A stretch of DNA of 64,000 nucleotides, taken from positions 967,061 through 1,031,060 of the forward strand of contig NZ_JAODIW010000006.1 of NCBI RefSeq assembly GCF_026586625.1. The letters run 5' to 3'. Below, in pieces: positions 1 to 64,000 of the stretch; within the stretch, counting starts at the first letter, position 1, and the number at the start of each line of letters is the position of its first letter. The notes below the pieces were generated by a model. The model was not told the DNA's origin, searched no databases, and saw only the letters and a list, made by a program, of their open reading frames with translations. Both the position numbers and the translations under genes were made by a program. Origin of the DNA: Halobium salinum. GTDB lineage: Archaea; Halobacteriota; Halobacteria; Halobacteriales; Haloferacaceae.

Positions 1-375
1 CGGGCGGCCATCCTCGCGAAGAAACGCGACGAGAGCGAGACGTTCGCCGACCTCGACTCCGTCGCCGAGATGGGCCGACAGGTCGAGGACAGCGGGGTCG
101 ACGACCGCGAGTACCTCGAAGCGTCCGGGCTGGACGCCGACGAGGTCGCCGCCGCCGGCGAGTCGACGAGCGTCGGAGCCGGCTCGGGAGCCTCGCGGAG
201 TCGCCGTGAGGTGGTCGAGGACGCGATTCGCGAGGGCGACCGGCCGACCGAGGCGGCGGTCGTCGCCTACGCGACCGAATACGGCGTCCCCGAGGAGGCC
301 GCGCGGGACCTGCTGACGAAGCTGACGCGACGGGGGGAGGTAAGCGAGAGTCGGGGTCGGTACCGACTGCTCTGA
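1..375 (+). CDS. C-terminal part of a DUF5817-like protein (truncated by window edge)
   Basis: The frame is open from the first base, so this is the 3' part of a longer gene; about 124 residues are visible. The acidic middle (around ERQVEDSGVDD-type text, here GRQVEDSGVDD, and the motif EYLEASGLDADEVAAAGE) and the C-terminal winged-helix-like segment (AVVAYATEYGVPEEAARDLL followed by a G-x-Y-R-L-L end) resemble haloarchaeal DUF5817 proteins, which normally start with a zinc-ribbon. The zinc-ribbon part would lie outside the window. Family assignment is from memory; the biochemical role is unknown, with DNA or RNA binding the likely inference from the winged helix. Confidence 0.6.
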   Translation, partial: RAAILAKKRDESETFADLDSVAEMGRQVEDSGVDDREYLEASGLDADEVAAAGESTSVGAGSGASRSRREVVEDAIREGDRPTEAAVVAYATEYGVPEEAARDLLTKLTRRGEVSESRGRYRLL

Positions 376-390
376 GCGTCGACGTGGGGG

Positions 391-567
391 CTACGGGAGC
401 ATCCCCAACAGCTGCAGCGCCGTCAGCAGCGAGACGAGGGCGCCCAGCAGGAGCTTCGCGACGCGGAGCCAGCGGTAGGCGGTCGTCGCGGCCGGGTCGT
501 CCGCGTCGTCGGGGCAGTCGTGGTCGTCGCTCAGACAGCGACGCGGGTGGCGAGTATCCTGGGACAT
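391..567 (-). CDS. Small single-span membrane protein (58 aa)
   Basis: An ATG at 565-567 (minus strand) opens a 58-residue frame ending in TAG at 391-393. The N-terminal half is hydrophilic and Cys/Asp/His-rich (CLSDDHDCPDDADD), and the C-terminal half is one hydrophobic helix (LLLGALVSLLTALQLLGML). This polar-head/single-helix plan is common in small haloarchaeal proteins. It converges with the preceding gene, leaving 15 bases between stops. No function is recognised. It is called from composition and membrane topology only, so moderate confidence. Confidence 0.55.
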   Translation of the reverse strand: MSQDTRHPRRCLSDDHDCPDDADDPAATTAYRWLRVAKLLLGALVSLLTALQLLGMLP

Positions 568-849
568 GGTGGAGTGCCCGCCGGTGCTCGCCGAACGGGC
601 ACATTGTACGTTTGTGGAACGTTCGAATTAAAGGCGCGCCATGGCCGCGTGGTGAAAGTGAACGCCGAAGTGCGCTCGAAACCGGCGCCTCGGACGCGGT
701 GAGCCGCCGGAATCCGGGGTGTGGCTGCCGGCGGAACTGATCACGACGCCCGGCCGCTGGTCACGTCGTCCGGCCGGCGGTCGTGTCAGCAGTATCGGAC
801 GTGATAGTTGGCGCGCAACCGTTATGATATTCGACACGACGAGAACCGT
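568..849. other. Intergenic region, no gene seen
   Basis: About 280 bases between the small membrane gene and the transducer. Reading frames here lack haloarchaeal third-position GC bias and overlap one another in all directions. The segment near 605-635 is AT-richer (GAACGTTCGAATTAAAGG) and could hold a minus-strand promoter for the small gene. The stretch just before 850 contains TTATGATATTC, a weak TATA-like element about 20-28 nt upstream of the transducer ATG. Confidence 0.4.
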
Positions 850-2403
850 ATGAGAGAGCGACTTCGGCGTATCCGTGGGGTAGGAAGGTCCGATGACGGA
901 GTCGACGAGCGGTCGACCGGCGGTGACGCCGCGACGGACGCTCCGGCTGAACGAACCGACGGCGGGGCCGTCGCCGAGGGAGCGACCGGGGGGACGCAGT
1001 CGTCGCCGTCGTCAGCGTCGCGTCCGGAGTCATCGGGGTCACCGGGTGGACTTCGTCCGACACCGGGGGCGACCGAGGAGACGGAACGCCTCCGCTACGA
1101 GCGGAACTACTGGCGCGGACTGTTCGAGCAGGTGGTCGAGTCGTATCCGGAGTTCGCCTGGGTGATAGACGCAGACGACGAGGTGGCGTACTACAACCCC
1201 ATCGCCGAGGCCCAGTTGGGGTTCCCCAGCGCGGCGGTCGTCGGCGAGTACATCCACGACGTGCTCCCCATCCCGGAGGGTGTGGAGACGCAGGCACAGA
1301 CGGTGACCCGGCTGGGCGAGGCGCGACGCGAGGAGGAGTTCCGGCGCATCTCGACGGCCGACGGGGAAGGGTGGGTCCGGTCGAGCGCCGTCCCGCTACG
1401 GAACCCGGAGGGCGAAGTCGTGGGCGGCTTCGAGGTCGGCGTCGACGCCACGGACCACGTCGAGCGCCAGCAGGCGATGGCGAAGGTGCAGGCGCAGGTC
1501 TCCGAGGAGGTCGGCACGAAGGCGGCGCGAGCGTCGGAGACGACCGAGTGCGTCGAGACGGCGGTCGAGGAGGCGGAGGCGCTGGCCGAGATGCAGGCCG
1601 AGAACATGGAGGAGGTGTCGGCGGAAGTGGAGTCGCTCGCGGCGACCGTCGAGGAAGTGGCCGCCTCGGCCACGGAGATCAGCGACTGTGCTCGGGAGGC
1701 CGGCCGGCTCGCGACCGCGAGCACCGACGCCGGCGAGACAGCCACCGAGCGCTTGGAGAGCGTCGTCGAGAGTAGCGACGAGGTCGCCGAACAGACCCGC
1801 GCGCTCGCGGCGCAGGTCGCAGAGGTCGACGCAATCGTCGAAGTCATCAACGACGTCGCGGACCAGACGAACCTGCTCGCGCTCAACGCGAACATCGAGG
1901 CCGCCCGCGCGGGCGAGGCCGGCGAGGGGTTCGCCGTGGTGGCGAACGAGGTGAAGAACCTCGCCGAGGAGGTCCAGTCGGAGTCCGAACGAATCGAGAC
2001 CATCATCCGGGAGACCCGCGAGAACGCCGAGACGGCGGTCGACGGCATCGAGTCGGTCACCGAGGAGATTCGCCACAGCACCGAGGCCGTCGACGAGATG
2101 GTCGACAACCAGTCGGAAATCGTCGAGGCCGTAGACGTCACGTCGAGCGGGATGGACGACATCGCGGCCGCGACCGAGGACCAGGCGGTGCGCACGGAGG
2201 AAGTGGCGAGCATCGTCGAGGCCGCCTCCGAGCGTTCGAGTCAGGTCCGAGAGGAGGTCGACACGGTCGACGCCGCGAACGGGGAGCAGTCGGCGCTCGT
2301 CGGCGACATCGCGGCGTCGATGGACCGCCTCCAGGCGACCGTCGACCGGCTGACCGCCGAGGGGGCGGCCGAGGTGCTCGACGTCCGCGACGAGGACGCC
2401 TGA
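850..2403 (+). CDS. Cytosolic PAS-domain chemotaxis transducer (methyl-accepting family)
   Basis: Predicted soluble haloarchaeal transducer of about 517 residues. A low-complexity acidic N-terminus (to ~80) leads into a PAS domain (~90-205, with WVIDADDEVAYYN) and then a long alpha-helical coiled coil. The conserved signalling hairpin tip lies at about residues 335-374 (NLLALNANIEAARAGE, GFAVVANEVKNLAEE), the part that binds CheA/CheW. No transmembrane helix is present, so the signal is probably intracellular or redox/ligand sensed by PAS. ATG at 850 is preferred over an upstream TTG at 808 because a TATA-like element precedes it and the upstream residues are non-conserved. No che genes are nearby, so it must work in trans with the flagellar/archaellum chemotaxis system. 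Confidence 0.9.
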   Translation: MRERLRRIRGVGRSDDGVDERSTGGDAATDAPAERTDGGAVAEGATGGTQSSPSSASRPESSGSPGGLRPTPGATEETERLRYERNYWRGLFEQVVESYPEFAWVIDADDEVAYYNPIAEAQLGFPSAAVVGEYIHDVLPIPEGVETQAQTVTRLGEARREEEFRRISTADGEGWVRSSAVPLRNPEGEVVGGFEVGVDATDHVERQQAMAKVQAQVSEEVGTKAARASETTECVETAVEEAEALAEMQAENMEEVSAEVESLAATVEEVAASATEISDCAREAGRLATASTDAGETATERLESVVESSDEVAEQTRALAAQVAEVDAIVEVINDVADQTNLLALNANIEAARAGEAGEGFAVVANEVKNLAEEVQSESERIETIIRETRENAETAVDGIESVTEEIRHSTEAVDEMVDNQSEIVEAVDVTSSGMDDIAAATEDQAVRTEEVASIVEAASERSSQVREEVDTVDAANGEQSALVGDIAASMDRLQATVDRLTAEGAAEVLDVRDEDA

Positions 2404-2487
2404 GAAGGTCGGCTACCGGGACTGTGACCCGAGGACGAGAACGGAGGGACGCGAAAACGGGAGGTGAGCGAGCGTCGGACGCTCCCC

Positions 2488-2835
2488 TCATCCAGCCAGC
2501 AGCACGGCGACCACGACGCCGCCGTACAGCGCCGTGCCGAGGAAGAGACAGGCGACGGCGGCCCGGTCGAACCCCGGCAGCGACTCGGGCTGGAAGTCCA
2601 TCGGGTTCGACGAGCCGAACCCGACGAGCGCGCCCGAGGAGGCGGTCTCGATGCCGGTGTCCGAGGTGCCGAACAGCGCGGCGGCGACGGCCGACGACCC
2701 GAGGAACAGAACCGTCGCGGCGAGACCGAGTGGGAATCCGGCGACCGACGCCGTTCCCAGGAGTACGACCGCCACGACCGCACCGGCACCGACACCGTAC
2801 CAGAGGAAGTAGCGGCCGAACAGGGACCAGTCCAT
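2488..2835 (-). CDS. Hypothetical membrane protein (115 aa)
   Basis: Three hydrophobic helices are visible: residues ~8-30, ~33-56 and ~91-114, with a polar loop between the second and third (TSDTGIETASSGALVGFGSSN). ATG at 2833-2835 is the only sensible start, giving MDWSLFGRYFLW. It converges with the transducer, leaving 84 bases. Similar short polytopic proteins with this aromatic N-terminus are familiar from haloarchaeal genomes but have no assigned role. Strand-specific GC3 bias and clean hydrophobic segmentation support that it is real. Confidence 0.75.
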   Translation of the reverse strand: MDWSLFGRYFLWYGVGAGAVVAVVLLGTASVAGFPLGLAATVLFLGSSAVAAALFGTSDTGIETASSGALVGFGSSNPMDFQPESLPGFDRAAVACLFLGTALYGGVVVAVLLAG

Positions 2836-3091
2836 GGCTCACTGACGAACCGTCGAGCGCAAAAACGTTGGCCTCGCGGGTGCGAACGTTTACCAACGGT
2901 GCGGGGACCACCCCCGACATGACCTGACGAGCGGGCGTGAGTCGGTCGAAGCGGGCGCGCGGTGTGCCGCTCACGGGAGAGATTCACTGCCTGTCAGCTA
3001 CGCTGTCGAGCCTCGCACTGTCGGCCGTACCCATTTGGAACGCCTCGGCGCCCCGAATACCGAGAAGTTCCAGAACGTGCAACCGACAGTA

Positions 3092-4336
3092 TCAGCGCCC
3101 GAGGTCCTCGTGGGCGCTCGAGAGGTGCCGCGAGGCGAGGGCCGAGAGGAGGGAGAGCTCCCCCGCCAGCGACCCGACCGCGACGGCCTCCGCCAGCGCG
3201 TCCGCGTTCGAGCCGGCGGGGTCGCCGCCGCCGGCGACGCCGAGCACGGAGAGCCCCTCGTTCTGCGTGGGGAGCTTCGTCCCGCCGCCGACGGTGCCGA
3301 CTTCGAGGCTCGCGAGCGAGACGGAGGCGTAGAGACCCCCGTCGACGACCTCCATCGTCGTAATCGCGTTCGCGCCCTCGACGACCTGCGCGGCGTCCTG
3401 GCCGGTCGCGAGGAACATCGCGGCGACGACGTTGGCGACGTGGGCGTTGAAGCCGAGGCTCGCCGCCTTCGCGGAGCCGACGAGGTTCTTGCGGGTGTTC
3501 ACCTCCGCAATCGCCTCCGGCGTCGTGTGGAGGCGCTCCTCGACGGTTTCCTGGGGAATCGTCACGTCCGCCGTTACGGAGCGACCGCGCCCCTCGACGG
3601 CGTTGACCGCGGCGGGCTTCTTGTCCGAACAGAGGTTCCCCGAGAGCGCGACCAGCGACGCCTCGGTCTCGGCCTCGACCACGTCGGCGGCGGCGCGGGT
3701 CGCGATGGTGGCCATGTTCATCCCCATCGCGTCCTTGGTGTCGTACCGGAAGCGGAGGTAGACGGAGTTGCCGACGACGTAGGGGGTCACGTCGAGCAGC
3801 TCGCCGTGATTCGTCGTCTCCTCGGCCGCCTCGGCGAGGGCGCCCTCGTTGTCGCGCACCCACGAGACGAGCGCCTCGGCCTCGGCCACGTCGGCGACGC
3901 GGAAGACGGGGGCGCGCGTCATCCCGGACTTCGTCACGCGCGCCGCCGACCCGCCGGCGTCGTTCAGCACCGAACAGCCGCGGTTGACGCTCGCCAGCAA
4001 CGCCCCTTCGGTCGTCGCGAGCGGCAGGTAGCGCTCGCCGTCGAGGGCGGCGCCGTGGATTCGGACGGGGCCGGCGACGCCCAGGGGTACCTGCACGGTG
4101 CCGACCATGTTCTCGATGGCGCTATCGGCCTCAGCCGCCGGGAACGCGTAGTCACCGACCGTCCCGAGGTCGGCCCCGGACTGCGTCTCGACCAGCAGGC
4201 GCCGGGCCGTCGCCGCGGTGTCGGCGTCGGCGTGGTCTTCGAGTTCGTGGAGTCGGAGTTCGCCGTCGCGGACGCGCTCGGCGAGCGCCTCGGCGTCCTC
4301 CGGCGTCTCGGAGTCGGTAGCGGCGTCGTCGCTCAT
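3092..4336 (-). CDS. hmgA: Hydroxymethylglutaryl-CoA reductase (class I)
   Basis: 414 residues. It catalyses NADPH-dependent reduction of HMG-CoA to mevalonate, the committed step for archaeal isoprenoid lipids, carotenoids and quinones. Signature segments are all present: ENMVGTVQVPLGVAGP, TTEGALLAS with the catalytic Glu (~residue 109), DAMGMNM in the nucleotide site, LCSDKKP with the catalytic Lys (~238), TGQDAAQ with the catalytic Asp (~313) and the C-terminal SSAHE with the catalytic His (~409). An acidic N-terminal extension of ~25 residues is typical of haloarchaea. It is divergent from the amidohydrolase gene with only 90 bases between starts. This is the statin-sensitive enzyme class. 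Confidence 0.97.
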   Translation of the reverse strand: MSDDAATDSETPEDAEALAERVRDGELRLHELEDHADADTAATARRLLVETQSGADLGTVGDYAFPAAEADSAIENMVGTVQVPLGVAGPVRIHGAALDGERYLPLATTEGALLASVNRGCSVLNDAGGSAARVTKSGMTRAPVFRVADVAEAEALVSWVRDNEGALAEAAEETTNHGELLDVTPYVVGNSVYLRFRYDTKDAMGMNMATIATRAAADVVEAETEASLVALSGNLCSDKKPAAVNAVEGRGRSVTADVTIPQETVEERLHTTPEAIAEVNTRKNLVGSAKAASLGFNAHVANVVAAMFLATGQDAAQVVEGANAITTMEVVDGGLYASVSLASLEVGTVGGGTKLPTQNEGLSVLGVAGGGDPAGSNADALAEAVAVGSLAGELSLLSALASRHLSSAHEDLGR

Positions 4337-4426
4337 GGCCCGCAGTCGTCGCGGCGGTCGCTAAGGGTTGTCGGTTCACGGGGCGGCATCCCGAACGGTT
4401 TTGTCCGCTCCCGCTCCCCTCCCGGT

Positions 4427-6004
4427 ATGACCGCTCCCGCGGACCTCGTGCTGACGAACGCCGAGGTCCACAGCCTGACCGACCCTGATTCGGTTTCGGA
4501 GGCCGTCGCCGTCCGCGACGGGCGCATCGTCCGCGTCGGCGACGCCTACGAGGTCGACTTCCTCGTCGGCGTCGAGACCGAGGTCGTGGACCTGGACGGC
4601 CGCGTGCTCCTCCCCGGGTTCGTCGACGCCCACACCCACCTGCCGATGACGGGCCGCTCGCTGGTGAACGCCGACCTCTCCGTCGCCGACCGGGGGGCGG
4701 CACTCGACGCACTCCGGGAGCGCGCCGCCGAGCTCCGCCGGGGGGACGACGACGGGAGCGGGGACGACGACTGGGTGCTCGGCTTCGGCTACGACGAGAG
4801 CACGTGGCGCGAACGCGAGTACCTCACTCGCGACGAGTTGGACGGGGTCGCCGACGACCGCCCGGTCGTCGCGGTGCGTGAGGATATGCACACCGCCTCG
4901 TTGAACTCGGTCGCGCTCGAGCGCCTGCTCGACGAGATGCCCGAAGCGGACGTGCAGCGCGAAGGGGGCCGGCCGACCGGCGTCGTCGTCGAGGAGGCCG
5001 TCGACGCGGTCTGGGCGGCTATCGAACCGGACCCCGAGCGGACGAGCGAACTCGTTCGCGCCGCCGCCGCCCGCGCGAACGAACTCGGTGTCACCGCCGT
5101 CCACGACATGGTGCGGAACTCCCACGCGCCCCGCGTCTACCGCGACCTCGACACGGCGGGCGAACTCCCCCTACGCGTGCGCATCAACTACTGGACGGAC
5201 CACCTCGACGCCGTCCTCGAGACCGGACTCCGCACCAACGCGGGGAGCGACCGGGTTCGGACGGGCGCCATCAAGTCGTTCACCGACGGCTCCTTCGGCG
5301 GCCGGACGGCGAAGCTCTCCGAGCCGTACGCGGACGCCGACGCGGTCGACGACCCGCCCGGTGACGGCTACGGGCAGTGGGTCGTCGACCCCGACGAACT
5401 GGACGAACTCGTCGCCCGCGCGGACGACGCCGGCCTCCAGTTCACCGCCCACGCCATCGGCGACGAGGCGGTCGACGCCACGCTTGACGCCTACGCGGAC
5501 TGCGCCGACCCGGGCGACTCGCGCCACCGCGTCGAGCACGTCGAACTCGCCAGCGACGAGGCGATAGCGCGGTTCGCCGAGACCGGCGTCGTCGCCTCCG
5601 TCCAGCCCAACTTCCTCAAGTGGGCCGGCGAGGGCGGGCTGTACGAAGACCGGCTCGGCGACCGCCGGACCGAGACCAACCGGTACCGCGACCTGCTGGA
5701 CGCCGGCGTCCACCTCGCCTTCGGGAGCGACTGTATGCCGCTCGACCCGCTTCTGGGGGTACACCACGCCGTCAACGCGCCCGCGGAGGGCCAGCGACTG
5801 ACCGTCACCGAAGCCCTGCGGGCGTACACGCTCGGCGGGTCGTACGCCGGCTTCGACGAGGACCGGACCGGGACGATAGAAGTGGGGAAGTGCGCCGACC
5901 TCGTCGCGCTGGAGCGGTCGCCCTGGGCACACGAGGAGTCGATTCGGGACATCGACGTGGCGACGACCGTAGTCGGCGGCGACGTAGTGTACGACGGGCG
6001 GTAG
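4427..6004 (+). CDS. YtcJ-like metal-dependent amidohydrolase
   Basis: 525 residues of the amidohydrolase superfamily, YtcJ/AepA subgroup. The N-terminal composite beta domain (VLTNAEVHSL, AVAVRDGRIVRVG) is followed by the metal motif H69-T-H71 in GFVDAHTHLP. Later metal/catalytic elements are FTAHAIGDEA, HRVEHVE and AFGSDCMPLDPL. The C-terminus ends with the usual IEVGKCADLVALE. The frame stays open far upstream, but that part lies antisense to hmgA; ATG 4427 begins the conserved domain and is preceded by ordinary intergenic sequence. The substrate is not deducible; family members hydrolyse N-formyl or cyclic amide compounds. Divergent from hmgA. Confidence 0.88.
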   Translation: MTAPADLVLTNAEVHSLTDPDSVSEAVAVRDGRIVRVGDAYEVDFLVGVETEVVDLDGRVLLPGFVDAHTHLPMTGRSLVNADLSVADRGAALDALRERAAELRRGDDDGSGDDDWVLGFGYDESTWREREYLTRDELDGVADDRPVVAVREDMHTASLNSVALERLLDEMPEADVQREGGRPTGVVVEEAVDAVWAAIEPDPERTSELVRAAAARANELGVTAVHDMVRNSHAPRVYRDLDTAGELPLRVRINYWTDHLDAVLETGLRTNAGSDRVRTGAIKSFTDGSFGGRTAKLSEPYADADAVDDPPGDGYGQWVVDPDELDELVARADDAGLQFTAHAIGDEAVDATLDAYADCADPGDSRHRVEHVELASDEAIARFAETGVVASVQPNFLKWAGEGGLYEDRLGDRRTETNRYRDLLDAGVHLAFGSDCMPLDPLLGVHHAVNAPAEGQRLTVTEALRAYTLGGSYAGFDEDRTGTIEVGKCADLVALERSPWAHEESIRDIDVATTVVGGDVVYDGR

Positions 6005-6138
6005 GTCCGTTTTCGGCGGTCCGCTGTGTCCACTGGGGCGTTGTGGACGGCGGCGCCGCGGCTCGGGAGAGGAGTCCGAGAAAAGTGCGAACTGCGAACC
6101 GCGAAAGCGCTGAGAGCCGCGAAGGTCCCGGAAGCGCT

Positions 6139-7401
<1,263 letters not shown>

Positions 7402-7560
7402 GAACGATAGCGGGTTTTCCCGGCGCCGTTAAAGGACTGCCGTTTGCGGACGGCAGTGGCAAGATTCGCACGGAGCCGGGGGTGTGAACGCGAGTCGTGG
7501 GGGGTGGGTGCACGACCCTGAATCCCGACGCTTATCCCACAGACCGGAGTCCGAGAGAGC

Positions 7561-8412
7561 ATGCAGGTCATCGTCCACGGCGGCGCCGGTAGCGACCCCG
7601 ACGAACCGGAACCCAGACAGGCCGTCCTCGACGAGGCGGCCCGGGAGGGCACCTCGACGGCGACCCCCCTCGACGCCGTCGAGGCGGCGCTGAACGTCCT
7701 CGAAGCCGACGACCGGTTCAACGCCGGCTACGGCGGGGCGGTGCAGGCGGACGGGGTCGTCCGCACCGACGCGGGCGTCATGACGAGCGACCGCTCGGTC
7801 GGCGCGGCGGCGTCGATGGCGGGCGTCCGCGACGCCGTCTCCGCGGCCCGCGTCGTCCTCGAGGAGACCCCCCACGTGTTCGTCGCCGGCGACCACGCCG
7901 TCGACCTCGCGGCGGACTTCGGCGTCGACACCGGCGTCGACCTCCTGACCGACGAGAGCGAGGCGCGGTGGGCCGACGCCGAGCCGCCGGAGGGAGGGCC
8001 GAAGCGGCATCTGCAGTGGCTCCGCGAGGTGTGGGGCGGTCACGACACGGTCGGCGCCGTCGCGCGTTCGGGCGAGGAGTTCGCGGCGGCGACTTCGACC
8101 GGCGGGCGCTGGTTCGCGCTCGCGGGGCGTGTCGGCGACGTCCCCCAGGTCGGTTCAGGGTTCTACGCCGCCCCGGCCGGCGCCGCGAGCGCCACGGGGT
8201 TCGGCGAGGATATCGCGCGCGTTACCCTCACCCGTCGCGCGGTCCGGCACCTCGAGTCGGGGTGTGACGCACAGCGGGCCGCCGACCGCGCCGTCGCCGA
8301 GTTCGCCGAGTTGACCGGCGGCGAGGCCGGCCTCATCGTCCTCGACGCCGACGGCGGCGCCGGGAGCGCGTTCAACAGCGACGGGATGCAGACGGGCGTC
8401 GCGCGCGAGTGA
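7561..8412 (+). CDS. Isoaspartyl peptidase/L-asparaginase (Ntn-hydrolase, plant type)
   Basis: 283 residues. The precursor self-cleaves to expose an N-terminal Thr nucleophile; here it is Thr163 in GHDTVGAVA. The N-terminal IVHGGAG and the FNAGYGGAV loop are diagnostic of the family, and STGG(R) downstream of the nucleophile forms part of the active site. The enzyme hydrolyses L-asparagine or beta-aspartyl dipeptides arising from damaged proteins. The alpha subunit is expected to be residues 1-162 and the beta subunit 163-283. TTATCC at 7531-7536 upstream could be part of the promoter. Divergent from icd. Confidence 0.92.
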   Translation: MQVIVHGGAGSDPDEPEPRQAVLDEAAREGTSTATPLDAVEAALNVLEADDRFNAGYGGAVQADGVVRTDAGVMTSDRSVGAAASMAGVRDAVSAARVVLEETPHVFVAGDHAVDLAADFGVDTGVDLLTDESEARWADAEPPEGGPKRHLQWLREVWGGHDTVGAVARSGEEFAAATSTGGRWFALAGRVGDVPQVGSGFYAAPAGAASATGFGEDIARVTLTRRAVRHLESGCDAQRAADRAVAEFAELTGGEAGLIVLDADGGAGSAFNSDGMQTGVARE

Positions 8413-8786
8413 CCGGTCCCCGCCGTCGGTCGACCTCGGCTAAATGAGGTGTGTTCACACGGTACACTCGGCTCAGATGGATATTCGCCCGTATACGAAC
8501 GTCCTAAGCGCCGTTTTCGCGGATTCGAGCCGATTCGGGTCACCACCGGCCAGAAGCTTGAAACGTAGTGCAAGAGTGCGAAACAGTCAATCTTTTGAGG
8601 TGAACGGTCGGAGATGTTTTATCCGAGACTCGCACAGGCAGGAGTGACGGTTCGCCGCGGGTGACATTCAGGGGGGTTCATCTCTCGTTTCCGTCACGAC
8701 AGCCCCGGCGAGCTCCGAACGAGAACACCACAGGGCAACTCGCCCGACAGCGGCGGCGCTGTCGAGCACACGCGGAATCTACGGGT
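8413..8786 (+). promoter_or_regulatory. Long leader region of the secreted beta-helix gene
   Basis: No convincing gene in these ~370 bases. A TATA-like TGTTTTATCC lies at 8615-8624, about 165 bases before the preferred ATG (8787). That implies either a transcribed 5' leader of roughly 130 bases or an upstream GTG start at 8661 that would add 42 non-conserved, Arg-rich residues before the Tat leader. A short hairpin GTGTG-TT-CACAC sits near 8450-8461. The ATG at 8787 is preferred because the Tat motif then falls at residues 21-23. Confidence 0.4.
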
Positions 8787-11700
8787 ATGTCAGGCACCAA
8801 CGACACACGCGACGGGGAATCGGGGGACGAACAGACCAACTACGGCCGACGGCGGTTCCTCCAGCTGTCCGGCTTCGCGGCCGGGACGGCGGCGCTCGCC
8901 GGCGCGGGGAGCGAGTCGGCCGCGGCGGCCGGCCGGACCTGGGACGTCCGGGACGTGATGGCGGCGAACGGGTGGGACGCCGACCGCGCGCTCGACGAGG
9001 TCGTCGGCTGGGCGGACCCGGGCGACACCGTCCGATTCCGCGACGGCGAGTACGAGATCTCTCGCAGCCACCACATCGGCAAGTCGCTGACCATCACCGG
9101 CACCGACGGCGCCCGCCTCGTCCGGACGACGGAGCACATCGGCATCCGGTTCGTCGGCGACGGTCTCACCGGTGACTGGGCCGAGACGACGGGCGACGTC
9201 CCGCGGGGGAGCACCAGCGTCCCCGTGGACGCGAGTGCCCTGAACGTCGCGCCGGGCGACTACGTCCAGATTCGCGCCGGCGACTACCACGACGCGGGGA
9301 GCGACGGCGGCACCAACGAGTTCGCCGTCGAGCTCGCCGAGGTGACCGGCGTCGGCTCCGGCGCCATCGAGGTCGCCGAGGGGACGCGCTTCGCCTACGA
9401 CTCCTGGAACGGGCAGGTCGAGCGCGTCGACCTGCTCGCGGGCCCCCGCATCGAGGGGCTCACGATGGTCGGCGACAACAACGACCCCGATATCGACTAC
9501 ATGTCCCGGCGGGAGTACACCCGCGACATGTTCGAGATGCAGTGGGTTCGCGACGGCGTCTTCGCCGACTCTACCGTCGAGAACTACTTCTCGGCGGGCT
9601 TCTACTTCTTCGACTGCAAGAACGTGACGTGGGACAACGTCACGGCGCGCCACGCCCAGAGCAAGGGGCCGGGGAAGGGCGAGCCGCTCAAGGCCGAGCA
9701 CTGCACCGGCGTGACGGCGCTCTCGACGACGACCGTCGACTGCCGGCGCGGCGTCGACGTGGGACAGGGGACGACCGACGTACTCGTGAAGAACCCGACG
9801 GTCCGGGACTGCTCGCTCGTCGGCGTCGGTCAGCACCCGAACACCGACGAGTTCCGGGCCGGGACGGTCCGCATCGAGGGCGGCGACATCGAGACGGTCA
9901 GCACCGGCATCTCCCACGCCGACGGCGACACCACGGTCGTCGGCACGCGGGTGACGACGGGGGCGACCGGGCTCGCAATCGAGGGGGCGAACTTCGAGGC
10001 CCGCGACGTGACCATCGTCGGCAAGGCCGAGGGCGGGAGCGGTCCCGCGGTGAAGGTCAAAGACGACGCTAGCAACGTCTCCGTGCAGGGGACGGTCCGC
10101 GACGAGGGGAACACCTTCCGCAACGCCGCGGTCGTCATCCACCCCGAGGAGGACATCTCGAACCTCGACTTCGACCTCGACATCACCTCGGACAACCGAT
10201 TCTACGCCTTCGACATGAACGGCGTGACGGTCGCCGACGTGGCCGTCGACGGGGCGCTTCGCTCCTCGCCCGACAACACGGACATCGCGGTCCACGCGAC
10301 CTACCGTGACAGCGGCGTCATCGACGGGCTGGACTTCGGCGCCGACATCTGGAACCACGGCGGCTCCGGAATCTGTCTCCTCCGCGGGGACGCCGTCCGG
10401 CGCGTCCGCGTCCACGACGCCACGCTCGAAGTCGGCGGCGACTACGGCGTCTGGATCGGCTACGACCTCCAGAGCCAGCAGCAGACGCTCGTCGAGAACT
10501 GCGTCGTCCGCGGCGCCGAGACGCGCTCGCTCGCCTTCGACGGTGACGGCTCGGTGTACGTCACGGGCAACCAGCTGGACGACGGGATGCGCGCCGCGCG
10601 CGGCATCGACGTGTACCGCGAGTCCTACGACTACGGCGGCGGCGACGACGGCTCGTCGGGGTCCGGCTCCGGTGACGGCTCGGACGCGGACGACGGTTCG
10701 GGGTCGTCGGGGTCGGGCGGCGACAAGACCCTCGCCGTCGTCGGGACGGGCGACCCCACCGAGTACGAGTTCGTCGTCACGGCGGACCTCGTACGCGGCG
10801 ACAACACCGAGAGCGGCGACCTCGTCGACGGGGTCGACGCGACCGGGACGGTGCAGTGGCGGTCGGACAACTACCACTTCTCCGGCGACCTGGAGGCGTT
10901 CACGGTGCGCTCGGGCGACGAGGACGTCGACATCTGGGTCGAGGGCGCGAAGTACGCCCCGAGTGACTTCCCCGAGGTCGGGTCGTCCGGCTCCTCGGGC
11001 TCCGGGTCGGGCGACGCGGGCACGTACGACCGCGAGATGGCTATCGTCGGCACCGGCGACGACGTGTCCTACGACTTCACCGTCAGCGGCGACCTCCGGG
11101 CGACCGACAACGTCGAGTCCGGCGACTCGGTGAGCGGCTCCTCCGCCTCCGGGTCGGTGCAGTGGCGCTCGGACAACTACCAGTTCTCCGGCGAGTTCAC
11201 CGAGTTCACCGCCGACGGACCGGTAGCGGTGTGGATAAACGGCGAGCGGTACGACCCCGTCGACCTCGGCCAGGAGTGGCACACGCTCACCGTCGTCGGC
11301 GAGGACGGCGTGGTGGACTACAAGTTCTCCGTCTCCGGCGGCGTGAAGCCGACCGGCACGCTGGAGGACAGCGACACGGTGCTCGACGGCGGCGGCGCCG
11401 GCGTCGTCGGCAACGGCTACAGCGACGGGTACACCTTCACCGGCGACCTCACCGACTTCACCGTCACCGAGGGCGACGTGGCCACCGTCAGCGTGCTCGT
11501 CGACGGCGAGGCGGTGACGGTCGGCGACGCCGGGTCGGGCGGCTCCGGTGGTTCGGGCGGGTCGACCGACGACGGGAGCTACGACCGCGAACTCTCCGTC
11601 GTCGGCACCGGCGAGGACGCGACCTACCGCTTCACCGTCGCCGACGGCGTCGGCCCGACCGACAACACGGAGTCCGGCGACGGCGTGAGCGACACCACCG

Positions 11701-12110
11701 CCAGCGGGTCGGTGCAGTGGCGCTCCGACAACTACCGCTTCGCCGGCGACATCACGTCCTTCGAAGTCGACGGGCCGGTCGACCTGTGGGTCGACGGCGA
11801 GAAGCGCGACCCCGCCGAGTTCGGCGCCGACGACTCGGGCTCCGGCGGCGACGCGGGCACCTACGACCGCGAGATGTCGATTCTCGGGACGGGTGACGAC
11901 GCGGACTACGACTTCACCGTCTCCGGCGACCTCCGAGCGACCGACAACACGGAGTCGGACGACTCGGTGAGCGGCTCGTCGGGCTCCGGTTCGGTGCGCT
12001 GGTACTCCGACAACTACCAGTTCTCGGGCACCGTCACCGACTTCTCGGTCGACGGCCGGGTCGAGGTGTGGATAGACGGCGAGAAGTACGACCCCGCGTA
12101 CCTCGGCTGA
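8787..12110 (+). CDS. Tat-exported right-handed beta-helix protein with five C-terminal beta-modules
   Basis: 1107 residues. A Tat leader (GRRRFLQLSGFAAG, residues ~20-33) precedes a parallel beta-helix/pectate-lyase-like region (~50-620) with repeated short strands (VTWDNVTARHA, VRDCSLVGVGQ). Gly/Ser/Asp linkers then separate five related modules at roughly 646-731, 747-831, 829-912, 932-1013 and 1026-1107. Each begins with (V/I)VGTG-type text (the third is the most divergent, VVGEDG) and ends with a WVDGE-like element; four of the five share a SDNYxFxG core, the third having YSDGYTFTG instead. The export signal, beta-helix and adhesive-looking repeats suggest a polysaccharide-binding or -degrading surface protein. 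No catalytic residues were identifiable by eye. There is no C-terminal sorting signal; the protein ends in DPAYLG. Confidence 0.85.
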   Translation: MSGTNDTRDGESGDEQTNYGRRRFLQLSGFAAGTAALAGAGSESAAAAGRTWDVRDVMAANGWDADRALDEVVGWADPGDTVRFRDGEYEISRSHHIGKSLTITGTDGARLVRTTEHIGIRFVGDGLTGDWAETTGDVPRGSTSVPVDASALNVAPGDYVQIRAGDYHDAGSDGGTNEFAVELAEVTGVGSGAIEVAEGTRFAYDSWNGQVERVDLLAGPRIEGLTMVGDNNDPDIDYMSRREYTRDMFEMQWVRDGVFADSTVENYFSAGFYFFDCKNVTWDNVTARHAQSKGPGKGEPLKAEHCTGVTALSTTTVDCRRGVDVGQGTTDVLVKNPTVRDCSLVGVGQHPNTDEFRAGTVRIEGGDIETVSTGISHADGDTTVVGTRVTTGATGLAIEGANFEARDVTIVGKAEGGSGPAVKVKDDASNVSVQGTVRDEGNTFRNAAVVIHPEEDISNLDFDLDITSDNRFYAFDMNGVTVADVAVDGALRSSPDNTDIAVHATYRDSGVIDGLDFGADIWNHGGSGICLLRGDAVRRVRVHDATLEVGGDYGVWIGYDLQSQQQTLVENCVVRGAETRSLAFDGDGSVYVTGNQLDDGMRAARGIDVYRESYDYGGGDDGSSGSGSGDGSDADDGSGSSGSGGDKTLAVVGTGDPTEYEFVVTADLVRGDNTESGDLVDGVDATGTVQWRSDNYHFSGDLEAFTVRSGDEDVDIWVEGAKYAPSDFPEVGSSGSSGSGSGDAGTYDREMAIVGTGDDVSYDFTVSGDLRATDNVESGDSVSGSSASGSVQWRSDNYQFSGEFTEFTADGPVAVWINGERYDPVDLGQEWHTLTVVGEDGVVDYKFSVSGGVKPTGTLEDSDTVLDGGGAGVVGNGYSDGYTFTGDLTDFTVTEGDVATVSVLVDGEAVTVGDAGSGGSGGSGGSTDDGSYDRELSVVGTGEDATYRFTVADGVGPTDNTESGDGVSDTTASGSVQWRSDNYRFAGDITSFEVDGPVDLWVDGEKRDPAEFGADDSGSGGDAGTYDREMSILGTGDDADYDFTVSGDLRATDNTESDDSVSGSSGSGSVRWYSDNYQFSGTVTDFSVDGRVEVWIDGEKYDPAYLG
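10723..12107 (+). repeat. Five tandem ~85-aa protein modules encoded in the beta-helix gene
   Basis: The 3' third of the gene encodes five copies of one module joined by Ser/Gly/Asp linkers. DNA similarity is highest between the second and fifth copies, which share the strings TFxVSGDLRATDN and VSGSSxSGSV; the third copy is the most divergent and lacks the VQWRSDNY core. Module starts fall near 10723, 11023, 11272, 11578 and 11860. The pattern fits duplication of a beta-sandwich unit. The same module is familiar at the ends of other haloarchaeal exported polysaccharide-active proteins (recalled, not searched). Confidence 0.75.
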
Positions 12111-12246
12111 GGACCGGGTCGTCGTTCTCCAGATTCGGTTTTCGGCTCCGCGTTTCCGGGTAGCGTCCCTCGACAGTGGGCACGCCGCGCCTACGGCTCG
12201 CCGGTCCGGCGCTCTCGCAGGCGTGAGAACGCGGCCTCGGCGCCGC

Positions 12247-14790
12247 TCAGGGCTGGCCGTCGGTGAACGTCCCTTCCAGGTCGACGCTGGGTTCGCGAGC
12301 CGGCTCGCGGCGGGTGTGCTCCGTGAGCGGCTCTTCCTCCGGCACCGACTCCTTCGCGCGGTGCATCAGCCGGCGGTGGGTGTTGACGACGGGGTCGCCC
12401 TCCTCGGGGCGGCACTGTTCGTAGTTTCCGTCCTCGTCCATCACCCAGCGCTTGCGGTTGTCGGAGAGCATCGTGTCGAGGACGAACTCCAGCTCCGCGC
12501 GGATGTCGGGGTCCTCGACGGGGGTGACGGCCTCCACGCGCCGGTCGAGGTTCCGCGTCATCCAGTCGGCCGACCCGAGGTAGTACTCGGGGTCGGCCTC
12601 GTCGCCGACTTCGCCGGCTTCGCCGGCTTCGTCGGTTGCTTGGGGGGTCTTCGACCCCCCGCCGTTCTCGAAGTAGTAGATGCGCGAGTGTTCGAGGAAC
12701 CGGCCGACGACGCTCGACACGGAGACGGTGTCGCTCACGCCCTCGATGCCGGGCCTGAGTCGACAGATGCCCCGCACGACGAGGTCGACCTCGACCCCGG
12801 CCATCGAGGCCTCGTACAGCTTCTTCACCATCTCCGGGTCCTCGAGGGAGTTCAGCTTCGCGACGATGCGGGCGTCCCGGCCGGCGCGTGCGTGTTCGGC
12901 CTCGCGGTCGACGAGCCGGCTGAACCGGTCGCGCATGTTCTCGGGCCCGACGAGCAGCTTGCGGTACTGCTCGTGGAGCGAGTGGCCCGTGAAGTAGTTG
13001 AACAGCTTCACCAGGTCCTGACCGATGTCGCGGTCCGCGGTCAGGAGCCCGAGGTCGACGTACGTCTTCGCCGTCTCGGAGTGGTAGTTGCCGGTGGCGA
13101 CGTGCGAGTACAGCTGGACCTCGTCACCCTCGTCGCGGACGACGAGGGCGGTCTTGCTGTGAGTCTTCAGTCCGATGGTGCCGTAGGCGACGTGGATGCC
13201 CTCCTCCTCCAGGCGCTTGACCCAGCGGAGGTTGTTCTCCTCGTCGAAGCGCGCCTTCAGCTCGACCATCACCGCGACCTGCTTCCCGTTCCGGGCGGCC
13301 TCGATGAGGCTCTCGATGACCTGCGAGTCGCTCGCGGTCCGGTAGATGGCCGCCTTGATGGCGAGCACGTCCGGGTCGTTGACGGCGGCGTCGAGGAACG
13401 TCTGGACCGTGTTGGTGAACGAGTGGTACGGGTGGTGGACGAGCACGTCGCCGCGGCGAATCTCGTCGAACAGCTCGTCGGGGCGGTCGGGGTCGAGGTT
13501 CGCAAAGCGCGGGTGGACCTGCGGCGTCCACGGGTCGAGTTTCAGGTCCGCGCGGTCGAGCCCGACGAGGTCGAACAGGTCCTTGTAGTCGAGCAGGCCC
13601 GACCGGTCGTACACCTCGGCCTCGTCGACGCCGAGCTGGTCGACGAGCAGTTCCCGCACCTCGGGCGGCATGTCGTCGTCCACCTCTAGGCGGACGACGG
13701 TGGCGAACCGGCGCTGGCGGAGCACGTCCTCTATCATCTCGATGAGCCCCTCCGCGACCTCCTCGTTGCGCCGGACCTCGGCGTTGCGCGTCACCCGGAA
13801 CAGCGAGGTGTCCACGACCTCGACGTTCGGAAAGAGGAGGTCGAGGTTCGCCTCGACGACCTGCTCCAGCGGGACGAGCGTCGCCGACTCCCGCCCCTCG
13901 ACGCGCGCACCCGGGTCGTCGGCGTCGACGAACCGCGGGCGGTTCTTCGGAATCTTCACCCGCGAGAACTTCGTCTCGTCGGGCTCGCCGTCGCCGTCCT
14001 CGTCGCCTCGCGTCAACACCGCGAGCGAGAGCGAGAGGTTCGAGATGAACGGGAACGGGTGCGCGGGGTCGAAGGTGAGGGGGGTCAGCGTCGGCAGCAC
14101 CGAGGACTCGAAGTACTCTCTGAGCGCCGCCCGCTGGTCGTCGTCCACCGCGTCGTGGTCGACGATGCGAACCCCCGCCTCGGCGAGCGCCGGCCGCACG
14201 GCGTTCTCGAAGCAGTCCGCCTGGTCGCGGAACAGTCCGCGGCTCTCCTCCAGAATCTCGGCCCACTGCTCCTCGGGCGTCCGGCCGTCGGGCGTCAGCT
14301 CGGTGACCCCGGCGTCCATCTGCTGTTTCAGCCCCCCCACCCGCTTCATGAAGAACTCGTCCATGTTCTGAGTGAAGATGGCGAGAAACTTCGTGCGCTC
14401 GAGCAGGGGGTTTCGCTCGTCGAGCGCCTCGTGGAGCACCCGCCGCTGGAAGGCGAGTTCGCTCAGCTCGCGGTTGAGGTAGTATCGTGGGTCGTCGAGG
14501 TCGACGGGCTCGTCGTCGACAGTGTCGGTGTCGACGTGCTCGTTGTCGACGATGTCGGTGTCGACGGGGGCGTCGTCGGTGTCGGTGGCGGCGGGTTCGG
14601 GCTCGGTGGCTCCGTCGCCGCCGTTCGAATCGACGGCGTCGGCGTCGACCGGTTCCGTTCTCGACTCCGTCTCGGCAGGGGACGACTCCGACTCCGTCTC
14701 GGAGGCGTCACCCCCGTCCGGCTCCGTCCGGTCGTCGGCTCCGTCCGTCGACTCGCCGCTCATGTCGTCGGGAAGGTGCCCGTCGCTCAT
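12247..14790 (-). CDS. ppk1: Polyphosphate kinase 1
   Basis: 847 residues. It makes polyphosphate reversibly from ATP. The N-domain opens with the conserved YYLNRELSELAFQRRVLHEA and FFMKRVGGLKQQ. The catalytic domain carries the HxK motif KTHSK with the phospho-accepting His (~545) and the second active-site His in FLEHSRIYYF (~698), followed by GSADWMTRNLDRRVE. About 85 acidic, Asp/Thr-rich residues precede the first conserved block, a haloarchaeal extension; a second ATG nine codons in (MSGEST) is an alternative start. The start lies 4 bases after the stop of the phosphatase gene, so the two form an operon. Confidence 0.96.
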   Translation of the reverse strand: MSDGHLPDDMSGESTDGADDRTEPDGGDASETESESSPAETESRTEPVDADAVDSNGGDGATEPEPAATDTDDAPVDTDIVDNEHVDTDTVDDEPVDLDDPRYYLNRELSELAFQRRVLHEALDERNPLLERTKFLAIFTQNMDEFFMKRVGGLKQQMDAGVTELTPDGRTPEEQWAEILEESRGLFRDQADCFENAVRPALAEAGVRIVDHDAVDDDQRAALREYFESSVLPTLTPLTFDPAHPFPFISNLSLSLAVLTRGDEDGDGEPDETKFSRVKIPKNRPRFVDADDPGARVEGRESATLVPLEQVVEANLDLLFPNVEVVDTSLFRVTRNAEVRRNEEVAEGLIEMIEDVLRQRRFATVVRLEVDDDMPPEVRELLVDQLGVDEAEVYDRSGLLDYKDLFDLVGLDRADLKLDPWTPQVHPRFANLDPDRPDELFDEIRRGDVLVHHPYHSFTNTVQTFLDAAVNDPDVLAIKAAIYRTASDSQVIESLIEAARNGKQVAVMVELKARFDEENNLRWVKRLEEEGIHVAYGTIGLKTHSKTALVVRDEGDEVQLYSHVATGNYHSETAKTYVDLGLLTADRDIGQDLVKLFNYFTGHSLHEQYRKLLVGPENMRDRFSRLVDREAEHARAGRDARIVAKLNSLEDPEMVKKLYEASMAGVEVDLVVRGICRLRPGIEGVSDTVSVSSVVGRFLEHSRIYYFENGGGSKTPQATDEAGEAGEVGDEADPEYYLGSADWMTRNLDRRVEAVTPVEDPDIRAELEFVLDTMLSDNRKRWVMDEDGNYEQCRPEEGDPVVNTHRRLMHRAKESVPEEEPLTEHTRREPAREPSVDLEGTFTDGQP

Positions 14791-14794
14791 GAAC

Positions 14795-15487
14795 CTACGC
14801 CAGCGGCGCCGGCGCGATGAACTTCTCGGGGTCGCGGTGTTCGACCGTGCGGTCGGTGTCGACGGTCACGAGTTCGTCCCGGCGCCAGTCGTAGGCGGTG
14901 AGCTCCCCGCCGTAGACGCAGCCGGTGTCGAGGCCGACGGCGTACTCGCGGACGACCGGCTCCTCGAGGACGGTGTGGCCGAAGAAGACGCGGTCGGGCC
15001 CGTCGTAGCGGTCGAACCAGAACGGCGGCTGGTAGCTGGCGTCGGGCACCATCGACCGGACGTTCTGGAGGTCGTCGACGGTGTGCTCGTCGAGCGGCTT
15101 TCGCGGGTCGACGCCGGCGTGGGTGACGAGCGTTCCTTCCCAAGAGATGGCGACCGGGAGCGAAGCGAGCCACTCCTTGTCGGCCTCCGTGAGGTCGTCC
15201 GGGTCCTTGTTCCCGCGGAGAATCTTCTCCTCGTTGTTGCCGCGGACGCTGAGCATGTTGTCCGCGGAGCGCACGAGGTCGACGACGCCGTGGTTGTCCG
15301 GGCCCTTCCGGACGAGGTCGCCGACGAAGACGACCAAGTCGTCCGCTCCGGGGTCGAGGTCGTCGAGTAGCGCCTCGAGCTCCCGCAGACAGCCGTGTAC
15401 GTCGCCGACGACGTACACGTCGTTCCACTCGTCGATGTCGACGCGTCGGTGGTAGGCTTCGATGTCGTCGCTGAAACGAGGAGTCAT
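14795..15487 (-). CDS. PPP-family metallophosphatase (ApaH/PP1-like) with atypical GNNE motif
   Basis: 230 residues. PPP signature blocks are in order: G28-D-V-H-G32, GDLVRKGP (~55-62), G83-N-N-E86, THAG and GHT, then a C-terminal DTGCVYGG. These bind two metal ions and hydrolyse phosphoesters. Canonical enzymes have GNHE/GNHD; here position 85 is Asn, so the usual catalytic His is missing. Ap4A/dinucleotide hydrolase or protein phosphatase activity are both possible, and the substitution may alter the mechanism. It lies 4 bases upstream of ppk1, suggesting a role linked to polyphosphate or nucleotide stress metabolism. Confidence 0.85.
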   Translation of the reverse strand: MTPRFSDDIEAYHRRVDIDEWNDVYVVGDVHGCLRELEALLDDLDPGADDLVVFVGDLVRKGPDNHGVVDLVRSADNMLSVRGNNEEKILRGNKDPDDLTEADKEWLASLPVAISWEGTLVTHAGVDPRKPLDEHTVDDLQNVRSMVPDASYQPPFWFDRYDGPDRVFFGHTVLEEPVVREYAVGLDTGCVYGGELTAYDWRRDELVTVDTDRTVEHRDPEKFIAPAPLA

Positions 15488-15520
15488 GCTGTGCTGTCGA
15501 TAGGTGACGTGCTCGAGCCG

Positions 15521-15528
15521 GATAAACC
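15521..15528 (-). promoter_or_regulatory. TATA-like element for the phosphatase-ppk1 operon
   Basis: On the minus strand this reads GGTTTATC, 34-41 bases before the ATG at 15487. It is the only AT-rich element in the upstream 100 bases apart from a CTATATAG near 15551-15558, which could be an alternative or upstream promoter. Confidence 0.4.
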
Positions 15529-15678
15529 GTTGCTAAGAGGGTTCCCGACCGCTATATAGACGTAGGGAGCGATATTCAGGTCCACGCCGGCAGGGGGGCG
15601 CGTCGGGCACCACGGCCGGCCTCACCGTCGCCTCGGCTCACCCCTACTCGGCCCACCGCCACCCGCCGTCAGTTGGCG

Positions 15679-16365
15679 TCACTCGCCGGTCTCCGACGCT
15701 GCTTCCCCGTCGTCGTCCGTGCCCGACTGGAGGGTGTGTTCGACCAGGGTCTTCATCCCCCGTCGCAGTCGCTGTGAAGCGGCCGTATCGGAGACGCCCA
15801 GGCTCGCTCCCAGCTCCTGGAGGTCGGCCTTCCGGGGGACCTCGAGGTAGCCAGCCCGCACCGCTTCGAGGAGCGCATCGCGCTGTGGCTCGGTCAGGCC
15901 GTACTCCTGGCGCCCGTGCTCGGTCGTGCGTTCCTCGTACAGGCGTCGGACCGTCGGGTCTGTGCCCTTGGCCCTGCAGGCGTCGAAGAAACGGTCGACC
16001 GCACCGCGGGTCGGGAATTTCACGCGGAACTCCCACCCCCGGTCGGTGCCGACGAGTTTCTGGACGATGCCGCCGACCTCGACGAGGTGTCGGTAGACGC
16101 TGGCGTCGACGCCATCGCTTCCGAGTTCGACCTGGAACAGCCGGCGGTTGCCGACGTCGGTGAGGGGTTCGACACGCAGCACCGTGGGGTCCGATGCGAG
16201 GTCGGCACCGAAGGCGTCGAGGTCGCCACCGGTCGCCCACACGAGCGCCCGGAGACGGTCGCCGTCGACGGCGTTCGAGCGCTCCCACTCGACGGTCGTC
16301 TCCGGGTTCCGGGCGAACGACTGCTCGAAGATGGTCGGGTCGGTTCGGAACTCGACGATGATCAT
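15679..16365 (-). CDS. Bat-type (bacterioopsin-activator) HTH transcription regulator
   Basis: 228 residues. The C-terminus has the HTH_10 domain of haloarchaeal Bat regulators: YGLTEPQRDALLEAVRAGY, then VPRKADLQELGASLGVSD and SQRLRRGM. The N-terminal ~150 residues form the sensory half usual for this family, and no PAS domain is evident. These regulators are numerous in haloarchaea and bind promoter regions; the target genes here cannot be deduced. The start at 16363-16365 (MIIVEFRTD) is followed by uninterrupted conserved sequence. It stands alone between ppc and the phosphatase operon on the same strand. Confidence 0.9.
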   Translation of the reverse strand: MIIVEFRTDPTIFEQSFARNPETTVEWERSNAVDGDRLRALVWATGGDLDAFGADLASDPTVLRVEPLTDVGNRRLFQVELGSDGVDASVYRHLVEVGGIVQKLVGTDRGWEFRVKFPTRGAVDRFFDACRAKGTDPTVRRLYEERTTEHGRQEYGLTEPQRDALLEAVRAGYLEVPRKADLQELGASLGVSDTAASQRLRRGMKTLVEHTLQSGTDDDGEAASETGE

Positions 16366-16521
16366 GGTTCGGTCGCCCAGCCGCTCACCTCCCTTCGGGA
16401 CCGCACGACCTGGCTCCCCGGCGAACGTGGCTTTTTCATTACATTAATCATGTAGTTGGTGTCGCGAGTGCGGGACATGAAGCTTGTGCCTCGGGGTCCC
16501 GACGCCCCTCGACGCACGGAC
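16366..16521 (-). promoter_or_regulatory. Upstream region of the Bat-type regulator
   Basis: 156 bases between the ppc stop and the regulator start. The AT-rich core at ~16432-16455 contains a small inverted repeat, ACAT-TAATC-ATGT (16441-16453), and a run of As on the minus strand (TGAAAAAGCC). This is the best promoter/operator candidate; it lies 70-90 bases upstream of the start codon, implying a short transcribed leader. Confidence 0.35.
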
Positions 16522-19269
16522 TTAGCCGGTGTTCTTCATCCCCGCGGCGATACCCTTCACCGTGAGCCGGAGCGTCCGCTCCTCTTCGGGGGTCCGGTGA
16601 GTCTGTCCGAGCAGATGGGTCTGGAGCAGGTTCAGCGGGTCGACGTACGGGTTGCGCCGGCGGAGGCTCTCACCGAGCCACTCGCGCTTGAGGAGCCGGC
16701 GGCGGCCGCTGACCGAGAGGACGCGCTCGACGGCGGTCTCGTACTCGTCGCGGATGCGCGGGAAGAACCGCTCGCGCAACTCCTCGGGGGCGAGCGCGGC
16801 GTACTCCTCGGCGATCTCCATCTCGGTCCGCGCCAGCGACAGCGCGGCGTTGTCGAGCGTGGTGCGGAAGAAGGGCCACCCCTCGTACATCTCCTTCAGG
16901 GTCTCCTCGTCGCCGCCGCCGTCGAGGTAGGCCTCCATCCCGGACGCCAGGGAGTACCACCCCGGGAGGATACAGCGGGACTGCGTCCACGAGAACACCC
17001 ACGGGATGGCCCGGAGGTCCTCGACCGTGCGCTCGCCGGAGCGCGAGGCCGGCCGGGAGCCGAGGTTGAGGTCCTCGATGACGGTGATGGGCGTCGCCTG
17101 CTCGAAGTAGGGGACGAACCCCTCCGTGTTCAGTAGGTCCCGGTACTCCGAGCGGGCGGCCTCCGCCATCGTCTCCATCGCGTCGGTCCACTCCTCGGGA
17201 ACGGACTCGCCGTGCTCCCGAATCGAGCGGTAGCGCGCTCGAATCTGGGCGTCCAGCATCTGTTCGAGGTTACGCTCCGCGATGCGTGGGTTCGCGTACT
17301 TCTCGGCGATGGCCTCCCCCTGCTCGGTGAACTTGATCTGGCCCGTCACCGTCTCGCTGGGCAGCGCGAGCATCGCCTCGTTCATCGGCCCGCCGCCGCG
17401 GGAGATGGAGCCGCCGCGGCCGTGGAACAGCCGCATCGTCACGTCGTGGTCGTCACAGATGTCCGCCAGGCGGCGCTGGTTCTTGTGGAGGTCCCAGCCG
17501 GCCGCGAGCGGGCCGTTCTCCTTGTTCGAGTCGGAGTAGCCGAGCATTATCTCCTGGACGCCGTTCCTGGCCTCCAGCGCGGCGGCGTACGCCTCGTTCT
17601 CGAACAGGTCGCCCATGATGCGACGGGCGCCCTTCAGCGCGCGCTCGGTCTCGAGCAGGGGCACCACGTCGATGCCGCAGTGCTCCGGCAGGGAGACGAC
17701 ACCGGCCTGGTCGGCGAGGAACAGCACTTCGAGCACGTGGCTCGGCTCGTCCGTCATCGAGATGCAGTAGGTGTCGATGGCGGCGACGCCGTACTCGCGC
17801 TGCCACTCGCCGAGGTTGGCGAACAGCTCACAGACGCGGCCGGCAGTGTCCGACACGTCGCCCGGCTCCTCGATGTCGAACACGGGCTCGTCCTGCAGAA
17901 TCGCCTCCGTGAGAAAGTCGACGCGCTCCGCCTCGTCCATCGCGCGGTAGTCCACGTCCTCGCCCTCCAGCGCCTCGGCGATGGCGAGGGTGTGGTTCTC
18001 CTGGTGGTCGCGGAGGTCGAGGCTCGCGAGCGCGAAGCCGAACGTGTCGACCTGCCGAATCAGCGGGCTGAGGTAGGTGTCGACGACGTTGCCGGCGCCG
18101 TTCCCCCGGAGGCTCGACGCCAGCGCCTCCAGGTCGTCGATGAGTTCGCCGTGGTCGGCGTAGCCGCCGGGGCGCACGTCCTCGACGCGCTCGACGCGCT
18201 CGCGCATCAGTTTGAGCTTCTGACGGTACGGCTCGTCCGGGTAGCGTTCCGCGGCCGACTCGGCGACGGCCGGGAGCCGGTCGCGGTCGGCGGCCAGCGA
18301 GTCCTCGAAGGCGTCGCCCACGTCGAGGCGCTCGCCGTCCTGACTCAGCACGCCCGAGAGACGCTTCAGGGCGGTGCGGTACTTCTCCAGGACGACCGAG
18401 CGCTGGCGGGCGAGCGTGTCGTCGGTCACTTCCGGGGTGACGTACGGGTTGCCGTCGCGGTCGCTGCCGGCCCACGAGCGGAACTCGAACAGCTTGGGCA
18501 CGTCGACCTCCGGATACTCCTCGGCGACTATCTCCTCTAACTCCTTGTACACCTCGCCGACCACGTCGAACAGGGTGTTCTCGAGGTACCACTGGACGTT
18601 CCGGGCTTCGTCCTGTGGCTCCGGTCGGCGGTTCCGCACTTGGGGGGTCTGCCAGAGGCTCGTCACCTCGGCGTCGACGGCGTCCCAGACGTGCCCGGAC
18701 TCCCGGTCGGTGAGCCGACGCTCGTCGAGGGTCTCGACGTGCTCGGCGATGGAGCGGAGCTTCGCCTTCACCGTCTTCCGGCGTGCCTCCGTCGGGTGGG
18801 CGGTGAACGTCGGCTCGACGAGCGTGTCGTCGAGTAACTGCTGGACGACCTCGGCGTCGACGTGGCCGTCTTCGCGCTCCGGCGGGAGCGAGTCGGCGTC
18901 CTCGTCGTCCCCGACCCCCTCGCCGGCGAGGTCGGCGACGGTCTTGTCGAGGCTGTCGGCGAGCGTCCCCTCCTGTGAGGCCCGCCGCACCGCCCGCACC
19001 CGCTCGCGCTCCTCGGCGAGGTTGATGAGTTCGAAGTAGGAGGTGAACGCGCGGGCGACGACGGTCTCGTCGTCGGGGTCGAGCCCGTCGAGCACCTCGT
19101 GGAGCGGGTCGCGCGACGGCGCGGAGCCCTCGCGGTAGGCGATGGCGGCCGTCCGGAGCTCCTCGACCGTCTCGAAGTCGGCCGTCGAGGTCTGTTCTTC
19201 GAGTACGTCCCCCAGCAACGCACCCAGTTCACGGACGTCCTGTCGGACCGTCCGGTTGTGGAGTTGCAT
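16522..19269 (-). CDS. ppc: Phosphoenolpyruvate carboxylase (bacterial type)
   Basis: 915 residues. It carboxylates PEP to oxaloacetate, replenishing the TCA cycle. Diagnostic motifs: FTAHPTEARRKTV (catalytic His and Arg), FRSWAGSDRDGNPYVT, MLGYSDSNKENG, FHGRGGSISRGGGP and the C-terminal MKNTG, which matches the Q/K-N-T-G end required for activity. ATG at 19267-19269 gives MQLHNRTVRQDV; an in-frame ATG seven codons earlier (MPSVRTT) is less likely because the residues are not family-like. Full length compared with the ~900-residue family. Divergent from the Rieske gene across a 615-base gap. Confidence 0.96.
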   Translation of the reverse strand: MQLHNRTVRQDVRELGALLGDVLEEQTSTADFETVEELRTAAIAYREGSAPSRDPLHEVLDGLDPDDETVVARAFTSYFELINLAEERERVRAVRRASQEGTLADSLDKTVADLAGEGVGDDEDADSLPPEREDGHVDAEVVQQLLDDTLVEPTFTAHPTEARRKTVKAKLRSIAEHVETLDERRLTDRESGHVWDAVDAEVTSLWQTPQVRNRRPEPQDEARNVQWYLENTLFDVVGEVYKELEEIVAEEYPEVDVPKLFEFRSWAGSDRDGNPYVTPEVTDDTLARQRSVVLEKYRTALKRLSGVLSQDGERLDVGDAFEDSLAADRDRLPAVAESAAERYPDEPYRQKLKLMRERVERVEDVRPGGYADHGELIDDLEALASSLRGNGAGNVVDTYLSPLIRQVDTFGFALASLDLRDHQENHTLAIAEALEGEDVDYRAMDEAERVDFLTEAILQDEPVFDIEEPGDVSDTAGRVCELFANLGEWQREYGVAAIDTYCISMTDEPSHVLEVLFLADQAGVVSLPEHCGIDVVPLLETERALKGARRIMGDLFENEAYAAALEARNGVQEIMLGYSDSNKENGPLAAGWDLHKNQRRLADICDDHDVTMRLFHGRGGSISRGGGPMNEAMLALPSETVTGQIKFTEQGEAIAEKYANPRIAERNLEQMLDAQIRARYRSIREHGESVPEEWTDAMETMAEAARSEYRDLLNTEGFVPYFEQATPITVIEDLNLGSRPASRSGERTVEDLRAIPWVFSWTQSRCILPGWYSLASGMEAYLDGGGDEETLKEMYEGWPFFRTTLDNAALSLARTEMEIAEEYAALAPEELRERFFPRIRDEYETAVERVLSVSGRRRLLKREWLGESLRRRNPYVDPLNLLQTHLLGQTHRTPEEERTLRLTVKGIAAGMKNTG

Positions 19270-19884
19270 AGTCGTGCGTACGGATGGCACGGGCTAAAAA
19301 CGAGGTATCCTTCGAAGTATTGCCTCGGGTGTGAGTCAATAATGATAGACGACGGGCGATAGACGGGGGACGGTGGGCGCGTCGGGTGGCCCGACGGGTG
19401 GCTGAGTCCGTCCGGCGCCGACACGACACCGACGTGGCGCCGGCGGAGCCCGTGGCGGCGGGTGTGGCGACCGATGGGGCGGTCGCCCGACGCAGTTCGG
19501 ATGACAGGCTGTGGTCCGTGGCTGGCGGACCGGCGGGACGACGGTCGGTGACCGACGGCGAAGCGGTCTCTGTAGACCCGCCAGTGCAGGGAGGGGGACA
19601 CGGGGTGAAGAAGGTCGCTAAGAGCGAACTATAGCGCTCCGGAGGACTGGTGACGGATCCGGACCGCCGCGCTCGCCGCCGACCGGCCGCCTCGGCGACC
19701 ACCGCGCCCGACCCGCCGTCGGAGCGGATGGCGCCGTCGCCGGGGCCGCGACGCCGTGACGCCGGTCCTCCGGTCCACGTGAGCGGCCGAGGCTACCGAA
19801 ATCGGCCGTGCTCGCCCCGAACGCCGGTCGAAGGTGGCCGGGGGTTTCGTCACCCTTTTTACCGGGCGCTCCCAGGTTCCGGAC
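19270..19884. other. 615-base divergent intergenic region without a convincing gene
   Basis: Between ppc (minus) and the Rieske gene (plus). An AT-rich block at 19298-19352 (minus strand CATTATTGACTC ... GGATACC) is the likely ppc promoter zone. A CCCTTTTTACC at 19852-19862 is the only AT-rich element near the Rieske start (23-33 bases before the ATG). The intervening 480 bases are GC-rich; an 82-codon plus-strand frame at 19386-19634 has no recognisable motif and mixed codon positions, so it is not called. Confidence 0.4.
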
Positions 19885-20781
19885 ATGAGCGACAACGACG
19901 ACAAGTATCCCGCCGAGTCCGGCCGTCGGCGGTTCGTCAAGGGCGTCGTCGGGGGGTCGGCGCTCGCGGGGGTCGGTGCCACCGGGACCGCCGCCATGAA
20001 CAGCATCACCATGTCCACCGGACAGGGTGGTGGGACCACGCGGGCGATGGCCATCGAGAACACCGCCGGGCCGGCCCCGCGCGGGATGCCGATGATCCCC
20101 ATCGAAATCGAGTCCAACGGGGACCTCCGCGGCGTCTTCCCCGAGTGGGAGGAGATTACGGAGGGCGGACTCACGTCGCAGATCGCCCGCGTCGAGGACT
20201 TCAAAGGGACCGGCAAGCAGTACTCCGCCGAGTGGTTCCAGTACTGCGGGGTCCAGTCCTACCAGGGGCTCTCCCCGGACTACGAGGGCGACAACCTCTT
20301 TCGAGCGGACTCCGGCACCGCCTACGACTGGCAGTCCGACGCGGTCAGCGAGGGCGACCCGCTGAACGTGAGCATGTTCGACGACTACGGGAGCTACGAC
20401 ACCGGCATCGGCGCCGGCGGCCTCGGGAAACCGGCGACCGGGACGTGGCGCTCACAGGACACCGAGTCCACGATGCCCATCCAGGTCATCCGCAGCCCGC
20501 ACATCGAGGAGCTCGCACAGACGGGGAGCACCACCGTCCTCGGCCAGACGTTCGAGGCCACCGGGGACATCCAGAGCTGGATTCAGGCCGCCTGTCCGCA
20601 GGGGTTCATCGCGTGGCTCAACAAGTGCACCCACTTCTGTTGTGTCCCGGGGTGGAAACAGCTCGCCGGCTCGGCGACGTTCAACGCCGAGAACGCGGTG
20701 TACTGTCAGTGCCACCAGTCGGTGTACCAGCCGTTCAGCGTCACGGAGACGCTGTTCACCGCACTCCCCCGGCCCCAGTAG
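19885..20781 (+). CDS. Tat-exported Rieske iron-sulfur protein
   Basis: 298 residues. A twin-arginine leader (GRRRFVKGVVGG, ~residues 13-24) targets the folded protein to the outer face of the membrane. The [2Fe-2S] ligands are C248-T-H250 and C274-Q-C-H277, with C253 and C276 placed for the stabilising disulfide. This matches respiratory Rieske proteins of cytochrome bc complexes. No cytochrome b, halocyanin or quinol oxidase gene is adjacent, so its membrane partner must be encoded elsewhere. ATG 19885 begins MSDNDDKYPAES; upstream in-frame residues are hydrophobic but not Tat-like and were excluded. Confidence 0.9.
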   Translation: MSDNDDKYPAESGRRRFVKGVVGGSALAGVGATGTAAMNSITMSTGQGGGTTRAMAIENTAGPAPRGMPMIPIEIESNGDLRGVFPEWEEITEGGLTSQIARVEDFKGTGKQYSAEWFQYCGVQSYQGLSPDYEGDNLFRADSGTAYDWQSDAVSEGDPLNVSMFDDYGSYDTGIGAGGLGKPATGTWRSQDTESTMPIQVIRSPHIEELAQTGSTTVLGQTFEATGDIQSWIQAACPQGFIAWLNKCTHFCCVPGWKQLAGSATFNAENAVYCQCHQSVYQPFSVTETLFTALPRPQ

Positions 20782-20896
20782 CGGTTCCACGCGTCGCCGC
20801 GGCGGCTCGACGTTTCGAAACCCGACCGTTCTCCGCACCGTCTTCGACCCTCGTCCCGGCGGGAGGATTCAACACCTCCCCGGCCGACGGACCGGT

Positions 20897-22465
20897 ATGA
20901 ACCCCGAGTCGTTACCGTCCACGACCTCCCGCGACCGCCTGCGGGACCTCGCGGCCACCGTCGACACCGACGCCGACGACACCCTCGAAGTCGAAGCCCC
21001 CGCTACCGGCGAGGTCGTCGGCGAGGTACCGGCCTGTACCGCCGCCGACCTCGACCGCGCGGTCGAGCGCGCTCGCGAGGCGCGCCGCGAATGGACAGAC
21101 CGGTCCGCCCGCGCCCGGGCGGCCGTCCTCGAACGCTTCCACGACCGACTGCTCGACCGACGCGAGGAGGCGCTCGACCTCGTCCAGCTAGAGAGCGGGA
21201 AAGCCCGGATGGACGCCATGTCCGAGGTGCTCGACGTGGCGAACACCGCCCGATACTACGCGAACGAGGCCGAGTCGACCCTCGAGTCGGAGGACCGAGC
21301 ACCCGCCGTCCCGGGAGCGACCCGAACCCGCGTCCACCACCGTCCGGTCGGCGTCGTCGGCGCCATCTCGCCGTGGAACTACCCGCTCACGCTCGCGGTC
21401 TCGGACCTCCTCCCGGCGCTGCTCGCCGGCAACGCCGTCCTCCTCAAACCCGACGAGGAGACGCCGTACACCGCGCTGTGGGTGGCCGACCTCCTCCGGG
21501 GCTGTGGGCTCCCCGAGGGACTGTTCCCCGTCGTCACCGGCGAGGGGCCCGAACTCGGCCCCGCGCTCGTGGAGGCCGTCGACTTCGTCCAGTTCACCGG
21601 GTCGACCGCGGTCGGCAAGGAGGTGGCCGAGCGGGCCGGCCGGGAGCTGACCCCCGCCTCGATGGAACTCGGCGGCAAGAACCCCCTGCTCGTCCTCGCC
21701 GACGCCGACGTGGAGAAGACCGCCTCGGGGGCCGTCACGGCCTGCTTCTCGAACGCCGGTCAGCTCTGTATCGCCGCCGAACGCCTCTACGTCCACACCG
21801 ACGTGTACGACGACTTTCTCGACGCCTTCGTCGGCGCGACCCGCGACCTCGACCTCGGCGTCGGCTACGACTACGACGCCGAGATGGGGTCGTTGCAGAA
21901 CGCAGACCAGCTCTCGAAGACCCGTGAGCACCTCGACGACGCCGTAGAGAAGGGTGCCGAGGTCCTGACCGGCGGTCGCGAGCGGCCCGACGTGGGACCG
22001 TACGTCCACGAACCGACCGTCCTCACGGGCGTCACCGAGGAGATGACGCTGTACCGCGAGGAGACGTTCGGCCCCCTCGTCGCCGTCTACGAGGTCGACG
22101 ACGTGAAGGAGGCGGTCCGACGCGCCAACGACTCCCCCTACGGGCTCAACGGGAGCGTCTGGACCGAGGACGAACGGCTCGGCGAGCATGTCGCCGAGCA
22201 TCTGGAGTGCGGGACGGTGAACGTCAACGACGCCTACCTCGCGACGTGGGGCGCCGTCGACGCGCCGATGGGCGGGATGAACGACTCGGGGCTGGGCCGA
22301 CGCCACGGCCCCGAGGGGCTGTTGAAGTTCACCGAGAGTCAGACCGTCGCCGTCAACGACGGTCCCGTCCTCGGCGGGTCGCCGAGTGGGTTCCCCGGGG
22401 CGTGGTGGGAGCGCGGGATGACCGCGTACCTCCGGGCCCGCCGGAAACTGGGGTGGTCGAAGTGA
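20897..22465 (+). CDS. NAD(P)+-dependent aldehyde dehydrogenase (succinic-semialdehyde type)
   Basis: 522 residues. ALDH landmarks: PWNYPL, the glycine-rich FTGSTAVG, the catalytic Glu in MELGGKNP, the nucleophilic Cys in NAGQLCIA and EETFGPLVAVY near the C-terminus. Closest in feel to succinate-semialdehyde dehydrogenases, though the substrate is uncertain. The stop codon overlaps the start of the next gene (GTGA), so the two are translationally coupled. The partner is a fatty-acyl-reductase-like SDR, suggesting that the pair interconverts a long-chain acyl group, aldehyde and acid. ATG 20897 starts the conserved N-terminus. Confidence 0.9.
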   Translation: MNPESLPSTTSRDRLRDLAATVDTDADDTLEVEAPATGEVVGEVPACTAADLDRAVERAREARREWTDRSARARAAVLERFHDRLLDRREEALDLVQLESGKARMDAMSEVLDVANTARYYANEAESTLESEDRAPAVPGATRTRVHHRPVGVVGAISPWNYPLTLAVSDLLPALLAGNAVLLKPDEETPYTALWVADLLRGCGLPEGLFPVVTGEGPELGPALVEAVDFVQFTGSTAVGKEVAERAGRELTPASMELGGKNPLLVLADADVEKTASGAVTACFSNAGQLCIAAERLYVHTDVYDDFLDAFVGATRDLDLGVGYDYDAEMGSLQNADQLSKTREHLDDAVEKGAEVLTGGRERPDVGPYVHEPTVLTGVTEEMTLYREETFGPLVAVYEVDDVKEAVRRANDSPYGLNGSVWTEDERLGEHVAEHLECGTVNVNDAYLATWGAVDAPMGGMNDSGLGRRHGPEGLLKFTESQTVAVNDGPVLGGSPSGFPGAWWERGMTAYLRARRKLGWSK

Positions 22466-23553
22466 CGACCGTCTTCCTCACCGGCTTCCCCGGCTTTCTG
22501 GGGTCGGCCCTGCTCGGCCGCCTGCTCGACCGCTACGACGACGAGGTCGAGTTGGCGTGTCTCGTGCAGTCGAAGTACCGCGACGACGCCGAGGACAGAG
22601 CGAGGAGTATCGCCGGCGACGACTGGGACGAGCGCATCGCGCTGTACGAGGGCGACATCACGGAGGGCGACCTCGGCCTCGACCCCGACGAGTACGCGGA
22701 CCTCGAACTCGACACCGTCGAGGTGTACCACCTCGCCGCCGTCTACGACGTGGGGGTGAGCGAGGCGGTCGGAAAGCGCGTCAACGTCGACGGAACCCGC
22801 CACGTGTTGCACTTCGCCGAGAACTGCCCCGACCTGCGGCGCTTCCAGTACGTCTCGACGTGCTACGTCTCCGGCCGCTACGACGGGCTGTTCACCGAGT
22901 CGATGCTCGAAGAGGCCGGCCCGTTCCACAACCACTACGAGTCGTCGAAACACGAGGCGGAGGTCCTCGTCCGCGAGGCGATGGACGAAGGGCTCCCCGC
23001 AACCGTCTACCGGCCGGCCATCACCGTCGGCGACAGCGAGACCGGCGAGACCCAGAAGTACGACGGCCCGTACTACGTGCTCCAACTCCTCCTGCGGCAG
23101 GGCGACTACGCGCTCACCCCGGCGATGCTCGGCTCCTCGGGCGTCGAGGTGAACGTCGTCCCCCGGGACTTCGTGGTCGACGCCATCGACGAACTGAGCG
23201 CGATGGAGCGCTCGGAAGGTGTCACCTATCAGTTGGCAGACCCCGCGCCCGCCACGGCGAGCAAGCTCCTCCGGCTGTTCGCCGACGCCGCGGACACCAC
23301 GCCTGTCCCGGTGCCGATGACCCGCGGGCTGGCGAAAGGGGCGTTCCACCGGGTGCCCGAACTTCGCGAGCGCGTGGCCGTCGAGCCCGCCACGCTGGAC
23401 TACTTCACGCATCCGACGCGCTACACCTGCGCGAACACGGTGCGTGACCTGCGGGGGACGGACGTCGAGTGTCCACCTATCGAGACCTACGCGGCGACGC
23501 TGGTCGAGTTCATGCGGGCGAACCCCGACATCGACCCCGACGCGATGACCTGA
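22462..23553 (+). CDS. Extended SDR / fatty acyl-CoA (thioester) reductase-like protein
   Basis: 363 residues. An N-terminal Rossmann motif, TGFPGFLGSALL, and the catalytic Y-x-x-x-K in YESSKHEAE mark an extended short-chain dehydrogenase. The DI(T)EGDLGL and YHLAAVYD segments are typical of the NAD_binding_4 (male-sterility/thioester reductase) branch, which reduces acyl thioesters or handles long-chain substrates. GTG 22462 overlaps the ALDH stop by 4 bases (GTGA). No carrier protein or adenylation domain is attached, so it may act on acyl-CoA. An epimerase-like role is the alternative. Confidence 0.8.
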   Translation: MTTVFLTGFPGFLGSALLGRLLDRYDDEVELACLVQSKYRDDAEDRARSIAGDDWDERIALYEGDITEGDLGLDPDEYADLELDTVEVYHLAAVYDVGVSEAVGKRVNVDGTRHVLHFAENCPDLRRFQYVSTCYVSGRYDGLFTESMLEEAGPFHNHYESSKHEAEVLVREAMDEGLPATVYRPAITVGDSETGETQKYDGPYYVLQLLLRQGDYALTPAMLGSSGVEVNVVPRDFVVDAIDELSAMERSEGVTYQLADPAPATASKLLRLFADAADTTPVPVPMTRGLAKGAFHRVPELRERVAVEPATLDYFTHPTRYTCANTVRDLRGTDVECPPIETYAATLVEFMRANPDIDPDAMT

Positions 23554-23619
23554 GGCGGTCGCCCGCCGGCCGCCGCGGCCGCCGTGCTCGGTGCGGCCGT
23601 CGCGGTCGCCGCGGTCGCC

Positions 23620-24789
23620 TCACCGGTCGTCGCGGTCGTCGCCGCCGTCGCCGGCCAACTCGTCGGCGATGCGCTCGGTGTCGTCGTCGCCGAGCGCGGA
23701 CTCGGCGAGCAGGTGACCGCCGATGGTGGCCGGGCTGATGACGCTGTCGGCGCCGGCCCGGCGGAGCTTCTCGACGTTCTCGCGGTTGGTCGCGGCGGCG
23801 ACGATTCGAACGTCGGGGTTGAGCTCCCGGGCGGTCAGGATGGTGAGTGCGTCCTGAGCGTCGTCGTTGGTCGCGACCACGACCGCGCGGGCCTCCGAAA
23901 TCTTGGCGCGGTGGAGCGGCTCGTCGTCGCTCGGGTCGGCGGCGAACGCGTCGACGCCGCGCTCGCCGAGGTGGCGGACCTTCTCCGCGTCCTCGGTGAC
24001 GACGAGAAACGGGATGGCGTCGTCGAGGAGTTCTTCGAGTATCGGTTCCGTGAGGTCCCCGTAGCCGAGCACGAGGACGTGATTCTCCAGCAAGTCGAGT
24101 TGTGAGTCGGTCATACCTCCGAGTACCTTGGTGAGTCGGGCTTCGATGGCGGGCGTCAAGAGGACACCGAGGGCGACGGCGAACGACGCGACGGAGACGA
24201 CGAGCACGCTCGCGGCGAACAGCTTCGCCCCCGGGGTCGCCGGCGTGATGTCGCCGTACCCAACGGTGCTGGCCGTGACGAGCGTGAACCAGAAGGCGTC
24301 CACGAGGTTGTCCACGCCGGGAAAGTCCTCGCGCAGGGCGAACGTCCCGACCGTGCCGTACGCCTGAGCGCCGACGATGGCGACGAGCGCGGCCAGCTGC
24401 GTCGGCGTCAGGTCGAGGTCGCGGTCGAAGCGCCGGTAGTTGAGTAGCGTGACGACCAGGCCGACCAGCGACAGCACGACCAGCGGGAAGGAGTACGGAC
24501 TGGACTGCAACAGCCCCTGTGCCGCCGTCAGGGGGAGCAACACGACGGCCATGTACCAGCCGGCCCGGTAGCCGCCGCGGAGCGCGTACACGCCGGTCAA
24601 GAGGAGGAACCCCGTCAGCGTCCCGGTGAACCCGACGGTGTCCCGAACGACCGGCGGGACGAACTCGGCGAGCGGGCCGCTCGCGGTCGTCGTGATGGCG
24701 ACGACGCCCGTCACGACCGACAGCACCGCGGCGACGGCTGTGAACAACACCGTCGCCCGCGCGCCGAGCCACTCCCGACTGACTTCCAT
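23620..24789 (-). CDS. Potassium channel with TrkA-N (RCK) regulatory domain
   Basis: 389 residues. Four to five N-terminal hydrophobic segments lead to a pore loop with the K+ selectivity filter TVGYGD (~residues 174-182) and a final inner helix. A cytosolic RCK/TrkA-N domain follows (~230-345) with a Rossmann nucleotide site in LVLGYGDLTEPI and the strands VVVATNDD and IVAAATNREN. The extra helices before the pore pair set it apart from minimal two-helix channels. ATG 24787-24789 is preceded by a clear TATA box; upstream in-frame residues are antisense to the divergent gene. It faces the paired RCK-C membrane proteins across 90 bases. Confidence 0.92.
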   Translation of the reverse strand: MEVSREWLGARATVLFTAVAAVLSVVTGVVAITTTASGPLAEFVPPVVRDTVGFTGTLTGFLLLTGVYALRGGYRAGWYMAVVLLPLTAAQGLLQSSPYSFPLVVLSLVGLVVTLLNYRRFDRDLDLTPTQLAALVAIVGAQAYGTVGTFALREDFPGVDNLVDAFWFTLVTASTVGYGDITPATPGAKLFAASVLVVSVASFAVALGVLLTPAIEARLTKVLGGMTDSQLDLLENHVLVLGYGDLTEPILEELLDDAIPFLVVTEDAEKVRHLGERGVDAFAADPSDDEPLHRAKISEARAVVVATNDDAQDALTILTARELNPDVRIVAAATNRENVEKLRRAGADSVISPATIGGHLLAESALGDDDTERIADELAGDGGDDRDDR

Positions 24790-24812
24790 ACCGTCCGCTG
24801 GTCGCGGCTTCG

Positions 24813-24820
24813 TATAAAAG
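24813..24820 (-). promoter_or_regulatory. TATA box of the K+ channel gene
   Basis: On the minus strand the element reads CTTTTATA, ending 24 bases before the ATG at 24789, so the transcript is probably leaderless. Confidence 0.65.
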
Positions 24821-24852
24821 GCTCTGGAGACAGTTCCCGACGACGATAGGTG

Positions 24853-24860
24853 TTTATACG
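24853..24860 (+). promoter_or_regulatory. TATA box of the RCK-C pair/SAMP1 operon
   Basis: TTTATACG lies 20-27 bases upstream of the ATG at 24880 and mirrors the channel promoter on the other strand. The two divergent promoters are separated by only ~30 bases, so a shared regulator could control both. Confidence 0.6.
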
Positions 24861-24879
24861 CCGAGTGACAGCCCCGAGT

Positions 24880-26145
24880 ATGGCTGGCGCCTCGCTCCCG
24901 GTAGAGATTCTCTTCGGAATCTATCTGGGGGTCCTCACCGGCATCGTCCCGGCGCTCATCGCCGGGACGCTCGGCTTCGTGTTCAAGTACTTCACCGACG
25001 TCTCCATCCCCGGCTTCGGTGTCATCGTCCTCGCGCTCGCGGTCGCCGGCGTCAACGGCGGCCTGCTCGCGCTCGCGGACCCGGAGATCGTCCAGTCCCA
25101 GCACGGCGTCGCGCTCGTCGTCGCCATCCTCGTCGTCCTGATGCTCACCCTGTACGCCCACGCACAGGGGGACAAACTCGGCGGCGGCGCCCCGCGCCGA
25201 CTCACTCTCAAGTCACTCGCCGAGCGCACGCTGTCGACGGACGTCGTGGAACTCGTCGGCGGCCGCGGGCAGGTCCGCGTCACCGTTGCCGGCGAGGTCG
25301 GTGACGTGGAGGGGTACCCGTCGCTCCCCGCCGACCTCCGAGCGGCGATTCGCGAGGGGGAGTGGACGTTCCCCGCCGACGTCCCCCTCGCCGAGTTGGA
25401 GTCCCGCCTCGCCGACCGCCTCGCCGAGGACCACGACCTCGCGGACGTACAGGTTCGGCTCGACGAGCGCGCGCGGGCGACGGTCCACGCCGCCCCGCCG
25501 GTCGGCGGCTTCTCGAAGCGCGTGCCGAGCGGGAAGCGCGCCGTCTCCGTCGAGGCGCTCCTCCCGAGCGGGCTCGCCCGCGACGACGAGGTCCGCGTCG
25601 TCACCGACGGTGGCACGGTCGCAGGGACGGTCCTGAGTGCGAAACTCGCCGCCACGAGCCCCGGGACCGGCAGAGACGACGGCCCTACCTCGGCCGCGGA
25701 CGACGTCGCGACCGACGGCGGCGTCGACGAGGGGGAATCCGCGTCGACGACGGGGCCGGCCGACCCGGCGGTCGAGGGCGGTGAGGGCCGCGTCGCGCTC
25801 GCGGTCGACCGCCGGGACGCCGAGACCCTGCTCGCGGCCGACGGCGCGCGACTGGTCGTCGGCGCCCGCGGCACCCGCCGGGAGTTCGAACTGGCCGCCC
25901 TCCTCAGGCGGGCGGGCAACCGGTTCCGTCGGGTTTCGGTCCGCGAGGGCGGCCCCCTCGACGGGACGACCATCGGCGAGGCGTCCGTTCGCGAGAGCTA
26001 CGGCGTGGGCGTCCTCGCCGTGAAGCGCGGCAACGGGCGCTGGCGCTTCGACCCCCACGGGAGCACCGAACTCGGCGCCGCCGACGAGTTGTTCGTGGTC
26101 GGCCCCCGTGACGCGCTGGAAGCGCTCTCGGAGGTGGCGGCGTGA
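24880..26145 (+). CDS. Membrane protein with cytosolic C-terminal RCK_C (TrkA-C) domain, first of a pair
   Basis: 421 residues. Three N-terminal helices (~7-32, ~41-61, ~70-92) are followed by a soluble region with the element EWTFPADVPLAELESRLADRL, a linker rich in Asp/Gly/Thr (~260-295), and a C-terminal RCK_C/TrkA-C domain (~325-418: FRRVSVREGGPLDGTTIGEA, ADELFVVGP). RCK_C domains bind small ligands in K+ transport systems, but there is no pore filter or TrkA-N nucleotide site here. The stop overlaps the start of the next, paralogous gene. Role inferred: a regulator or membrane anchor of cation transport. Confidence 0.8.
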   Translation: MAGASLPVEILFGIYLGVLTGIVPALIAGTLGFVFKYFTDVSIPGFGVIVLALAVAGVNGGLLALADPEIVQSQHGVALVVAILVVLMLTLYAHAQGDKLGGGAPRRLTLKSLAERTLSTDVVELVGGRGQVRVTVAGEVGDVEGYPSLPADLRAAIREGEWTFPADVPLAELESRLADRLAEDHDLADVQVRLDERARATVHAAPPVGGFSKRVPSGKRAVSVEALLPSGLARDDEVRVVTDGGTVAGTVLSAKLAATSPGTGRDDGPTSAADDVATDGGVDEGESASTTGPADPAVEGGEGRVALAVDRRDAETLLAADGARLVVGARGTRREFELAALLRRAGNRFRRVSVREGGPLDGTTIGEASVRESYGVGVLAVKRGNGRWRFDPHGSTELGAADELFVVGPRDALEALSEVAA

Positions 26146-27593
26146 GTGTCTTCCTGTCGGCGATTGCGACGCTCGTTTCGCTCCCGATGCAGGCGGCCGA
26201 CCCCGTCGCCGGCACGCCCGAGACGCCACAGGCGATGGTCGCGTCCGTGCTCGGCTACCTCCTCCTGTCGGCGGCGACGACCTTCCTCGTCGCGCTCGTC
26301 TACCGGTGGTACTTCCGCGAGCGGGTCGGCGAGGGCGTGGCCGCGCTCGTCGGGGTCAGCGCCGTCGCTACCGTCCTCCAGACGGCGAAGCTGAGCTCCC
26401 TGACGGGTCCCGGCTCGGCCGAGCTGTTCACCCTCGAGAGCGCCCTGTTCAACGTTCTCGCCATCGGCGCCGCCCTCGCGGCCGCGCCGGTCGGTCTCCG
26501 CGTCGGCGACGCCGCCGGTTCGAACCTCTTCTCCGTCGCCGCGGTCCGCGACCTCGACGGCGACCTCGGGGCGGTCGTCCGGTCGGTCGGCCGCGTGACG
26601 ACCGTCGAGTTGCCCGAGGAGGTCGCCGACATGGAGAGCTACGACCCCGTCCCGGAGTCGACGAAGGACGCGCTCGCCGGGAAGACGTTCACCTTCCCCC
26701 GGCGGCTCGACCAGGCCGACCTCCGCGAGCGCCTCGTGACCCGCCTCAAGGAGGACTTCGGCGTCGGTCACGTCGACGTCGAACTCGCCGCGGACGGCGA
26801 GGTGACGTACCTCGGCGTCGGGAGTCGCCTGCGCGGCATCGGCCCGACCCTCGCCCCGAGCACCGCGGCGGTGGCGGTCAGAGCCGACCCGCCCGCCGGC
26901 GCCTCGCCGGGGGACGTCGTGCAGGTCTGGGAGACCGGGACCGGGTCGGGGAACGGTGGGTCGACGAACGGTGGGTCGACGAACGGCGAATCGGCGGGCA
27001 AGAGGTCGGCAAAAGGGAAATCGACGGGCGACACCGGTACGGACGACGGGCCGGACCGCCTCCTGACCGCGGAGCTGCGGGGGGTCGACGGTGACGTGGT
27101 CACCCTCGCGGCCGACGAGGCCGACGTAGCCTCGCTCGACGGCGACGGCCCCTACCGGCTCGTGACGCTCCCGGCCGAACCGCAGGCCGACCGGGAGTTC
27201 GCGTCGCTGTTGCGCGCGGCCGACGAGACGATGGGCGTCCTGACGGTCGCGGCGGGGAGCGCGCTGGTCGGCGGACGCGTCGGCGACCTCGACGGGACCG
27301 TCGTCGCGGTGAAGCCGGCGTCGGGGTCGGCCACGGCCGTACCACCTCGCTCGCGTACGCTCGCCGCCGCCGACACGCTGTACGTCGTCGCCCGACCCGA
27401 GACGGTTCGGCGACTGGAGACGGAGGCGTCGACGCCGGCGACCGCGCCCGGGGACGTGGATTCGGACTCGGGGTCGGACTCGGACTCGAACACGGATACG
27501 ACCGACGACGGGAGCGGTGCCGGCGCCGGCACCGACCCCGACGACCGGCCCCGCCGCGAGACGCAATCCTCAACTCCGGGGACGGAGGAGTGA
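26142..27593 (+). CDS. Membrane protein with RCK_C-like domain, second of the pair
   Basis: 483 residues, paralogous to the preceding protein. Three N-terminal helices (~28-52, ~60-80, ~93-113), the shared element FTFPRRLDQADLRERLVTRL, a Ser/Gly/Asn-rich linker with direct DNA repeats (GGTGGGTCGACGAAC, ~26955-26985), and a C-terminal RCK_C-like part (~355-435, ADTLYVVARPE). The acidic Ser/Asp tail is low-complexity. GTG 26142 overlaps the upstream stop (GTGA), implying coupled synthesis and probably a heteromeric complex of the two paralogues. The gene ends 4 bases before SAMP1. Confidence 0.75.
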   Translation: MSVFLSAIATLVSLPMQAADPVAGTPETPQAMVASVLGYLLLSAATTFLVALVYRWYFRERVGEGVAALVGVSAVATVLQTAKLSSLTGPGSAELFTLESALFNVLAIGAALAAAPVGLRVGDAAGSNLFSVAAVRDLDGDLGAVVRSVGRVTTVELPEEVADMESYDPVPESTKDALAGKTFTFPRRLDQADLRERLVTRLKEDFGVGHVDVELAADGEVTYLGVGSRLRGIGPTLAPSTAAVAVRADPPAGASPGDVVQVWETGTGSGNGGSTNGGSTNGESAGKRSAKGKSTGDTGTDDGPDRLLTAELRGVDGDVVTLAADEADVASLDGDGPYRLVTLPAEPQADREFASLLRAADETMGVLTVAAGSALVGGRVGDLDGTVVAVKPASGSATAVPPRSRTLAAADTLYVVARPETVRRLETEASTPATAPGDVDSDSGSDSDSNTDTTDDGSGAGAGTDPDDRPRRETQSSTPGTEE

Positions 27594-27597
27594 CCGT

Positions 27598-27885
27598 ATG
27601 GAGTGGAAGCTCTTCGCGGACCTCGCCGAGGTCGCCGGCGACCGGCACGTGGTCGTCCCGGTCGACGGCGAGGACGAGGGGACGGCGACGGTCGGCGACG
27701 CGCTCGACGCCCTGCTGGAGGACCGCCCGGCGCTTCGTGACCGCGTGCTCGACGACGACGGCGAACTGCGCGAGCACATCAACGTGCTCCGCGAGGGGAC
27801 GAACGTGTTCAACGAAGACGGACTGGAGACGGCCGTCGACGCGGGCGACGAACTTGCGCTGTTCCCGCCCGTGAGCGGCGGGTAA
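27598..27885 (+). CDS. samp1: Ubiquitin-like small archaeal modifier protein 1 (SAMP1/MoaD family)
   Basis: 95 residues with a beta-grasp fold. The N-terminus MEWKLFADLAEVAG and the C-terminal LALFPPVSGG match haloarchaeal SAMP1, whose diglycine tail is adenylated by UbaA and then joined to target lysines or used as a sulfur carrier for molybdopterin. It begins 4 bases after the RCK_C pair, so the three are probably co-transcribed. A small insertion (GEDEGT) distinguishes it from the best-known homologue. ATG 27598 is the only start giving the conserved N-terminus. Confidence 0.9.
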   Translation: MEWKLFADLAEVAGDRHVVVPVDGEDEGTATVGDALDALLEDRPALRDRVLDDDGELREHINVLREGTNVFNEDGLETAVDAGDELALFPPVSGG

Positions 27886-27973
27886 GCCCCTCTCGCGAGC
27901 GGCGAGTCCCCCGGCGAGCGGCGGGTTCACACACCACCACAAGGCCTTTTCTGCCGTCGCGGAACCGGAACGC

Positions 27974-29029
27974 ATGGACGAACCGAACGGTCCGGCGGAC
28001 CCGGTCGACGCGGCGCTCGGCCGCGCGTTCCCCGACCGGTCGGTCGCCGAGGTCGGCGCGACCGGCCCCTCTTGGAACGACAGTAACCGGACGGTCCGCG
28101 TCGGCTTCGACGACGGCAGGGCGGCGTACCTCAAACTGAACGTCGAGGGCGACGGGCGCAGACTCGCCCGCGAGCGGGCCGTCCTCGACTACGTCGGGGC
28201 GAACGCCGACGTGTCGGTGCCGGCGGTTCTCGACGCCGACACCGACGGGACGATACCGTATCTCGTCACCGAACCCGTCGGCCGGAGCTTCGTTCGAGCG
28301 TGGGGCGACGCCGGCGAAGCCCGGCGGGAGCGCCTCGCCCGCGCGATGGGTCGCTCGCTCGCGGGGGTCCACGAACTCCGCTTCGACGCGCACGGGACGG
28401 TCGTCGGGCGCGGCGACGCGGTCGGCGCGGGGAGAGACGGGGGTCCGGGACTCGACCTCGACCGGGCGCCCTGGACGGACGTGCTCGTTCGGACCGTCGA
28501 GGAGATGCGGGCGATGGCCCCCTCAGCCCGCTTCGACGACCACTTCGACCGGGTCGTCGACGCCGCCGAGACGAACCGGGACCTGCTGAACGAGGCGCCC
28601 GCAGTGCTCCTCCACGGCGACCCGGCGATGCCGAACTGCGTGCTGACCGATGGGGGTGCCGACGGCGCCGTCGACAGTTCCGCCGGCGCCGACACCGACA
28701 CCACCACCACGGTCGGCTTTCTCGGCTGGGAGATGGCCCACGTCGGCGACCCGGTTCGGGACCTCTACCGCGCCCGCGACCAGGGGTTCGACGGGCTGCG
28801 CGACCCCGCCCCCGAACCGGGCGTCGACGCGTTCTTCGACGGCTACCGGGAGCGAGCCGACGGCTTGCCGGACGGCTACGAGGCGCGACGCCCGGTGTAC
28901 GAAGCCGTCAGACACCTCGGCAACTCGGGGTACTTCCCGAAGCTCGCCGAGTACGTCGACGAACCGGAGGAGGAGCTCGCGGCGTGGGTCGACGCCGAGA
29001 TGGACCGGCGGCTGGCGGCGGTCACCTGA
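27974..29029 (+). CDS. Aminoglycoside-phosphotransferase-fold kinase with missing metal Asp
   Basis: 351 residues of the APH/choline-kinase-like family. The ATP-site Lys is in AYLKLNVEGDG, the catalytic loop is HGDPAMPN (H-G-D-x4-N), and the following metal loop reads FLGWEMAHVGDP. Family members have IDWE or LDWE here; codon 251 encodes Gly (GGC) instead of Asp. The rest of the fold is intact, so the protein may be inactive, use another residue, or reflect a G-for-A change. The substrate is unknown; relatives phosphorylate small alcohols, sugars or antibiotics. It starts 88 bases after SAMP1. Confidence 0.85.
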   Translation: MDEPNGPADPVDAALGRAFPDRSVAEVGATGPSWNDSNRTVRVGFDDGRAAYLKLNVEGDGRRLARERAVLDYVGANADVSVPAVLDADTDGTIPYLVTEPVGRSFVRAWGDAGEARRERLARAMGRSLAGVHELRFDAHGTVVGRGDAVGAGRDGGPGLDLDRAPWTDVLVRTVEEMRAMAPSARFDDHFDRVVDAAETNRDLLNEAPAVLLHGDPAMPNCVLTDGGADGAVDSSAGADTDTTTTVGFLGWEMAHVGDPVRDLYRARDQGFDGLRDPAPEPGVDAFFDGYRERADGLPDGYEARRPVYEAVRHLGNSGYFPKLAEYVDEPEEELAAWVDAEMDRRLAAVT

Positions 29030-29041
29030 CGCCGCTCGGGG

Positions 29042-30673
29042 TCAGAACTGGCCGCGGTCGACGACGGCCACGTCACAGTCGACGCCTCGCAGTCGCTCGA
29101 ACGTCGGCGGCGAGACGAACCGCGAGGCGGCGCTGCGGTCGCCGCTGGAGCCGAGCACGACGAGGTCGTAGCTCGCGGCGTTGGCGTCGATGAAGTCCTT
29201 CACGTCCGTCCGAGCCACTCTCGTCTCGACGGTGCCGCGCTCGGTGACCGTCTCGACGAGGTTGGCGAGGCGACTCTCGGCGGGCCGGCGCTCCACCTCC
29301 GAGGAGATGCAGGTGCAGACGCTGACGCTCCCGTTCGGCCCCGCGAGGCGCGTGGCGAAGTCTATCATGGCGTGGGCAGTGTCGCCGGGGCGGGCGACGG
29401 TGACGAGCACGCGTCGCCAGCGTTCGGCGCCGGTCGTCGACCGGAAGGCGACGGCGTCGAAGGGGCCGCGGAAGACGGTGCGGACGAACTCCGAGAGCGA
29501 ACCGCGGTCCTCCTCGTAGGGGGTGACGACGAGGTCGCAGTTGGTCGCGCGGGCGGTCTTGATGGTCGACTTCCCCGGGTCGCCGCTGGCGACGACGACC
29601 TCACAGGGGACGCCGAGGCGCGTCCGGACCCGCCGGGCCTGTGCCTCCAACCGGTCCGCGGCCTCGGCGGCGGCGCGGCGGGCGGCCCGGTCCTCGACGG
29701 ACTCGACCATCGGCTCGTCGGCGTTCTCGGCGGTCTCCTCGACGGTCGTCTGGTCGCCGCCGTCGTCGTCGGACTCGCCCGCCCCGTCGCCGTCGTCGGC
29801 CATCGCCGCCTCGATGTCGGCGGCGCTGCGGCTCTGTGGACGCTCGCCGGCGAGCAGTTCCCGTTCGGCGGCGGCGCGCTTCTCGTCGTCGACCACGTCG
29901 AGGAGGACGACCTTTCCGGCCTCGTGGGCGGCCGCGAGCCGGGCGCCGAACAGGGCCGTCAGGGTCGCGGTCTCGCCGCGCATCGGGACGAGCACGTGGT
30001 CGTCGCCGTGAGTCGTCCCGTACAGCAGTTCGGCGCGCTGCTCGTAGAACTCCCGGCGCCACACCGAGAAGACGAGCGCGACGACGGAGGTCGACAGCGC
30101 GACGCTCACGGTGTAGACGAACGCCGACTCGAACGGCAGGTCGAGGACGGCGACGTCGACTTCGCCCGTGAGAAGCACGAGCAGCGCCGTCGAGAACGCG
30201 GTGGGGAGCTCGAAGTCGAACGCCCACGTCGCGGCACCGACCAGAAACACCGCGAGGGCGGCGGCGCCGGCGTGAGCGCCCAGCGCGTTCGGCGGCTCGT
30301 GGTAGACGTACGTCGCCGAGAGCACCAGCGCGACCCAGCCACAGAGGGCGCCGAGGGTCATCCCGCCGACGAACGTCCGGGGGGAGGCGTACCGACCCTC
30401 CGGGTCGGCGAACAGCGTGTAGGTGCCCGACGCGAGCGGCGGGAAGAGCAGAAAGGAGAGTTCGACGAGCGCACTCGAGAGGAACGTGACGAGCGCGATG
30501 AGCAACGGGACGACGAGGAGGACGGTGAGGTGGATGAGGTTGTCCGTGTTCTCCACCCAGCGGCCGAACTCCGCGACCTCCCGGCGTTCGAGGCGCCGGA
30601 TGCGTCGTCCAATCTCGGCCACGCGCCGTCCGACTTCGGCGAGCCGCCGCTCGACCCCGTCGACCCCGTCCAT
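29042..30673 (-). CDS. HPP membrane domain fused to duplicated Usp (universal stress protein) domains
   Basis: 543 residues. A predicted coiled-coil N-terminus (~1-40, RRL/RRI repeats) precedes about six membrane helices (~45-215) with the HPP signature PPLASGTYTLFADPEG. Two cytosolic Usp-like domains follow (~225-410 with an acidic insert, and ~415-540 ending LVVLGSSGDRSAASRF, the ATP-loop GxxG-S/T type). HPP proteins transport nitrite or similar ions in plastids and bacteria, and fusion to Usp suggests nucleotide-regulated transport. The start is 7 bases from the uridine phosphorylase stop on the same strand, so the two are co-transcribed. Confidence 0.82.
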   Translation of the reverse strand: MDGVDGVERRLAEVGRRVAEIGRRIRRLERREVAEFGRWVENTDNLIHLTVLLVVPLLIALVTFLSSALVELSFLLFPPLASGTYTLFADPEGRYASPRTFVGGMTLGALCGWVALVLSATYVYHEPPNALGAHAGAAALAVFLVGAATWAFDFELPTAFSTALLVLLTGEVDVAVLDLPFESAFVYTVSVALSTSVVALVFSVWRREFYEQRAELLYGTTHGDDHVLVPMRGETATLTALFGARLAAAHEAGKVVLLDVVDDEKRAAAERELLAGERPQSRSAADIEAAMADDGDGAGESDDDGGDQTTVEETAENADEPMVESVEDRAARRAAAEAADRLEAQARRVRTRLGVPCEVVVASGDPGKSTIKTARATNCDLVVTPYEEDRGSLSEFVRTVFRGPFDAVAFRSTTGAERWRRVLVTVARPGDTAHAMIDFATRLAGPNGSVSVCTCISSEVERRPAESRLANLVETVTERGTVETRVARTDVKDFIDANAASYDLVVLGSSGDRSAASRFVSPPTFERLRGVDCDVAVVDRGQF

Positions 30674-30680
30674 GGGCCGC

Positions 30681-31409
30681 TCAGGCGAGCTCCGTCACCG
30701 CGTCGAGGGTGATGGCGATAGCGCGCTCGACGTTGTTCTTCGCCTTCTCGGGCAGCTCCTCGTCGGAGTCGGCACCCTTCTGCGTGCCGGCGACGAGGTT
30801 GCCGTCGACGGTGCAGATGGCGCCCGCGCGCATCCCGCGCCGGCGCGCCAGCGAGAACACCGTGGCCGCCTCCATCTCGATTGCGAGCAGGCCGGCGTCG
30901 TTCCAGTCGGCGACGAACTCCTCGGACTCGTTGTAGAAGGCGTCGTCGGAGACGATGGGGCCGACGTGGACGTCCTCGTCGTTCTCCTCCGCGGCGTCGA
31001 CCAGCGACGTGAGCACCTCGTAGGTCGGCACCGCCGGGTACACCTCGGACTCGTAGCGCTTCGAGGTGCCCTCCTCCTTCGCGGCGCCGGTGGCGACTAT
31101 CATGTCGCCGATTTCGATATCCTCCTGGAGCGCGCCGATGGTGCCGACCCGGACGACGGTGTCGACGCCGACGTTGCACAGCTCCTCGATGGCGATGGCG
31201 GCGGAGGGACAGCCGATGCCCGTCGAGCAGATGGTGAGGGGGACGCCGTCGTAGGTGGCGTTGACGACCTTGTACTCGCGGTTGGCGGCGACCTCCTCGA
31301 CGTTCTCACACTGCTTCGCGATTCGGTCGACGCGGCCGGGGTCGCCCGGTACGAGCGCGATGTCGTTCACGTCGCCGTCCTCGACGAGCAGGTGGGGCTG
31401 TTTTGCCAT
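30681..31409 (-). CDS. udp: Uridine/nucleoside phosphorylase
   Basis: 242 residues of the NP-I (PNP_UDP_1) family. Conserved features: LVPGDPGRVDRIA (phosphate site), STGIGCPSAAIAIEEL, RVGTIGALQ and the ribose-binding EMEAATVFSLA. It splits a nucleoside with phosphate into base and ribose-1-phosphate. Length is as expected (about 240). It follows a PfkB kinase and a membrane protein on the same strand and lies 7 bases upstream of the HPP-Usp gene. Uridine is the most likely substrate given the GTIGALQ motif, but related specificities cannot be excluded. Confidence 0.9.
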   Translation of the reverse strand: MAKQPHLLVEDGDVNDIALVPGDPGRVDRIAKQCENVEEVAANREYKVVNATYDGVPLTICSTGIGCPSAAIAIEELCNVGVDTVVRVGTIGALQEDIEIGDMIVATGAAKEEGTSKRYESEVYPAVPTYEVLTSLVDAAEENDEDVHVGPIVSDDAFYNESEEFVADWNDAGLLAIEMEAATVFSLARRRGMRAGAICTVDGNLVAGTQKGADSDEELPEKAKNNVERAIAITLDAVTELA

Positions 31410-31606
31410 GTCCGAGCCTCACGCGTCGCCGGCAAAAAACGCGCGATTCGGCGGGCGGCGGGTGTCAGCCGTAGCGCTCCGCCGTTCCGTGCTCCTCACG
31501 GAGGTCCGACTGTTCTGTCGGAGCGCGATGCGCCGCGAAGGTGACGGGTCCCTCCCGTTTCCGCCCGACGAGCGACCCGCTTCGGTTCGCTCGTGCGTTC
31601 GTCCGC

Positions 31607-32206
31607 TCACCCGCCCACGGTCACCAGTAGCGGGCCGACCACCGACAACGCCGCACCGAAGACGAGCGTCGAGCGGAGCCACTGGCCGCGGACGGCGGTC
31701 GCCTGCTCCTCGTAGACGACGCCGCCGGTTCGCGGGAGGACCAGGTAGGCGAAGAAGACGTAGACGAACGCCACGACGAGGGCGACGCTCGCGACGTGGG
31801 GGAGAAGCGCGACCCCGTCGGCGACGGCGACGAGTCGCGGGAGGAGGGCGCCGAGGAGCGCGAAGAGGAACCCGTACGCCGCGCCGACGAGGAGGCCGGC
31901 GACGTGGTGAGCGAGGACGGCGTCCCGGAAACGGACGTCGTCGGGGCGGGACCCGCGAAGCGCCGCGGCCGCGACGTACGCCGGCGTGAACCCCTCGGAC
32001 TGCTTCGACATCGGGACCGTCATCGCCACTGCCGCCACGAGTCCGGCGACCGCCCCGAGCACGGGCGAGAGGAGCATCGGACTCACGCGCGAGAGGAGCG
32101 ACACTGCGACCTCCCTGCTCGCGGCGGCGCCGGCCCCCAAGAGGGGGTCGGCGACGGTCGGCGCGGAGAGCGCCGCGGGGAGCCCCGAGAGGAGTCCAAA
32201 ATCCAT
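31607..32206 (-). CDS. Hypothetical polytopic membrane protein (199 aa)
   Basis: Four to five hydrophobic helices are visible: ~42-65, ~95-125, ~130-155 and ~175-198, with a conserved-looking MSKQSEGFTPAYVAAAALRG loop after the first. The GxxY/His motif HHVAGLLVGAAYGFLFALLG resembles haloarchaeal conserved membrane proteins without assigned role. The ATG at 32204-32206 is preferred over a frame-extended start 23 codons upstream because the extra residues are Cys-rich and polar. It sits between the PfkB kinase and uridine phosphorylase on one strand, so a transport role in nucleoside or pentose use is possible but unproved. Confidence 0.75.
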   Translation of the reverse strand: MDFGLLSGLPAALSAPTVADPLLGAGAAASREVAVSLLSRVSPMLLSPVLGAVAGLVAAVAMTVPMSKQSEGFTPAYVAAAALRGSRPDDVRFRDAVLAHHVAGLLVGAAYGFLFALLGALLPRLVAVADGVALLPHVASVALVVAFVYVFFAYLVLPRTGGVVYEEQATAVRGQWLRSTLVFGAALSVVGPLLVTVGG

Positions 32207-32311
32207 ACCGGAGGTGAACCGCCCCGGTACGTATAAACGTGCGGTTCCGTCGTCGGTGCAACAATCCGCCGGCACAGGGTCGGAGCCGGGGAGAACGCCG
32301 AACCGGGCGCC

Positions 32312-33223
32312 TCAACGCTCGACTAGGGACTCGACGGCCGCCCAGTCGAGGGCGGTCCGGGCTCCCATCGTCCGGGAGGCGACCGCCCCGCAGGCGTTCG
32401 CCGTCTCGAGCGCCGCCGCGAGCGACTCCCCGCGCGTCCGGGCGGCGATGAACCCGGCGGCGAAGGCGTCGCCGGCGCCCGTCGTGTCGGCCACGTCGAC
32501 GGCGAACCCGGGGTGGGTGACGCTCCCCGTCGCAGTTCGGACCTCCGCCCCCCGGGGACCGTGTTTCAGGACGAGCGTGCGCTCGCCGGCGCCGTACCCC
32601 GCCGGCCGGCAGTGGAGGGCGTCCTCGAGCGTCTCGCCGAGGGCGTCGCCGAGCGCCGCGGCGGCCTCGCGGTCGTTGAGGAACACCACGTCGGCTCGGG
32701 AGAGCGCGACCGAGTAGTCGCGGGAGCCGACGCGGCGACCGGGGTCGAAGCTCACCGTCACGCCGGCCTCGGCGGCCCGGTCGACCAACCGGGCGGCGGT
32801 GTCGGGGCGCTGGCTGGTGAGGTGGAGGTGGTCGGCGCGGTCGAGGGCGTCGTCCGGGAGGTGGCCGGCGCCGAACGCCTCGTTGACGCCGTCGCGTCCG
32901 AGCACCATCACCTCGCCGTCGGCGTCGACGACGAGGTACTTCGTCGCCGTCTCGCCGTCGGGGACGCGCTGGACCGGCCCGCAGTCGACGCCGACGGTCG
33001 CGAGTTCGTCGAGGGCGGCCTCGCCGTCGTCGTCCTCGCCGACGCTCCCGAGCAGGGTCACGTCGGTCTCCAGTCCGGCGAGGCCGGCCGCGACGTTCGC
33101 CGCGCTCCCGCCGCCGGCGCCCGTCCGCCGCTCGACGACCGCCTCCCCGTCGGGTTCGGGGAGGTGGTCGACCCGGAGGGTGATGTCCCAGTTGACGTGA
33201 CCCGCACAGATGACCCGTGGCAT
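32312..33223 (-). CDS. PfkB-family sugar/nucleoside kinase
   Basis: 303 residues of the ribokinase fold. The N-terminal GGGSAANVAAGLA (substrate region) and the C-terminal catalytic DTTGAGDAFAAGF (anion hole and base Asp) are both intact. Ribokinase, adenosine kinase, KDG kinase and ribose-1-phosphate kinase share these motifs. Because uridine phosphorylase, which yields ribose-1-phosphate, follows on the same strand, a ribose-1-phosphate kinase role in the haloarchaeal pentose-bisphosphate pathway is a reasonable hypothesis. ATG 33221-33223 gives MPRVICAGHVNWD; an ATG 18 codons upstream is less likely. Confidence 0.85.
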   Translation of the reverse strand: MPRVICAGHVNWDITLRVDHLPEPDGEAVVERRTGAGGGSAANVAAGLAGLETDVTLLGSVGEDDDGEAALDELATVGVDCGPVQRVPDGETATKYLVVDADGEVMVLGRDGVNEAFGAGHLPDDALDRADHLHLTSQRPDTAARLVDRAAEAGVTVSFDPGRRVGSRDYSVALSRADVVFLNDREAAAALGDALGETLEDALHCRPAGYGAGERTLVLKHGPRGAEVRTATGSVTHPGFAVDVADTTGAGDAFAAGFIAARTRGESLAAALETANACGAVASRTMGARTALDWAAVESLVER

Positions 33224-33352
33224 GCCGTCCCTTCGGGAGTCGACGGGGAACGATATAAGCGGGGTGGACACCCTCACCGTCGAGTCGGCGACCCGGACCG
33301 TCCGGTGAACGAACCGGAGGAAAGGACACGTTGAGCGTCGAAAACTACCATC

Positions 33353-33361
33353 TAGTTTATC
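33353..33361 (+). promoter_or_regulatory. TATA-like element upstream of the small zinc-ribbon gene
   Basis: TAGTTTATC lies in the most AT-rich part of this intergenic region. It is 44-52 bases before an in-frame ATG at 33404 and ~106 before the ATG at 33467, so it leaves the choice of start open. Confidence 0.35.
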
Positions 33362-33466
33362 TCCGAAAACGACGTACGATTCCTCAGAAACCCGGGAGAA
33401 CGGATGCGGTGCTCAGTGACGGGCCGACGGGGCAGTCACGGTCCGGGACGCGGGACGGTGAGTCAG

Positions 33467-33691
33467 ATGCGACGGGAGTCCGAACGGACGGGTGAGGGGC
33501 GGTTCTGTGAGCGGTGCAACCGCGTCACGACCCACATCGGTGCCGAACTCGAACTGGTGGAGGCGCCGTCGTCGGACCCGTCGAGTCCGTCCCGGGACCT
33601 GGTGCCGTACCGAGTGCTGAAGTGCGACCGCTGCTGGCGGGAGACGAGGCGCCTCCTCGACTGCTGGAGCGGACCGATTACGCCACGGTGA
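33467..33691 (+). CDS. Small zinc-ribbon protein (DUF7835-like), 74 aa
   Basis: Two CxxC knuckles: [11 protein letters not shown] near residue 13 and [11 protein letters not shown] near residue 55, separated by ~40 residues, the geometry of a zinc beta-ribbon. The gene at 41867-42067 encodes a paralogue with the same CxxC-x3-TTH ... CxxC-xxET layout. Small zinc ribbons of this sort are abundant in haloarchaea and are mostly uncharacterised. An earlier in-frame ATG (33404) would add 21 basic, Gly-rich residues. The 3' end overlaps the DUF63 gene on the opposite strand by 14 bases. Confidence 0.75.
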
Positions 33692-34496
33692 ACAGCACGA
33701 CGTTGTGCGCGCCGGGGCCGAGTCCGACCGCGGCGACCAGGCCGAGCAGGAGGTACCCCTCCGTCGGCTCCTCGCGGACGTAGTCGGCGAACAGCGTCAC
33801 GATCGCCCCGGCGACGAGCAGCTTGACGAGGACGAACAGCCACGCGCCGCCGACGAACTCCGCCGTCGGCAGCGAGTTACCCACCTCGATGATGAACCGC
33901 GAGGCGGGGGTGCGCTCGGCGAAGCCGAGGATGTCGATGCCGACGGCCGTGGAGACGGCGTCGAGGGCGTGCCCGAAGACGGCGAGGACGCCGACCCACC
34001 CGGTCACGGACGTGGCCGCGGGGCGGACTCGGGCGAGAACGGCCCAGGTCGCGGCGGCGACGACACACCCGCCAACGAGGATGAGGGCGGCCCAGCCGAG
34101 GCGGAGCGAGCCGTTGTCGACGCCCCAGGCGAGGGCCACGGCGGCGGACGCGAGAAACGCGACCGCGCCCGTCGACGCGAGCGCGACCGGCACGGCGAGT
34201 CCGCCGTCGCCGGCGCGGTCCGCGAGGAGCCACGTCGCCCCCGCGAGGACGGCGACCACCAGGTACACCGCGGCAGTCCCCCCCAACGGGCGGAGCGCGG
34301 CCGGGAGCGCGTTGAGCGCGTAGAGCACGTGGAACGCGGAGCCGGCGACCATCCACGGCGCGAGCGCGAGGACGTGACGCTCCGTGACGGTCGGACGGCG
34401 GCGGTAGAGACCGAACGCGACGACGCCGAGCGCGAGCAAGAGGGCGAGGAGGTAGGGGACGGGCGGGAGCGAGAACCCCTCGGGCAGCACCTGCAT
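33678..34496 (-). CDS. DUF63 family integral membrane protein
   Basis: 272 residues with eight or so hydrophobic helices spread over the whole length. The N-terminus [20 protein letters not shown] and the block [14 protein letters not shown], together with [15 protein letters not shown], are characteristic of the archaeal DUF63 family. Function unknown; conserved polar residues (His, Asp in FGHALDA) within membrane segments suggest enzymatic or transport use. The true start is ATG 34494-34496; the frame runs further upstream only as antisense of deoC. Convergent with the zinc-ribbon gene (14-base overlap). Confidence 0.85.
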
Positions 34497-34637
34497 GGGC
34501 GGGAGGGCGCGGCGGCGGGACAAGGGCCTTGCGGAATCGGGGGCGCCGAGGTCGAGCGAACGCCCCCGAGCGGCGAGACCGTCCGCACCCCGTGCGGAGA
34601 CGAACACGTTTTCATCCCCGACCGCGACCCACCGCAC

Positions 34638-35285
34638 ATGGACCGACGCGAACTCGCCGCCCACATCGACCACACGGTGTTGGGCCCGGAGACGACGCTC
34701 GCAAACGTGGAGACGGTGCTCGACGAGGCCGCGGAGTACGGAATGAACGCCTGCATCCCCCCGTGCTACGTCGCGGAGGCGGCCGAGTATACCCCCGACG
34801 TGACACTCGCCACGGTCGTCGGCTTCCCCCACGGCCAGAACGCCACCGGCGCGAAGCGCGACGAGGGCGTCCGGGCGTGGGAGGACGGCGCCGACGAACT
34901 GGACGTGGTCGTCAACGTCGGGCGGCTGAAAGCCGGCGAGGACGAGCGCGTCGCCGAGGACCTCGAAGAGGTCGTCGCCGCCGTCCCCATCCCGGTGAAG
35001 GTTATCATCGAAACCGCGCTCCTCAACGAGGGGGAGAAACACCGCGCCTGCGAGGCGGCCGCGCAGGCCGACGCCGACATGGTGAAGACCTCGACCGGCT
35101 TCGCGAACGGCGGCGCCACCGTCGCGGACGTGGAACTGATGGCGGAGTATCTTCCCGTCAAGGCCAGCGGCGGCGTCGGGAACGCCGCGGAGGCGCTCGC
35201 GATGCTCGACGCCGGGGCGGTTCGCATCGGCGCGTCGAGCGGCGTCGAAATCGTCGAGAGCCTCGACGAGGACGGCGACGACTGA
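34638..35285 (+). CDS. deoC: Deoxyribose-phosphate aldolase
   Basis: 215 residues, a compact TIM barrel. It splits 2-deoxyribose-5-phosphate to glyceraldehyde-3-phosphate and acetaldehyde. Key elements: the start [28 protein letters not shown] with the catalytic Asp, [10 protein letters not shown], and the Schiff-base Lys in VKTSTGF, then VKASGGVG for the phosphate. It is full length. It lies near the PfkB kinase and uridine phosphorylase genes, consistent with nucleoside salvage, though on the opposite strand. The open upstream frame is antisense to the DUF63 gene; ATG 34638 is the first conserved residue. Confidence 0.95.
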
Positions 35286-35370
35286 GGGTCTCGGAACGGC
35301 GAGGACGACGACGCCGGGATTTTTGGGCGGCGAGAACGGTGACGGCCCGGACTCTCGGAACGGTGAAGAC

Positions 35371-36564
35371 TCAGGCCGACTCCAGCGCGTACGCTTTCGA
35401 CCGCGTCTCCTCGCCGCCACCTTCCGTCATGAAGAACAGCGCGTCGTCGGCGACGGCGAACCCCTGCTCCGGGCGCCCCTCGACGGGGTGGGACCACCGC
35501 TTCGCGCCGACTCGGAGCGGTCCGACGCCGACTCCGCCGCGGAAAGCGTACCCCGAGACGTCGGTCTCGGAGGCGGCGTAGACGGTGTCGCCGGCCATCG
35601 CCGGACCGCACTGCGTCGTTCTGCCGCCCGTCCAGCGGCGGTCACCGCCGCGCACGTCGAGCGCGGTCAGGCGGCCGCCCGTGGTGAACAGCGTGTTGCC
35701 GGCGAGCGCGAACGAGTCGCTGGTCCAGCGGTCGCTTCGCCACGTCGTCCCCCCCGCCCTGCTCGTGTCGAGTTCGACCGTCGGCCCGCCGAAGACGCCC
35801 GCGAAGACGCCGCGGCCGTTCGCCGTCGCCAGCGCACGCACCCGGCCGGGGAGCTTCCGCCGCCAGAGGTGCCGACCGTCGTCGGGGTACAGCGCGTGGA
35901 CCTCCCCGGCCTCGGTGCCGACGGCGAGTCCGGGGATGCCGAGGGCGAACTGCGTGACGACGCCGAACACCTCGGACTCCCACCGCACCTCGCCGGTCGC
36001 CGGGTCGAGACCGTACACGTTTCCCTCGTAGTCGCCGGCGAACAGCGTCGGTCGTCGCGGGTCGACCAGCAGCGCCGTCACCGAGAAGCTGTCCGGGTGG
36101 AACGTCCACTCGCGGTCGCCGCTCTCGGCGTCGAGCGCGAGCAGCGAGGGGTCGTCGCCCGAGGCGACGTACAGCAGTCCGTCGTGGAAGACGGCGTCGT
36201 ACGGCCACATCGACCGCGGCTGGTCGCGGTCGACCCGCCAGCGCTCCTCGCCGCTGCGGGCGTCGAGCGCCAGCAACCCTCCCGCGGTCGGGAAGTAGGC
36301 CGTGCCGTCGGCGACGACGGGCCGGGCCGAGGGGCCGCCGACGTCGACGCTCCAGCGCTCGCGGACGCCCTCGCGCGGGCCGACCTGGCGAGGGTTGAAG
36401 CACGTTCCCATGCGGTCGAAGCGCGGCTGGGGCCACCACTCCGTGTCGGGCGGGTCCTGGCCGTCGTAGTACGTGTCTGTGGCACTCAGTTGGGACCAAT
36501 TCCATCCGAGCCAACCGGCCCCCGCGACGCCGGCACCGGCCAGGACCTGTCGTCTGGAGGGCAT
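35371..36564 (-). CDS. Tat-exported PQQ-like beta-propeller protein, copy 1
   Basis: 397 residues. The leader MPSRRQVLAGAGVAGAGWLG has an RR pair and hydrophobic core. Repeats of the PQQ/quinoprotein type follow, recognised by A-x-(S/T)-G-x-x-x-W motifs: LDARSGEERWRVD, LDAESGDREWTF, LDPATGEVRWESE and ALDVRGGDRRW. This predicts a seven- or eight-bladed propeller at the outer membrane face, for ligand or protein binding; PQQ-dehydrogenase catalytic residues were not identified. A closely related gene lies 49 bases upstream with the same start context (GTCGTCTGGAGGGCAT), so the pair arose by duplication. Confidence 0.85.
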   Translation of the reverse strand: MPSRRQVLAGAGVAGAGWLGWNWSQLSATDTYYDGQDPPDTEWWPQPRFDRMGTCFNPRQVGPREGVRERWSVDVGGPSARPVVADGTAYFPTAGGLLALDARSGEERWRVDRDQPRSMWPYDAVFHDGLLYVASGDDPSLLALDAESGDREWTFHPDSFSVTALLVDPRRPTLFAGDYEGNVYGLDPATGEVRWESEVFGVVTQFALGIPGLAVGTEAGEVHALYPDDGRHLWRRKLPGRVRALATANGRGVFAGVFGGPTVELDTSRAGGTTWRSDRWTSDSFALAGNTLFTTGGRLTALDVRGGDRRWTGGRTTQCGPAMAGDTVYAASETDVSGYAFRGGVGVGPLRVGAKRWSHPVEGRPEQGFAVADDALFFMTEGGGEETRSKAYALESA

Positions 36565-36613
36565 CGTCCCGACGTTCTCGGCGGACGATAAGTCTCTTGT
36601 CCTCGCCGGATTC

Positions 36614-37798
36614 TCACTCCAGTGCGAACAGCGTCGGCTCGCCCTCGGCAGGTTCGGTCGCACCGAACAGGCGACCGCCGGCGGCGACGAGGCGGCGCAC
36701 CCGACCGCCGTGCTGGTGGCGCCAGCGCTGCCGACCGCCCACGCCCGCGAGCGTCCCGTTCGAGGCGTCGAACGCGACGACCCCGCCGCGCTCGTCGCCG
36801 ACACAGAGCGTCTCGCCGGCGAGGACGGGCGGGCAGAAGAACCCCTCGCCGGCGCGCCACCGGGTCGTCCCGTCGTACGCGTCGAGCGCCATCACGCCCC
36901 CGGCGCCGGCGACGTAGGCGGTGGTGTGCGCGACGGCGAGCGTCCCGCTACTGGCGGCGCGCTCGGCCGAGGACCAGACGACCCCGCCGGCGCGGTTCGG
37001 CGAGACGGCGTGGACGTAGCCGTCGTTGGTGTCGACGTAGAGCCAGTCGTTCGGCCCCGCCGCGGGCGCGCCGAACAGCCGCCCCGGGAGCTTCTGGCGC
37101 CACGAGAGGTGGCCCTCGGCGGCGGGGGTTAGTCCGTACAGCTCGCCGCCCTCGGCGCCGACGAAGAGACTCCCGTCGAAGTAGGTGAGCGGCTGTGAGA
37201 CGGGCATCGCCACCTCGGTCGTCCACCGCACCGACCGGTCGGCGAGTTCGACTTCGGCGACGGTGTGGCCGCCGGCGACGAGGAGGGACTCGCCGTCGTA
37301 GCCGACCGCCGGTGGGACCAGCACGCCCTCCGGGAGGTCGACGGCCCACCGACGTTCCCCCGTCCGGGGGTCGAGTGTGACGAGGCCCCGGTCCGACCCG
37401 ACGTAGACGGTGCCGTCGTGGACCGTCGGCACGGTGTGGAAGGTGCCGTCGTCGGCCGGCGCGGCGCGCCACAGTCGGTCGCCGGTCGCGGCGTCGAGCG
37501 CGGTCACGCCGTCCCACGAGGCGAGGAGGACCGCGTCGCCCGCGGCGGCGAGGCCCACGTGTCGTGAGACTTCGACCGACCACGCCTCGGCTGGGTCGGC
37601 GGGCACCCGCGCGTCGGGAGCGTGACTCGACCGGCGCGAGTCGCGACCGACGGTCGGCCAGTCAGTGTCGTCACTCGCCGGGCCGGTCGCCTCGTCGTCG
37701 CCACCGTTCCCATCGACACCGAGCGTGCCGAGACAGCCCGCACCGCCGACCGAGCCGGCGGTGCCGAGCGCCGCGAGGTATCGTCGTCTGGAGGGCAT
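36614..37798 (-). CDS. Tat-lipoprotein PQQ-like beta-propeller, copy 2
   Basis: 394 residues. The leader MPSRRRYLAALGTAGSVGGAGC has an RR pair and a lipobox-like cysteine (GGAGC, residue ~22), predicting a lipid-anchored surface protein. Propeller repeats include LDAATGDRLWRA, LDPRTGERRWAVD and LDAYDGTTRWRAG. It shares the overall plan and several loops (WRQKLPGRLFG, compare WRRKLPGRVRA in copy 1) with the downstream gene. The spacing of 49 bases and the same direction suggest co-transcription. Function unknown; extracellular binding or assembly roles are typical of lipid-anchored propellers. Confidence 0.85.
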   Translation of the reverse strand: MPSRRRYLAALGTAGSVGGAGCLGTLGVDGNGGDDEATGPASDDTDWPTVGRDSRRSSHAPDARVPADPAEAWSVEVSRHVGLAAAGDAVLLASWDGVTALDAATGDRLWRAAPADDGTFHTVPTVHDGTVYVGSDRGLVTLDPRTGERRWAVDLPEGVLVPPAVGYDGESLLVAGGHTVAEVELADRSVRWTTEVAMPVSQPLTYFDGSLFVGAEGGELYGLTPAAEGHLSWRQKLPGRLFGAPAAGPNDWLYVDTNDGYVHAVSPNRAGGVVWSSAERAASSGTLAVAHTTAYVAGAGGVMALDAYDGTTRWRAGEGFFCPPVLAGETLCVGDERGGVVAFDASNGTLAGVGGRQRWRHQHGGRVRRLVAAGGRLFGATEPAEGEPTLFALE

Positions 37799-37890
37799 CG
37801 ACCGGGAGCGCGCGCTCGACCGACATGAATCTTCTCCTCTATTGATACGAATGAGGGCGGGGCGACGCCGACCCCGCCCGGGTACGCTCG

Positions 37891-38283
37891 TTACGCCCCC
37901 GGGATGCCGAAGGCGCTGAGGCCGATGCCGAGGAGGTCACCCAGGAAGTAGATGATGACGGAGGCGACGACCCACGCGATGAGACCGATAGCTGCCGCCG
38001 TCCCCCACCCTCCGGGGTAGCTCCAGTTGATGATGCCGACCCACGCGAGTAGCGCGAGAATCGGACCCAGCAGCGGAATCCAGCCGACGAAGGCGAGCAC
38101 GACCGCCCACGCCAGCGCGCCGACCAGCGCCGCGATGGCTGCCCGCGTCCACCCCACGTCGCGGTCGATGACCAGCTGGGCACCGACGTAGATGCCGACG
38201 ACGCCGACGACGAAGCTGATGAGGAACACCACGACGGGTCCGAGGAGCCCGGCTTCGCCGGCCTGCAGGAGGACGGGGTCCAT
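37891..38283 (-). CDS. Hypothetical membrane protein (130 aa)
   Basis: Three to four hydrophobic helices cover nearly the whole protein: ~15-37, ~48-72, ~75-85 and ~92-118. A short polar turn (IDRDVGWTRAA) precedes the second helix. The Gly/Ala/Val-rich composition with very few acidic residues fits an integral protein. No recognised domain. ATG 38281-38283 gives MDPVLLQAGEAG. It lies upstream of the propeller pair on the same strand, 92 bases away, so it may be in a separate unit. Confidence 0.75.
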   Translation of the reverse strand: MDPVLLQAGEAGLLGPVVVFLISFVVGVVGIYVGAQLVIDRDVGWTRAAIAALVGALAWAVVLAFVGWIPLLGPILALLAWVGIINWSYPGGWGTAAAIGLIAWVVASVIIYFLGDLLGIGLSAFGIPGA

Positions 38284-38501
38284 CAGCGCGACACCTCCCG
38301 TCGCCCCTTCACAGCACGTCGTCTCGGTCCGTCGGTTCGTTCGTCGGCCGTCTCTGGTACCATGTGAGTCACCCTACGGTCCCGTTACGGGCGCCGAGCG
38401 TATGAATCTGAGCCGACAGCATTTAGTACCGGCCGACGACCGCCGACGCCGACCCGAGACCACGCCGCTTTTGGCCCTCTGCCGCCCAGGTTCAGGAAAC
38501 G

Positions 38502-39752
38502 ATGGCCCGGTACCACATCGAGACCTACGGCTGCACCGCCAACCGGGGTGAGAGTCGGCAGATAGAGCGGGCGCTCCGCGACGGGGGTCACGCCCCCGCG
38601 GCGGGTCCCGAAGACGCCGACGTCGCCATCCTGAACAGCTGCACCGTGGTCGAGAAGACGGAGCGCAACATGCTCCGCCGGGCCCAGGAGTTAGAAGCGG
38701 AGACGGCCGAACTCATCGTCACGGGCTGCATGGCGCTCGCCCAGGGCGAGGAGTTCCGCGAGGCCGGCGTCGACGCACAGGTGCTCCACTGGGACGAGGT
38801 GCCCGCCGCCGCGATGAACGGCGAGTGTCCGACCCCGACGCCCGACGCCGAGCCGATTCTGGACGGCGTCATCGGCATCCTCCCCATCGCCCGCGGCTGT
38901 ATGTCCGACTGCTCGTACTGCATCACGAAGCAGGCGACGGGGAAGATAGACTCACCCCCCATCGAGGAGAACGTCGAGAAGGCCCGCGCGTTGGTCCACG
39001 CCGGCGCGAAGGAGATTCGCATCACGGGCCAGGACACCGGCGTCTACGGGTGGGAGCAGGGCGAGCGCGTCCTCCACGAACTGCTCGACCGGGTCTGCGA
39101 CATCGAGGGCGAGTTCCGGGTCCGACTCGGGATGGCGAACCCGAAGGGCGTCCACGGTATCCGCGAGGAACTCGCGACCGTGTTCGCCGAGAACGAGAGA
39201 CTGTACAACTTCATCCACGCGCCCGTGCAGTCCGGCTCGAACGACGTGCTCGGCGACATGCGCCGCCAGCACCAGGTCCGGGAGTTCGTCGAGGTCGTCG
39301 AGACGTTCGACGACGCGCTCGACGAGTGGACCCTGTCGACCGACTTCATCGTCGGCTTCCCCACCGAGACCGACGCCGACCACGAGCAGTCGATGGCCCT
39401 GCTCAGGGAGGTCAGGCCCGAGAAAATCAACGTCACGCGCTTCTCGAAGCGACCCGGCACCGACGCCGCCGACATGAAGGGACTCGGCGGCACGGTGAAG
39501 AAGGAGCGCTCGAAGGCGATGTCCGAGTTGAAGATGGACGTCGTCGGCGAGGCGTACGAGTCGATGGTCGGCACCGAGCGGCGCGTCCTCGTCGTCGAGG
39601 AGGGCACCGGCGACTCCGTGAAGTGTCGCGACGATGCCTACCGGCAGGTCATCGTCCAGAACGCGAGCGAGCACGGCGTCGAACCCGGCAACTTCCTCGA
39701 CGTGGAGATTACGGGCCACCAGACGGTGTACGCGTTCGGTCGGCCGGTCTGA
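38502..39752 (+). CDS. tRNA N6-threonylcarbamoyladenosine methylthiotransferase (e-MtaB type)
   Basis: 416 residues. It inserts a methylthio group at C2 of t6A37 in ANN-decoding tRNAs. The N-terminal UPF0004 domain carries three [4Fe-4S] cysteines (YGCTANRGES, NSCTVVEKTE, VTGCMA), and the radical-SAM core has C-x3-C-x2-C in GCMSDCSYC. A TRAM-like C-terminal domain ends in GHQTVYAFGR. The set matches the archaeal/eukaryal (CDKAL1-like) branch rather than MiaB. ATG 38502 gives MARYHIETYGC, the conserved start. The gene runs alone on this strand. Confidence 0.93.
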   Translation: MARYHIETYGCTANRGESRQIERALRDGGHAPAAGPEDADVAILNSCTVVEKTERNMLRRAQELEAETAELIVTGCMALAQGEEFREAGVDAQVLHWDEVPAAAMNGECPTPTPDAEPILDGVIGILPIARGCMSDCSYCITKQATGKIDSPPIEENVEKARALVHAGAKEIRITGQDTGVYGWEQGERVLHELLDRVCDIEGEFRVRLGMANPKGVHGIREELATVFAENERLYNFIHAPVQSGSNDVLGDMRRQHQVREFVEVVETFDDALDEWTLSTDFIVGFPTETDADHEQSMALLREVRPEKINVTRFSKRPGTDAADMKGLGGTVKKERSKAMSELKMDVVGEAYESMVGTERRVLVVEEGTGDSVKCRDDAYRQVIVQNASEHGVEPGNFLDVEITGHQTVYAFGRPV

Positions 39753-39767
39753 GGCTCCGCCCGAGAC

Positions 39768-40787
39768 TCACCCGCTCCCCGCCCGCGGCGGTCCCTTCTC
39801 GCGGTCCCGGTGCTCCCGCTTTCGCCGGTCGTCGTACGCCTCGTCGCTCTCGATTCCGTCGCCCTCGGCCCGTTCGAGCGGTCCCGCGAGCCGGTCGGTC
39901 GTCGGGTCCGCCTTCCACTCGCCGAGCTCCTTCGGGTCGACGTGGACGAACACGTCGTCGACCTCCGGGAGCTCGCGGATGGCCTGCACGATGTCCGTCT
40001 CGATGGCGTGGGCCTCTCGCAGCGTCATCTCCCCTTCGACCTCGACGTGGAGGCTCACGTCGACCTCGGGGCCGACGTAGTGGGCGACCACGTCGTGGGC
40101 GCCCTGCACCTTCGGGTGTTCGAGGGCCCGTTCGAGAATCTTCGTTCTGAGCTCCTCGGGCGGGGCGGTGCCGACGAGGTAGCCGACGTTGTCGCGGACG
40201 ATTTCGAACCCGGTGTAGAGGATACCCACGGCGACGACGCCGGCGGCGACCGGGTCGAGGATGGGGACGCCGACGCTGGCGCCGAGGACACCGACGAGCG
40301 CCGCCGCGGCGGTGAGGATGTCTATCCGGTTGTCCTTCGCGGTCGCGACGATGGCCGGCGAGTGGGCCTCCTCGCCGACGCGGAGGCAGTACCGGTAGAG
40401 CAGGTACTTCGCTATGGCGGTGCCGACGAGCACGCCGACCGCGAGGAGGCTCGTCGTCCCGCCGAACGACCCCGACAGGACGGCCGTGGCCGACTGGTAC
40501 ATGACGCTCGCGCCGGCGGCGAACACGCCGAGGGCGACAAAGAGGGAGACGAACGGCTCGATGCGCTCGTGGCCGTGTGGATGCTCGAAGTCCGGCGGCT
40601 GGGTGGTGAGGTAGAGTCCGCCGAGGACGACGAGGCTGTACGCCGAGTCGGCGAGGCTGTTGACCGCCTCGGAGCCGACCGCGAGGCTCCCGGTGGAGTA
40701 CCAGACGGCCCCTTTCGCGAGGGCGAGCACGAGGTTCGCCCCGAGGACGAGGAGCCCGACGTATCTGACTGTCGAGCTCCGGTTCAT
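39768..40787 (-). CDS. Cation diffusion facilitator (CDF) family transporter
   Basis: 339 residues. Six predicted membrane helices, a His-rich loop (FEHPHGHERIEPF) in the second/third helix region, and the metal-site pair of Asp-containing helices (NSLADSAYSL and DNRIDILTAAAAL). The cytosolic C-terminal domain (~195-290) has the usual alpha-beta fold with HVEVEGEMTLREAHAIE. CDF proteins export Zn2+, Fe2+, Co2+ or Mn2+ in exchange for H+. ATG 40785-40787 begins MNRSSTVRYVG. The charged C-terminal tail (REHRDREKGPP) is likely low-complexity. Convergent with e-MtaB, 15 bases apart. Confidence 0.9.
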   Translation of the reverse strand: MNRSSTVRYVGLLVLGANLVLALAKGAVWYSTGSLAVGSEAVNSLADSAYSLVVLGGLYLTTQPPDFEHPHGHERIEPFVSLFVALGVFAAGASVMYQSATAVLSGSFGGTTSLLAVGVLVGTAIAKYLLYRYCLRVGEEAHSPAIVATAKDNRIDILTAAAALVGVLGASVGVPILDPVAAGVVAVGILYTGFEIVRDNVGYLVGTAPPEELRTKILERALEHPKVQGAHDVVAHYVGPEVDVSLHVEVEGEMTLREAHAIETDIVQAIRELPEVDDVFVHVDPKELGEWKADPTTDRLAGPLERAEGDGIESDEAYDDRRKREHRDREKGPPRAGSG

Positions 40788-40958
40788 GCTGTCGGTGCCG
40801 AGTAGACGGCCGGGGGTCAAAGGCGCTTCGGGGCGTGTCGGGGGTTTAGCCCCGAAGAAACGCGGGTTTCGAGGCGTAGAAATCCCGGCCGTCGTCGCTC
40901 CGGACGGGTCGGCCGGTTCGGGCGACTCGGGCGACTCGGGTGGCTCGGGCGGCCCGAG

Positions 40959-41498
40959 TCAGTCGAACCGAACCGCCGCCTGTTCGTCCTCCGGGACCGT
41001 GGCCCCGTCGAGGTCCGCGAACGCGTCGTGGAGGTGACTGTACGTGCGCTCCAACTCCTCGACGATCACCTTCGTGTCGCCGACGACCGGCATGAAGCTG
41101 GTGTCGCCGGTCCAGCGCGGCACGACGTGGGTGTGGAGGTGGTCGACCGAGCCACCGGCGGCCGCCCCGCCGAGGTTGAGCCCGGTGTTGAACCCGTCCG
41201 GCCCCATCGCCTCGTCGAGGGCGCGGAGCGTGCGCTGTTTGAGCCGGCCGTGGTCCAGCAGTTCGTCGTCCGTGAGGTCGGGGTACTCGGTCGCGTGGCG
41301 CTTCGGGATGACCATGGCGTGGCCCGGGTTGTAGGGGTAGTTGTTGAGGAGGACGAGGCTGTGTTCGCTCCGGGCGACCACCCGGTTCTCGCGGTCGTTC
41401 TCGCGCTCGGGGAGGACGCAGAACGGGCACCCGTCGACCCCCTCCTCGTCGTCGCGTTCGACCCACTCGATTCGCCACGGCGCGAAGATGCGGTCCAT
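40959..41498 (-). CDS. HIT-family nucleotide hydrolase/phosphorylase
   Basis: 179 residues. The histidine-triad motif is HLHTHVV (H-x-H-x-H), preceded by a zinc-type CPFC in GCPFCVLPE and by NNYPYNPGHAMVIPKRH. HIT proteins with this N-terminal Cys pair resemble Fhit/Ap4A phosphorylase-like enzymes acting on dinucleoside polyphosphates or AMP-lysine adducts. The C-terminal acidic ~30 residues are haloarchaeal decoration. ATG at 41496-41498 gives MDRIFAPWRIEW, which is the conserved start. A metal-dependent PPP phosphatase at 14795 may handle overlapping substrates. Confidence 0.9.
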   Translation of the reverse strand: MDRIFAPWRIEWVERDDEEGVDGCPFCVLPERENDRENRVVARSEHSLVLLNNYPYNPGHAMVIPKRHATEYPDLTDDELLDHGRLKQRTLRALDEAMGPDGFNTGLNLGGAAAGGSVDHLHTHVVPRWTGDTSFMPVVGDTKVIVEELERTYSHLHDAFADLDGATVPEDEQAAVRFD

Positions 41499-41866
41499 GC
41501 GCTCGCGACCGCCGGCGGCGAGGTATAGGTGTCGGTCGCCGCGGAGAGTCTATCGCGTCGGTCGCCGCGGGGAGCGCTGACCAACACGTCGTGGCACGTG
41601 TCCGGAATCGAGACCGTGCGGTCGGGTGGGATGTCGGTGACCCCTCTCACGGGATATACGTCCGCTTTACCGTCCATCTGGCCGAACTTAGGTGGGGGAA
41701 AACCACCCGACGTGAGTGGGGTATTCGAGAGCATCGTGGGTCGGTCACTCCGTGGTGGTAGGGCGGTCAATACCACGAATACGGCCGTTCCGAGCGGTGA
41801 AACGGTTGGAAGCGTCCGGGACGGAGAGACCGCTTTATCCCGTCTCCGCCCGTCCGACAGGATGCA
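41499..41866. other. Intergenic region of 368 bases
   Basis: No reading frame here has a recognised motif or the local codon bias. A TATA-like GCTTTATCC at 41832-41840 is 27-35 bases upstream of the small zinc-ribbon gene. The rest is GC-poorer than coding regions, and its G+T-rich plus strand (41740-41800) has no clear inverted repeat. Confidence 0.4.
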
Positions 41867-42067
41867 ATGGCGACTCAGCCATCCGACCTTGACGGGGTAA
41901 CCGAATCATGCCCGGAATGCACCCGTGATACGACCCACAAGGTACGGGTGGAACTCAGAACGGAGAGTTCCAAGCAGGAGAACTCGCAGTTCTCCCGCGA
42001 ACCGTACCGCGTCGCGACCTGCATGGACTGCGGAAACGAGACGACCCAGCGGATGAACAACGCCTGA
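41867..42067 (+). CDS. Small zinc-ribbon protein (DUF7835-like), 66 aa
   Basis: Two CxxC knuckles: SCPECTRDTTH near residue 15 and TCMDCGNETTQ near residue 51. The layout is the same as in the 74-aa protein at 33467-33691, so they are paralogues. Zinc binding and a nucleic-acid or protein interaction role are inferred only. A TATA-like element about 30 bases upstream suggests a leaderless or nearly leaderless transcript. An ATG five bases earlier is out of frame. Confidence 0.8.
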   Translation: MATQPSDLDGVTESCPECTRDTTHKVRVELRTESSKQENSQFSREPYRVATCMDCGNETTQRMNNA

Positions 42068-42326
42068 ACGGCCCTGCCGTGAGCCATCCGGTCCCTCGCC
42101 GGCGCGGGTCGGCGAGTACCGGGATACGGTTACGGCGGTTCCGACGAAACGGGCGATAGACCGTTCGGCGTCGGCCCCCGACGGCCACCCCGGCCGGTGA
42201 TTCGGACGACGACGAACGGCCGCATGGCGTCTTTTCCAGTTTTTTCGACCCCGACAGCGACCGCACAGCGACGCGGCCGAGCCGAAGCGGGAGTCGGGGC
42301 GTCCTCCTGCCGGCTTCGACGTTCGC

Positions 42327-43217
42327 CTACTCCGTCGTGATTTCGCAGCCGTCCTCGGTGACGATGACGGTGTGCTCGGCCTGACTGACGAGTTCGCCGT
42401 CGTCCTCCTTCAGCACCGGGTACCCGCGGAGAATCCCGTTCTGCTTCAGTCGGCGTAGGGCCATCTCCGAGCGCGAGGAGTCGAGCCAGCGGGCCGCGAA
42501 GGGGAGCCCCTGGAACTCTTCTTCGGCCTGTTCGAGCACCTGCCGCGCGGAGCGGTCGCGCACGGAGCGCTCGGCAACGACCTCGTATATCTCCTCCTTG
42601 GCCCCCTCGGTGACCTTCCCGCTTCCCGTCGTGGCGAACGGCTCGATGGCGACCACGTCGCCCACTTCGAGTTCGACGCCGCGTTCGGTGCCGCGGTTCG
42701 GGATGTTCGGTCCGGTGTGGGCGTCGAAGCGCTCGACGCCGTGGCCCGAGAGGTTGAGGACGGGCGTGTAGCCGTAGCCGCGGATGACGTCCTCGATTTC
42801 GGCGCCGACCTCGCCGGTCTCGACGCCCGGGCCCACCGCGTCGAGCGCGGCGTCGAGGGCCTCCTCGGCGGCCTCGACGAGTTCGTCGTTCCCCGTCATG
42901 TCGACGGTCATCGCGGCGTCGGCGATGTAGCCGTCGACGTGGGCGCCGAGGTCGAGACACACCATCTCCTCGCCGAACTCCGTCTCGTCGTCGCGTGAGG
43001 GGGTCGCGTGGGACGCCTCCTCGTCGACGCTGATGTTCGCCGGGAAGGCGTTGCCGTCGGCGAGTTCGTTTATCCGCTCCTCGGCGTACTCCGCGACTTC
43101 GAGGTGGGTGACGCCCGGCTCTATCATCTCGGCCGTCTCGTCGAAGGCGGTGCGGAGGGCCTCGCCGGCCTCTCGGTGCTTCTCGACGGCGTCGTCGTCC
43201 AGGGGTCCGATGGGCAT
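42327..43217 (-). CDS. map: Methionine aminopeptidase type II
   Basis: 296 residues. It removes the initiator Met from nascent proteins. The pita-bread metalloprotease ligands are visible: DLGAHVDGYIADAAMTVD (two Asp), SGHGVERFDAHTGPNIPN (His), AIEPFATTG (Glu) and the terminal TVIVTEDGCEITTE (Glu). The type II insertion (~residues 180-250, between AIEPFATTG and the C-terminal block) and archaeal length fit. ATG 43215-43217 starts MPIGPLDDDAVEKH. The region beyond its start is the palindromic repeat region. Confidence 0.95.
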   Translation of the reverse strand: MPIGPLDDDAVEKHREAGEALRTAFDETAEMIEPGVTHLEVAEYAEERINELADGNAFPANISVDEEASHATPSRDDETEFGEEMVCLDLGAHVDGYIADAAMTVDMTGNDELVEAAEEALDAALDAVGPGVETGEVGAEIEDVIRGYGYTPVLNLSGHGVERFDAHTGPNIPNRGTERGVELEVGDVVAIEPFATTGSGKVTEGAKEEIYEVVAERSVRDRSARQVLEQAEEEFQGLPFAARWLDSSRSEMALRRLKQNGILRGYPVLKEDDGELVSQAEHTVIVTEDGCEITTE

Positions 43218-43330
43218 TGGTGGTTCTGACTGTGGCTGTCGGCGTCAAAGAGGTTGCGGGGTTCGTTTTCGGCGACGGCAGTCCACGCGATACTTCGTAC
43301 GTTCCACCGACAGGCGACTCGGTGACCCAG

Positions 43331-43830
43331 CAAAGCCCTCGCGCTCTCGCCGGTTCTCGCTCGCTGTGCGCTTCGCTCGTTCGCTGCGCTCACTCGCTCC
43401 AGTGCTTACGTCGCGAGAAACCGCCGACAGCGCTCGCCCTTTGCAAGCCCACCAGGTCAGCACCGCGCCTCACACCTCCCCAACCTCCGAGCGGCCGCGA
43501 CAAGCGCGGCCGCGGTCCCTCGCACGAATTCGACGCGACACAGAGGTCGCGTCGGCGCGCGCCGCCGCGGCTCCGTCCGCGGCGAGGTCGTGCGAGGGAT
43601 GAGTGAGCGGAGCGAGCGAATCGGCTGGGGAGGACGTGGCTGCGGATGCGGTGCTGTGGGCGGGGCTTCGAAAGGGGCTGCGTCACCGGAAGCTTCGCTT
43701 CCGGTTGCTCGCGAGAGCTTCGCTCTCGCCCAGCGGTCGGCGGTTCTGCCGACGCAAGCACCGTGGTTCGGGAGAGCGAAGCGACTGAGGAGCACAGCGA
43801 GACAGAACCGCCGAACGTGCGGGGGCTTTT
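43331..43830. repeat. Long imperfect inverted repeat (~500 bp palindrome)
   Basis: Arms pair across a centre near 43557-43580. Matching segments read outward to inward: AAAGCCC (43332) with GGGCTTT (43823); CGGTTCT (43351) with AGAACCG (43804); CTCGCTGTGC (43360) with GCACAGCGAG (43792); GTGCTTACGTCG (43402) with CGACGCAAGCAC (43750, one mismatch); AACCGCCGAC (43419) with GTCGGCGGTT (43736); and CCCTCGCACGA (43517) with TCGTGCGAGGG (43588). Smaller hairpins sit inside. The arms are diverged, so this is an old palindrome or a family of mobile/MITE-like repeat. No transposase or integrase gene lies within or beside it. Confidence 0.75.
43686..43728. repeat. Two short perfect hairpins inside the palindrome
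   Basis: CCGGAAGC-TTC-GCTTCCGG (43686-43704) and CGAGAGC-TTC-GCTCTCG (43712-43728). Both have stems of 7-8 bp with a TTC loop. They fit the GAAGCTTCGCTTC-type palindromes often seen in haloarchaeal non-coding DNA. Confidence 0.65.
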
Positions 43831-43898
43831 GAGAGAAACGAGCTGCTATCTCATCTAATCGAATTTGTAAGAAGTGCAAAAGCAGACGGTGGACTGCC

Positions 43899-44216
43899 TT
43901 AGAATCCTCTTCGCCCCATCGCAGAGGTGTACTTCACAGTCCAATACATCAGGACTATTACTCCGAAGAAGACGTTGAATGCGAAGGCAGTGATGTCTGT
44001 TTGAGTGATAGGAGGGACCCAGAGAGGAATCATGACCCTCGCGTAGATTTCGATGAAAAGAGGTAGACTCTCCGCTAGCCTCGTTTGAATAGAAACGACA
44101 TTTAGGACTGTTCCGATGTATAACAACCCAGTAGTGATACCACTACCAGCTAAATATGCATAAATCGCCATTCTACTGAACAGCATCCCGAAAAAGTAGT
44201 TCGAGCCAATACCCAT
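43899..44216 (-). CDS. AT-rich orphan membrane protein (105 aa)
   Basis: The protein has three hydrophobic helices (~8-35, ~50-72 and ~78-100). Base composition is strikingly different from neighbours: codons are AT-rich and third positions no longer prefer G/C, consistent with recent transfer. The start is taken at ATG 44214-44216, 25-34 bases after a TATA-like block on the minus strand (44241-44250); an ATG 18 codons upstream (44270) overlaps that block. No family was recognised. It follows the palindrome on the chromosome, with the 3' end 68 bases from the palindrome edge. Confidence 0.65.
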   Translation of the reverse strand: MGIGSNYFFGMLFSRMAIYAYLAGSGITTGLLYIGTVLNVVSIQTRLAESLPLFIEIYARVMIPLWVPPITQTDITAFAFNVFFGVIVLMYWTVKYTSAMGRRGF

Positions 44217-44240
44217 CGGTGGACGCTTTATGTATCGAAA

Positions 44241-44250
44241 TAATAATATC
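44241..44250 (-). promoter_or_regulatory. TATA-like block of the AT-rich orphan gene
   Basis: On the minus strand it reads GATATTATTA, 25-34 bases before the ATG at 44216. It is a strong candidate for a leaderless promoter and argues against the longer start at 44270. Confidence 0.5.
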
Positions 44251-44279
44251 TCGCCCGAATAACAGTCCACCTCTGAGAA

Positions 44280-45092
44280 CTACACTTGATTCCAGGGCGC
44301 CTCGTCGAAGTCGACGATGCGCTCCTCCTGCTCGATGGAGTCAATCAGCGCCACGTCCTCCTCATCTAACTCAATTTCCCGCGCCTCGAAGTTCTCGCGG
44401 ATGTGCTCCTCGCCGGTCGCCTTCGGAATCGCGGCGACGTTCTCCTTCGCCGTGAGCCACGCGAGGCTCACCTGCACCGGGGAGGCGTCGTGTTTCTCCG
44501 CCACCTCGACGACCTCCTCGACGTCCTCGACCTTCGCGCGGGCGATGGGACAGTAGGCGACGAGCAGGTGGTCGTCCTCGACGGCGTACTCGTGGAGTTC
44601 CTCCTGCTGGAGCAGCGGGTGCATCTCCACCTGGTGGGCATAGATGGGGGCGTCGAGGTGCTCCTTGGCCTCGTCGAGCTGGTCCGGCCGGAAGTTCGAG
44701 AGGCCGACGTGTCGAATCGTCCCCGCCTCGCGCAGTTCGTCGAGGGCGGGTAGGGTCTCCTCGGGGTCGTAGGCGTCGAGCGGCCAGTGGACGTACATCA
44801 GGTCGACCGTGTCGACGCCGAGTCTCTCCGCGGACTCGCGGGTCGACTCCAGCGTGTCGCGGTAGCCGAGGTTGTCGGTCTGGACCTTCGAGGCGAGGAA
44901 CACGTCGTCGCGGTCCACGCCGGCGGCGGCGATGCCCTCGCCGACGGCGTCCTCGTTGTCGTACCCCTGCGCGGTGTCGACGTGCCGGTAGCCGACGTCG
45001 AGGGCGGTGCGGACGCTCTCGACACACTGGTCGTGGTCCTCGTTCTGGTAGGTGCCGAGACCCAACCGCGGCATCTCGTCGGAGTCGTTCAT
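44280..45092 (-). CDS. Aldo/keto reductase
   Basis: 270 residues, TIM barrel. The catalytic tetrad is in place: Asp and Tyr in VDTAQGYDNE, Lys in ASKV and His in VHWPLD. The NADPH region is near AIPKATGEEHIRENF at the C-terminus, as in the 2,5-diketo-D-gluconate reductase-like group. Length is normal. ATG 45090-45092 (MNDSDEMPRLGLGTYQ) is the conserved start; the frame runs on for >2 kb only as antisense. The substrate is unknown; the neighbours give no clue. Confidence 0.92.
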   Translation of the reverse strand: MNDSDEMPRLGLGTYQNEDHDQCVESVRTALDVGYRHVDTAQGYDNEDAVGEGIAAAGVDRDDVFLASKVQTDNLGYRDTLESTRESAERLGVDTVDLMYVHWPLDAYDPEETLPALDELREAGTIRHVGLSNFRPDQLDEAKEHLDAPIYAHQVEMHPLLQQEELHEYAVEDDHLLVAYCPIARAKVEDVEEVVEVAEKHDASPVQVSLAWLTAKENVAAIPKATGEEHIRENFEAREIELDEEDVALIDSIEQEERIVDFDEAPWNQV

Positions 45093-45254
45093 ACCGGCCC
45101 GTCGACCGGCGGCCCCGTGAATCCCTCGGCTGGCGGGTGAGCGCCGACCGTGACTCGCGCGCCGGCGCCTCTCGGTTCCGTCCCTCGACCTTCCTTCCGC
45201 GGCGAATGTGGCGCAACCAGTAGTGTTTACCGCCCCGCGGTCGACCCCTCCGGT

Positions 45255-46307
45255 ATGGGCGACCTCCTCATCTACGGCTCGTACGGCTACACCGGCCGCC
45301 TCGTGGCTCGCGAGGCGGTCGACCGGGGGTTCGAGCCCGTCCTCGCCGGCCGCGACGCGGACGCCGTCACGGCCCAGGCGGACGACCTCGACCTCCCCGC
45401 TCGGGTGTTCGACCTCGACGAGGCGGGGAACCGCCTCGCCGACGTGGACGCCGTGCTCAACTGCGCCGGGCCGTTCTCGACGACGGCGTGGCCCCTCGTC
45501 GAAGCCTGCGTCGACACCGGCACCCACTACCTCGACATCACCGGCGAAATCGGCGTCTTCGAGAAACTCCGCCGGCGCGACGCCGCCGCCACGGAGGCCG
45601 GCGTCACGCTCCTCCCGGGCGCCGGCTTCGACGTGGTTCCCACCGACTGCCTCGCCGCCCACCTCGCGGCGCGTCTGCCCGACGCGACGGGTCTCGAACT
45701 CGGCTTCGACGCGCAGGGCGGCGTCGGTCCGGGGACCCTTCGAACCGGCATTCAGCGGCTCGGTCGCGGCGGCATCGTCCGCCAGTCGGGCCGGCTGAAG
45801 GAGGTGCCCGCCGGCTGGCGCACCCGGACCATCGACTTCGGGCGGGGGCGTCGCCGCGCCGTCACTGTCCCCTGGGGTGACGTGTCGACGGCGTACCACA
45901 CCACCGGCGTGCCGAACGTCGTCGTCTACATGGCCGCCGGCCGCGGTCTCCGGCTCTTCTTCCGGGCCGAGCGCCTCCTCGGACCGGCGCTCAAAAGCGA
46001 CGCCGTCCGCGGCGGGCTCTCGTGGCTCGTCGACAGGACCGTGAGCGGCCCGGACGAGGCCGCCCGGGAGCAGGGGTTCGCCTGGGTGTGGGGTGAGGCG
46101 ACGAACGGCTCGAAGACGGTCGTCTCCCGGCTGCGGACGCCACACCCGATTACGCTCACCGCTCGCGCCGCCCTCGAGTGTACGAGCCGCGTCCTCGACG
46201 GCGACGCACCGACCGGGTTCCAGACGCCCGCCGGCGCGTTCGGCTCCGAACTCGTCCTCGACGTCGAGGGGGTCTACGGGTTCAAAGACGAGGACGACGG
46301 CCGGTAG
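45255..46307 (+). CDS. Saccharopine-dehydrogenase-like (trans-acting enoyl reductase) NADP-binding protein
   Basis: 350 residues. The N-terminal Rossmann segment IYGSYGYTGRLVAREAV and the NCAGPFSTTAWPLVEAC block match the saccharopine dehydrogenase NADP-binding family; the HYLDITGE element is the usual family signature. The C-terminal half is typical of the trans-acting enoyl reductase-like branch. The lysine-pathway role is not expected in haloarchaea, so lipid or small-molecule reduction is more likely. ATG 45255 is the first of the conserved start. It is 163 bases downstream of the divergent aldo/keto reductase and 72 bases upstream of a GGR-type flavoprotein. Confidence 0.85.
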   Translation: MGDLLIYGSYGYTGRLVAREAVDRGFEPVLAGRDADAVTAQADDLDLPARVFDLDEAGNRLADVDAVLNCAGPFSTTAWPLVEACVDTGTHYLDITGEIGVFEKLRRRDAAATEAGVTLLPGAGFDVVPTDCLAAHLAARLPDATGLELGFDAQGGVGPGTLRTGIQRLGRGGIVRQSGRLKEVPAGWRTRTIDFGRGRRRAVTVPWGDVSTAYHTTGVPNVVVYMAAGRGLRLFFRAERLLGPALKSDAVRGGLSWLVDRTVSGPDEAAREQGFAWVWGEATNGSKTVVSRLRTPHPITLTARAALECTSRVLDGDAPTGFQTPAGAFGSELVLDVEGVYGFKDEDDGR

Positions 46308-46379
46308 CGTCGGGGACCGGAGTGGTCCGCACCGACCCGGAACGGAACGGTCATGTGTGTCTGCTGTCTCGTTTTCGGT

Positions 46380-47603
46380 ATGGACCCCGAGTACGATTTC
46401 GTCGTCGCCGGTGCGGGTCCCGCCGGCCTCCAGTTCGCGCGGGAGGTCGTCTCGAACTCGGACCGGTCGGTCGCCGTCCTCGAACGCAACGCCGCCCTCT
46501 CGGACAACGACAAGTCGACCGGCGGGACGTTTCCCGAGGTCGTCGAGGGGTACGGCGTCCCCGACAACGTGGTGATGGCCGAGGCGGGGTCGGTCACCTT
46601 CGAGAGCCCCAACAACGGCTGTCGACACCCGATGGACACCTACGTCCTCGACTTCCCCCACTTCCTCGAGTTCCTCGGCGAGGACGCCGCGAGCGACGGT
46701 GCCGACGTGCTGACCGGCCACCGGGTGACCGGCCCGGTCGTCGAGAACGGCACCGTCCGCGGCGTGCGCTACCGCACCGCCGACGGCGAGGACGGGACGC
46801 TCCGCGCTCGAATCACGGTCGACGCGACCGGCCCGGCCGCGACCCTCTCCGACCCGCTCGGCTACTTCGACACCGGGACTGCCCACCGCGGCATCGGGCT
46901 CGAAATCGAGGCCGAAGGCCGCTACGACACCGACGACACGCTCCTGTTCAGTTTCGACCACGCCGACGCCCCGGGTGGGTACGCGTGGACGTTCCCGGCG
47001 GGCGAGGAGGTGTTCAAGGCGGGCGTCTGCTGGGTCGACGAGTTCCGCGCGGCCCGCCCCGACGGGCGCACCATCACCGACTACGTCGAGCGCTGGGTCG
47101 AGACCGACCCGCGCTGGAAGGTCGAGACCGTCCGGGCCAGACACGCCGGCGAGGCGGTGTGGAACGACTCGATGAACCGCCGGGCGGGGGACGGTTTCCT
47201 CGCGGTCGGCGACGCCGCCTCCAGCATCAACCCCCTCTTCGGCGAGGGAATTCGTCCGGGGATGGAGTCGGCGCGGATGGCCGCCGAGGTGGCGCTGTCG
47301 GCGCTCCGAGCCGGCGAGGTGAGCCGGCCGTGGCTCCTGCCGTACGAGCGCCGGTGGAACGACCGTCGGGGCCGGGCGTGGAAGCTCCAGCGGGTCGTGA
47401 GCGAACTCCTGTACGACTTCGACGACGCCCAGCAGGACGCCTTCGTCGAGCGCGTCGCCGCGTTACCGCCGGGGAAGGCAGAACGGCTCAGGACCTACGA
47501 ACTGGACACGCTCTCGCTGGCTCGACTCTACCCGTTCCGACCGAAGGACCTGCCGAAGCTCCCGACGATTCTGCGGCACCTTCGGGGGTCACGACCGACC
47601 TGA
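46380..47603 (+). CDS. FAD-dependent geranylgeranyl-reductase-family oxidoreductase
   Basis: 407 residues. FAD binding: VVAGAGPAGLQFA (Rossmann) near the start and VGDAASSINPLFGEGI, the GD motif, at ~280. The overall plan matches geranylgeranyl/digeranylgeranylglycerolipid reductases, which saturate isoprenoid chains of archaeal lipids or menaquinone. ATG 46380 (MDPEYDFVVAG) is preferred to the ATG nine codons upstream, whose residues (MCVCCLVFG) are not family-like. The preceding saccharopine-dehydrogenase-like gene ends 72 bases earlier and may be in the same operon. Confidence 0.85.
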   Translation: MDPEYDFVVAGAGPAGLQFAREVVSNSDRSVAVLERNAALSDNDKSTGGTFPEVVEGYGVPDNVVMAEAGSVTFESPNNGCRHPMDTYVLDFPHFLEFLGEDAASDGADVLTGHRVTGPVVENGTVRGVRYRTADGEDGTLRARITVDATGPAATLSDPLGYFDTGTAHRGIGLEIEAEGRYDTDDTLLFSFDHADAPGGYAWTFPAGEEVFKAGVCWVDEFRAARPDGRTITDYVERWVETDPRWKVETVRARHAGEAVWNDSMNRRAGDGFLAVGDAASSINPLFGEGIRPGMESARMAAEVALSALRAGEVSRPWLLPYERRWNDRRGRAWKLQRVVSELLYDFDDAQQDAFVERVAALPPGKAERLRTYELDTLSLARLYPFRPKDLPKLPTILRHLRGSRPT

Positions 47604-47660
47604 CCGGCGTGCTCGCCCGACCGCCGGATCGCCTCACCCCCCGGCGCCCCCGCAGCCGAC

Positions 47661-48437
47661 TCAGACGATGCGAACCGGCTCGACGTCCAGTTCGGCGAAC
47701 CGCTCCTTGAGCACCGGCACCCGCTTCTCGACCTCCTCCGGGCGGTGGGAGTCGGAGCCGACCGTCACCGACACGTCGTGGTCGAGAATCGCCTCCAGAA
47801 AGGCGGGTGCGGGGTGGAACTCGCCGTAGTCGTCGAGGACGCGGCCGGCGTTGAGTTCGGGCACCGTCCGCGAGCCGGCGAGGGCGATGGCGACCCGTTC
47901 GTAGTGGTCGTCGGTGGCGAACCCCCGCAGTAGGGGGTTGCGCTCGACGAGGTCCGGGTGGGCCATCACCTCGAACAGTTCGGACTCGGCGAGCGCGACG
48001 AGCGCGTCGAAGTAGTCGTCGACGACGACGCGGCGTTCGGCCTCGCTCAGGTCGCGGAACGGCCCCTTCGACTGGACGTTGCGGTCGCCGACGTGGTGGA
48101 CCGACGCGACCGCGTAGTCGAAGTCTGCCTCGTCGAGAAACGCCTCGATGCGGGCTTCGTCGCGGGGGTCGTAGTCCATCTCGACGGCGTCGTAGACGGT
48201 GAGGTCGAACGAATCCCGGAACGACTCGATGGCGGCGCGACGGCGTTCGTACGTCTCGTCGAGGGTGAACCCGAGTTGGCACTTCTCCAGGCGCATCGAC
48301 TCGCGGTCGGCGACGTTGCAGTGGTCGGCGAAGCCGACGGCGTCGAGGCCGGCGGCCTCGGCGCCGCGGAGCATCTTCCAGAGGAACTCCCCGTCGGAGT
48401 AGTTCGAGTGGACGTGGTAGTCGTGGGTGATGGACAC
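47661..48437 (-). CDS. PHP-domain phosphoesterase (histidinol-phosphatase-like)
   Basis: 258 residues. PHP-domain metal motifs: DYHVHSNYSDG at the N-terminus, FADHCN, ASVHHVG, MAHPDLVE and SDSHRPEEV. It resembles HisJ-type histidinol phosphatases, but no his genes are near, so the substrate may be different. ATG 48435-48437 begins MSITHDYHVHS, the conserved first strand. Length is a normal single PHP domain. It is convergent with the GGR-family gene (57 bases). Confidence 0.88.
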   Translation of the reverse strand: MSITHDYHVHSNYSDGEFLWKMLRGAEAAGLDAVGFADHCNVADRESMRLEKCQLGFTLDETYERRRAAIESFRDSFDLTVYDAVEMDYDPRDEARIEAFLDEADFDYAVASVHHVGDRNVQSKGPFRDLSEAERRVVVDDYFDALVALAESELFEVMAHPDLVERNPLLRGFATDDHYERVAIALAGSRTVPELNAGRVLDDYGEFHPAPAFLEAILDHDVSVTVGSDSHRPEEVEKRVPVLKERFAELDVEPVRIV

Positions 48438-48571
48438 GGTCTGTTGGTCGGGGGTAGGTCGGGGGAGGGTGAGAAACTACCGCCGCGGCGCGGGCGGCGC
48501 CGCGCCCATCAGCGTGGACGGTGCCGCGCCCGCCACCGAGCCTGAACGTGCGCCGACCCCGCACACGTTGA

Positions 48572-50262
<1,691 letters not shown>

Positions 50263-50263
<1 letters not shown>

Positions 50264-51180
50264 TGGTCGACGCCGAGTCGTTCGTCGAGGAGGCCGTCGC
50301 CGAGATTCGCGAGGAGGTCGGCGACGCTCACGCCGTCATCGGCCTCTCGGGTGGCGTGGACTCCTCCGTCGCCGCCGAGTTGGCGTACCGCGCGCTGGGG
50401 GAGAACCTCACTGCCGTCTACGTCGACACCGGCCTGATGCGCAAGGGCGAGACCGAGGAGGTCAGAGAGACCTTCTCGCACATGTCCTCCCTGCGAATCG
50501 TCGAGGCCGAGGACCGCTTCTTCGACGCCCTCGAAGGGGTCGTCGACCCAGAGGAGAAACGAGAGATAATCGGCCGGGAGTTCATCCGCGAGTTCGAGCG
50601 CGAGGCGAAGGAGGCCGACGCCGACTACCTCGTCCAGGGGACCATCTACCCCGACCGCATCGAAAGCGAAGGCGGAATCAAGTCCCACCACAACGTCGGC
50701 GGCCTGCCCGACGTCGTCGACTTCGAGGGCATCGTCGAACCCGTCCGCGACCTCTACAAGGACGAGGTGCGCGAGGTGGCCCGCGAACTCGGCCTCGAAT
50801 CGGTCGTCGCCGAGCGCATGCCGTTCCCCGGGCCCGGCCTCGCGGTCCGCGTCGTCGGCGAGGTGACGAAGGAGAAGGTCGCGGTCGCCCGCGACGCCTG
50901 TCACGTCGTCGAGGAGGAGTTGGAGGAGTACGACCCGTGGCAGGCGCTCGCCGCCGTCGTCGGCAAGGGGACGGGGGTGAAGGGTGACAACCGCGTCCAC
51001 GGGTGGATCGTCGCCGTCCGCTCCGTCGAGTCACGCGACGGGATGACCGCCCGTGCTCAGGAACTCGATTGGGAGACCCTCCAGCGCATCCAGAGCCGTA
51101 TCACCGGCGCCAACGAGAACGTCGCCCGCGTCGTCTACGACGTGACGCACAAACCGCCCGCGACCATCGAGTACGAGTGA
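50263..51180 (+). CDS. guaAb: GMP synthetase, ATP-pyrophosphatase subunit B
   Basis: 305 residues. It aminates XMP to GMP together with a separate glutaminase subunit (GuaAa), as is usual in archaea. Its PP-loop is [28 protein letters not shown] and [14 protein letters not shown] are conserved, and the dimerisation domain ends in PPATIEYE. It starts within the pyrG stop (TGATG) and its own stop overlaps the next start likewise. No guaAa glutaminase subunit is found in the window. Confidence 0.96.
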
Positions 51181-51515
51181 TGAGCGGGACCGACACGAAG
51201 AAGGCGGTCGTCTCCGGTGCCGACGCGGACGGTCTGGGCGAGGCGCTCGAGGACGAGGGCGTCGAGGTCACGCGAGTCGAGGGCGTCGCCACCGGCGAGT
51301 CGCTCGACGCCGCCGGCATCGACGACGCCGACCTGTTCGTCGTCACCGACGCGGACGACGCCACCGCGGTGTCCATCGCGAAGGACCGTAACCCCGACGT
51401 GAAGGTCGTCTTCTACGCCCACGACTCCCTCCCGGAGTTCGCGAAGGGCCAGGCCGACCTCGCGGTCGACCCCGACCTGTTGGCCGCCGACGTGGTCGCA
51501 GAAGAACTCGTCTGA
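51180..51515 (+). CDS. DUF7126-like Rossmann protein of the pyrG operon
   Basis: 111 residues. The sequence VVSGADADGLGEALEDEGVEVTRV followed by DLFVVTDADDATAVSIAK resembles a small Rossmann/TrkA-N-type fold, although the Gly-rich loop is atypical. Haloarchaeal proteins of this kind have been labelled CTP synthetase-associated or DUF7126; function is unknown. It begins within the guaAb stop (TGATG), making it the third translationally coupled gene of the operon, which implies a job in nucleotide synthesis or its regulation. Acidic C-terminus, length normal for the family. Confidence 0.8.
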   Translation: MSGTDTKKAVVSGADADGLGEALEDEGVEVTRVEGVATGESLDAAGIDDADLFVVTDADDATAVSIAKDRNPDVKVVFYAHDSLPEFAKGQADLAVDPDLLAADVVAEELV

Positions 51516-51550
51516 GTCCCGGTACCTCGGCGCTCGTCGTCGGCTTCCCC

Positions 51551-52249
51551 CTACGTCTCGTTCTCGGGGTCGCGCCGGACGACGAGCACCGGACTGACGG
51601 ACTCGGCGGCCGCGCGGTCTGTCTCCTCACCCAACAGGGACGACCGGAGCGACGGCGCCTGCTCGCCCATCACGACGGCTTCGTGGCTCGGGGAGGCGTC
51701 GACGAGCGCGTCGAACGGGTCCCCCCCGACCACGAGTTCGGTACGGACGTCGAGCCCCCGCTCGGCCAGCGTCGCCTCGGCCTCGTCGAGCGAGCGTCGA
51801 CCTTCGGATTCGTCGTCGGTCACGAGCAGCAGTGTCACCCCGATGTCTCGGTCGGCGACGAGGTCGACGACGAACGACAACACCCGGTCGACGTCGACGT
51901 CGCCGCTCAGCGGGACGAGCAGTCGTTCGACGGCGCCGGTAGCCCCTTTGATGGTGTACGCCGCCGCGCCGACCTCGTCAGCGACTCGGCGAATCGTCTT
52001 CGTCCGGTCGGGGGTGAACACGAGCCTGGAGTCGGCCGCGCCGCCGGCCAGGCGGAACTCCTCTACGACGTCGGCGAGCGTCTCGTTCGCCCGCTTCTCG
52101 TACTGGAGCCTGGCCTGGTCGGGTGGGGTCTGTTCGGGCAGCACGTGGTAGCCGAGGACGGTCACGTCGACCGTCCCGAGCAGGTTCATCAGCCCGAGCG
52201 ACACCGACTCCCCTTCGAGGACGGCCAACGGGACGAGTACACGTGTCAT
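51551..52249 (-). CDS. Universal stress protein (two Usp-like halves)
   Basis: 232 residues. The N-terminal half ([14 protein letters not shown]) and the C-terminal half (~110-225) are both of UspA fold; the second half has VVGGDPFDALVDAS and SVSPVLVVRR. The ATP-loop G-x2-G-x9-GS is not canonical. The ATG at 52247-52249 overlaps the stop of the permease gene (TGATG), so the two are translationally coupled. Permease-Usp pairs are common in haloarchaea, and the Usp is expected to sense nucleotides and regulate transport. Confidence 0.85.
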   Translation of the reverse strand: MTRVLVPLAVLEGESVSLGLMNLLGTVDVTVLGYHVLPEQTPPDQARLQYEKRANETLADVVEEFRLAGGAADSRLVFTPDRTKTIRRVADEVGAAAYTIKGATGAVERLLVPLSGDVDVDRVLSFVVDLVADRDIGVTLLLVTDDESEGRRSLDEAEATLAERGLDVRTELVVGGDPFDALVDASPSHEAVVMGEQAPSLRSSLLGEETDRAAAESVSPVLVVRRDPENET

Positions 52250-53676
52250 CAGAGAGCACCCTTCAACCGTACGTCCCGAGCGTAGTAGTAATACCACCCT
52301 GCACTCACGACCATCATGCCGGCTCCGATGACCTGTGACGTCGGTTGCATGAACCCGATGAGCGCGAAACTGGCGAGCGCGCCGAGCACCGGGACGACAG
52401 GGTAGCCGGGCGTCCGGAAGTCCGGGTCGTACCAGTCGGGTTCGTCGCGCCGGAGTACGACGAGCGAGACACAGAGGAGGCCGTAGAGGACGAGGTGGAG
52501 GAAGGAGGCGACCTCGGCGAGTATCTCGACCCGTCCGGTCGCGGCGAGAACCACGATTGGGCCGCCGGCCATGCCGAGCGCGACGTGGGGCGTGCCGTAC
52601 CGGAGGTTGATCCGGCTCGCCCATCGCGGGAGGAGCGCGTCCTTGGAGACGGCGTAGATGGCCCGCGACGTGCTGAGGACCGACGCGTTCGCGCTGGACA
52701 TCGTCGCGAGCAGGCCGCCGAACACGATGGCGACCGCCCCGGCCCGACCCAGGAACCGGCGACCGACCTCGACCATCGCCGTCTCGCCGAACGATGCGAG
52801 GCGGGCACTCTCGAAGGCGCTCGTCGCCACGAAGATGGTCGCCACGTAGAGAACGCCGACGACGAGGACGGAGCCGACCATCGCGAGCGGTAGGTTCCGG
52901 CCTGGTGACTTCATCTCACCGGCGACCGTCGCCACCTGTGCGAACCCGAGGTAGGAGGTGAACACGAGCGCCGCCGTGGTGAACACCGGCGCCAGCCCGA
53001 ACGGGACGAAGGTCTGTGGAGGGCTCGGGCGCCCGAGCACTCCCAGGGCGTCCAGACCGCCGTAGGTCAGGAAGACGGCGAGGATGGACAAGAGCAGCGC
53101 GACGACCCCGTTCTGGAGCTTGGCGGCGTTCTCGGTCCCGGTGGCGTTCAGGACGGTGAACGCGACGCCGAGCGCCACCGCGAGCGGGACGACGAACCCG
53201 TCGCCGACGCTCACCCCGACCTCCGTGAGCGTGTCGACCGCGTAGTAGCCGAATCCGACGAGGTAGAACGCCGTCGCGAACACGAGGCCGAACCAGAGCG
53301 ACAGTCCCACCACGGTCCCCGCGAGCGCACCGAGCCCGCGCGAGATAAAGTAGTACGCGCCGCCGCTCTTGGGCATCGCCGTCGCCAGCTCCGACGCCGG
53401 CAGCGCCACGAGCAGGGCGACGACGGCCCCGATGGCGAACGACCCGGCGGCCGCGGGTCCGGCTCGGCCCGCCGCCAAGCCGGGAAAGACGAAGATGCCG
53501 GCACCGATCATCGTCCCGACGCCGATGGCGAGTCCGCCGGCGAGCCCGAGCGTCCGTTCGAGCTCCGAGTCGTCGGTGATCGTCGCCTCGTCGGTCTCGA
53601 CGGTCGCCTCGATCACGGGCGACTCGTTCCCGACGTTCGCTCCCCCGCCCGCCGTCGGCGCCTCCCGGTCGGACAT
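52249..53676 (-). CDS. APC-superfamily amino-acid permease
   Basis: 475 residues with about twelve membrane helices. The first helix holds the APC motif [15 protein letters not shown], and [13 protein letters not shown] is also characteristic. The acidic N-terminal ~40 residues are cytosolic. It imports amino acids or related cations by proton or sodium coupling; specificity is unclear. ATG 53674-53676 begins [11 protein letters not shown]. The stop overlaps the downstream Usp gene by one base. Confidence 0.92.
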
Positions 53677-53803
53677 GCAGTGGATGCCGGGGGGACCGAG
53701 TATAACTCCGTTGCCCGGTTCGAGGTCGTCAACCCCCCGACTCGCTGGCCCGCGACAGGGCTCGCGCGGACGACTCGGAGCGTCCGCGACCGTGCGACGG
53801 CCT

Positions 53804-54319
53804 CTACTCCACGAGCGGCGACTCGGACCCGCGCACGCTGTCGACGATTACGTCGCCCTCCGGCCGCCGCGCCAGCCAGAACAGCTTGTAGACGTCCGCG
53901 GTACGCTCCATCTCGATGTCAGGTGCATCGTTCGTCGAGAACTTCCGGAGCGTCCACTGAAACACCGACTTCTCGGCGCGCTCCAGACAAACCTCGGCCG
54001 ACAACTCCGAGGGCAGGACGAGCACGTCCTCAACCGTCCGCTCCTCGACCTCGGGGAAGGTATCCGCGCGGACGACGAGCCGCCGCGAGCGGTCGACGCT
54101 GGCGACGAAGCGCGTACGGCGGGGGGACATGAACGCGCGGTCGATGGAAACCGCGGCGTCGTACACGCGGTAGGGGTAGGCGACGGCGCCGACCCGGCCG
54201 GTGCTCTCGACCGCCTCGCGGGGGACCGCCGGGGGGATGACCGAGAGGGTGGCCGTCTCCCGACGCCGGCCGACGGGCGGGTGGCCCGCGTCCGCAGTCG
54301 TGTCGTCTCCGGTCGACAC
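53804..54319 (-). CDS. Hypothetical protein downstream of the PutP-type symporter
   Basis: 171 residues with no membrane helices. GTG at 54317-54319 ([12 protein letters not shown]), 2 bases after the symporter stop, is the best start. The sequence is conserved-looking around [13 protein letters not shown] and [17 protein letters not shown], with FLARRPEGD-like text (here [10 protein letters not shown]) near the C-terminus. No domain recognised. It belongs to the accessory-protein/symporter operon and may regulate or process that transporter. Confidence 0.72.
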
Positions 54320-54321
54320 GA

Positions 54322-56043
54322 TTACTCCGTCCCCTCCTCGGCTTCGTCCCAGTAGCCGCTGGCGGTGACGTGGGCGCGGATGTTGTCGGCCTCGGTGACG
54401 ACCTTCGGGCCGGCGTCGTCCCCCGCTCGACCGCCGTCGGTGACGTACGATGGAGCCCCGCCCGGGGCGCCGCCGCGCTCTTCGTTCGTCAGTTCCGAGA
54501 GGGGCTTCTGGAACACCTCGAAGTGCTCGTCGACGCCGGTCGGGGGGGTCGTCGCGAGCGAGACGGTGACGAGCGCCAACGACGAGAGGATGAACGCCGG
54601 GAAGAGCCCGTAGACGCCGACGAGGCCGGTGAGGAACGGGGACGCCTCGACGGCCGACATGGCGCCGACGGCCTTGAGGATGCCCCCCAACTGCGTCCAG
54701 ATAATCATGGTCGTCGCGCCGACGCCCATACTGGCGACGGCGCCCTCGGCGGTGACGCGCTTCCACCAGAGCGTGGCGATGAGGGTCGGCCCGAGTGCGG
54801 CCCCCAACCCGCCCCACGCGTAGTCGAGGACGAGCGTGTAGACGGCGGTGTTGCGTGCGACCCAGGCGAAGGCGATGGAGAGCCCGCCGAGGCCGAGCGT
54901 GACGTACCGGGAGTACCTGACGAGTTGGGCCTGGCTGGCCTCCTCGTTGACGTAGCCGTGGTAGACGTCCTCGACGACGGCGCTGGTCGCCACGAGGAGT
55001 TGGGAGTCCGCACTGGACATCATCGCCGCGAGCGCGGCGGCGAGGATGATGCCGGCGACGACGCCGGGGAACAGTTCGAGGGTGAGGCTGGGCATCACGT
55101 TGTCCACGTCCTGAATCCCGCCCTGCCCGAACGCGACGAGCGCGTACAGGCCGACGAGCGCGGCACCGACGTACGCGACGAACATGAACAGCTGGGCGAC
55201 GAGCGCGGCGAGGCGGACGTTCTTCACCCGGTCGATACCCATGAACCGCACCATGATGTGGGGGTTGCCGGGGACGCCCAGTCCGATGGCGGCGTAGCTG
55301 ATGATGCCGAACACCGCGGCCCAGCCGGTCAGTCCGGCCGAGATGCTCGTCAGCGACCCGTCACCGATGGCCGCGAGTTCGTCGAAGGGGAGCCCGTAGG
55401 AACTGAACGCCAGAATCGGGAGGATGGCGAACGCGGCGAGGATGATGGCGCCCTGGAAGTAGTCCGACCACGCGACGGCGAAGTAGCCGCCGAGCATGGT
55501 GTAGCCGACGACGATGACGCCGCCGACGAGGATACCCACCAGCGGGGAGACGCCCGTGAGCACCTGCAGGAGCGTCCCGGCGGCGACGATTTGCGCACCG
55601 ACGTACCCCCCCTCGAACAGCATCAGGACGACCGCGGAGGTGCCCTTGACGAGGCCGGTCCCGTCCTGGAGGCGCGTCTCGAAGAAGGTGGGGAGGGTGA
55701 CGGCGCGGACGATTTCGGTGTACTTCCGGAGTCGCTTGGCGATGCCGGCCCACGCGAACAGGTCGGCCGGAATCATGCCCAGCCCGTTGTAGAAGGCGAT
55801 GATACCGGAGTTGAACGCGTCGGCGGGCACCCCGAGGGTGAGCCAGCCGCTCATCTCGGAGGCGCGCTCGGAGAACCCCGTCACGACCGGGCCGATGCGC
55901 CGGCCGCCGATGACGTAGTCGTCGACCCCGTCCATGAACTTCGCCGACCAGAGCCCGATGCCGACGAGGACGACGAGGTAGGCGCTGAACGTCACCAGGA
56001 CCCAGAAGCCGGCCGCCCCGGCGATGCCGCCGCTACTCTGCAT
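54322..56043 (-). CDS. putP: Sodium:solute symporter (PutP/SSS family)
   Basis: 573 residues, about 13 membrane helices. Sodium-site and family motifs: ERASEMSGWLTLGVPADAF, SDYFQGAIILAAF and MMSSADSQLLVATSAV. The C-terminal cytosolic tail (~500-573) is acidic. The likely substrate is proline or a related compatible solute or amino acid. It follows the 48-aa accessory gene with an 11-base overlap and precedes the hypothetical gene by 2 bases, so the three form an operon. ATG 56041-56043 gives MQSSGGIAG. Confidence 0.92.
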   Translation of the reverse strand: MQSSGGIAGAAGFWVLVTFSAYLVVLVGIGLWSAKFMDGVDDYVIGGRRIGPVVTGFSERASEMSGWLTLGVPADAFNSGIIAFYNGLGMIPADLFAWAGIAKRLRKYTEIVRAVTLPTFFETRLQDGTGLVKGTSAVVLMLFEGGYVGAQIVAAGTLLQVLTGVSPLVGILVGGVIVVGYTMLGGYFAVAWSDYFQGAIILAAFAILPILAFSSYGLPFDELAAIGDGSLTSISAGLTGWAAVFGIISYAAIGLGVPGNPHIMVRFMGIDRVKNVRLAALVAQLFMFVAYVGAALVGLYALVAFGQGGIQDVDNVMPSLTLELFPGVVAGIILAAALAAMMSSADSQLLVATSAVVEDVYHGYVNEEASQAQLVRYSRYVTLGLGGLSIAFAWVARNTAVYTLVLDYAWGGLGAALGPTLIATLWWKRVTAEGAVASMGVGATTMIIWTQLGGILKAVGAMSAVEASPFLTGLVGVYGLFPAFILSSLALVTVSLATTPPTGVDEHFEVFQKPLSELTNEERGGAPGGAPSYVTDGGRAGDDAGPKVVTEADNIRAHVTASGYWDEAEEGTE

Positions 56044-56179
56044 CCCCGCCCTCCCGATACTGTCGGCGGAGCGCCTTCTCGCGTCGGCCTTCCCAGACGT
56101 AGTACACCACCAGCATCACGAAGAACAGGGCGTACGGCCCGACCAGTCCGACCCAGTCGAGGAGACTCATCGCAGGCAT
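56033..56179 (-). CDS. Symporter small accessory protein (48 aa)
   Basis: One membrane helix (LVGPYALFFVMLVVYYVW) is followed by a basic cytosolic tail (EGRREKALRRQYREGG). This plan matches the small accessory proteins found immediately upstream of SSS-family symporters. The stop lies 11 bases inside the symporter gene. Two starts are possible, ATG 56179 (MPAMSLLD) or 56170; the first is preferred because of the TATA box at ~25 bases. Confidence 0.75.
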   Translation of the reverse strand: MPAMSLLDWVGLVGPYALFFVMLVVYYVWEGRREKALRRQYREGGDAE

Positions 56180-56203
56180 GGCTCCGGGGTACAGAGGGCC
56201 TCC

Positions 56204-56213
56204 ACTTATACTT
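56204..56213 (-). promoter_or_regulatory. TATA box of the symporter operon
   Basis: On the minus strand the element reads AAGTATAAGT, ending 25 bases before the ATG at 56179. This predicts a leaderless transcript for the accessory protein, symporter and downstream hypothetical gene. Confidence 0.6.
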
Positions 56214-56349
56214 TCAGTGGATATCGTCGAAAAGGAACGCTCGCTGACCAGTTTAGCGGGTGCATAGGCCCCTTCGCGGTCCGCCGACGCGTACTCCGAA
56301 CCGGCTCGGGGGCGCCACGCTATAGGAGGGTCCCCACCAAGGGCCACTG

Positions 56350-56676
56350 ATGCTCGACAGACTCCCCGACGCCGAAGCCGACCTCGACCCAGACGACGGC
56401 GCGGTCGAGACGGCCGAACTGGTCGTCACCGACGACGTGCTCGTCAAGGCGTTCGCACTCGGCCCCGGTGCCGAACTCGACGCCCACGAACACGGCGACA
56501 GTACGAACGTCTTCCACGTCCTGCGCGGGACCGTGACGGTCCTGCAGGGCGACGACGAGGAGGCGGTCGAGGCCCCCGGCGTCGTGCTCCACGAGCGCGG
56601 CGTCGTCCACGGCGCCCGCAACGACACCGACGAGACGGTGGTGTTCACGGCGAGTCTCTGTCCGTTGCCGAACTGA
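56350..56676 (+). CDS. Cupin-domain protein
   Basis: 108 residues, a single beta-barrel cupin. The metal-binding motif is AHEHGDSTNVFHVLRG (H-x-H-x(n)-E-like), and the second motif is VLHERGVVHGARN. Small cupins bind a metal or a small ligand; the substrate is unknown. A CTATAGG at 56319-56325 lies about 25-31 bases upstream of the ATG and could be a leaderless promoter. It diverges from the symporter operon. Confidence 0.85.
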   Translation: MLDRLPDAEADLDPDDGAVETAELVVTDDVLVKAFALGPGAELDAHEHGDSTNVFHVLRGTVTVLQGDDEEAVEAPGVVLHERGVVHGARNDTDETVVFTASLCPLPN

Positions 56677-57158
56677 AGGGGGCGTCACGCACCGCGTCGA
56701 AGGCGGAGCCGATAGGTGACTTTGTTTCAATGTGATTCGGTCTGACTCAGCTGCAAGAGTCAGAGCGTGTGTCTATTTTCGCTGTTCAGAACTGAACGGT
56801 CGCTGTCAGGGTATCTCCGCTGCATACAGAGCGCAAGTCGGGCGAACCTCTCTCTGTCTTTTCCCGAGTAGGTTTGGTATCCCTGCGCCGATTGGGGGAC
56901 GTGAATAAACGTCGCCTCCTGCAAGGTCTCGCCCCCGTCGCTATTGTCGGCGGTGTAGTGCTACGTCGGCGGGCGATTCAGAGTTCCATCTCCTCAGGTT
57001 TCTTATCGGAACCAGCTACCAGTCGTGGCTTAGTACAATGGGGGTAGGCTGAGTTACGGGACTGGTCACTGTGTCCGCTGAATCTACACGTTTGATTCGT
57101 CGCCGGTCGTCGGTCCGAGCCTGACCGACGTACCACATACAGGCAGTGCCCGAAGGGA
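56677..57158. other. Lower-GC intergenic region with a gene remnant
   Basis: About 480 bases between the cupin and VapC genes. Composition is near 50-55% GC, lower than the flanks. One short frame with an exported-protein-like leader is listed separately (56901-57047). Otherwise no gene, tRNA or clear repeat was seen. The direct string CCGACG/GTCGG near 57088-57130 is too short to interpret. Confidence 0.4.
56901..57047 (+). pseudogene. Stub of a Tat-leader gene (remnant)
   Basis: GTG at 56901 opens 48 codons beginning with a twin-arginine-like leader, NKRRLLQGLAPVAIVGGVVL, then a basic and Ser-rich tail that stops at TAG 57045-57047. Tat leaders of haloarchaeal exported proteins look like this at their start, so the rest of a gene appears to have been lost. 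It lies in a lower-GC patch beside a toxin-antitoxin pair, fitting loss during insertion or deletion events. A short independent peptide is the alternative. Confidence 0.35.
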
Positions 57159-57554
57159 CTAACACGGCCCAAATCTCCGGACGGAGAGGAGTTCACGGAG
57201 GCCTTCCGTATCGAAGTCAGCGTCGGAGACGACCAGTTCCTTCCCTTCGGATCGCGCCGTAGCTGCAATCATGAGGTCACGTGGCGACAGAGGATTGCCA
57301 GATTCGAGAAGGCGGCTCTGCATCCGGGCAGCTTCAAACGCGATCTCTTCGGAGAAGTCGAGAGCAGTGACTCGGCCGAAGTTCTCACGCGCCCCGATGA
57401 GGTCTGTCTCACCAGCTGAAAATACCTCACCAGCGAGAACTTCATAGATACAGATGCTGGACGTGACCAAAGTCGGTCGTTCATCGACGAACGTGACTAC
57501 GTCCTCGACACCATCGAGGTAATCGATGATAGCCGACGAATCGAGAAAGGTCAC
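57159..57554 (-). CDS. vapC: VapC-type PIN-domain ribonuclease toxin
   Basis: 131 residues. Acidic metal-site residues of the PIN fold: D5 in FLDSSAIID, E38 in CIYEVLAGE, Asp in LSPRDLMIA and the Asp pair in VVSDADFDT. VapC toxins cleave RNA (often tRNA or rRNA) and are neutralised by VapB. The start overlaps the stop of the antitoxin gene by 4 bases, so the two are translated together with antitoxin first. GC content is lower than for flanking genes. Confidence 0.9.
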   Translation of the reverse strand: MTFLDSSAIIDYLDGVEDVVTFVDERPTLVTSSICIYEVLAGEVFSAGETDLIGARENFGRVTALDFSEEIAFEAARMQSRLLESGNPLSPRDLMIAATARSEGKELVVSDADFDTEGLRELLSVRRFGPC

Positions 57555-57751
57555 TGTTGGAAGCTCTCTCGAGACCGTTTGATTGCTTCGCGCGCCTTTT
57601 CGGCTTTGTCAGTTCCTTTCCACGCACCAGCCTTCATTCCCGATCCCTCGTTCGCCAATCGGTCGAGAAACTCGTCCCAACTCTCGTCTTCACGCTTCAG
57701 CCGCGCCAGTTTCTCCTTCGTCTCGTCGGAGACGCGGATTGACGTACTCAT
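57551..57751 (-). CDS. vapB: VapB-type antitoxin (DUF7557-like)
   Basis: 66 residues. The N-terminus TSIRVSDETKEKLARLKRE is a ribbon-helix-helix DNA-binding segment, and the C-terminal part is charged and helical for toxin binding. The ATG at 57749-57751 (MSTSIRV) is preferred; an ATG two codons earlier (MHMSTS) is possible and falls inside the inverted repeat. It overlaps vapC by 4 bases. Confidence 0.82.
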   Translation of the reverse strand: MSTSIRVSDETKEKLARLKREDESWDEFLDRLANEGSGMKAGAWKGTDKAEKAREAIKRSRESFQQ

Positions 57752-57752
57752 G

Positions 57753-57771
57753 TGCATATGCTGTGTATGCA
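57753..57771. promoter_or_regulatory. Candidate VapBC autoregulatory operator
   Basis: Inverted repeat TGCATA-N7-TATGCA (57753-57758 and 57766-57771) immediately upstream of the vapB start codon. Autorepression of toxin-antitoxin operons typically uses such palindromes bound by the ribbon-helix-helix antitoxin. The site would also cover the longer ATG start. Confidence 0.5.
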
Positions 57772-58112
57772 GACGGAAGTAGTTTGAGGAGACCGCCGTT
57801 GTCGGATTGCTACAGTGACGTTCGGGGGTCTGAGGTCGCTGCATACACCCTCCGTATTCAGCACGGCCACCGGGACTGTATCGTACTTCTGCGGGGAGCC
57901 GCTCGCTGGATACGCGGCACGACTCGCGGAGCTGAGTCAGTTGGTGACGGGCTGAACGGAAGTATCGCGTCGAGCCACCCGCTGAGGTCTGGCTAGACCC
58001 TTCGGATTCCCCTGTGAACCGTTCGGCCCTGGAAGCGGAACGAACCCGCCTATCGCTCGTCGAGGACGGAATCCGCGTCGGGGGGTACCGCGTCGAGAGA
58101 ACCACGAGGTGC
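57772..58112. other. Intergenic region upstream of vapB
   Basis: About 340 bases without an identifiable gene. The segment near 57838-57865 repeats CTGCATAC and GTATTCAGC, loosely like the operator half-sites. The rest is mixed composition, with higher GC after 58000. Frames here lack motifs. Confidence 0.4.
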
Positions 58113-59057
58113 TCACGCCACTGCCGGAAACGCCGTCTCGTACAGCGTCGTCGCCGACTCCCACAACTCCTCGCGCTCGTCGATTTCGGCCAGCCATCGT
58201 TCCGGCAACGCCTCGGCGCCGAAGCGCGCTCCCGCGACCGCACCCGTCACCGCGCCGACGGTGTCGGCGTCGCCGCCCATGTTCACGGCGTCGACAATCG
58301 CCACCTCCGCCGACTCGGCGCTCAGCGCGAGCCACAGCGCGGTCTGCAGGGTGTCGACGACGTACCCCGTCGAGCGCAGGTGGCCGGGCCGCTCGCCGCG
58401 AGCGACCGGCTCCAGCGCGGCCCGGAGGTCGTCGGGCACGTCGGTCGCGTCGAGGGCGCCCCGAAGCGGCGCGTAGGGGTCCTCGTCCCCGTCGCCAGTG
58501 AGGAGACCCGCGACGGTGCGGTTCAGCACGGCACAGCCGGCGCGACAGCGCGGGTCGGCGTGGGTGATGGCCGACGACCGACGACTGGCGCGGTCCAGAC
58601 TGTCGAGGTCGTCGTGGAACGCCAGCGCGTAGGGGACACAGCGCATGACACTCCCGTTGCCGGCGTTCTTCCCCTCCGGTCGGGCGTGCCACACCATCTC
58701 GCCGGCCTCGTCGGGGGCGACGCCGTCCTGCAGGTTCCGAATCGCGTCGGCGGTCATGTTCCCCACGTCGAAGGGGCCCGACTCGTACCACGCGACGAAG
58801 CGGTCGGCCACGTCGGTCGGTGCGAACGACCCGCGCTCGGCGAGGCTCCGGGCGATGCAGAGCGCCATCTCCGTGTCGTCGGTGATGGTCCCCGCAGGCT
58901 GGTGCCACGTGCCGTTTCCGAGCATCTCGGTGACGCGGCCGTGCTCGCGCTCGATGTCGTCGGCGGTGCGAAACTCGACCGGGCGCCCGAGGGCGTCGCC
59001 GCAGGCCAGTCCGAGGAGGGCGCCGCGGGCGCGGCCGAGGGGTGTGCGGTTCGTCAT
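58113..59057 (-). CDS. ADP-ribosylglycohydrolase (DraG/ARH family)
   Basis: 314 residues. The two-Mg site motifs are TDDTEMALCIA (Asp pair) and GGDADTVGAVTGA near the C-terminus, as in DraG. The opening GALLGLACGDALG is the family start. It removes ADP-ribose from proteins or small molecules. ATG 59055-59057 gives MTNRTPLGRARG. No ADP-ribosyltransferase is adjacent. Length is normal (~300 residues). Confidence 0.9.
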   Translation of the reverse strand: MTNRTPLGRARGALLGLACGDALGRPVEFRTADDIEREHGRVTEMLGNGTWHQPAGTITDDTEMALCIARSLAERGSFAPTDVADRFVAWYESGPFDVGNMTADAIRNLQDGVAPDEAGEMVWHARPEGKNAGNGSVMRCVPYALAFHDDLDSLDRASRRSSAITHADPRCRAGCAVLNRTVAGLLTGDGDEDPYAPLRGALDATDVPDDLRAALEPVARGERPGHLRSTGYVVDTLQTALWLALSAESAEVAIVDAVNMGGDADTVGAVTGAVAGARFGAEALPERWLAEIDEREELWESATTLYETAFPAVA

Positions 59058-59131
59058 GGTCCGGTCGCTCCGAAACGCCGGGAGCGGAAAAGAGTGGCTC
59101 GGAAACGGCTGCTGCGGCGCGGTCGGTCGAG

Positions 59132-60824
59132 TTACGGCGTGTCGTTCGCGTCGGTCGGGTCCGTACCGTAGACGTTCACTTCGCGGCAGTCGTTGACGCC
59201 GTCACCGTCGGTGTCGGCCTCGGTCGGGTCGGTACCGTACTTCTGGCGCTCCTTCTCGTCGGAGAGTTTGTCGCCGTCCGTATCGGGGTCGTGCGGGTCG
59301 GTGCCGAGTTCCTCCTCGCGGCTGTCGGTGAGTCCGTCGCCGTCGCTGTCGCGGCTCTGGGCAGGCTCCTCGGTGGTCGTCTCTTCCGGCGACTCCGTCG
59401 TCTCGTCGGGCGTCTCGGTCGGCTCTTCGGTGGTCGTCTCGTCGGGCGTCTCGGTCGGGTCGTCGGCGTCGACTGTTTCGACGGTCACCTTCACCAGGAA
59501 GGCGCCGAGGCCCTCGCCCCGGTCGACGCCCGGGGTCGTGTCGAACCCGCCGACGGCCGCGTACCCATCTTCGGTCTTGACGAGACTTTCCGGGGCCATC
59601 GACCCCTCCCCGTCGTAGGAGTAGGTCCACTGCACGTTCCCACTCGCGTCCGTCTCGACGAACTGGACGTTGCCGTCGACGCTTCCGTCCTCGTCGTCTT
59701 CGTTGTCGTTGGACTCGAGACCGCCGTTCGCACCGAGGAGTCCGTAGCCGCCGTCGAACGCCGTGAGGTCCTCTCCGGTCTCTCCTCGGCCGTGTTCGTC
59801 GCCCTCCGCCGCGACCTGGTACGTCTTCTGCCACTGCTTCTCGCCGGAGGCGTCGGTCACGACGAGCGGGATGTCACCCAGTTCGACCCCGGTCATGGCG
59901 TAGCTCCCGTCAGGGGCCTGTGCGACGCTCCGGAGGTAGCCGGGGAGGACGTCGTCCGCGCTCTCGCGGACGCCACGGTCCCACGTCTGGGACCAGACGA
60001 CGTGCCCCGTCGAATCGTACTTGACGAGCAGGCGGTCGCCGCCGTTCCCGCCGACGACGGCGAGGCCTCCATCGGCGGTCGCCACGGCGTCGCTGGCCGA
60101 CTCGCGTTCGTCCTCGATGACGTCTTCACTTCGGTCCCACTTCGTCGAGCCGTCGTCGGTCGTCGCGTGGAGTCGGATTCGACTCTCCTCGGTGTCGATG
60201 ACGAACACCGGCGTACCGTCCTCGAGGACGACGATATCGCTGACGTCGGTTCCCGCGAGGACCTTCTCCCAGACTGTCTTCCCGTCCGGAGCGACCTTCG
60301 CGAGGTAGACGGCGTCCTGGTCATCGGTTCCTCGTGTCGTCGCGCCCCCGAGGTAGAACTCCCCGTCCGGGCTTTTTCCGAGTGCGGTGAACCGAACCGG
60401 GTCGCTGGAGTCGCCGACAGGGTAAGCGTCCTCCCACAGTCGAGTGCCGGTGGCGTCGGTCTTGGCAAGCCAGATGCGCTCCGAGTCCCAGTCGTTCGCG
60501 CCGTCCCCCGCCACACTGCCGAGACTGCCGGCGAGCGCGAACCCGTCGGCCGTCTTCACGAGGTCCCCGACGCCGAGGCCGAAGAGTATCTGCTTTCCAT
60601 CCTCTACGTTGATTCCCGTCTCGGTCTCCCGGTATCGCCGCTCCCACGCGACGCGGACTTCGGTTCCTTCGTCCGTCGGGGAACTATTGGGGGTACCACC
60701 GCCGCTTCCGCCGTCGCTCTGGGCGAGCGATACACCCGTACCCGCCGCGCCGAGGACACCGAGGCTGCCGAGTAGTTTGAGGGCCGAACGCCTGCCGAGG
60801 CTGTCGTCGTTAGCTGGGGTTCAC
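59132..60824 (-). pseudogene. Exported beta-propeller/calcium-repeat protein with a frameshifted Tat leader
   Basis: The frame from 60820 to 59132 encodes a Tat-like leader (LGRRSALKLLGSLGVLGAAG), propeller-type repeats (ADGGLAVVGGNGGDRL, DAVYLAKVAPDGKTVWE), a Thr/Glu/Pro-rich stretch (TETPDETTTEEP) and calcium-binding DSDGDGLTDSREEELGTDP and DTDGDGVNDCREVNVYGTDP repeats. However, no start codon lies in this frame: a TGA sits just upstream. The GTG at 60822-60824 reads into the leader only if one base at 60812 is removed, giving VNPSNDDSLGRRS. A promoter-like TATA is 30 bases upstream of that GTG. So this is one base from intact; sequencing error, recent mutation or programmed slippage are possible. 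Confidence 0.7.
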
Positions 60825-60853
60825 TACGAGGCTCGCTCTCTCTCCGAGGCACC

Positions 60854-60863
60854 TACTTATACA
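60854..60863 (-). promoter_or_regulatory. TATA box upstream of the frameshifted exported-protein gene
   Basis: On the minus strand CTGTATAAGT, 30 bases before the GTG at 60824. It supports GTG 60824 as the original start of the leader frame and therefore the single-base frameshift interpretation. Confidence 0.5.
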
Positions 60864-60991
60864 GGAGATAACAGCGAGGTTGCCCGTCGCGTAATCCGAT
60901 GTTCCGGCCTGATAGACGCCACACGTCGGCCAGCCCCGGCCGGCGTTGCCACCGTCGAAACCGGCATCCCCCGTCGATTCGAACCACGAAT

Positions 60992-61963
60992 ATGACACAC
61001 GTCGCCGTCGGCGGGCGCCTGCACTTCGGCTTCGGCAACCTGAGTCTCGCCCACGAGCGACTGTACGGCGCGCTCGGGGTCGCCCTCTCGGGACCCGAGA
61101 CGGTCGTCCGCGCCGAACCCGCGACCGGCGTCGACTGCGCCCACCCCGACGCCCGCGAGTACGCCGAGCGCGCCGTCTCCCTGCTCGGTGACCCGGTCGA
61201 AGGGGCGGACGTCGTCGTCGAGGCGGCGCTCCCGCGACACGTCGGCCTCGGGAGCGGGACGGCGCTGGCGCTGTCGACGCTGGCGGCGGTGGCGCGGGCA
61301 CACGACCTCGACCCGCAGGTCCGTGCGCACGCGCCGGCGCTCGGTCGCGGCGGACGGTCGGGAATCGGCGTCGCCGCCTTCGAAGACGGGGGGTTCGTCC
61401 TCGACGCCGGCCACCCGACGGCGCGGTTCACCACCGACCGGCCCGCGGACGGCGACTGGACCGTCCCCGCCGTCGCCGCACGCCACCGGATTCCCGAGGA
61501 CTGGCGCTTCCTGCTCGTCCTCCCCGACGCGGACCCCGGTCGGAGCGACGAGCGGGAGGACGAGAGCATGCGGGCGGCGGTCGAGCGCGCGGACCCCGCG
61601 GTGGCCGACAGAGTGGCCGGGGTGCTCACCCGTCGAGTACTCCCGGCCGTCGCCGAGGGGAGCGCCGAGCGCTTCGGCGGGGCCGTCGCCGAGGTCGGCC
61701 GTCTCAACGGCTCGTGGTACGCCGACGAACAGGGCGGCGTCTACCGCCCGCCCGTCGGCGGCGTCGTGGCGGCGCTCGACGACCACCCCTCGATTTACGG
61801 CGCCGGACAGTCCTCGTGGGGGCCGGCGGTGTACGGCGTCACCGACTCGGAGCGAGCCGACGCGGCCCGTGCGGCCGGCGAGGCGGCACTCGACGCGGCC
61901 GGCGTCGACGGCGACGTGCTCGTCGTCGCGGGCCGGAACGGCGGGGCCTCGCTGGACGTGTAG
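60992..61963 (+). CDS. Beta-ribofuranosylaminobenzene 5'-phosphate synthase family protein (GHMP fold)
   Basis: 323 residues. It matches the GHMP-kinase-like fold of the enzyme that condenses p-aminobenzoate with PRPP in (tetrahydro)methanopterin biosynthesis. Landmarks: VGGRLHFGFGNLSLAHERLYGALGVAL at the start, the glycine-rich RHVGLGSGTALALSTLA, GRGGRSGIGVAAFEDGGFVLDAGH and the C-terminal YGAGQSSWGPAVYGVT. Haloarchaea are thought to use folate-type or related C1 carriers, so the physiological role is uncertain. ATG 60992 gives MTHVAVGGRLHFGF. The gene is divergent from the frameshifted exported gene. Confidence 0.85.
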   Translation: MTHVAVGGRLHFGFGNLSLAHERLYGALGVALSGPETVVRAEPATGVDCAHPDAREYAERAVSLLGDPVEGADVVVEAALPRHVGLGSGTALALSTLAAVARAHDLDPQVRAHAPALGRGGRSGIGVAAFEDGGFVLDAGHPTARFTTDRPADGDWTVPAVAARHRIPEDWRFLLVLPDADPGRSDEREDESMRAAVERADPAVADRVAGVLTRRVLPAVAEGSAERFGGAVAEVGRLNGSWYADEQGGVYRPPVGGVVAALDDHPSIYGAGQSSWGPAVYGVTDSERADAARAAGEAALDAAGVDGDVLVVAGRNGGASLDV

Positions 61964-62021
61964 CGCCGGCCTCGACTCGACCGGCCACCGGACGTAACCG
62001 GCCCGCGCTCGAATTACGGGT

Positions 62022-62177
62022 ATGGCCTATCAGACGACGCTCGGTTGGTCGCTCGTCACCTCGGCGGTCGTCACGTTCCTGCTCGCGGTCGTCCCCGGCG
62101 ACTCGCTGTGGTGGGGCGTGTTGATGCTCGTCGCTGGCGCCGCCCTCCTGTACTACCGCGACGACCGGCGGTACTGA
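62022..62177 (+). CDS. Small two-helix membrane protein (51 aa)
   Basis: ATG 62022 to TGA 62177. Two hydrophobic helices, residues ~9-24 and ~30-44, end in a polar DDRRY tail. The codon bias is haloarchaeal. It lies 58 bases after the GHMP-fold gene on the same strand and ends 1 base before the convergent zinc-ribbon gene. No function known. Confidence 0.7.
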   Translation: MAYQTTLGWSLVTSAVVTFLLAVVPGDSLWWGVLMLVAGAALLYYRDDRRY

Positions 62178-62178
62178 C

Positions 62179-62454
62179 TCACTCCTCGTCCCCGACCGTC
62201 CGACTCTCCGTCGAACCGCAGTCCGGGCAGGCGTCGCCCGACTCCTCGTAGCGAGCGCTGCAGTCGACGCACTCGACCGTCGCCGCCTCGTGACCGGTCG
62301 CCCCCTCCCGACTGACCCCCTGGTCCTGGCCGGCCTCCTGGTCCTGGCCGGCCTCCTGGTCTCGGTCGGCCCCTTCGTTGTACTCCTCGGCGGCGGCCTT
62401 CGCGTCCTCGGTGAACTGCTCGACGTTCCGGCCGAGCTTTCTGAAGAATCCCAT
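62179..62454 (-). CDS. Small acidic zinc-ribbon protein (91 aa)
   Basis: An N-terminal helical segment (FFRKLGRNVEQFTEDAKAAAEEYN) leads into Asp/Gln/Glu repeats and ends with the zinc knuckles VECVDCSARYEESGDACPDCGS (two CxxC). The middle contains two identical copies of an 18-base DNA unit encoding DQEAGQ, a probable slippage repeat. ATG 62452-62454 is preferred to an earlier start. Function unknown; zinc ribbons with N-terminal helices are common in haloarchaeal small proteins. Confidence 0.75.
   Translation of the reverse strand: MGFFRKLGRNVEQFTEDAKAAAEEYNEGADRDQEAGQDQEAGQDQGVSREGATGHEAATVECVDCSARYEESGDACPDCGSTESRTVGDEE
62320..62355. repeat. Tandem 18-bp repeat in the small zinc-ribbon gene
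   Basis: CTGGTCCTGGCCGGCCTC occurs twice in direct succession (62320-62337 and 62338-62355), followed by a partial third copy (CTGGTCTCGGTCGGCC). In the minus-strand gene it encodes a repeated six-residue DQEAGQ unit, keeping the frame. Confidence 0.7.
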
Positions 62455-62530
62455 CGGGGCTACGAGGGTCCGCGGCGTCATAACGCTTCTCCGGGTTCGA
62501 CCCGGGTCCGGACCCGACGGCTCGCGCCGC

Positions 62531-64000
62531 TCAGTCGTCGAGCGCCCGGGCCACCCCGACCGCCCGCTCTCGGAGTTTCGACGGCTCCCGGCCGAGCAGG
62601 CGCACCATCGGCTCCTTCCCGTGGTCGCCGTCGCCGACTATCGCCGCCGGCGCCCGGCCTCGACCGGCGAGCGCCGTCGCGGCGACCCAGTCCATCGTCC
62701 CCGGGGCGTGACTCGGCTCCTCGCGCCGGTCGACGCGGACGGTCTCGAAGCGCTCCTCGACGGCGTCGACCGTCTCCTCGTCCCGGCGGACGTTACACAC
62801 CGCTCGGACGGTCGGGTCGGCCTCGCGGACGCCGAGCAGGAGTCGGGCGAGGTGGTCGGAGGCGCCGAGGCGGGCGGACCCGGTCGCCCGGACCGCGACG
62901 GTCGAGGGGTCCGCGCGACCATCCCCCCCGCCGACACGATGGAGTCGTCCGTCGACGGCGGCGACTTCCTCGGGGTCGAGCGCACACGGCGGGGCGACGG
63001 CGAACTGCAGGCCGACCTCGGGGACGAGCCGAGCCGCCGCGGGCGTCCGCTCGAACGACCGGACCGCGTCGTCGACGGCGGCGAGCGCCCCGGCGACGCC
63101 GGCGCGAGAGCGGAGCGTCGCCGCGTGGTTCACCGGGCCGGCGCCGGCGCCGAGGTCCGCGCGGGCGAACCTGACCGCACGGTCGACGAACCGTGCTCCG
63201 GTCTCGACGGCCGTCTCGAGGTCGTCGCCGCGAGCGAGGCGGGCCGTGATGGCGGCCGAGAGGGTGCAGCCGCTCCCGTGGGTCGCGTCGGTGTCGACGC
63301 GAGGGCGTCTGAACCGCCGGACCCCGTCGGCGGTCGCGAGCACGTCGACGACGGCCGAGACCGGCTCGTCGTTGCCGACTCGCTCGACCCTGTCCGCGCC
63401 GTCGCTGTCGCCGTCCTCGGTGTCGTCGCCCGCGCCGGCGCCGTCGACGTGCCCGCCGGTGACGAGCGCCGCGTCGGCGCCGAGATTCCGGAGGGCACGG
63501 GCCGCCGCCGCGGCGTCGGTCGTGTCCGTAACCGGGCGGCCGACCAGGAGGTTCGCTTCCGGCCGATTCGGCGTGACGAGCGTCGCCTCGGGGAGCAGAC
63601 GCTCACGGAGGGCGTCGACCCCGCCCGGTTCGAGCAGTCGGTCGCCGGACTCGGCGAGCACGACGGGGTCGACGACGAGCGGCGCGTCGCGCCCGACGCC
63701 CCACTCGCGGAACGCGTCGGTGACCGCACGGACCGTCTCGCCGTCGACGAGCATCCCGGTCTTCGCGGCCGCGACCGGGAGGTCCTCGGCGACGGCGGCG
63801 ACCTGTTCGCGGACCGTCTCGTGGGGGACCGGTGTGACCGCCGAGACTCCGGTCGTGTTCTGGGCGGTGACGGCCGTCACCGCCGAGGTGCCGAACGTGT
63901 CGAGGGCCTCCATCGTCTTCAGGTCGGCCCCCACACCGGCGCCGCCGCCGCTGTCGGAGCCGGCGACGGTGAGGGCGATCGGCGCCCGGTCGACGGGGGA
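62531..64000 (-). CDS. thiDN: Bifunctional hydroxymethylpyrimidine (phosphate) kinase / ThiN thiamine-phosphate synthase (partial)
   Basis: About 489 residues are visible and the start is just outside the window. The N-terminal ThiD (ribokinase fold) has ALTVAGSDSGGGAGVGADLK (substrate loop), VTAVTAQNTTGV, KTGMLVD, VVDPVVLAESGD and a C-terminal THGSGCTLSAAI catalytic loop. A ThiN domain (~320-465) follows with GLQFAVAPPCALDPEEVAAVDGRL and DWVAATALAGRGRAPAAIV. Together they phosphorylate HMP and couple it with the thiazole to give thiamine phosphate. The D/E-rich insertion (DDTEDGDSDGADR) within ThiD is a haloarchaeal loop. Confidence 0.92.
   Translation of the reverse strand, partial: SPVDRAPIALTVAGSDSGGGAGVGADLKTMEALDTFGTSAVTAVTAQNTTGVSAVTPVPHETVREQVAAVAEDLPVAAAKTGMLVDGETVRAVTDAFREWGVGRDAPLVVDPVVLAESGDRLLEPGGVDALRERLLPEATLVTPNRPEANLLVGRPVTDTTDAAAAARALRNLGADAALVTGGHVDGAGAGDDTEDGDSDGADRVERVGNDEPVSAVVDVLATADGVRRFRRPRVDTDATHGSGCTLSAAITARLARGDDLETAVETGARFVDRAVRFARADLGAGAGPVNHAATLRSRAGVAGALAAVDDAVRSFERTPAAARLVPEVGLQFAVAPPCALDPEEVAAVDGRLHRVGGGDGRADPSTVAVRATGSARLGASDHLARLLLGVREADPTVRAVCNVRRDEETVDAVEERFETVRVDRREEPSHAPGTMDWVAATALAGRGRAPAAIVGDGDHGKEPMVRLLGREPSKLRERAVGVARALDD

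Follow-up and report, generated by a model that had tools for sequence, protein, structure and literature searches.

A paired membrane-anchored RCK_C protein system beside a Kch-like potassium channel in haloarchaea, most likely serving K+/osmotic homeostasis

Background

RCK_C domains occur mostly in proteins that control ion and osmolyte transport. The RCK_C domain of MthK has a similar fold to that of the regulators named below and binds Ca2+. In haloarchaea, c-di-AMP is made by DacZ. The RCK_C domains of KtrA, KtrC, CpaA, KhtT and BusR bind c-di-AMP (PMC8517857). In Haloferax volcanii this nucleotide is essential and tied to osmoregulation, and the identification of its targets was deferred to future work in 2019 (PMC6741144). 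HVO_2617 of the same organism has been described as a three-pass membrane protein of 403 aa with a C-terminal TrkA domain, belonging to composite gene family 1329 (Genome Biol. 2018, PMC5992828); the passage on it in that paper gives no partner protein, channel or SAMP1 context, ligand or experimental function.

Here we describe a locus of Halobium salinum that encodes two paralogous proteins of this kind, A and B. HVO_2617 appears to be an ortholog of A: the Haloferax A proteins are about 403 aa long and have the same layout. A literature search found no naming of HVO_2618 and no functional study of A or B, in agreement with the original prediction, which had called the system uncharacterised. 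We conclude that A and B are a real, widespread and uncharacterised two-gene membrane-anchored RCK_C system that most likely serves K+/osmotic homeostasis.

Locus organization and promoter region

The window, i.e. the whole 64,000 nt stretch of DNA that was analysed, contains a four-gene locus at positions 23620-27885, in which a K+ channel gene on the minus strand is followed by genes A, B and SAMP1, all on the plus strand (Table 1). Gene B starts with GTG and overlaps the stop codon of A by 4 nt. The channel and A diverge from a region of 90 bp that holds a TATA box for A at 24853-24858 (+) and one for the channel at 24813-24819 (-), each about 25-27 nt upstream of its own start codon. This spacing fits leaderless haloarchaeal promoters and is kept in 118 divergent loci, where an AT-rich hexamer is found at -22 to -33 for A in 114 and for the channel in 113. 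Both the overlapping stop and start codons and the back-to-back TATA boxes had been predicted originally, and both are confirmed.

Compared with Haloferax and Halogeometricum loci, in which the gene order is UDP, USP, channel, A, B, SAMP1, SDR and ALDH, the channel-A-B-SAMP1 block is inverted relative to its flanks (window 20900-31409). In the window, ALDH and SDR genes come before the block and an APH-like kinase, USP and UDP genes after it, and the inversion breakpoints lie just outside the four genes. The APH-family phosphotransferase gene (27974-29029), located between SAMP1 and the USP gene, had no match in the related loci scanned. Positions 29042-30673 encode a fusion of an HPP-type membrane region with universal stress protein domains, an arrangement that recurs beside the A-B locus.

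Table 1. Features of the channel-A-B-SAMP1 locus (window coordinates)
Feature	Position	Strand	Description
Kch-like K+ channel, 389 aa	23620..24789	-	TM region, TVGYGD filter, RCK_N (TrkA_N), no RCK_C
Divergent promoter region	24790..24879	.	two back-to-back TATA boxes; position kept in 118 loci
Gene A, 421 aa	24880..26145	+	three TM helices, D1, RcpC-like barrel, RCK_C
A transmembrane helices, residues 8-103	24901..25188	+	AlphaFold model
A domain D1, residues 131-205	25270..25494	+	holds WTFP...RL...RL element (25363-25422); no recognised family
A domain D2, residues 206-345	25495..25914	+	weakly RcpC/CpaB-like, with disordered insert
A RCK_C, residues 346-421	25915..26142	+	Pfam 1.5e-12; ligand-pocket positions conserved
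Gene B, 483 aa	26142..27593	+	paralog of A, same domain order, acidic disordered tail
B copy of shared element (TFTFPRRL...ERL...RL)	26685..26750	+	sequence
B RCK_C, residues 361-432	27222..27437	+	pocket helix/strand segment six residues shorter than in A
SAMP1 ubiquitin-like modifier	27598..27885	+	4 nt after B; NF041918

Domain architecture of A and B

The paralogy of A and B extends over almost the entire proteins (hhalign E 6e-34), and AlphaFold models of both proteins contain three transmembrane helices, an alpha/beta domain (D1), a barrel-like domain (D2) and a RCK_C domain. The RCK_C domain of A is recognised directly by TrkA_C (PF02080; 47.7 bits, Pfam cutoff 27) and matches the structures of KhtT (Z 13.7, rmsd 1.4 over 78), BusR (Z 12.5) and SaKtrA (Z 11.3). 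B scores 18.8 bits on its own, under the same cutoff; its RCK_C domain is clear in the family, where the best ortholog reaches 1.2e-8, and in the predicted fold, which matches the RCK_C domain of PH0236 (Z 12.4, rmsd 1.7 over 73). RCK_C homology thus holds by HMM in 31 of 32 A-family proteins and 26 of 28 B orthologs. TrkA_N was found neither in single A and B proteins nor in their families, and the selectivity filter (TxGYG/GFG) is absent from the alignments of both. Both families conserve a F/W-T-F-P...RL...RL element, located in D1. The shared element, the three N-terminal helices, the C-terminal RCK_C domain and the lack of a pore filter and of TrkA_N had all been read from the window DNA by the original prediction, and all stand.

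D1, which we call the WTFP domain, gave no noteworthy sequence match in Pfam or the PDB. When D2 segments were compared with PF16976 (RcpC/CpaB), 10 of 19 matched at E<=0.5 (best 3.4e-4) and the first of them scored 15.2 bits, under the cutoff of 28.8; among A orthologs, 11 of 32 matched at E<=0.5, the best at 6.4e-4. The structure match of D2 to RcpC is only Z 7.9. A competing weak similarity links D2 to the 1B barrel of SMUBP-2/IGHMBP2 (E 6e-6 with the B profile), PF21138 was matched in 6 of 28 B proteins, and no PDB entry was retrieved with the D2 profile built from A and B together. We read D2 as a RcpC-like or general beta-barrel domain and do not claim family membership for it. The structure-search matches were filled by RCK_C, so that the folds of the TM region, D1 and D2 are barely represented among them.

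The transmembrane segment is the most conserved part of A, with a mean pairwise identity of 0.577 versus 0.422 for RCK_C. It contains invariant Gly, Pro and Tyr residues, and H94 and D98 are conserved near the end of TM3. Such conservation would fit a reading in which A and B themselves form the permeation path, as a heteromeric three-TM transporter or channel that is ligand-gated by its own RCK_C domains, with the K+ channel only a functional companion; the occurrence of the pair at sites with no channel nearby would fit as well. We consider this unlikely, given that neither protein has a selectivity-filter motif or matches a known transporter family (Pfam, single proteins and families) and that the TM region of B is poorly conserved (identity 0.337). 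A regulatory, sensing role is preferred here.

Distribution and loss of the pair

Of the 99 relatives, 73 contain both genes intact, and in none was one intact gene found alone. They are adjacent and on one strand in every locus of two overlapping sets (72/72 loci from the 99 relatives and 80/80 named loci), usually with the 4 nt overlap. Comparisons within genera and families show that loss of the pair has been repeated and joint. For example, two genomes (G066 and G088) retain the channel, SAMP1 and B fragments with no intact A or B; another (G045) retains the channel, an A stump and SAMP1; a fourth (G092) lacks A and B cleanly, with the channel and SAMP1 side by side; and a fifth (G096) has SAMP1, KhtT, KhtU and the channel, with A-B gone. 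In G045, G066 and G088 the remnants lie between the channel gene and SAMP1. Where genomes carry diverged second copies, these are again A-B pairs. A and B are therefore an obligate pair, in line with the coupled pair of the original prediction, and this is the firmest of our findings. The identical phyletic sets, constant adjacency and co-loss point to two subunits of one complex, and a hetero-oligomer of A and B is very probable. The A-B mirror-tree correlation is the highest obtained (0.73; 0.50 for A and the channel), although the control gene tracks phylogeny poorly and the measure is usable only for A-B. In a survey of 393 genomes of the phylum, all full-length A proteins found belonged to the haloarchaeal order; elsewhere just the RCK_C part matches.

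Several loci depart from the usual arrangement. Second, diverged A-B pairs (L195-L202, L102) occur in several genomes of other families with no channel or SAMP1 nearby, and that of L102 adjoins ParA/MinD-like and tetrapyrrole methylase genes. In two Salinigranum-type loci (L044, L106) gene A is tandemly duplicated (A, A', B), and the second A of L044 matches in two pieces. In L057 (5325-7922, G025), B apparently lacks its RCK_C end: the B-profile match ends at position 349 of 394 and the frame continues to 865 aa. In L191 (5666-6850, G066) the whole locus is in decay, with a channel gene broken by stop codons, A lost and B decaying.

The potassium channel and its neighborhood

The channel matches Ion_trans_2 (2.1e-14) and TrkA_N (2.6e-30) in Pfam and has a selectivity filter that is invariant in 19 orthologs. 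Against NCBIfam PRK10537 it scores 190 bits, under the cutoff of 425. A Pfam search found no TrkA_C in it at E<=1. The earlier description of an RCK-regulated K+ channel thus holds for the filter, Ion_trans_2 and TrkA_N, but of the RCK domain it has the RCK_N half alone. The channel and the pair carry complementary halves: RCK_N without RCK_C in the former, RCK_C without RCK_N in A and B.

The original prediction had proposed to check whether the pair and the channel are conserved neighbors, and they are: in 50/72 and 76/80 loci a divergent channel gene lies no more than 800 bp from A, and 71 of the 73 genomes with A-B encode the channel at some position, so the pair does not occur mostly without it. 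The channel is also present in 17 of 26 relatives without A-B, which indicates that it does not need them. It is not adjacent to A in about 20 of the 72 loci, and for most of the loci lacking the channel the upstream genes, judged from their sequences, have no relation to K+. Where the locus is rearranged, K+/osmotic genes turn up repeatedly, dacZ-mscS (see Ligand) among them. In two loci of one genus (L099, L101), KhtT and KhtU lie between the channel and A, and in another (L088) A-B adjoins a sodium/hydrogen-exchanger-type antiporter, a KhtT-like gene and a tandem-RCK channel. Since the H. salinum genome contains 24 RCK_C matches, one or two adjacencies to K+ genes could be due to chance, and we treat them as supporting, not decisive.

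Part of the adjacency reflects older block synteny, as UDP, USP and SAMP1 genes travel with the block. The channel, A-B and SAMP1 could then be an old haloarchaeal block without a shared function, A-B acting in some other membrane process, e.g. envelope biology, to which the weak RcpC/CpaB similarity of D2 would point. The channel and SAMP1 do remain adjacent after A-B loss, and the A-channel mirror-tree value of 0.50 comes with a poor control gene. However, K+ antiporter and RCK channel genes stand beside the pair in independent rearrangements, the pair is kept with the channel across several families, and the established association of RCK_C with transport control argues in the same direction. 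Synteny without function is rather unlikely in our judgment; a function of A-B in K+/osmotic homeostasis is probable.

SAMP1

The gene after B encodes a true SAMP1, with 132.9 bits against NCBIfam NF041918 (cutoff 60) and a C-terminus of ...VSGG, and in 53/72 and 67/80 loci SAMP1 lies within 400 bp downstream of B. A shared transcript of A-B and SAMP1 is plausible. The original prediction had gone further and suggested SAMP1-type modification as a possible link. Adjacency is the sole link found, and SAMP1 is present in 99/99 genomes, including every one that lacks A-B; the main text of an archaeal Ubl gene-context comparison is silent on potassium and TrkA (PMC2948915). It is very improbable that the mechanism involves modification of these membrane proteins (A, B or the channel) by SAMP1, and SAMP1 is probably a neighbor only. 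A second SAMP1-like gene (111.5 bits) is present in the same genome (G000:C11:786665-786931).

Ligand

The RCK_C domain of A retains the pocket positions I/L365, G366, V370, R371, V376, V/I378 and P392. R371 is kept in 54/56 and P392 in 56/56 close A orthologs, and in 25/32 and 30/32 proteins, respectively, across the wider order; these residues and the hydrophobic pocket positions are in part general to the RCK_C fold and not diagnostic. In B, the six-residue deletion in the pocket segment is present in 50/50 aligned proteins. The kept pocket of A and the deletion in B suggest that the RCK_C domains form an asymmetric A:B dimer in which one half-pocket is complete.

The fold by itself does not tell which ligand is bound, since the Ca2+-binding MthK shares it. 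A-B might regulate K+ systems through Ca2+, Na+ or another nucleotide, considering that the RCK_C domains of MthK and PH0236 match as well as those of c-di-AMP receptors and that the pocket positions are partly general. Against this, R371 of A aligns with an Arg in the KtrA and KhtT sequences and with a His in MthK; three Halonotius-type genomes (L050/L151, L051, L145) have dacZ-mscS next to the channel; and several close RCK_C relatives are known to bind c-di-AMP as their small-molecule ligand. A different RCK_C ligand is on balance somewhat improbable, and c-di-AMP is our tentative candidate. A diadenylate cyclase domain is present in 97/99 genomes.

Proposed function

We propose that A and B are two obligate subunits of one membrane-anchored haloarchaeal sensor. 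Each subunit would consist of three TM helices with a cytoplasmic C-terminus, the novel alpha/beta D1, the beta-barrel D2 and RCK_C, and the RCK_C domains would pair as A:B, with the complete ligand-pocket segment in A only. On binding a ligand, most plausibly c-di-AMP, the membrane complex would alter its conformation and thereby control how active K+ transport proteins are. The neighboring Kch-like channel, which has the RCK_N gating half without the RCK_C half, is the foremost candidate target; in some lineages other RCK/KhtTU-type systems may be targets. The original prediction had suggested that the pair may form a hetero-oligomeric sensor acting on the channel; its interpretation is partly supported.

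This explanation as a whole, an obligate membrane-anchored K+/osmotic homeostasis sensor set by a ligand, with the channel as first candidate target, seems to us evenly balanced. Direct regulation of the neighboring channel by A-B is possible, at a little short of even. The most specific version, in which A:B is a haloarchaeal c-di-AMP receptor and a split gating module that supplies the RCK_N-only channel with its missing RCK_C half, placing sensing in separate, asymmetric membrane-anchored subunits, is decidedly unlikely on present evidence. If true, it would be an unusual RCK layout for K+ transport control, with sensing and pore placed in different membrane proteins. Widely conserved in haloarchaea and specific to them, A-B is a candidate c-di-AMP target in organisms for which a genetically tractable model exists. 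The two proteins are good candidates for sensors, so far missing, through which a second messenger such as c-di-AMP would be coupled to potassium balance.

Comparison with known systems

With KhtT, KtrA/KtrC, CpaA and BusR, A shares the RCK_C fold (Z 9.7-13.7) and the pocket positions, and A-B is proposed to share their role in K+/osmolyte control. In contrast to these proteins, A-B has no RCK_N or wHTH domain; it has a three-TM anchor, domains D1 and D2, a deleted pocket segment in B and, as we infer, a heteromeric pair. TrkA/KtrA-type RCK regulators have a nucleotide-binding RCK_N Rossmann domain, whereas A and B have no TrkA_N. D2 resembles RcpC/CpaB of Flp pilus assembly weakly in sequence (best 1.8e-4), but it falls under the Pfam cutoff where scored, its structure match stays at Z 7.9 and no pilus genes were noted at the A-B locus. 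With Kch and the RCK-gated K+ channels (PRK10537, MthK, GsuK) the channel in the window shares the GYG filter and RCK_N, and it is closest to the E. coli Kch model PRK10537. In MthK and GsuK a single chain contains both RCK_N and RCK_C, whereas here the RCK_C domains sit in the neighboring A-B pair.
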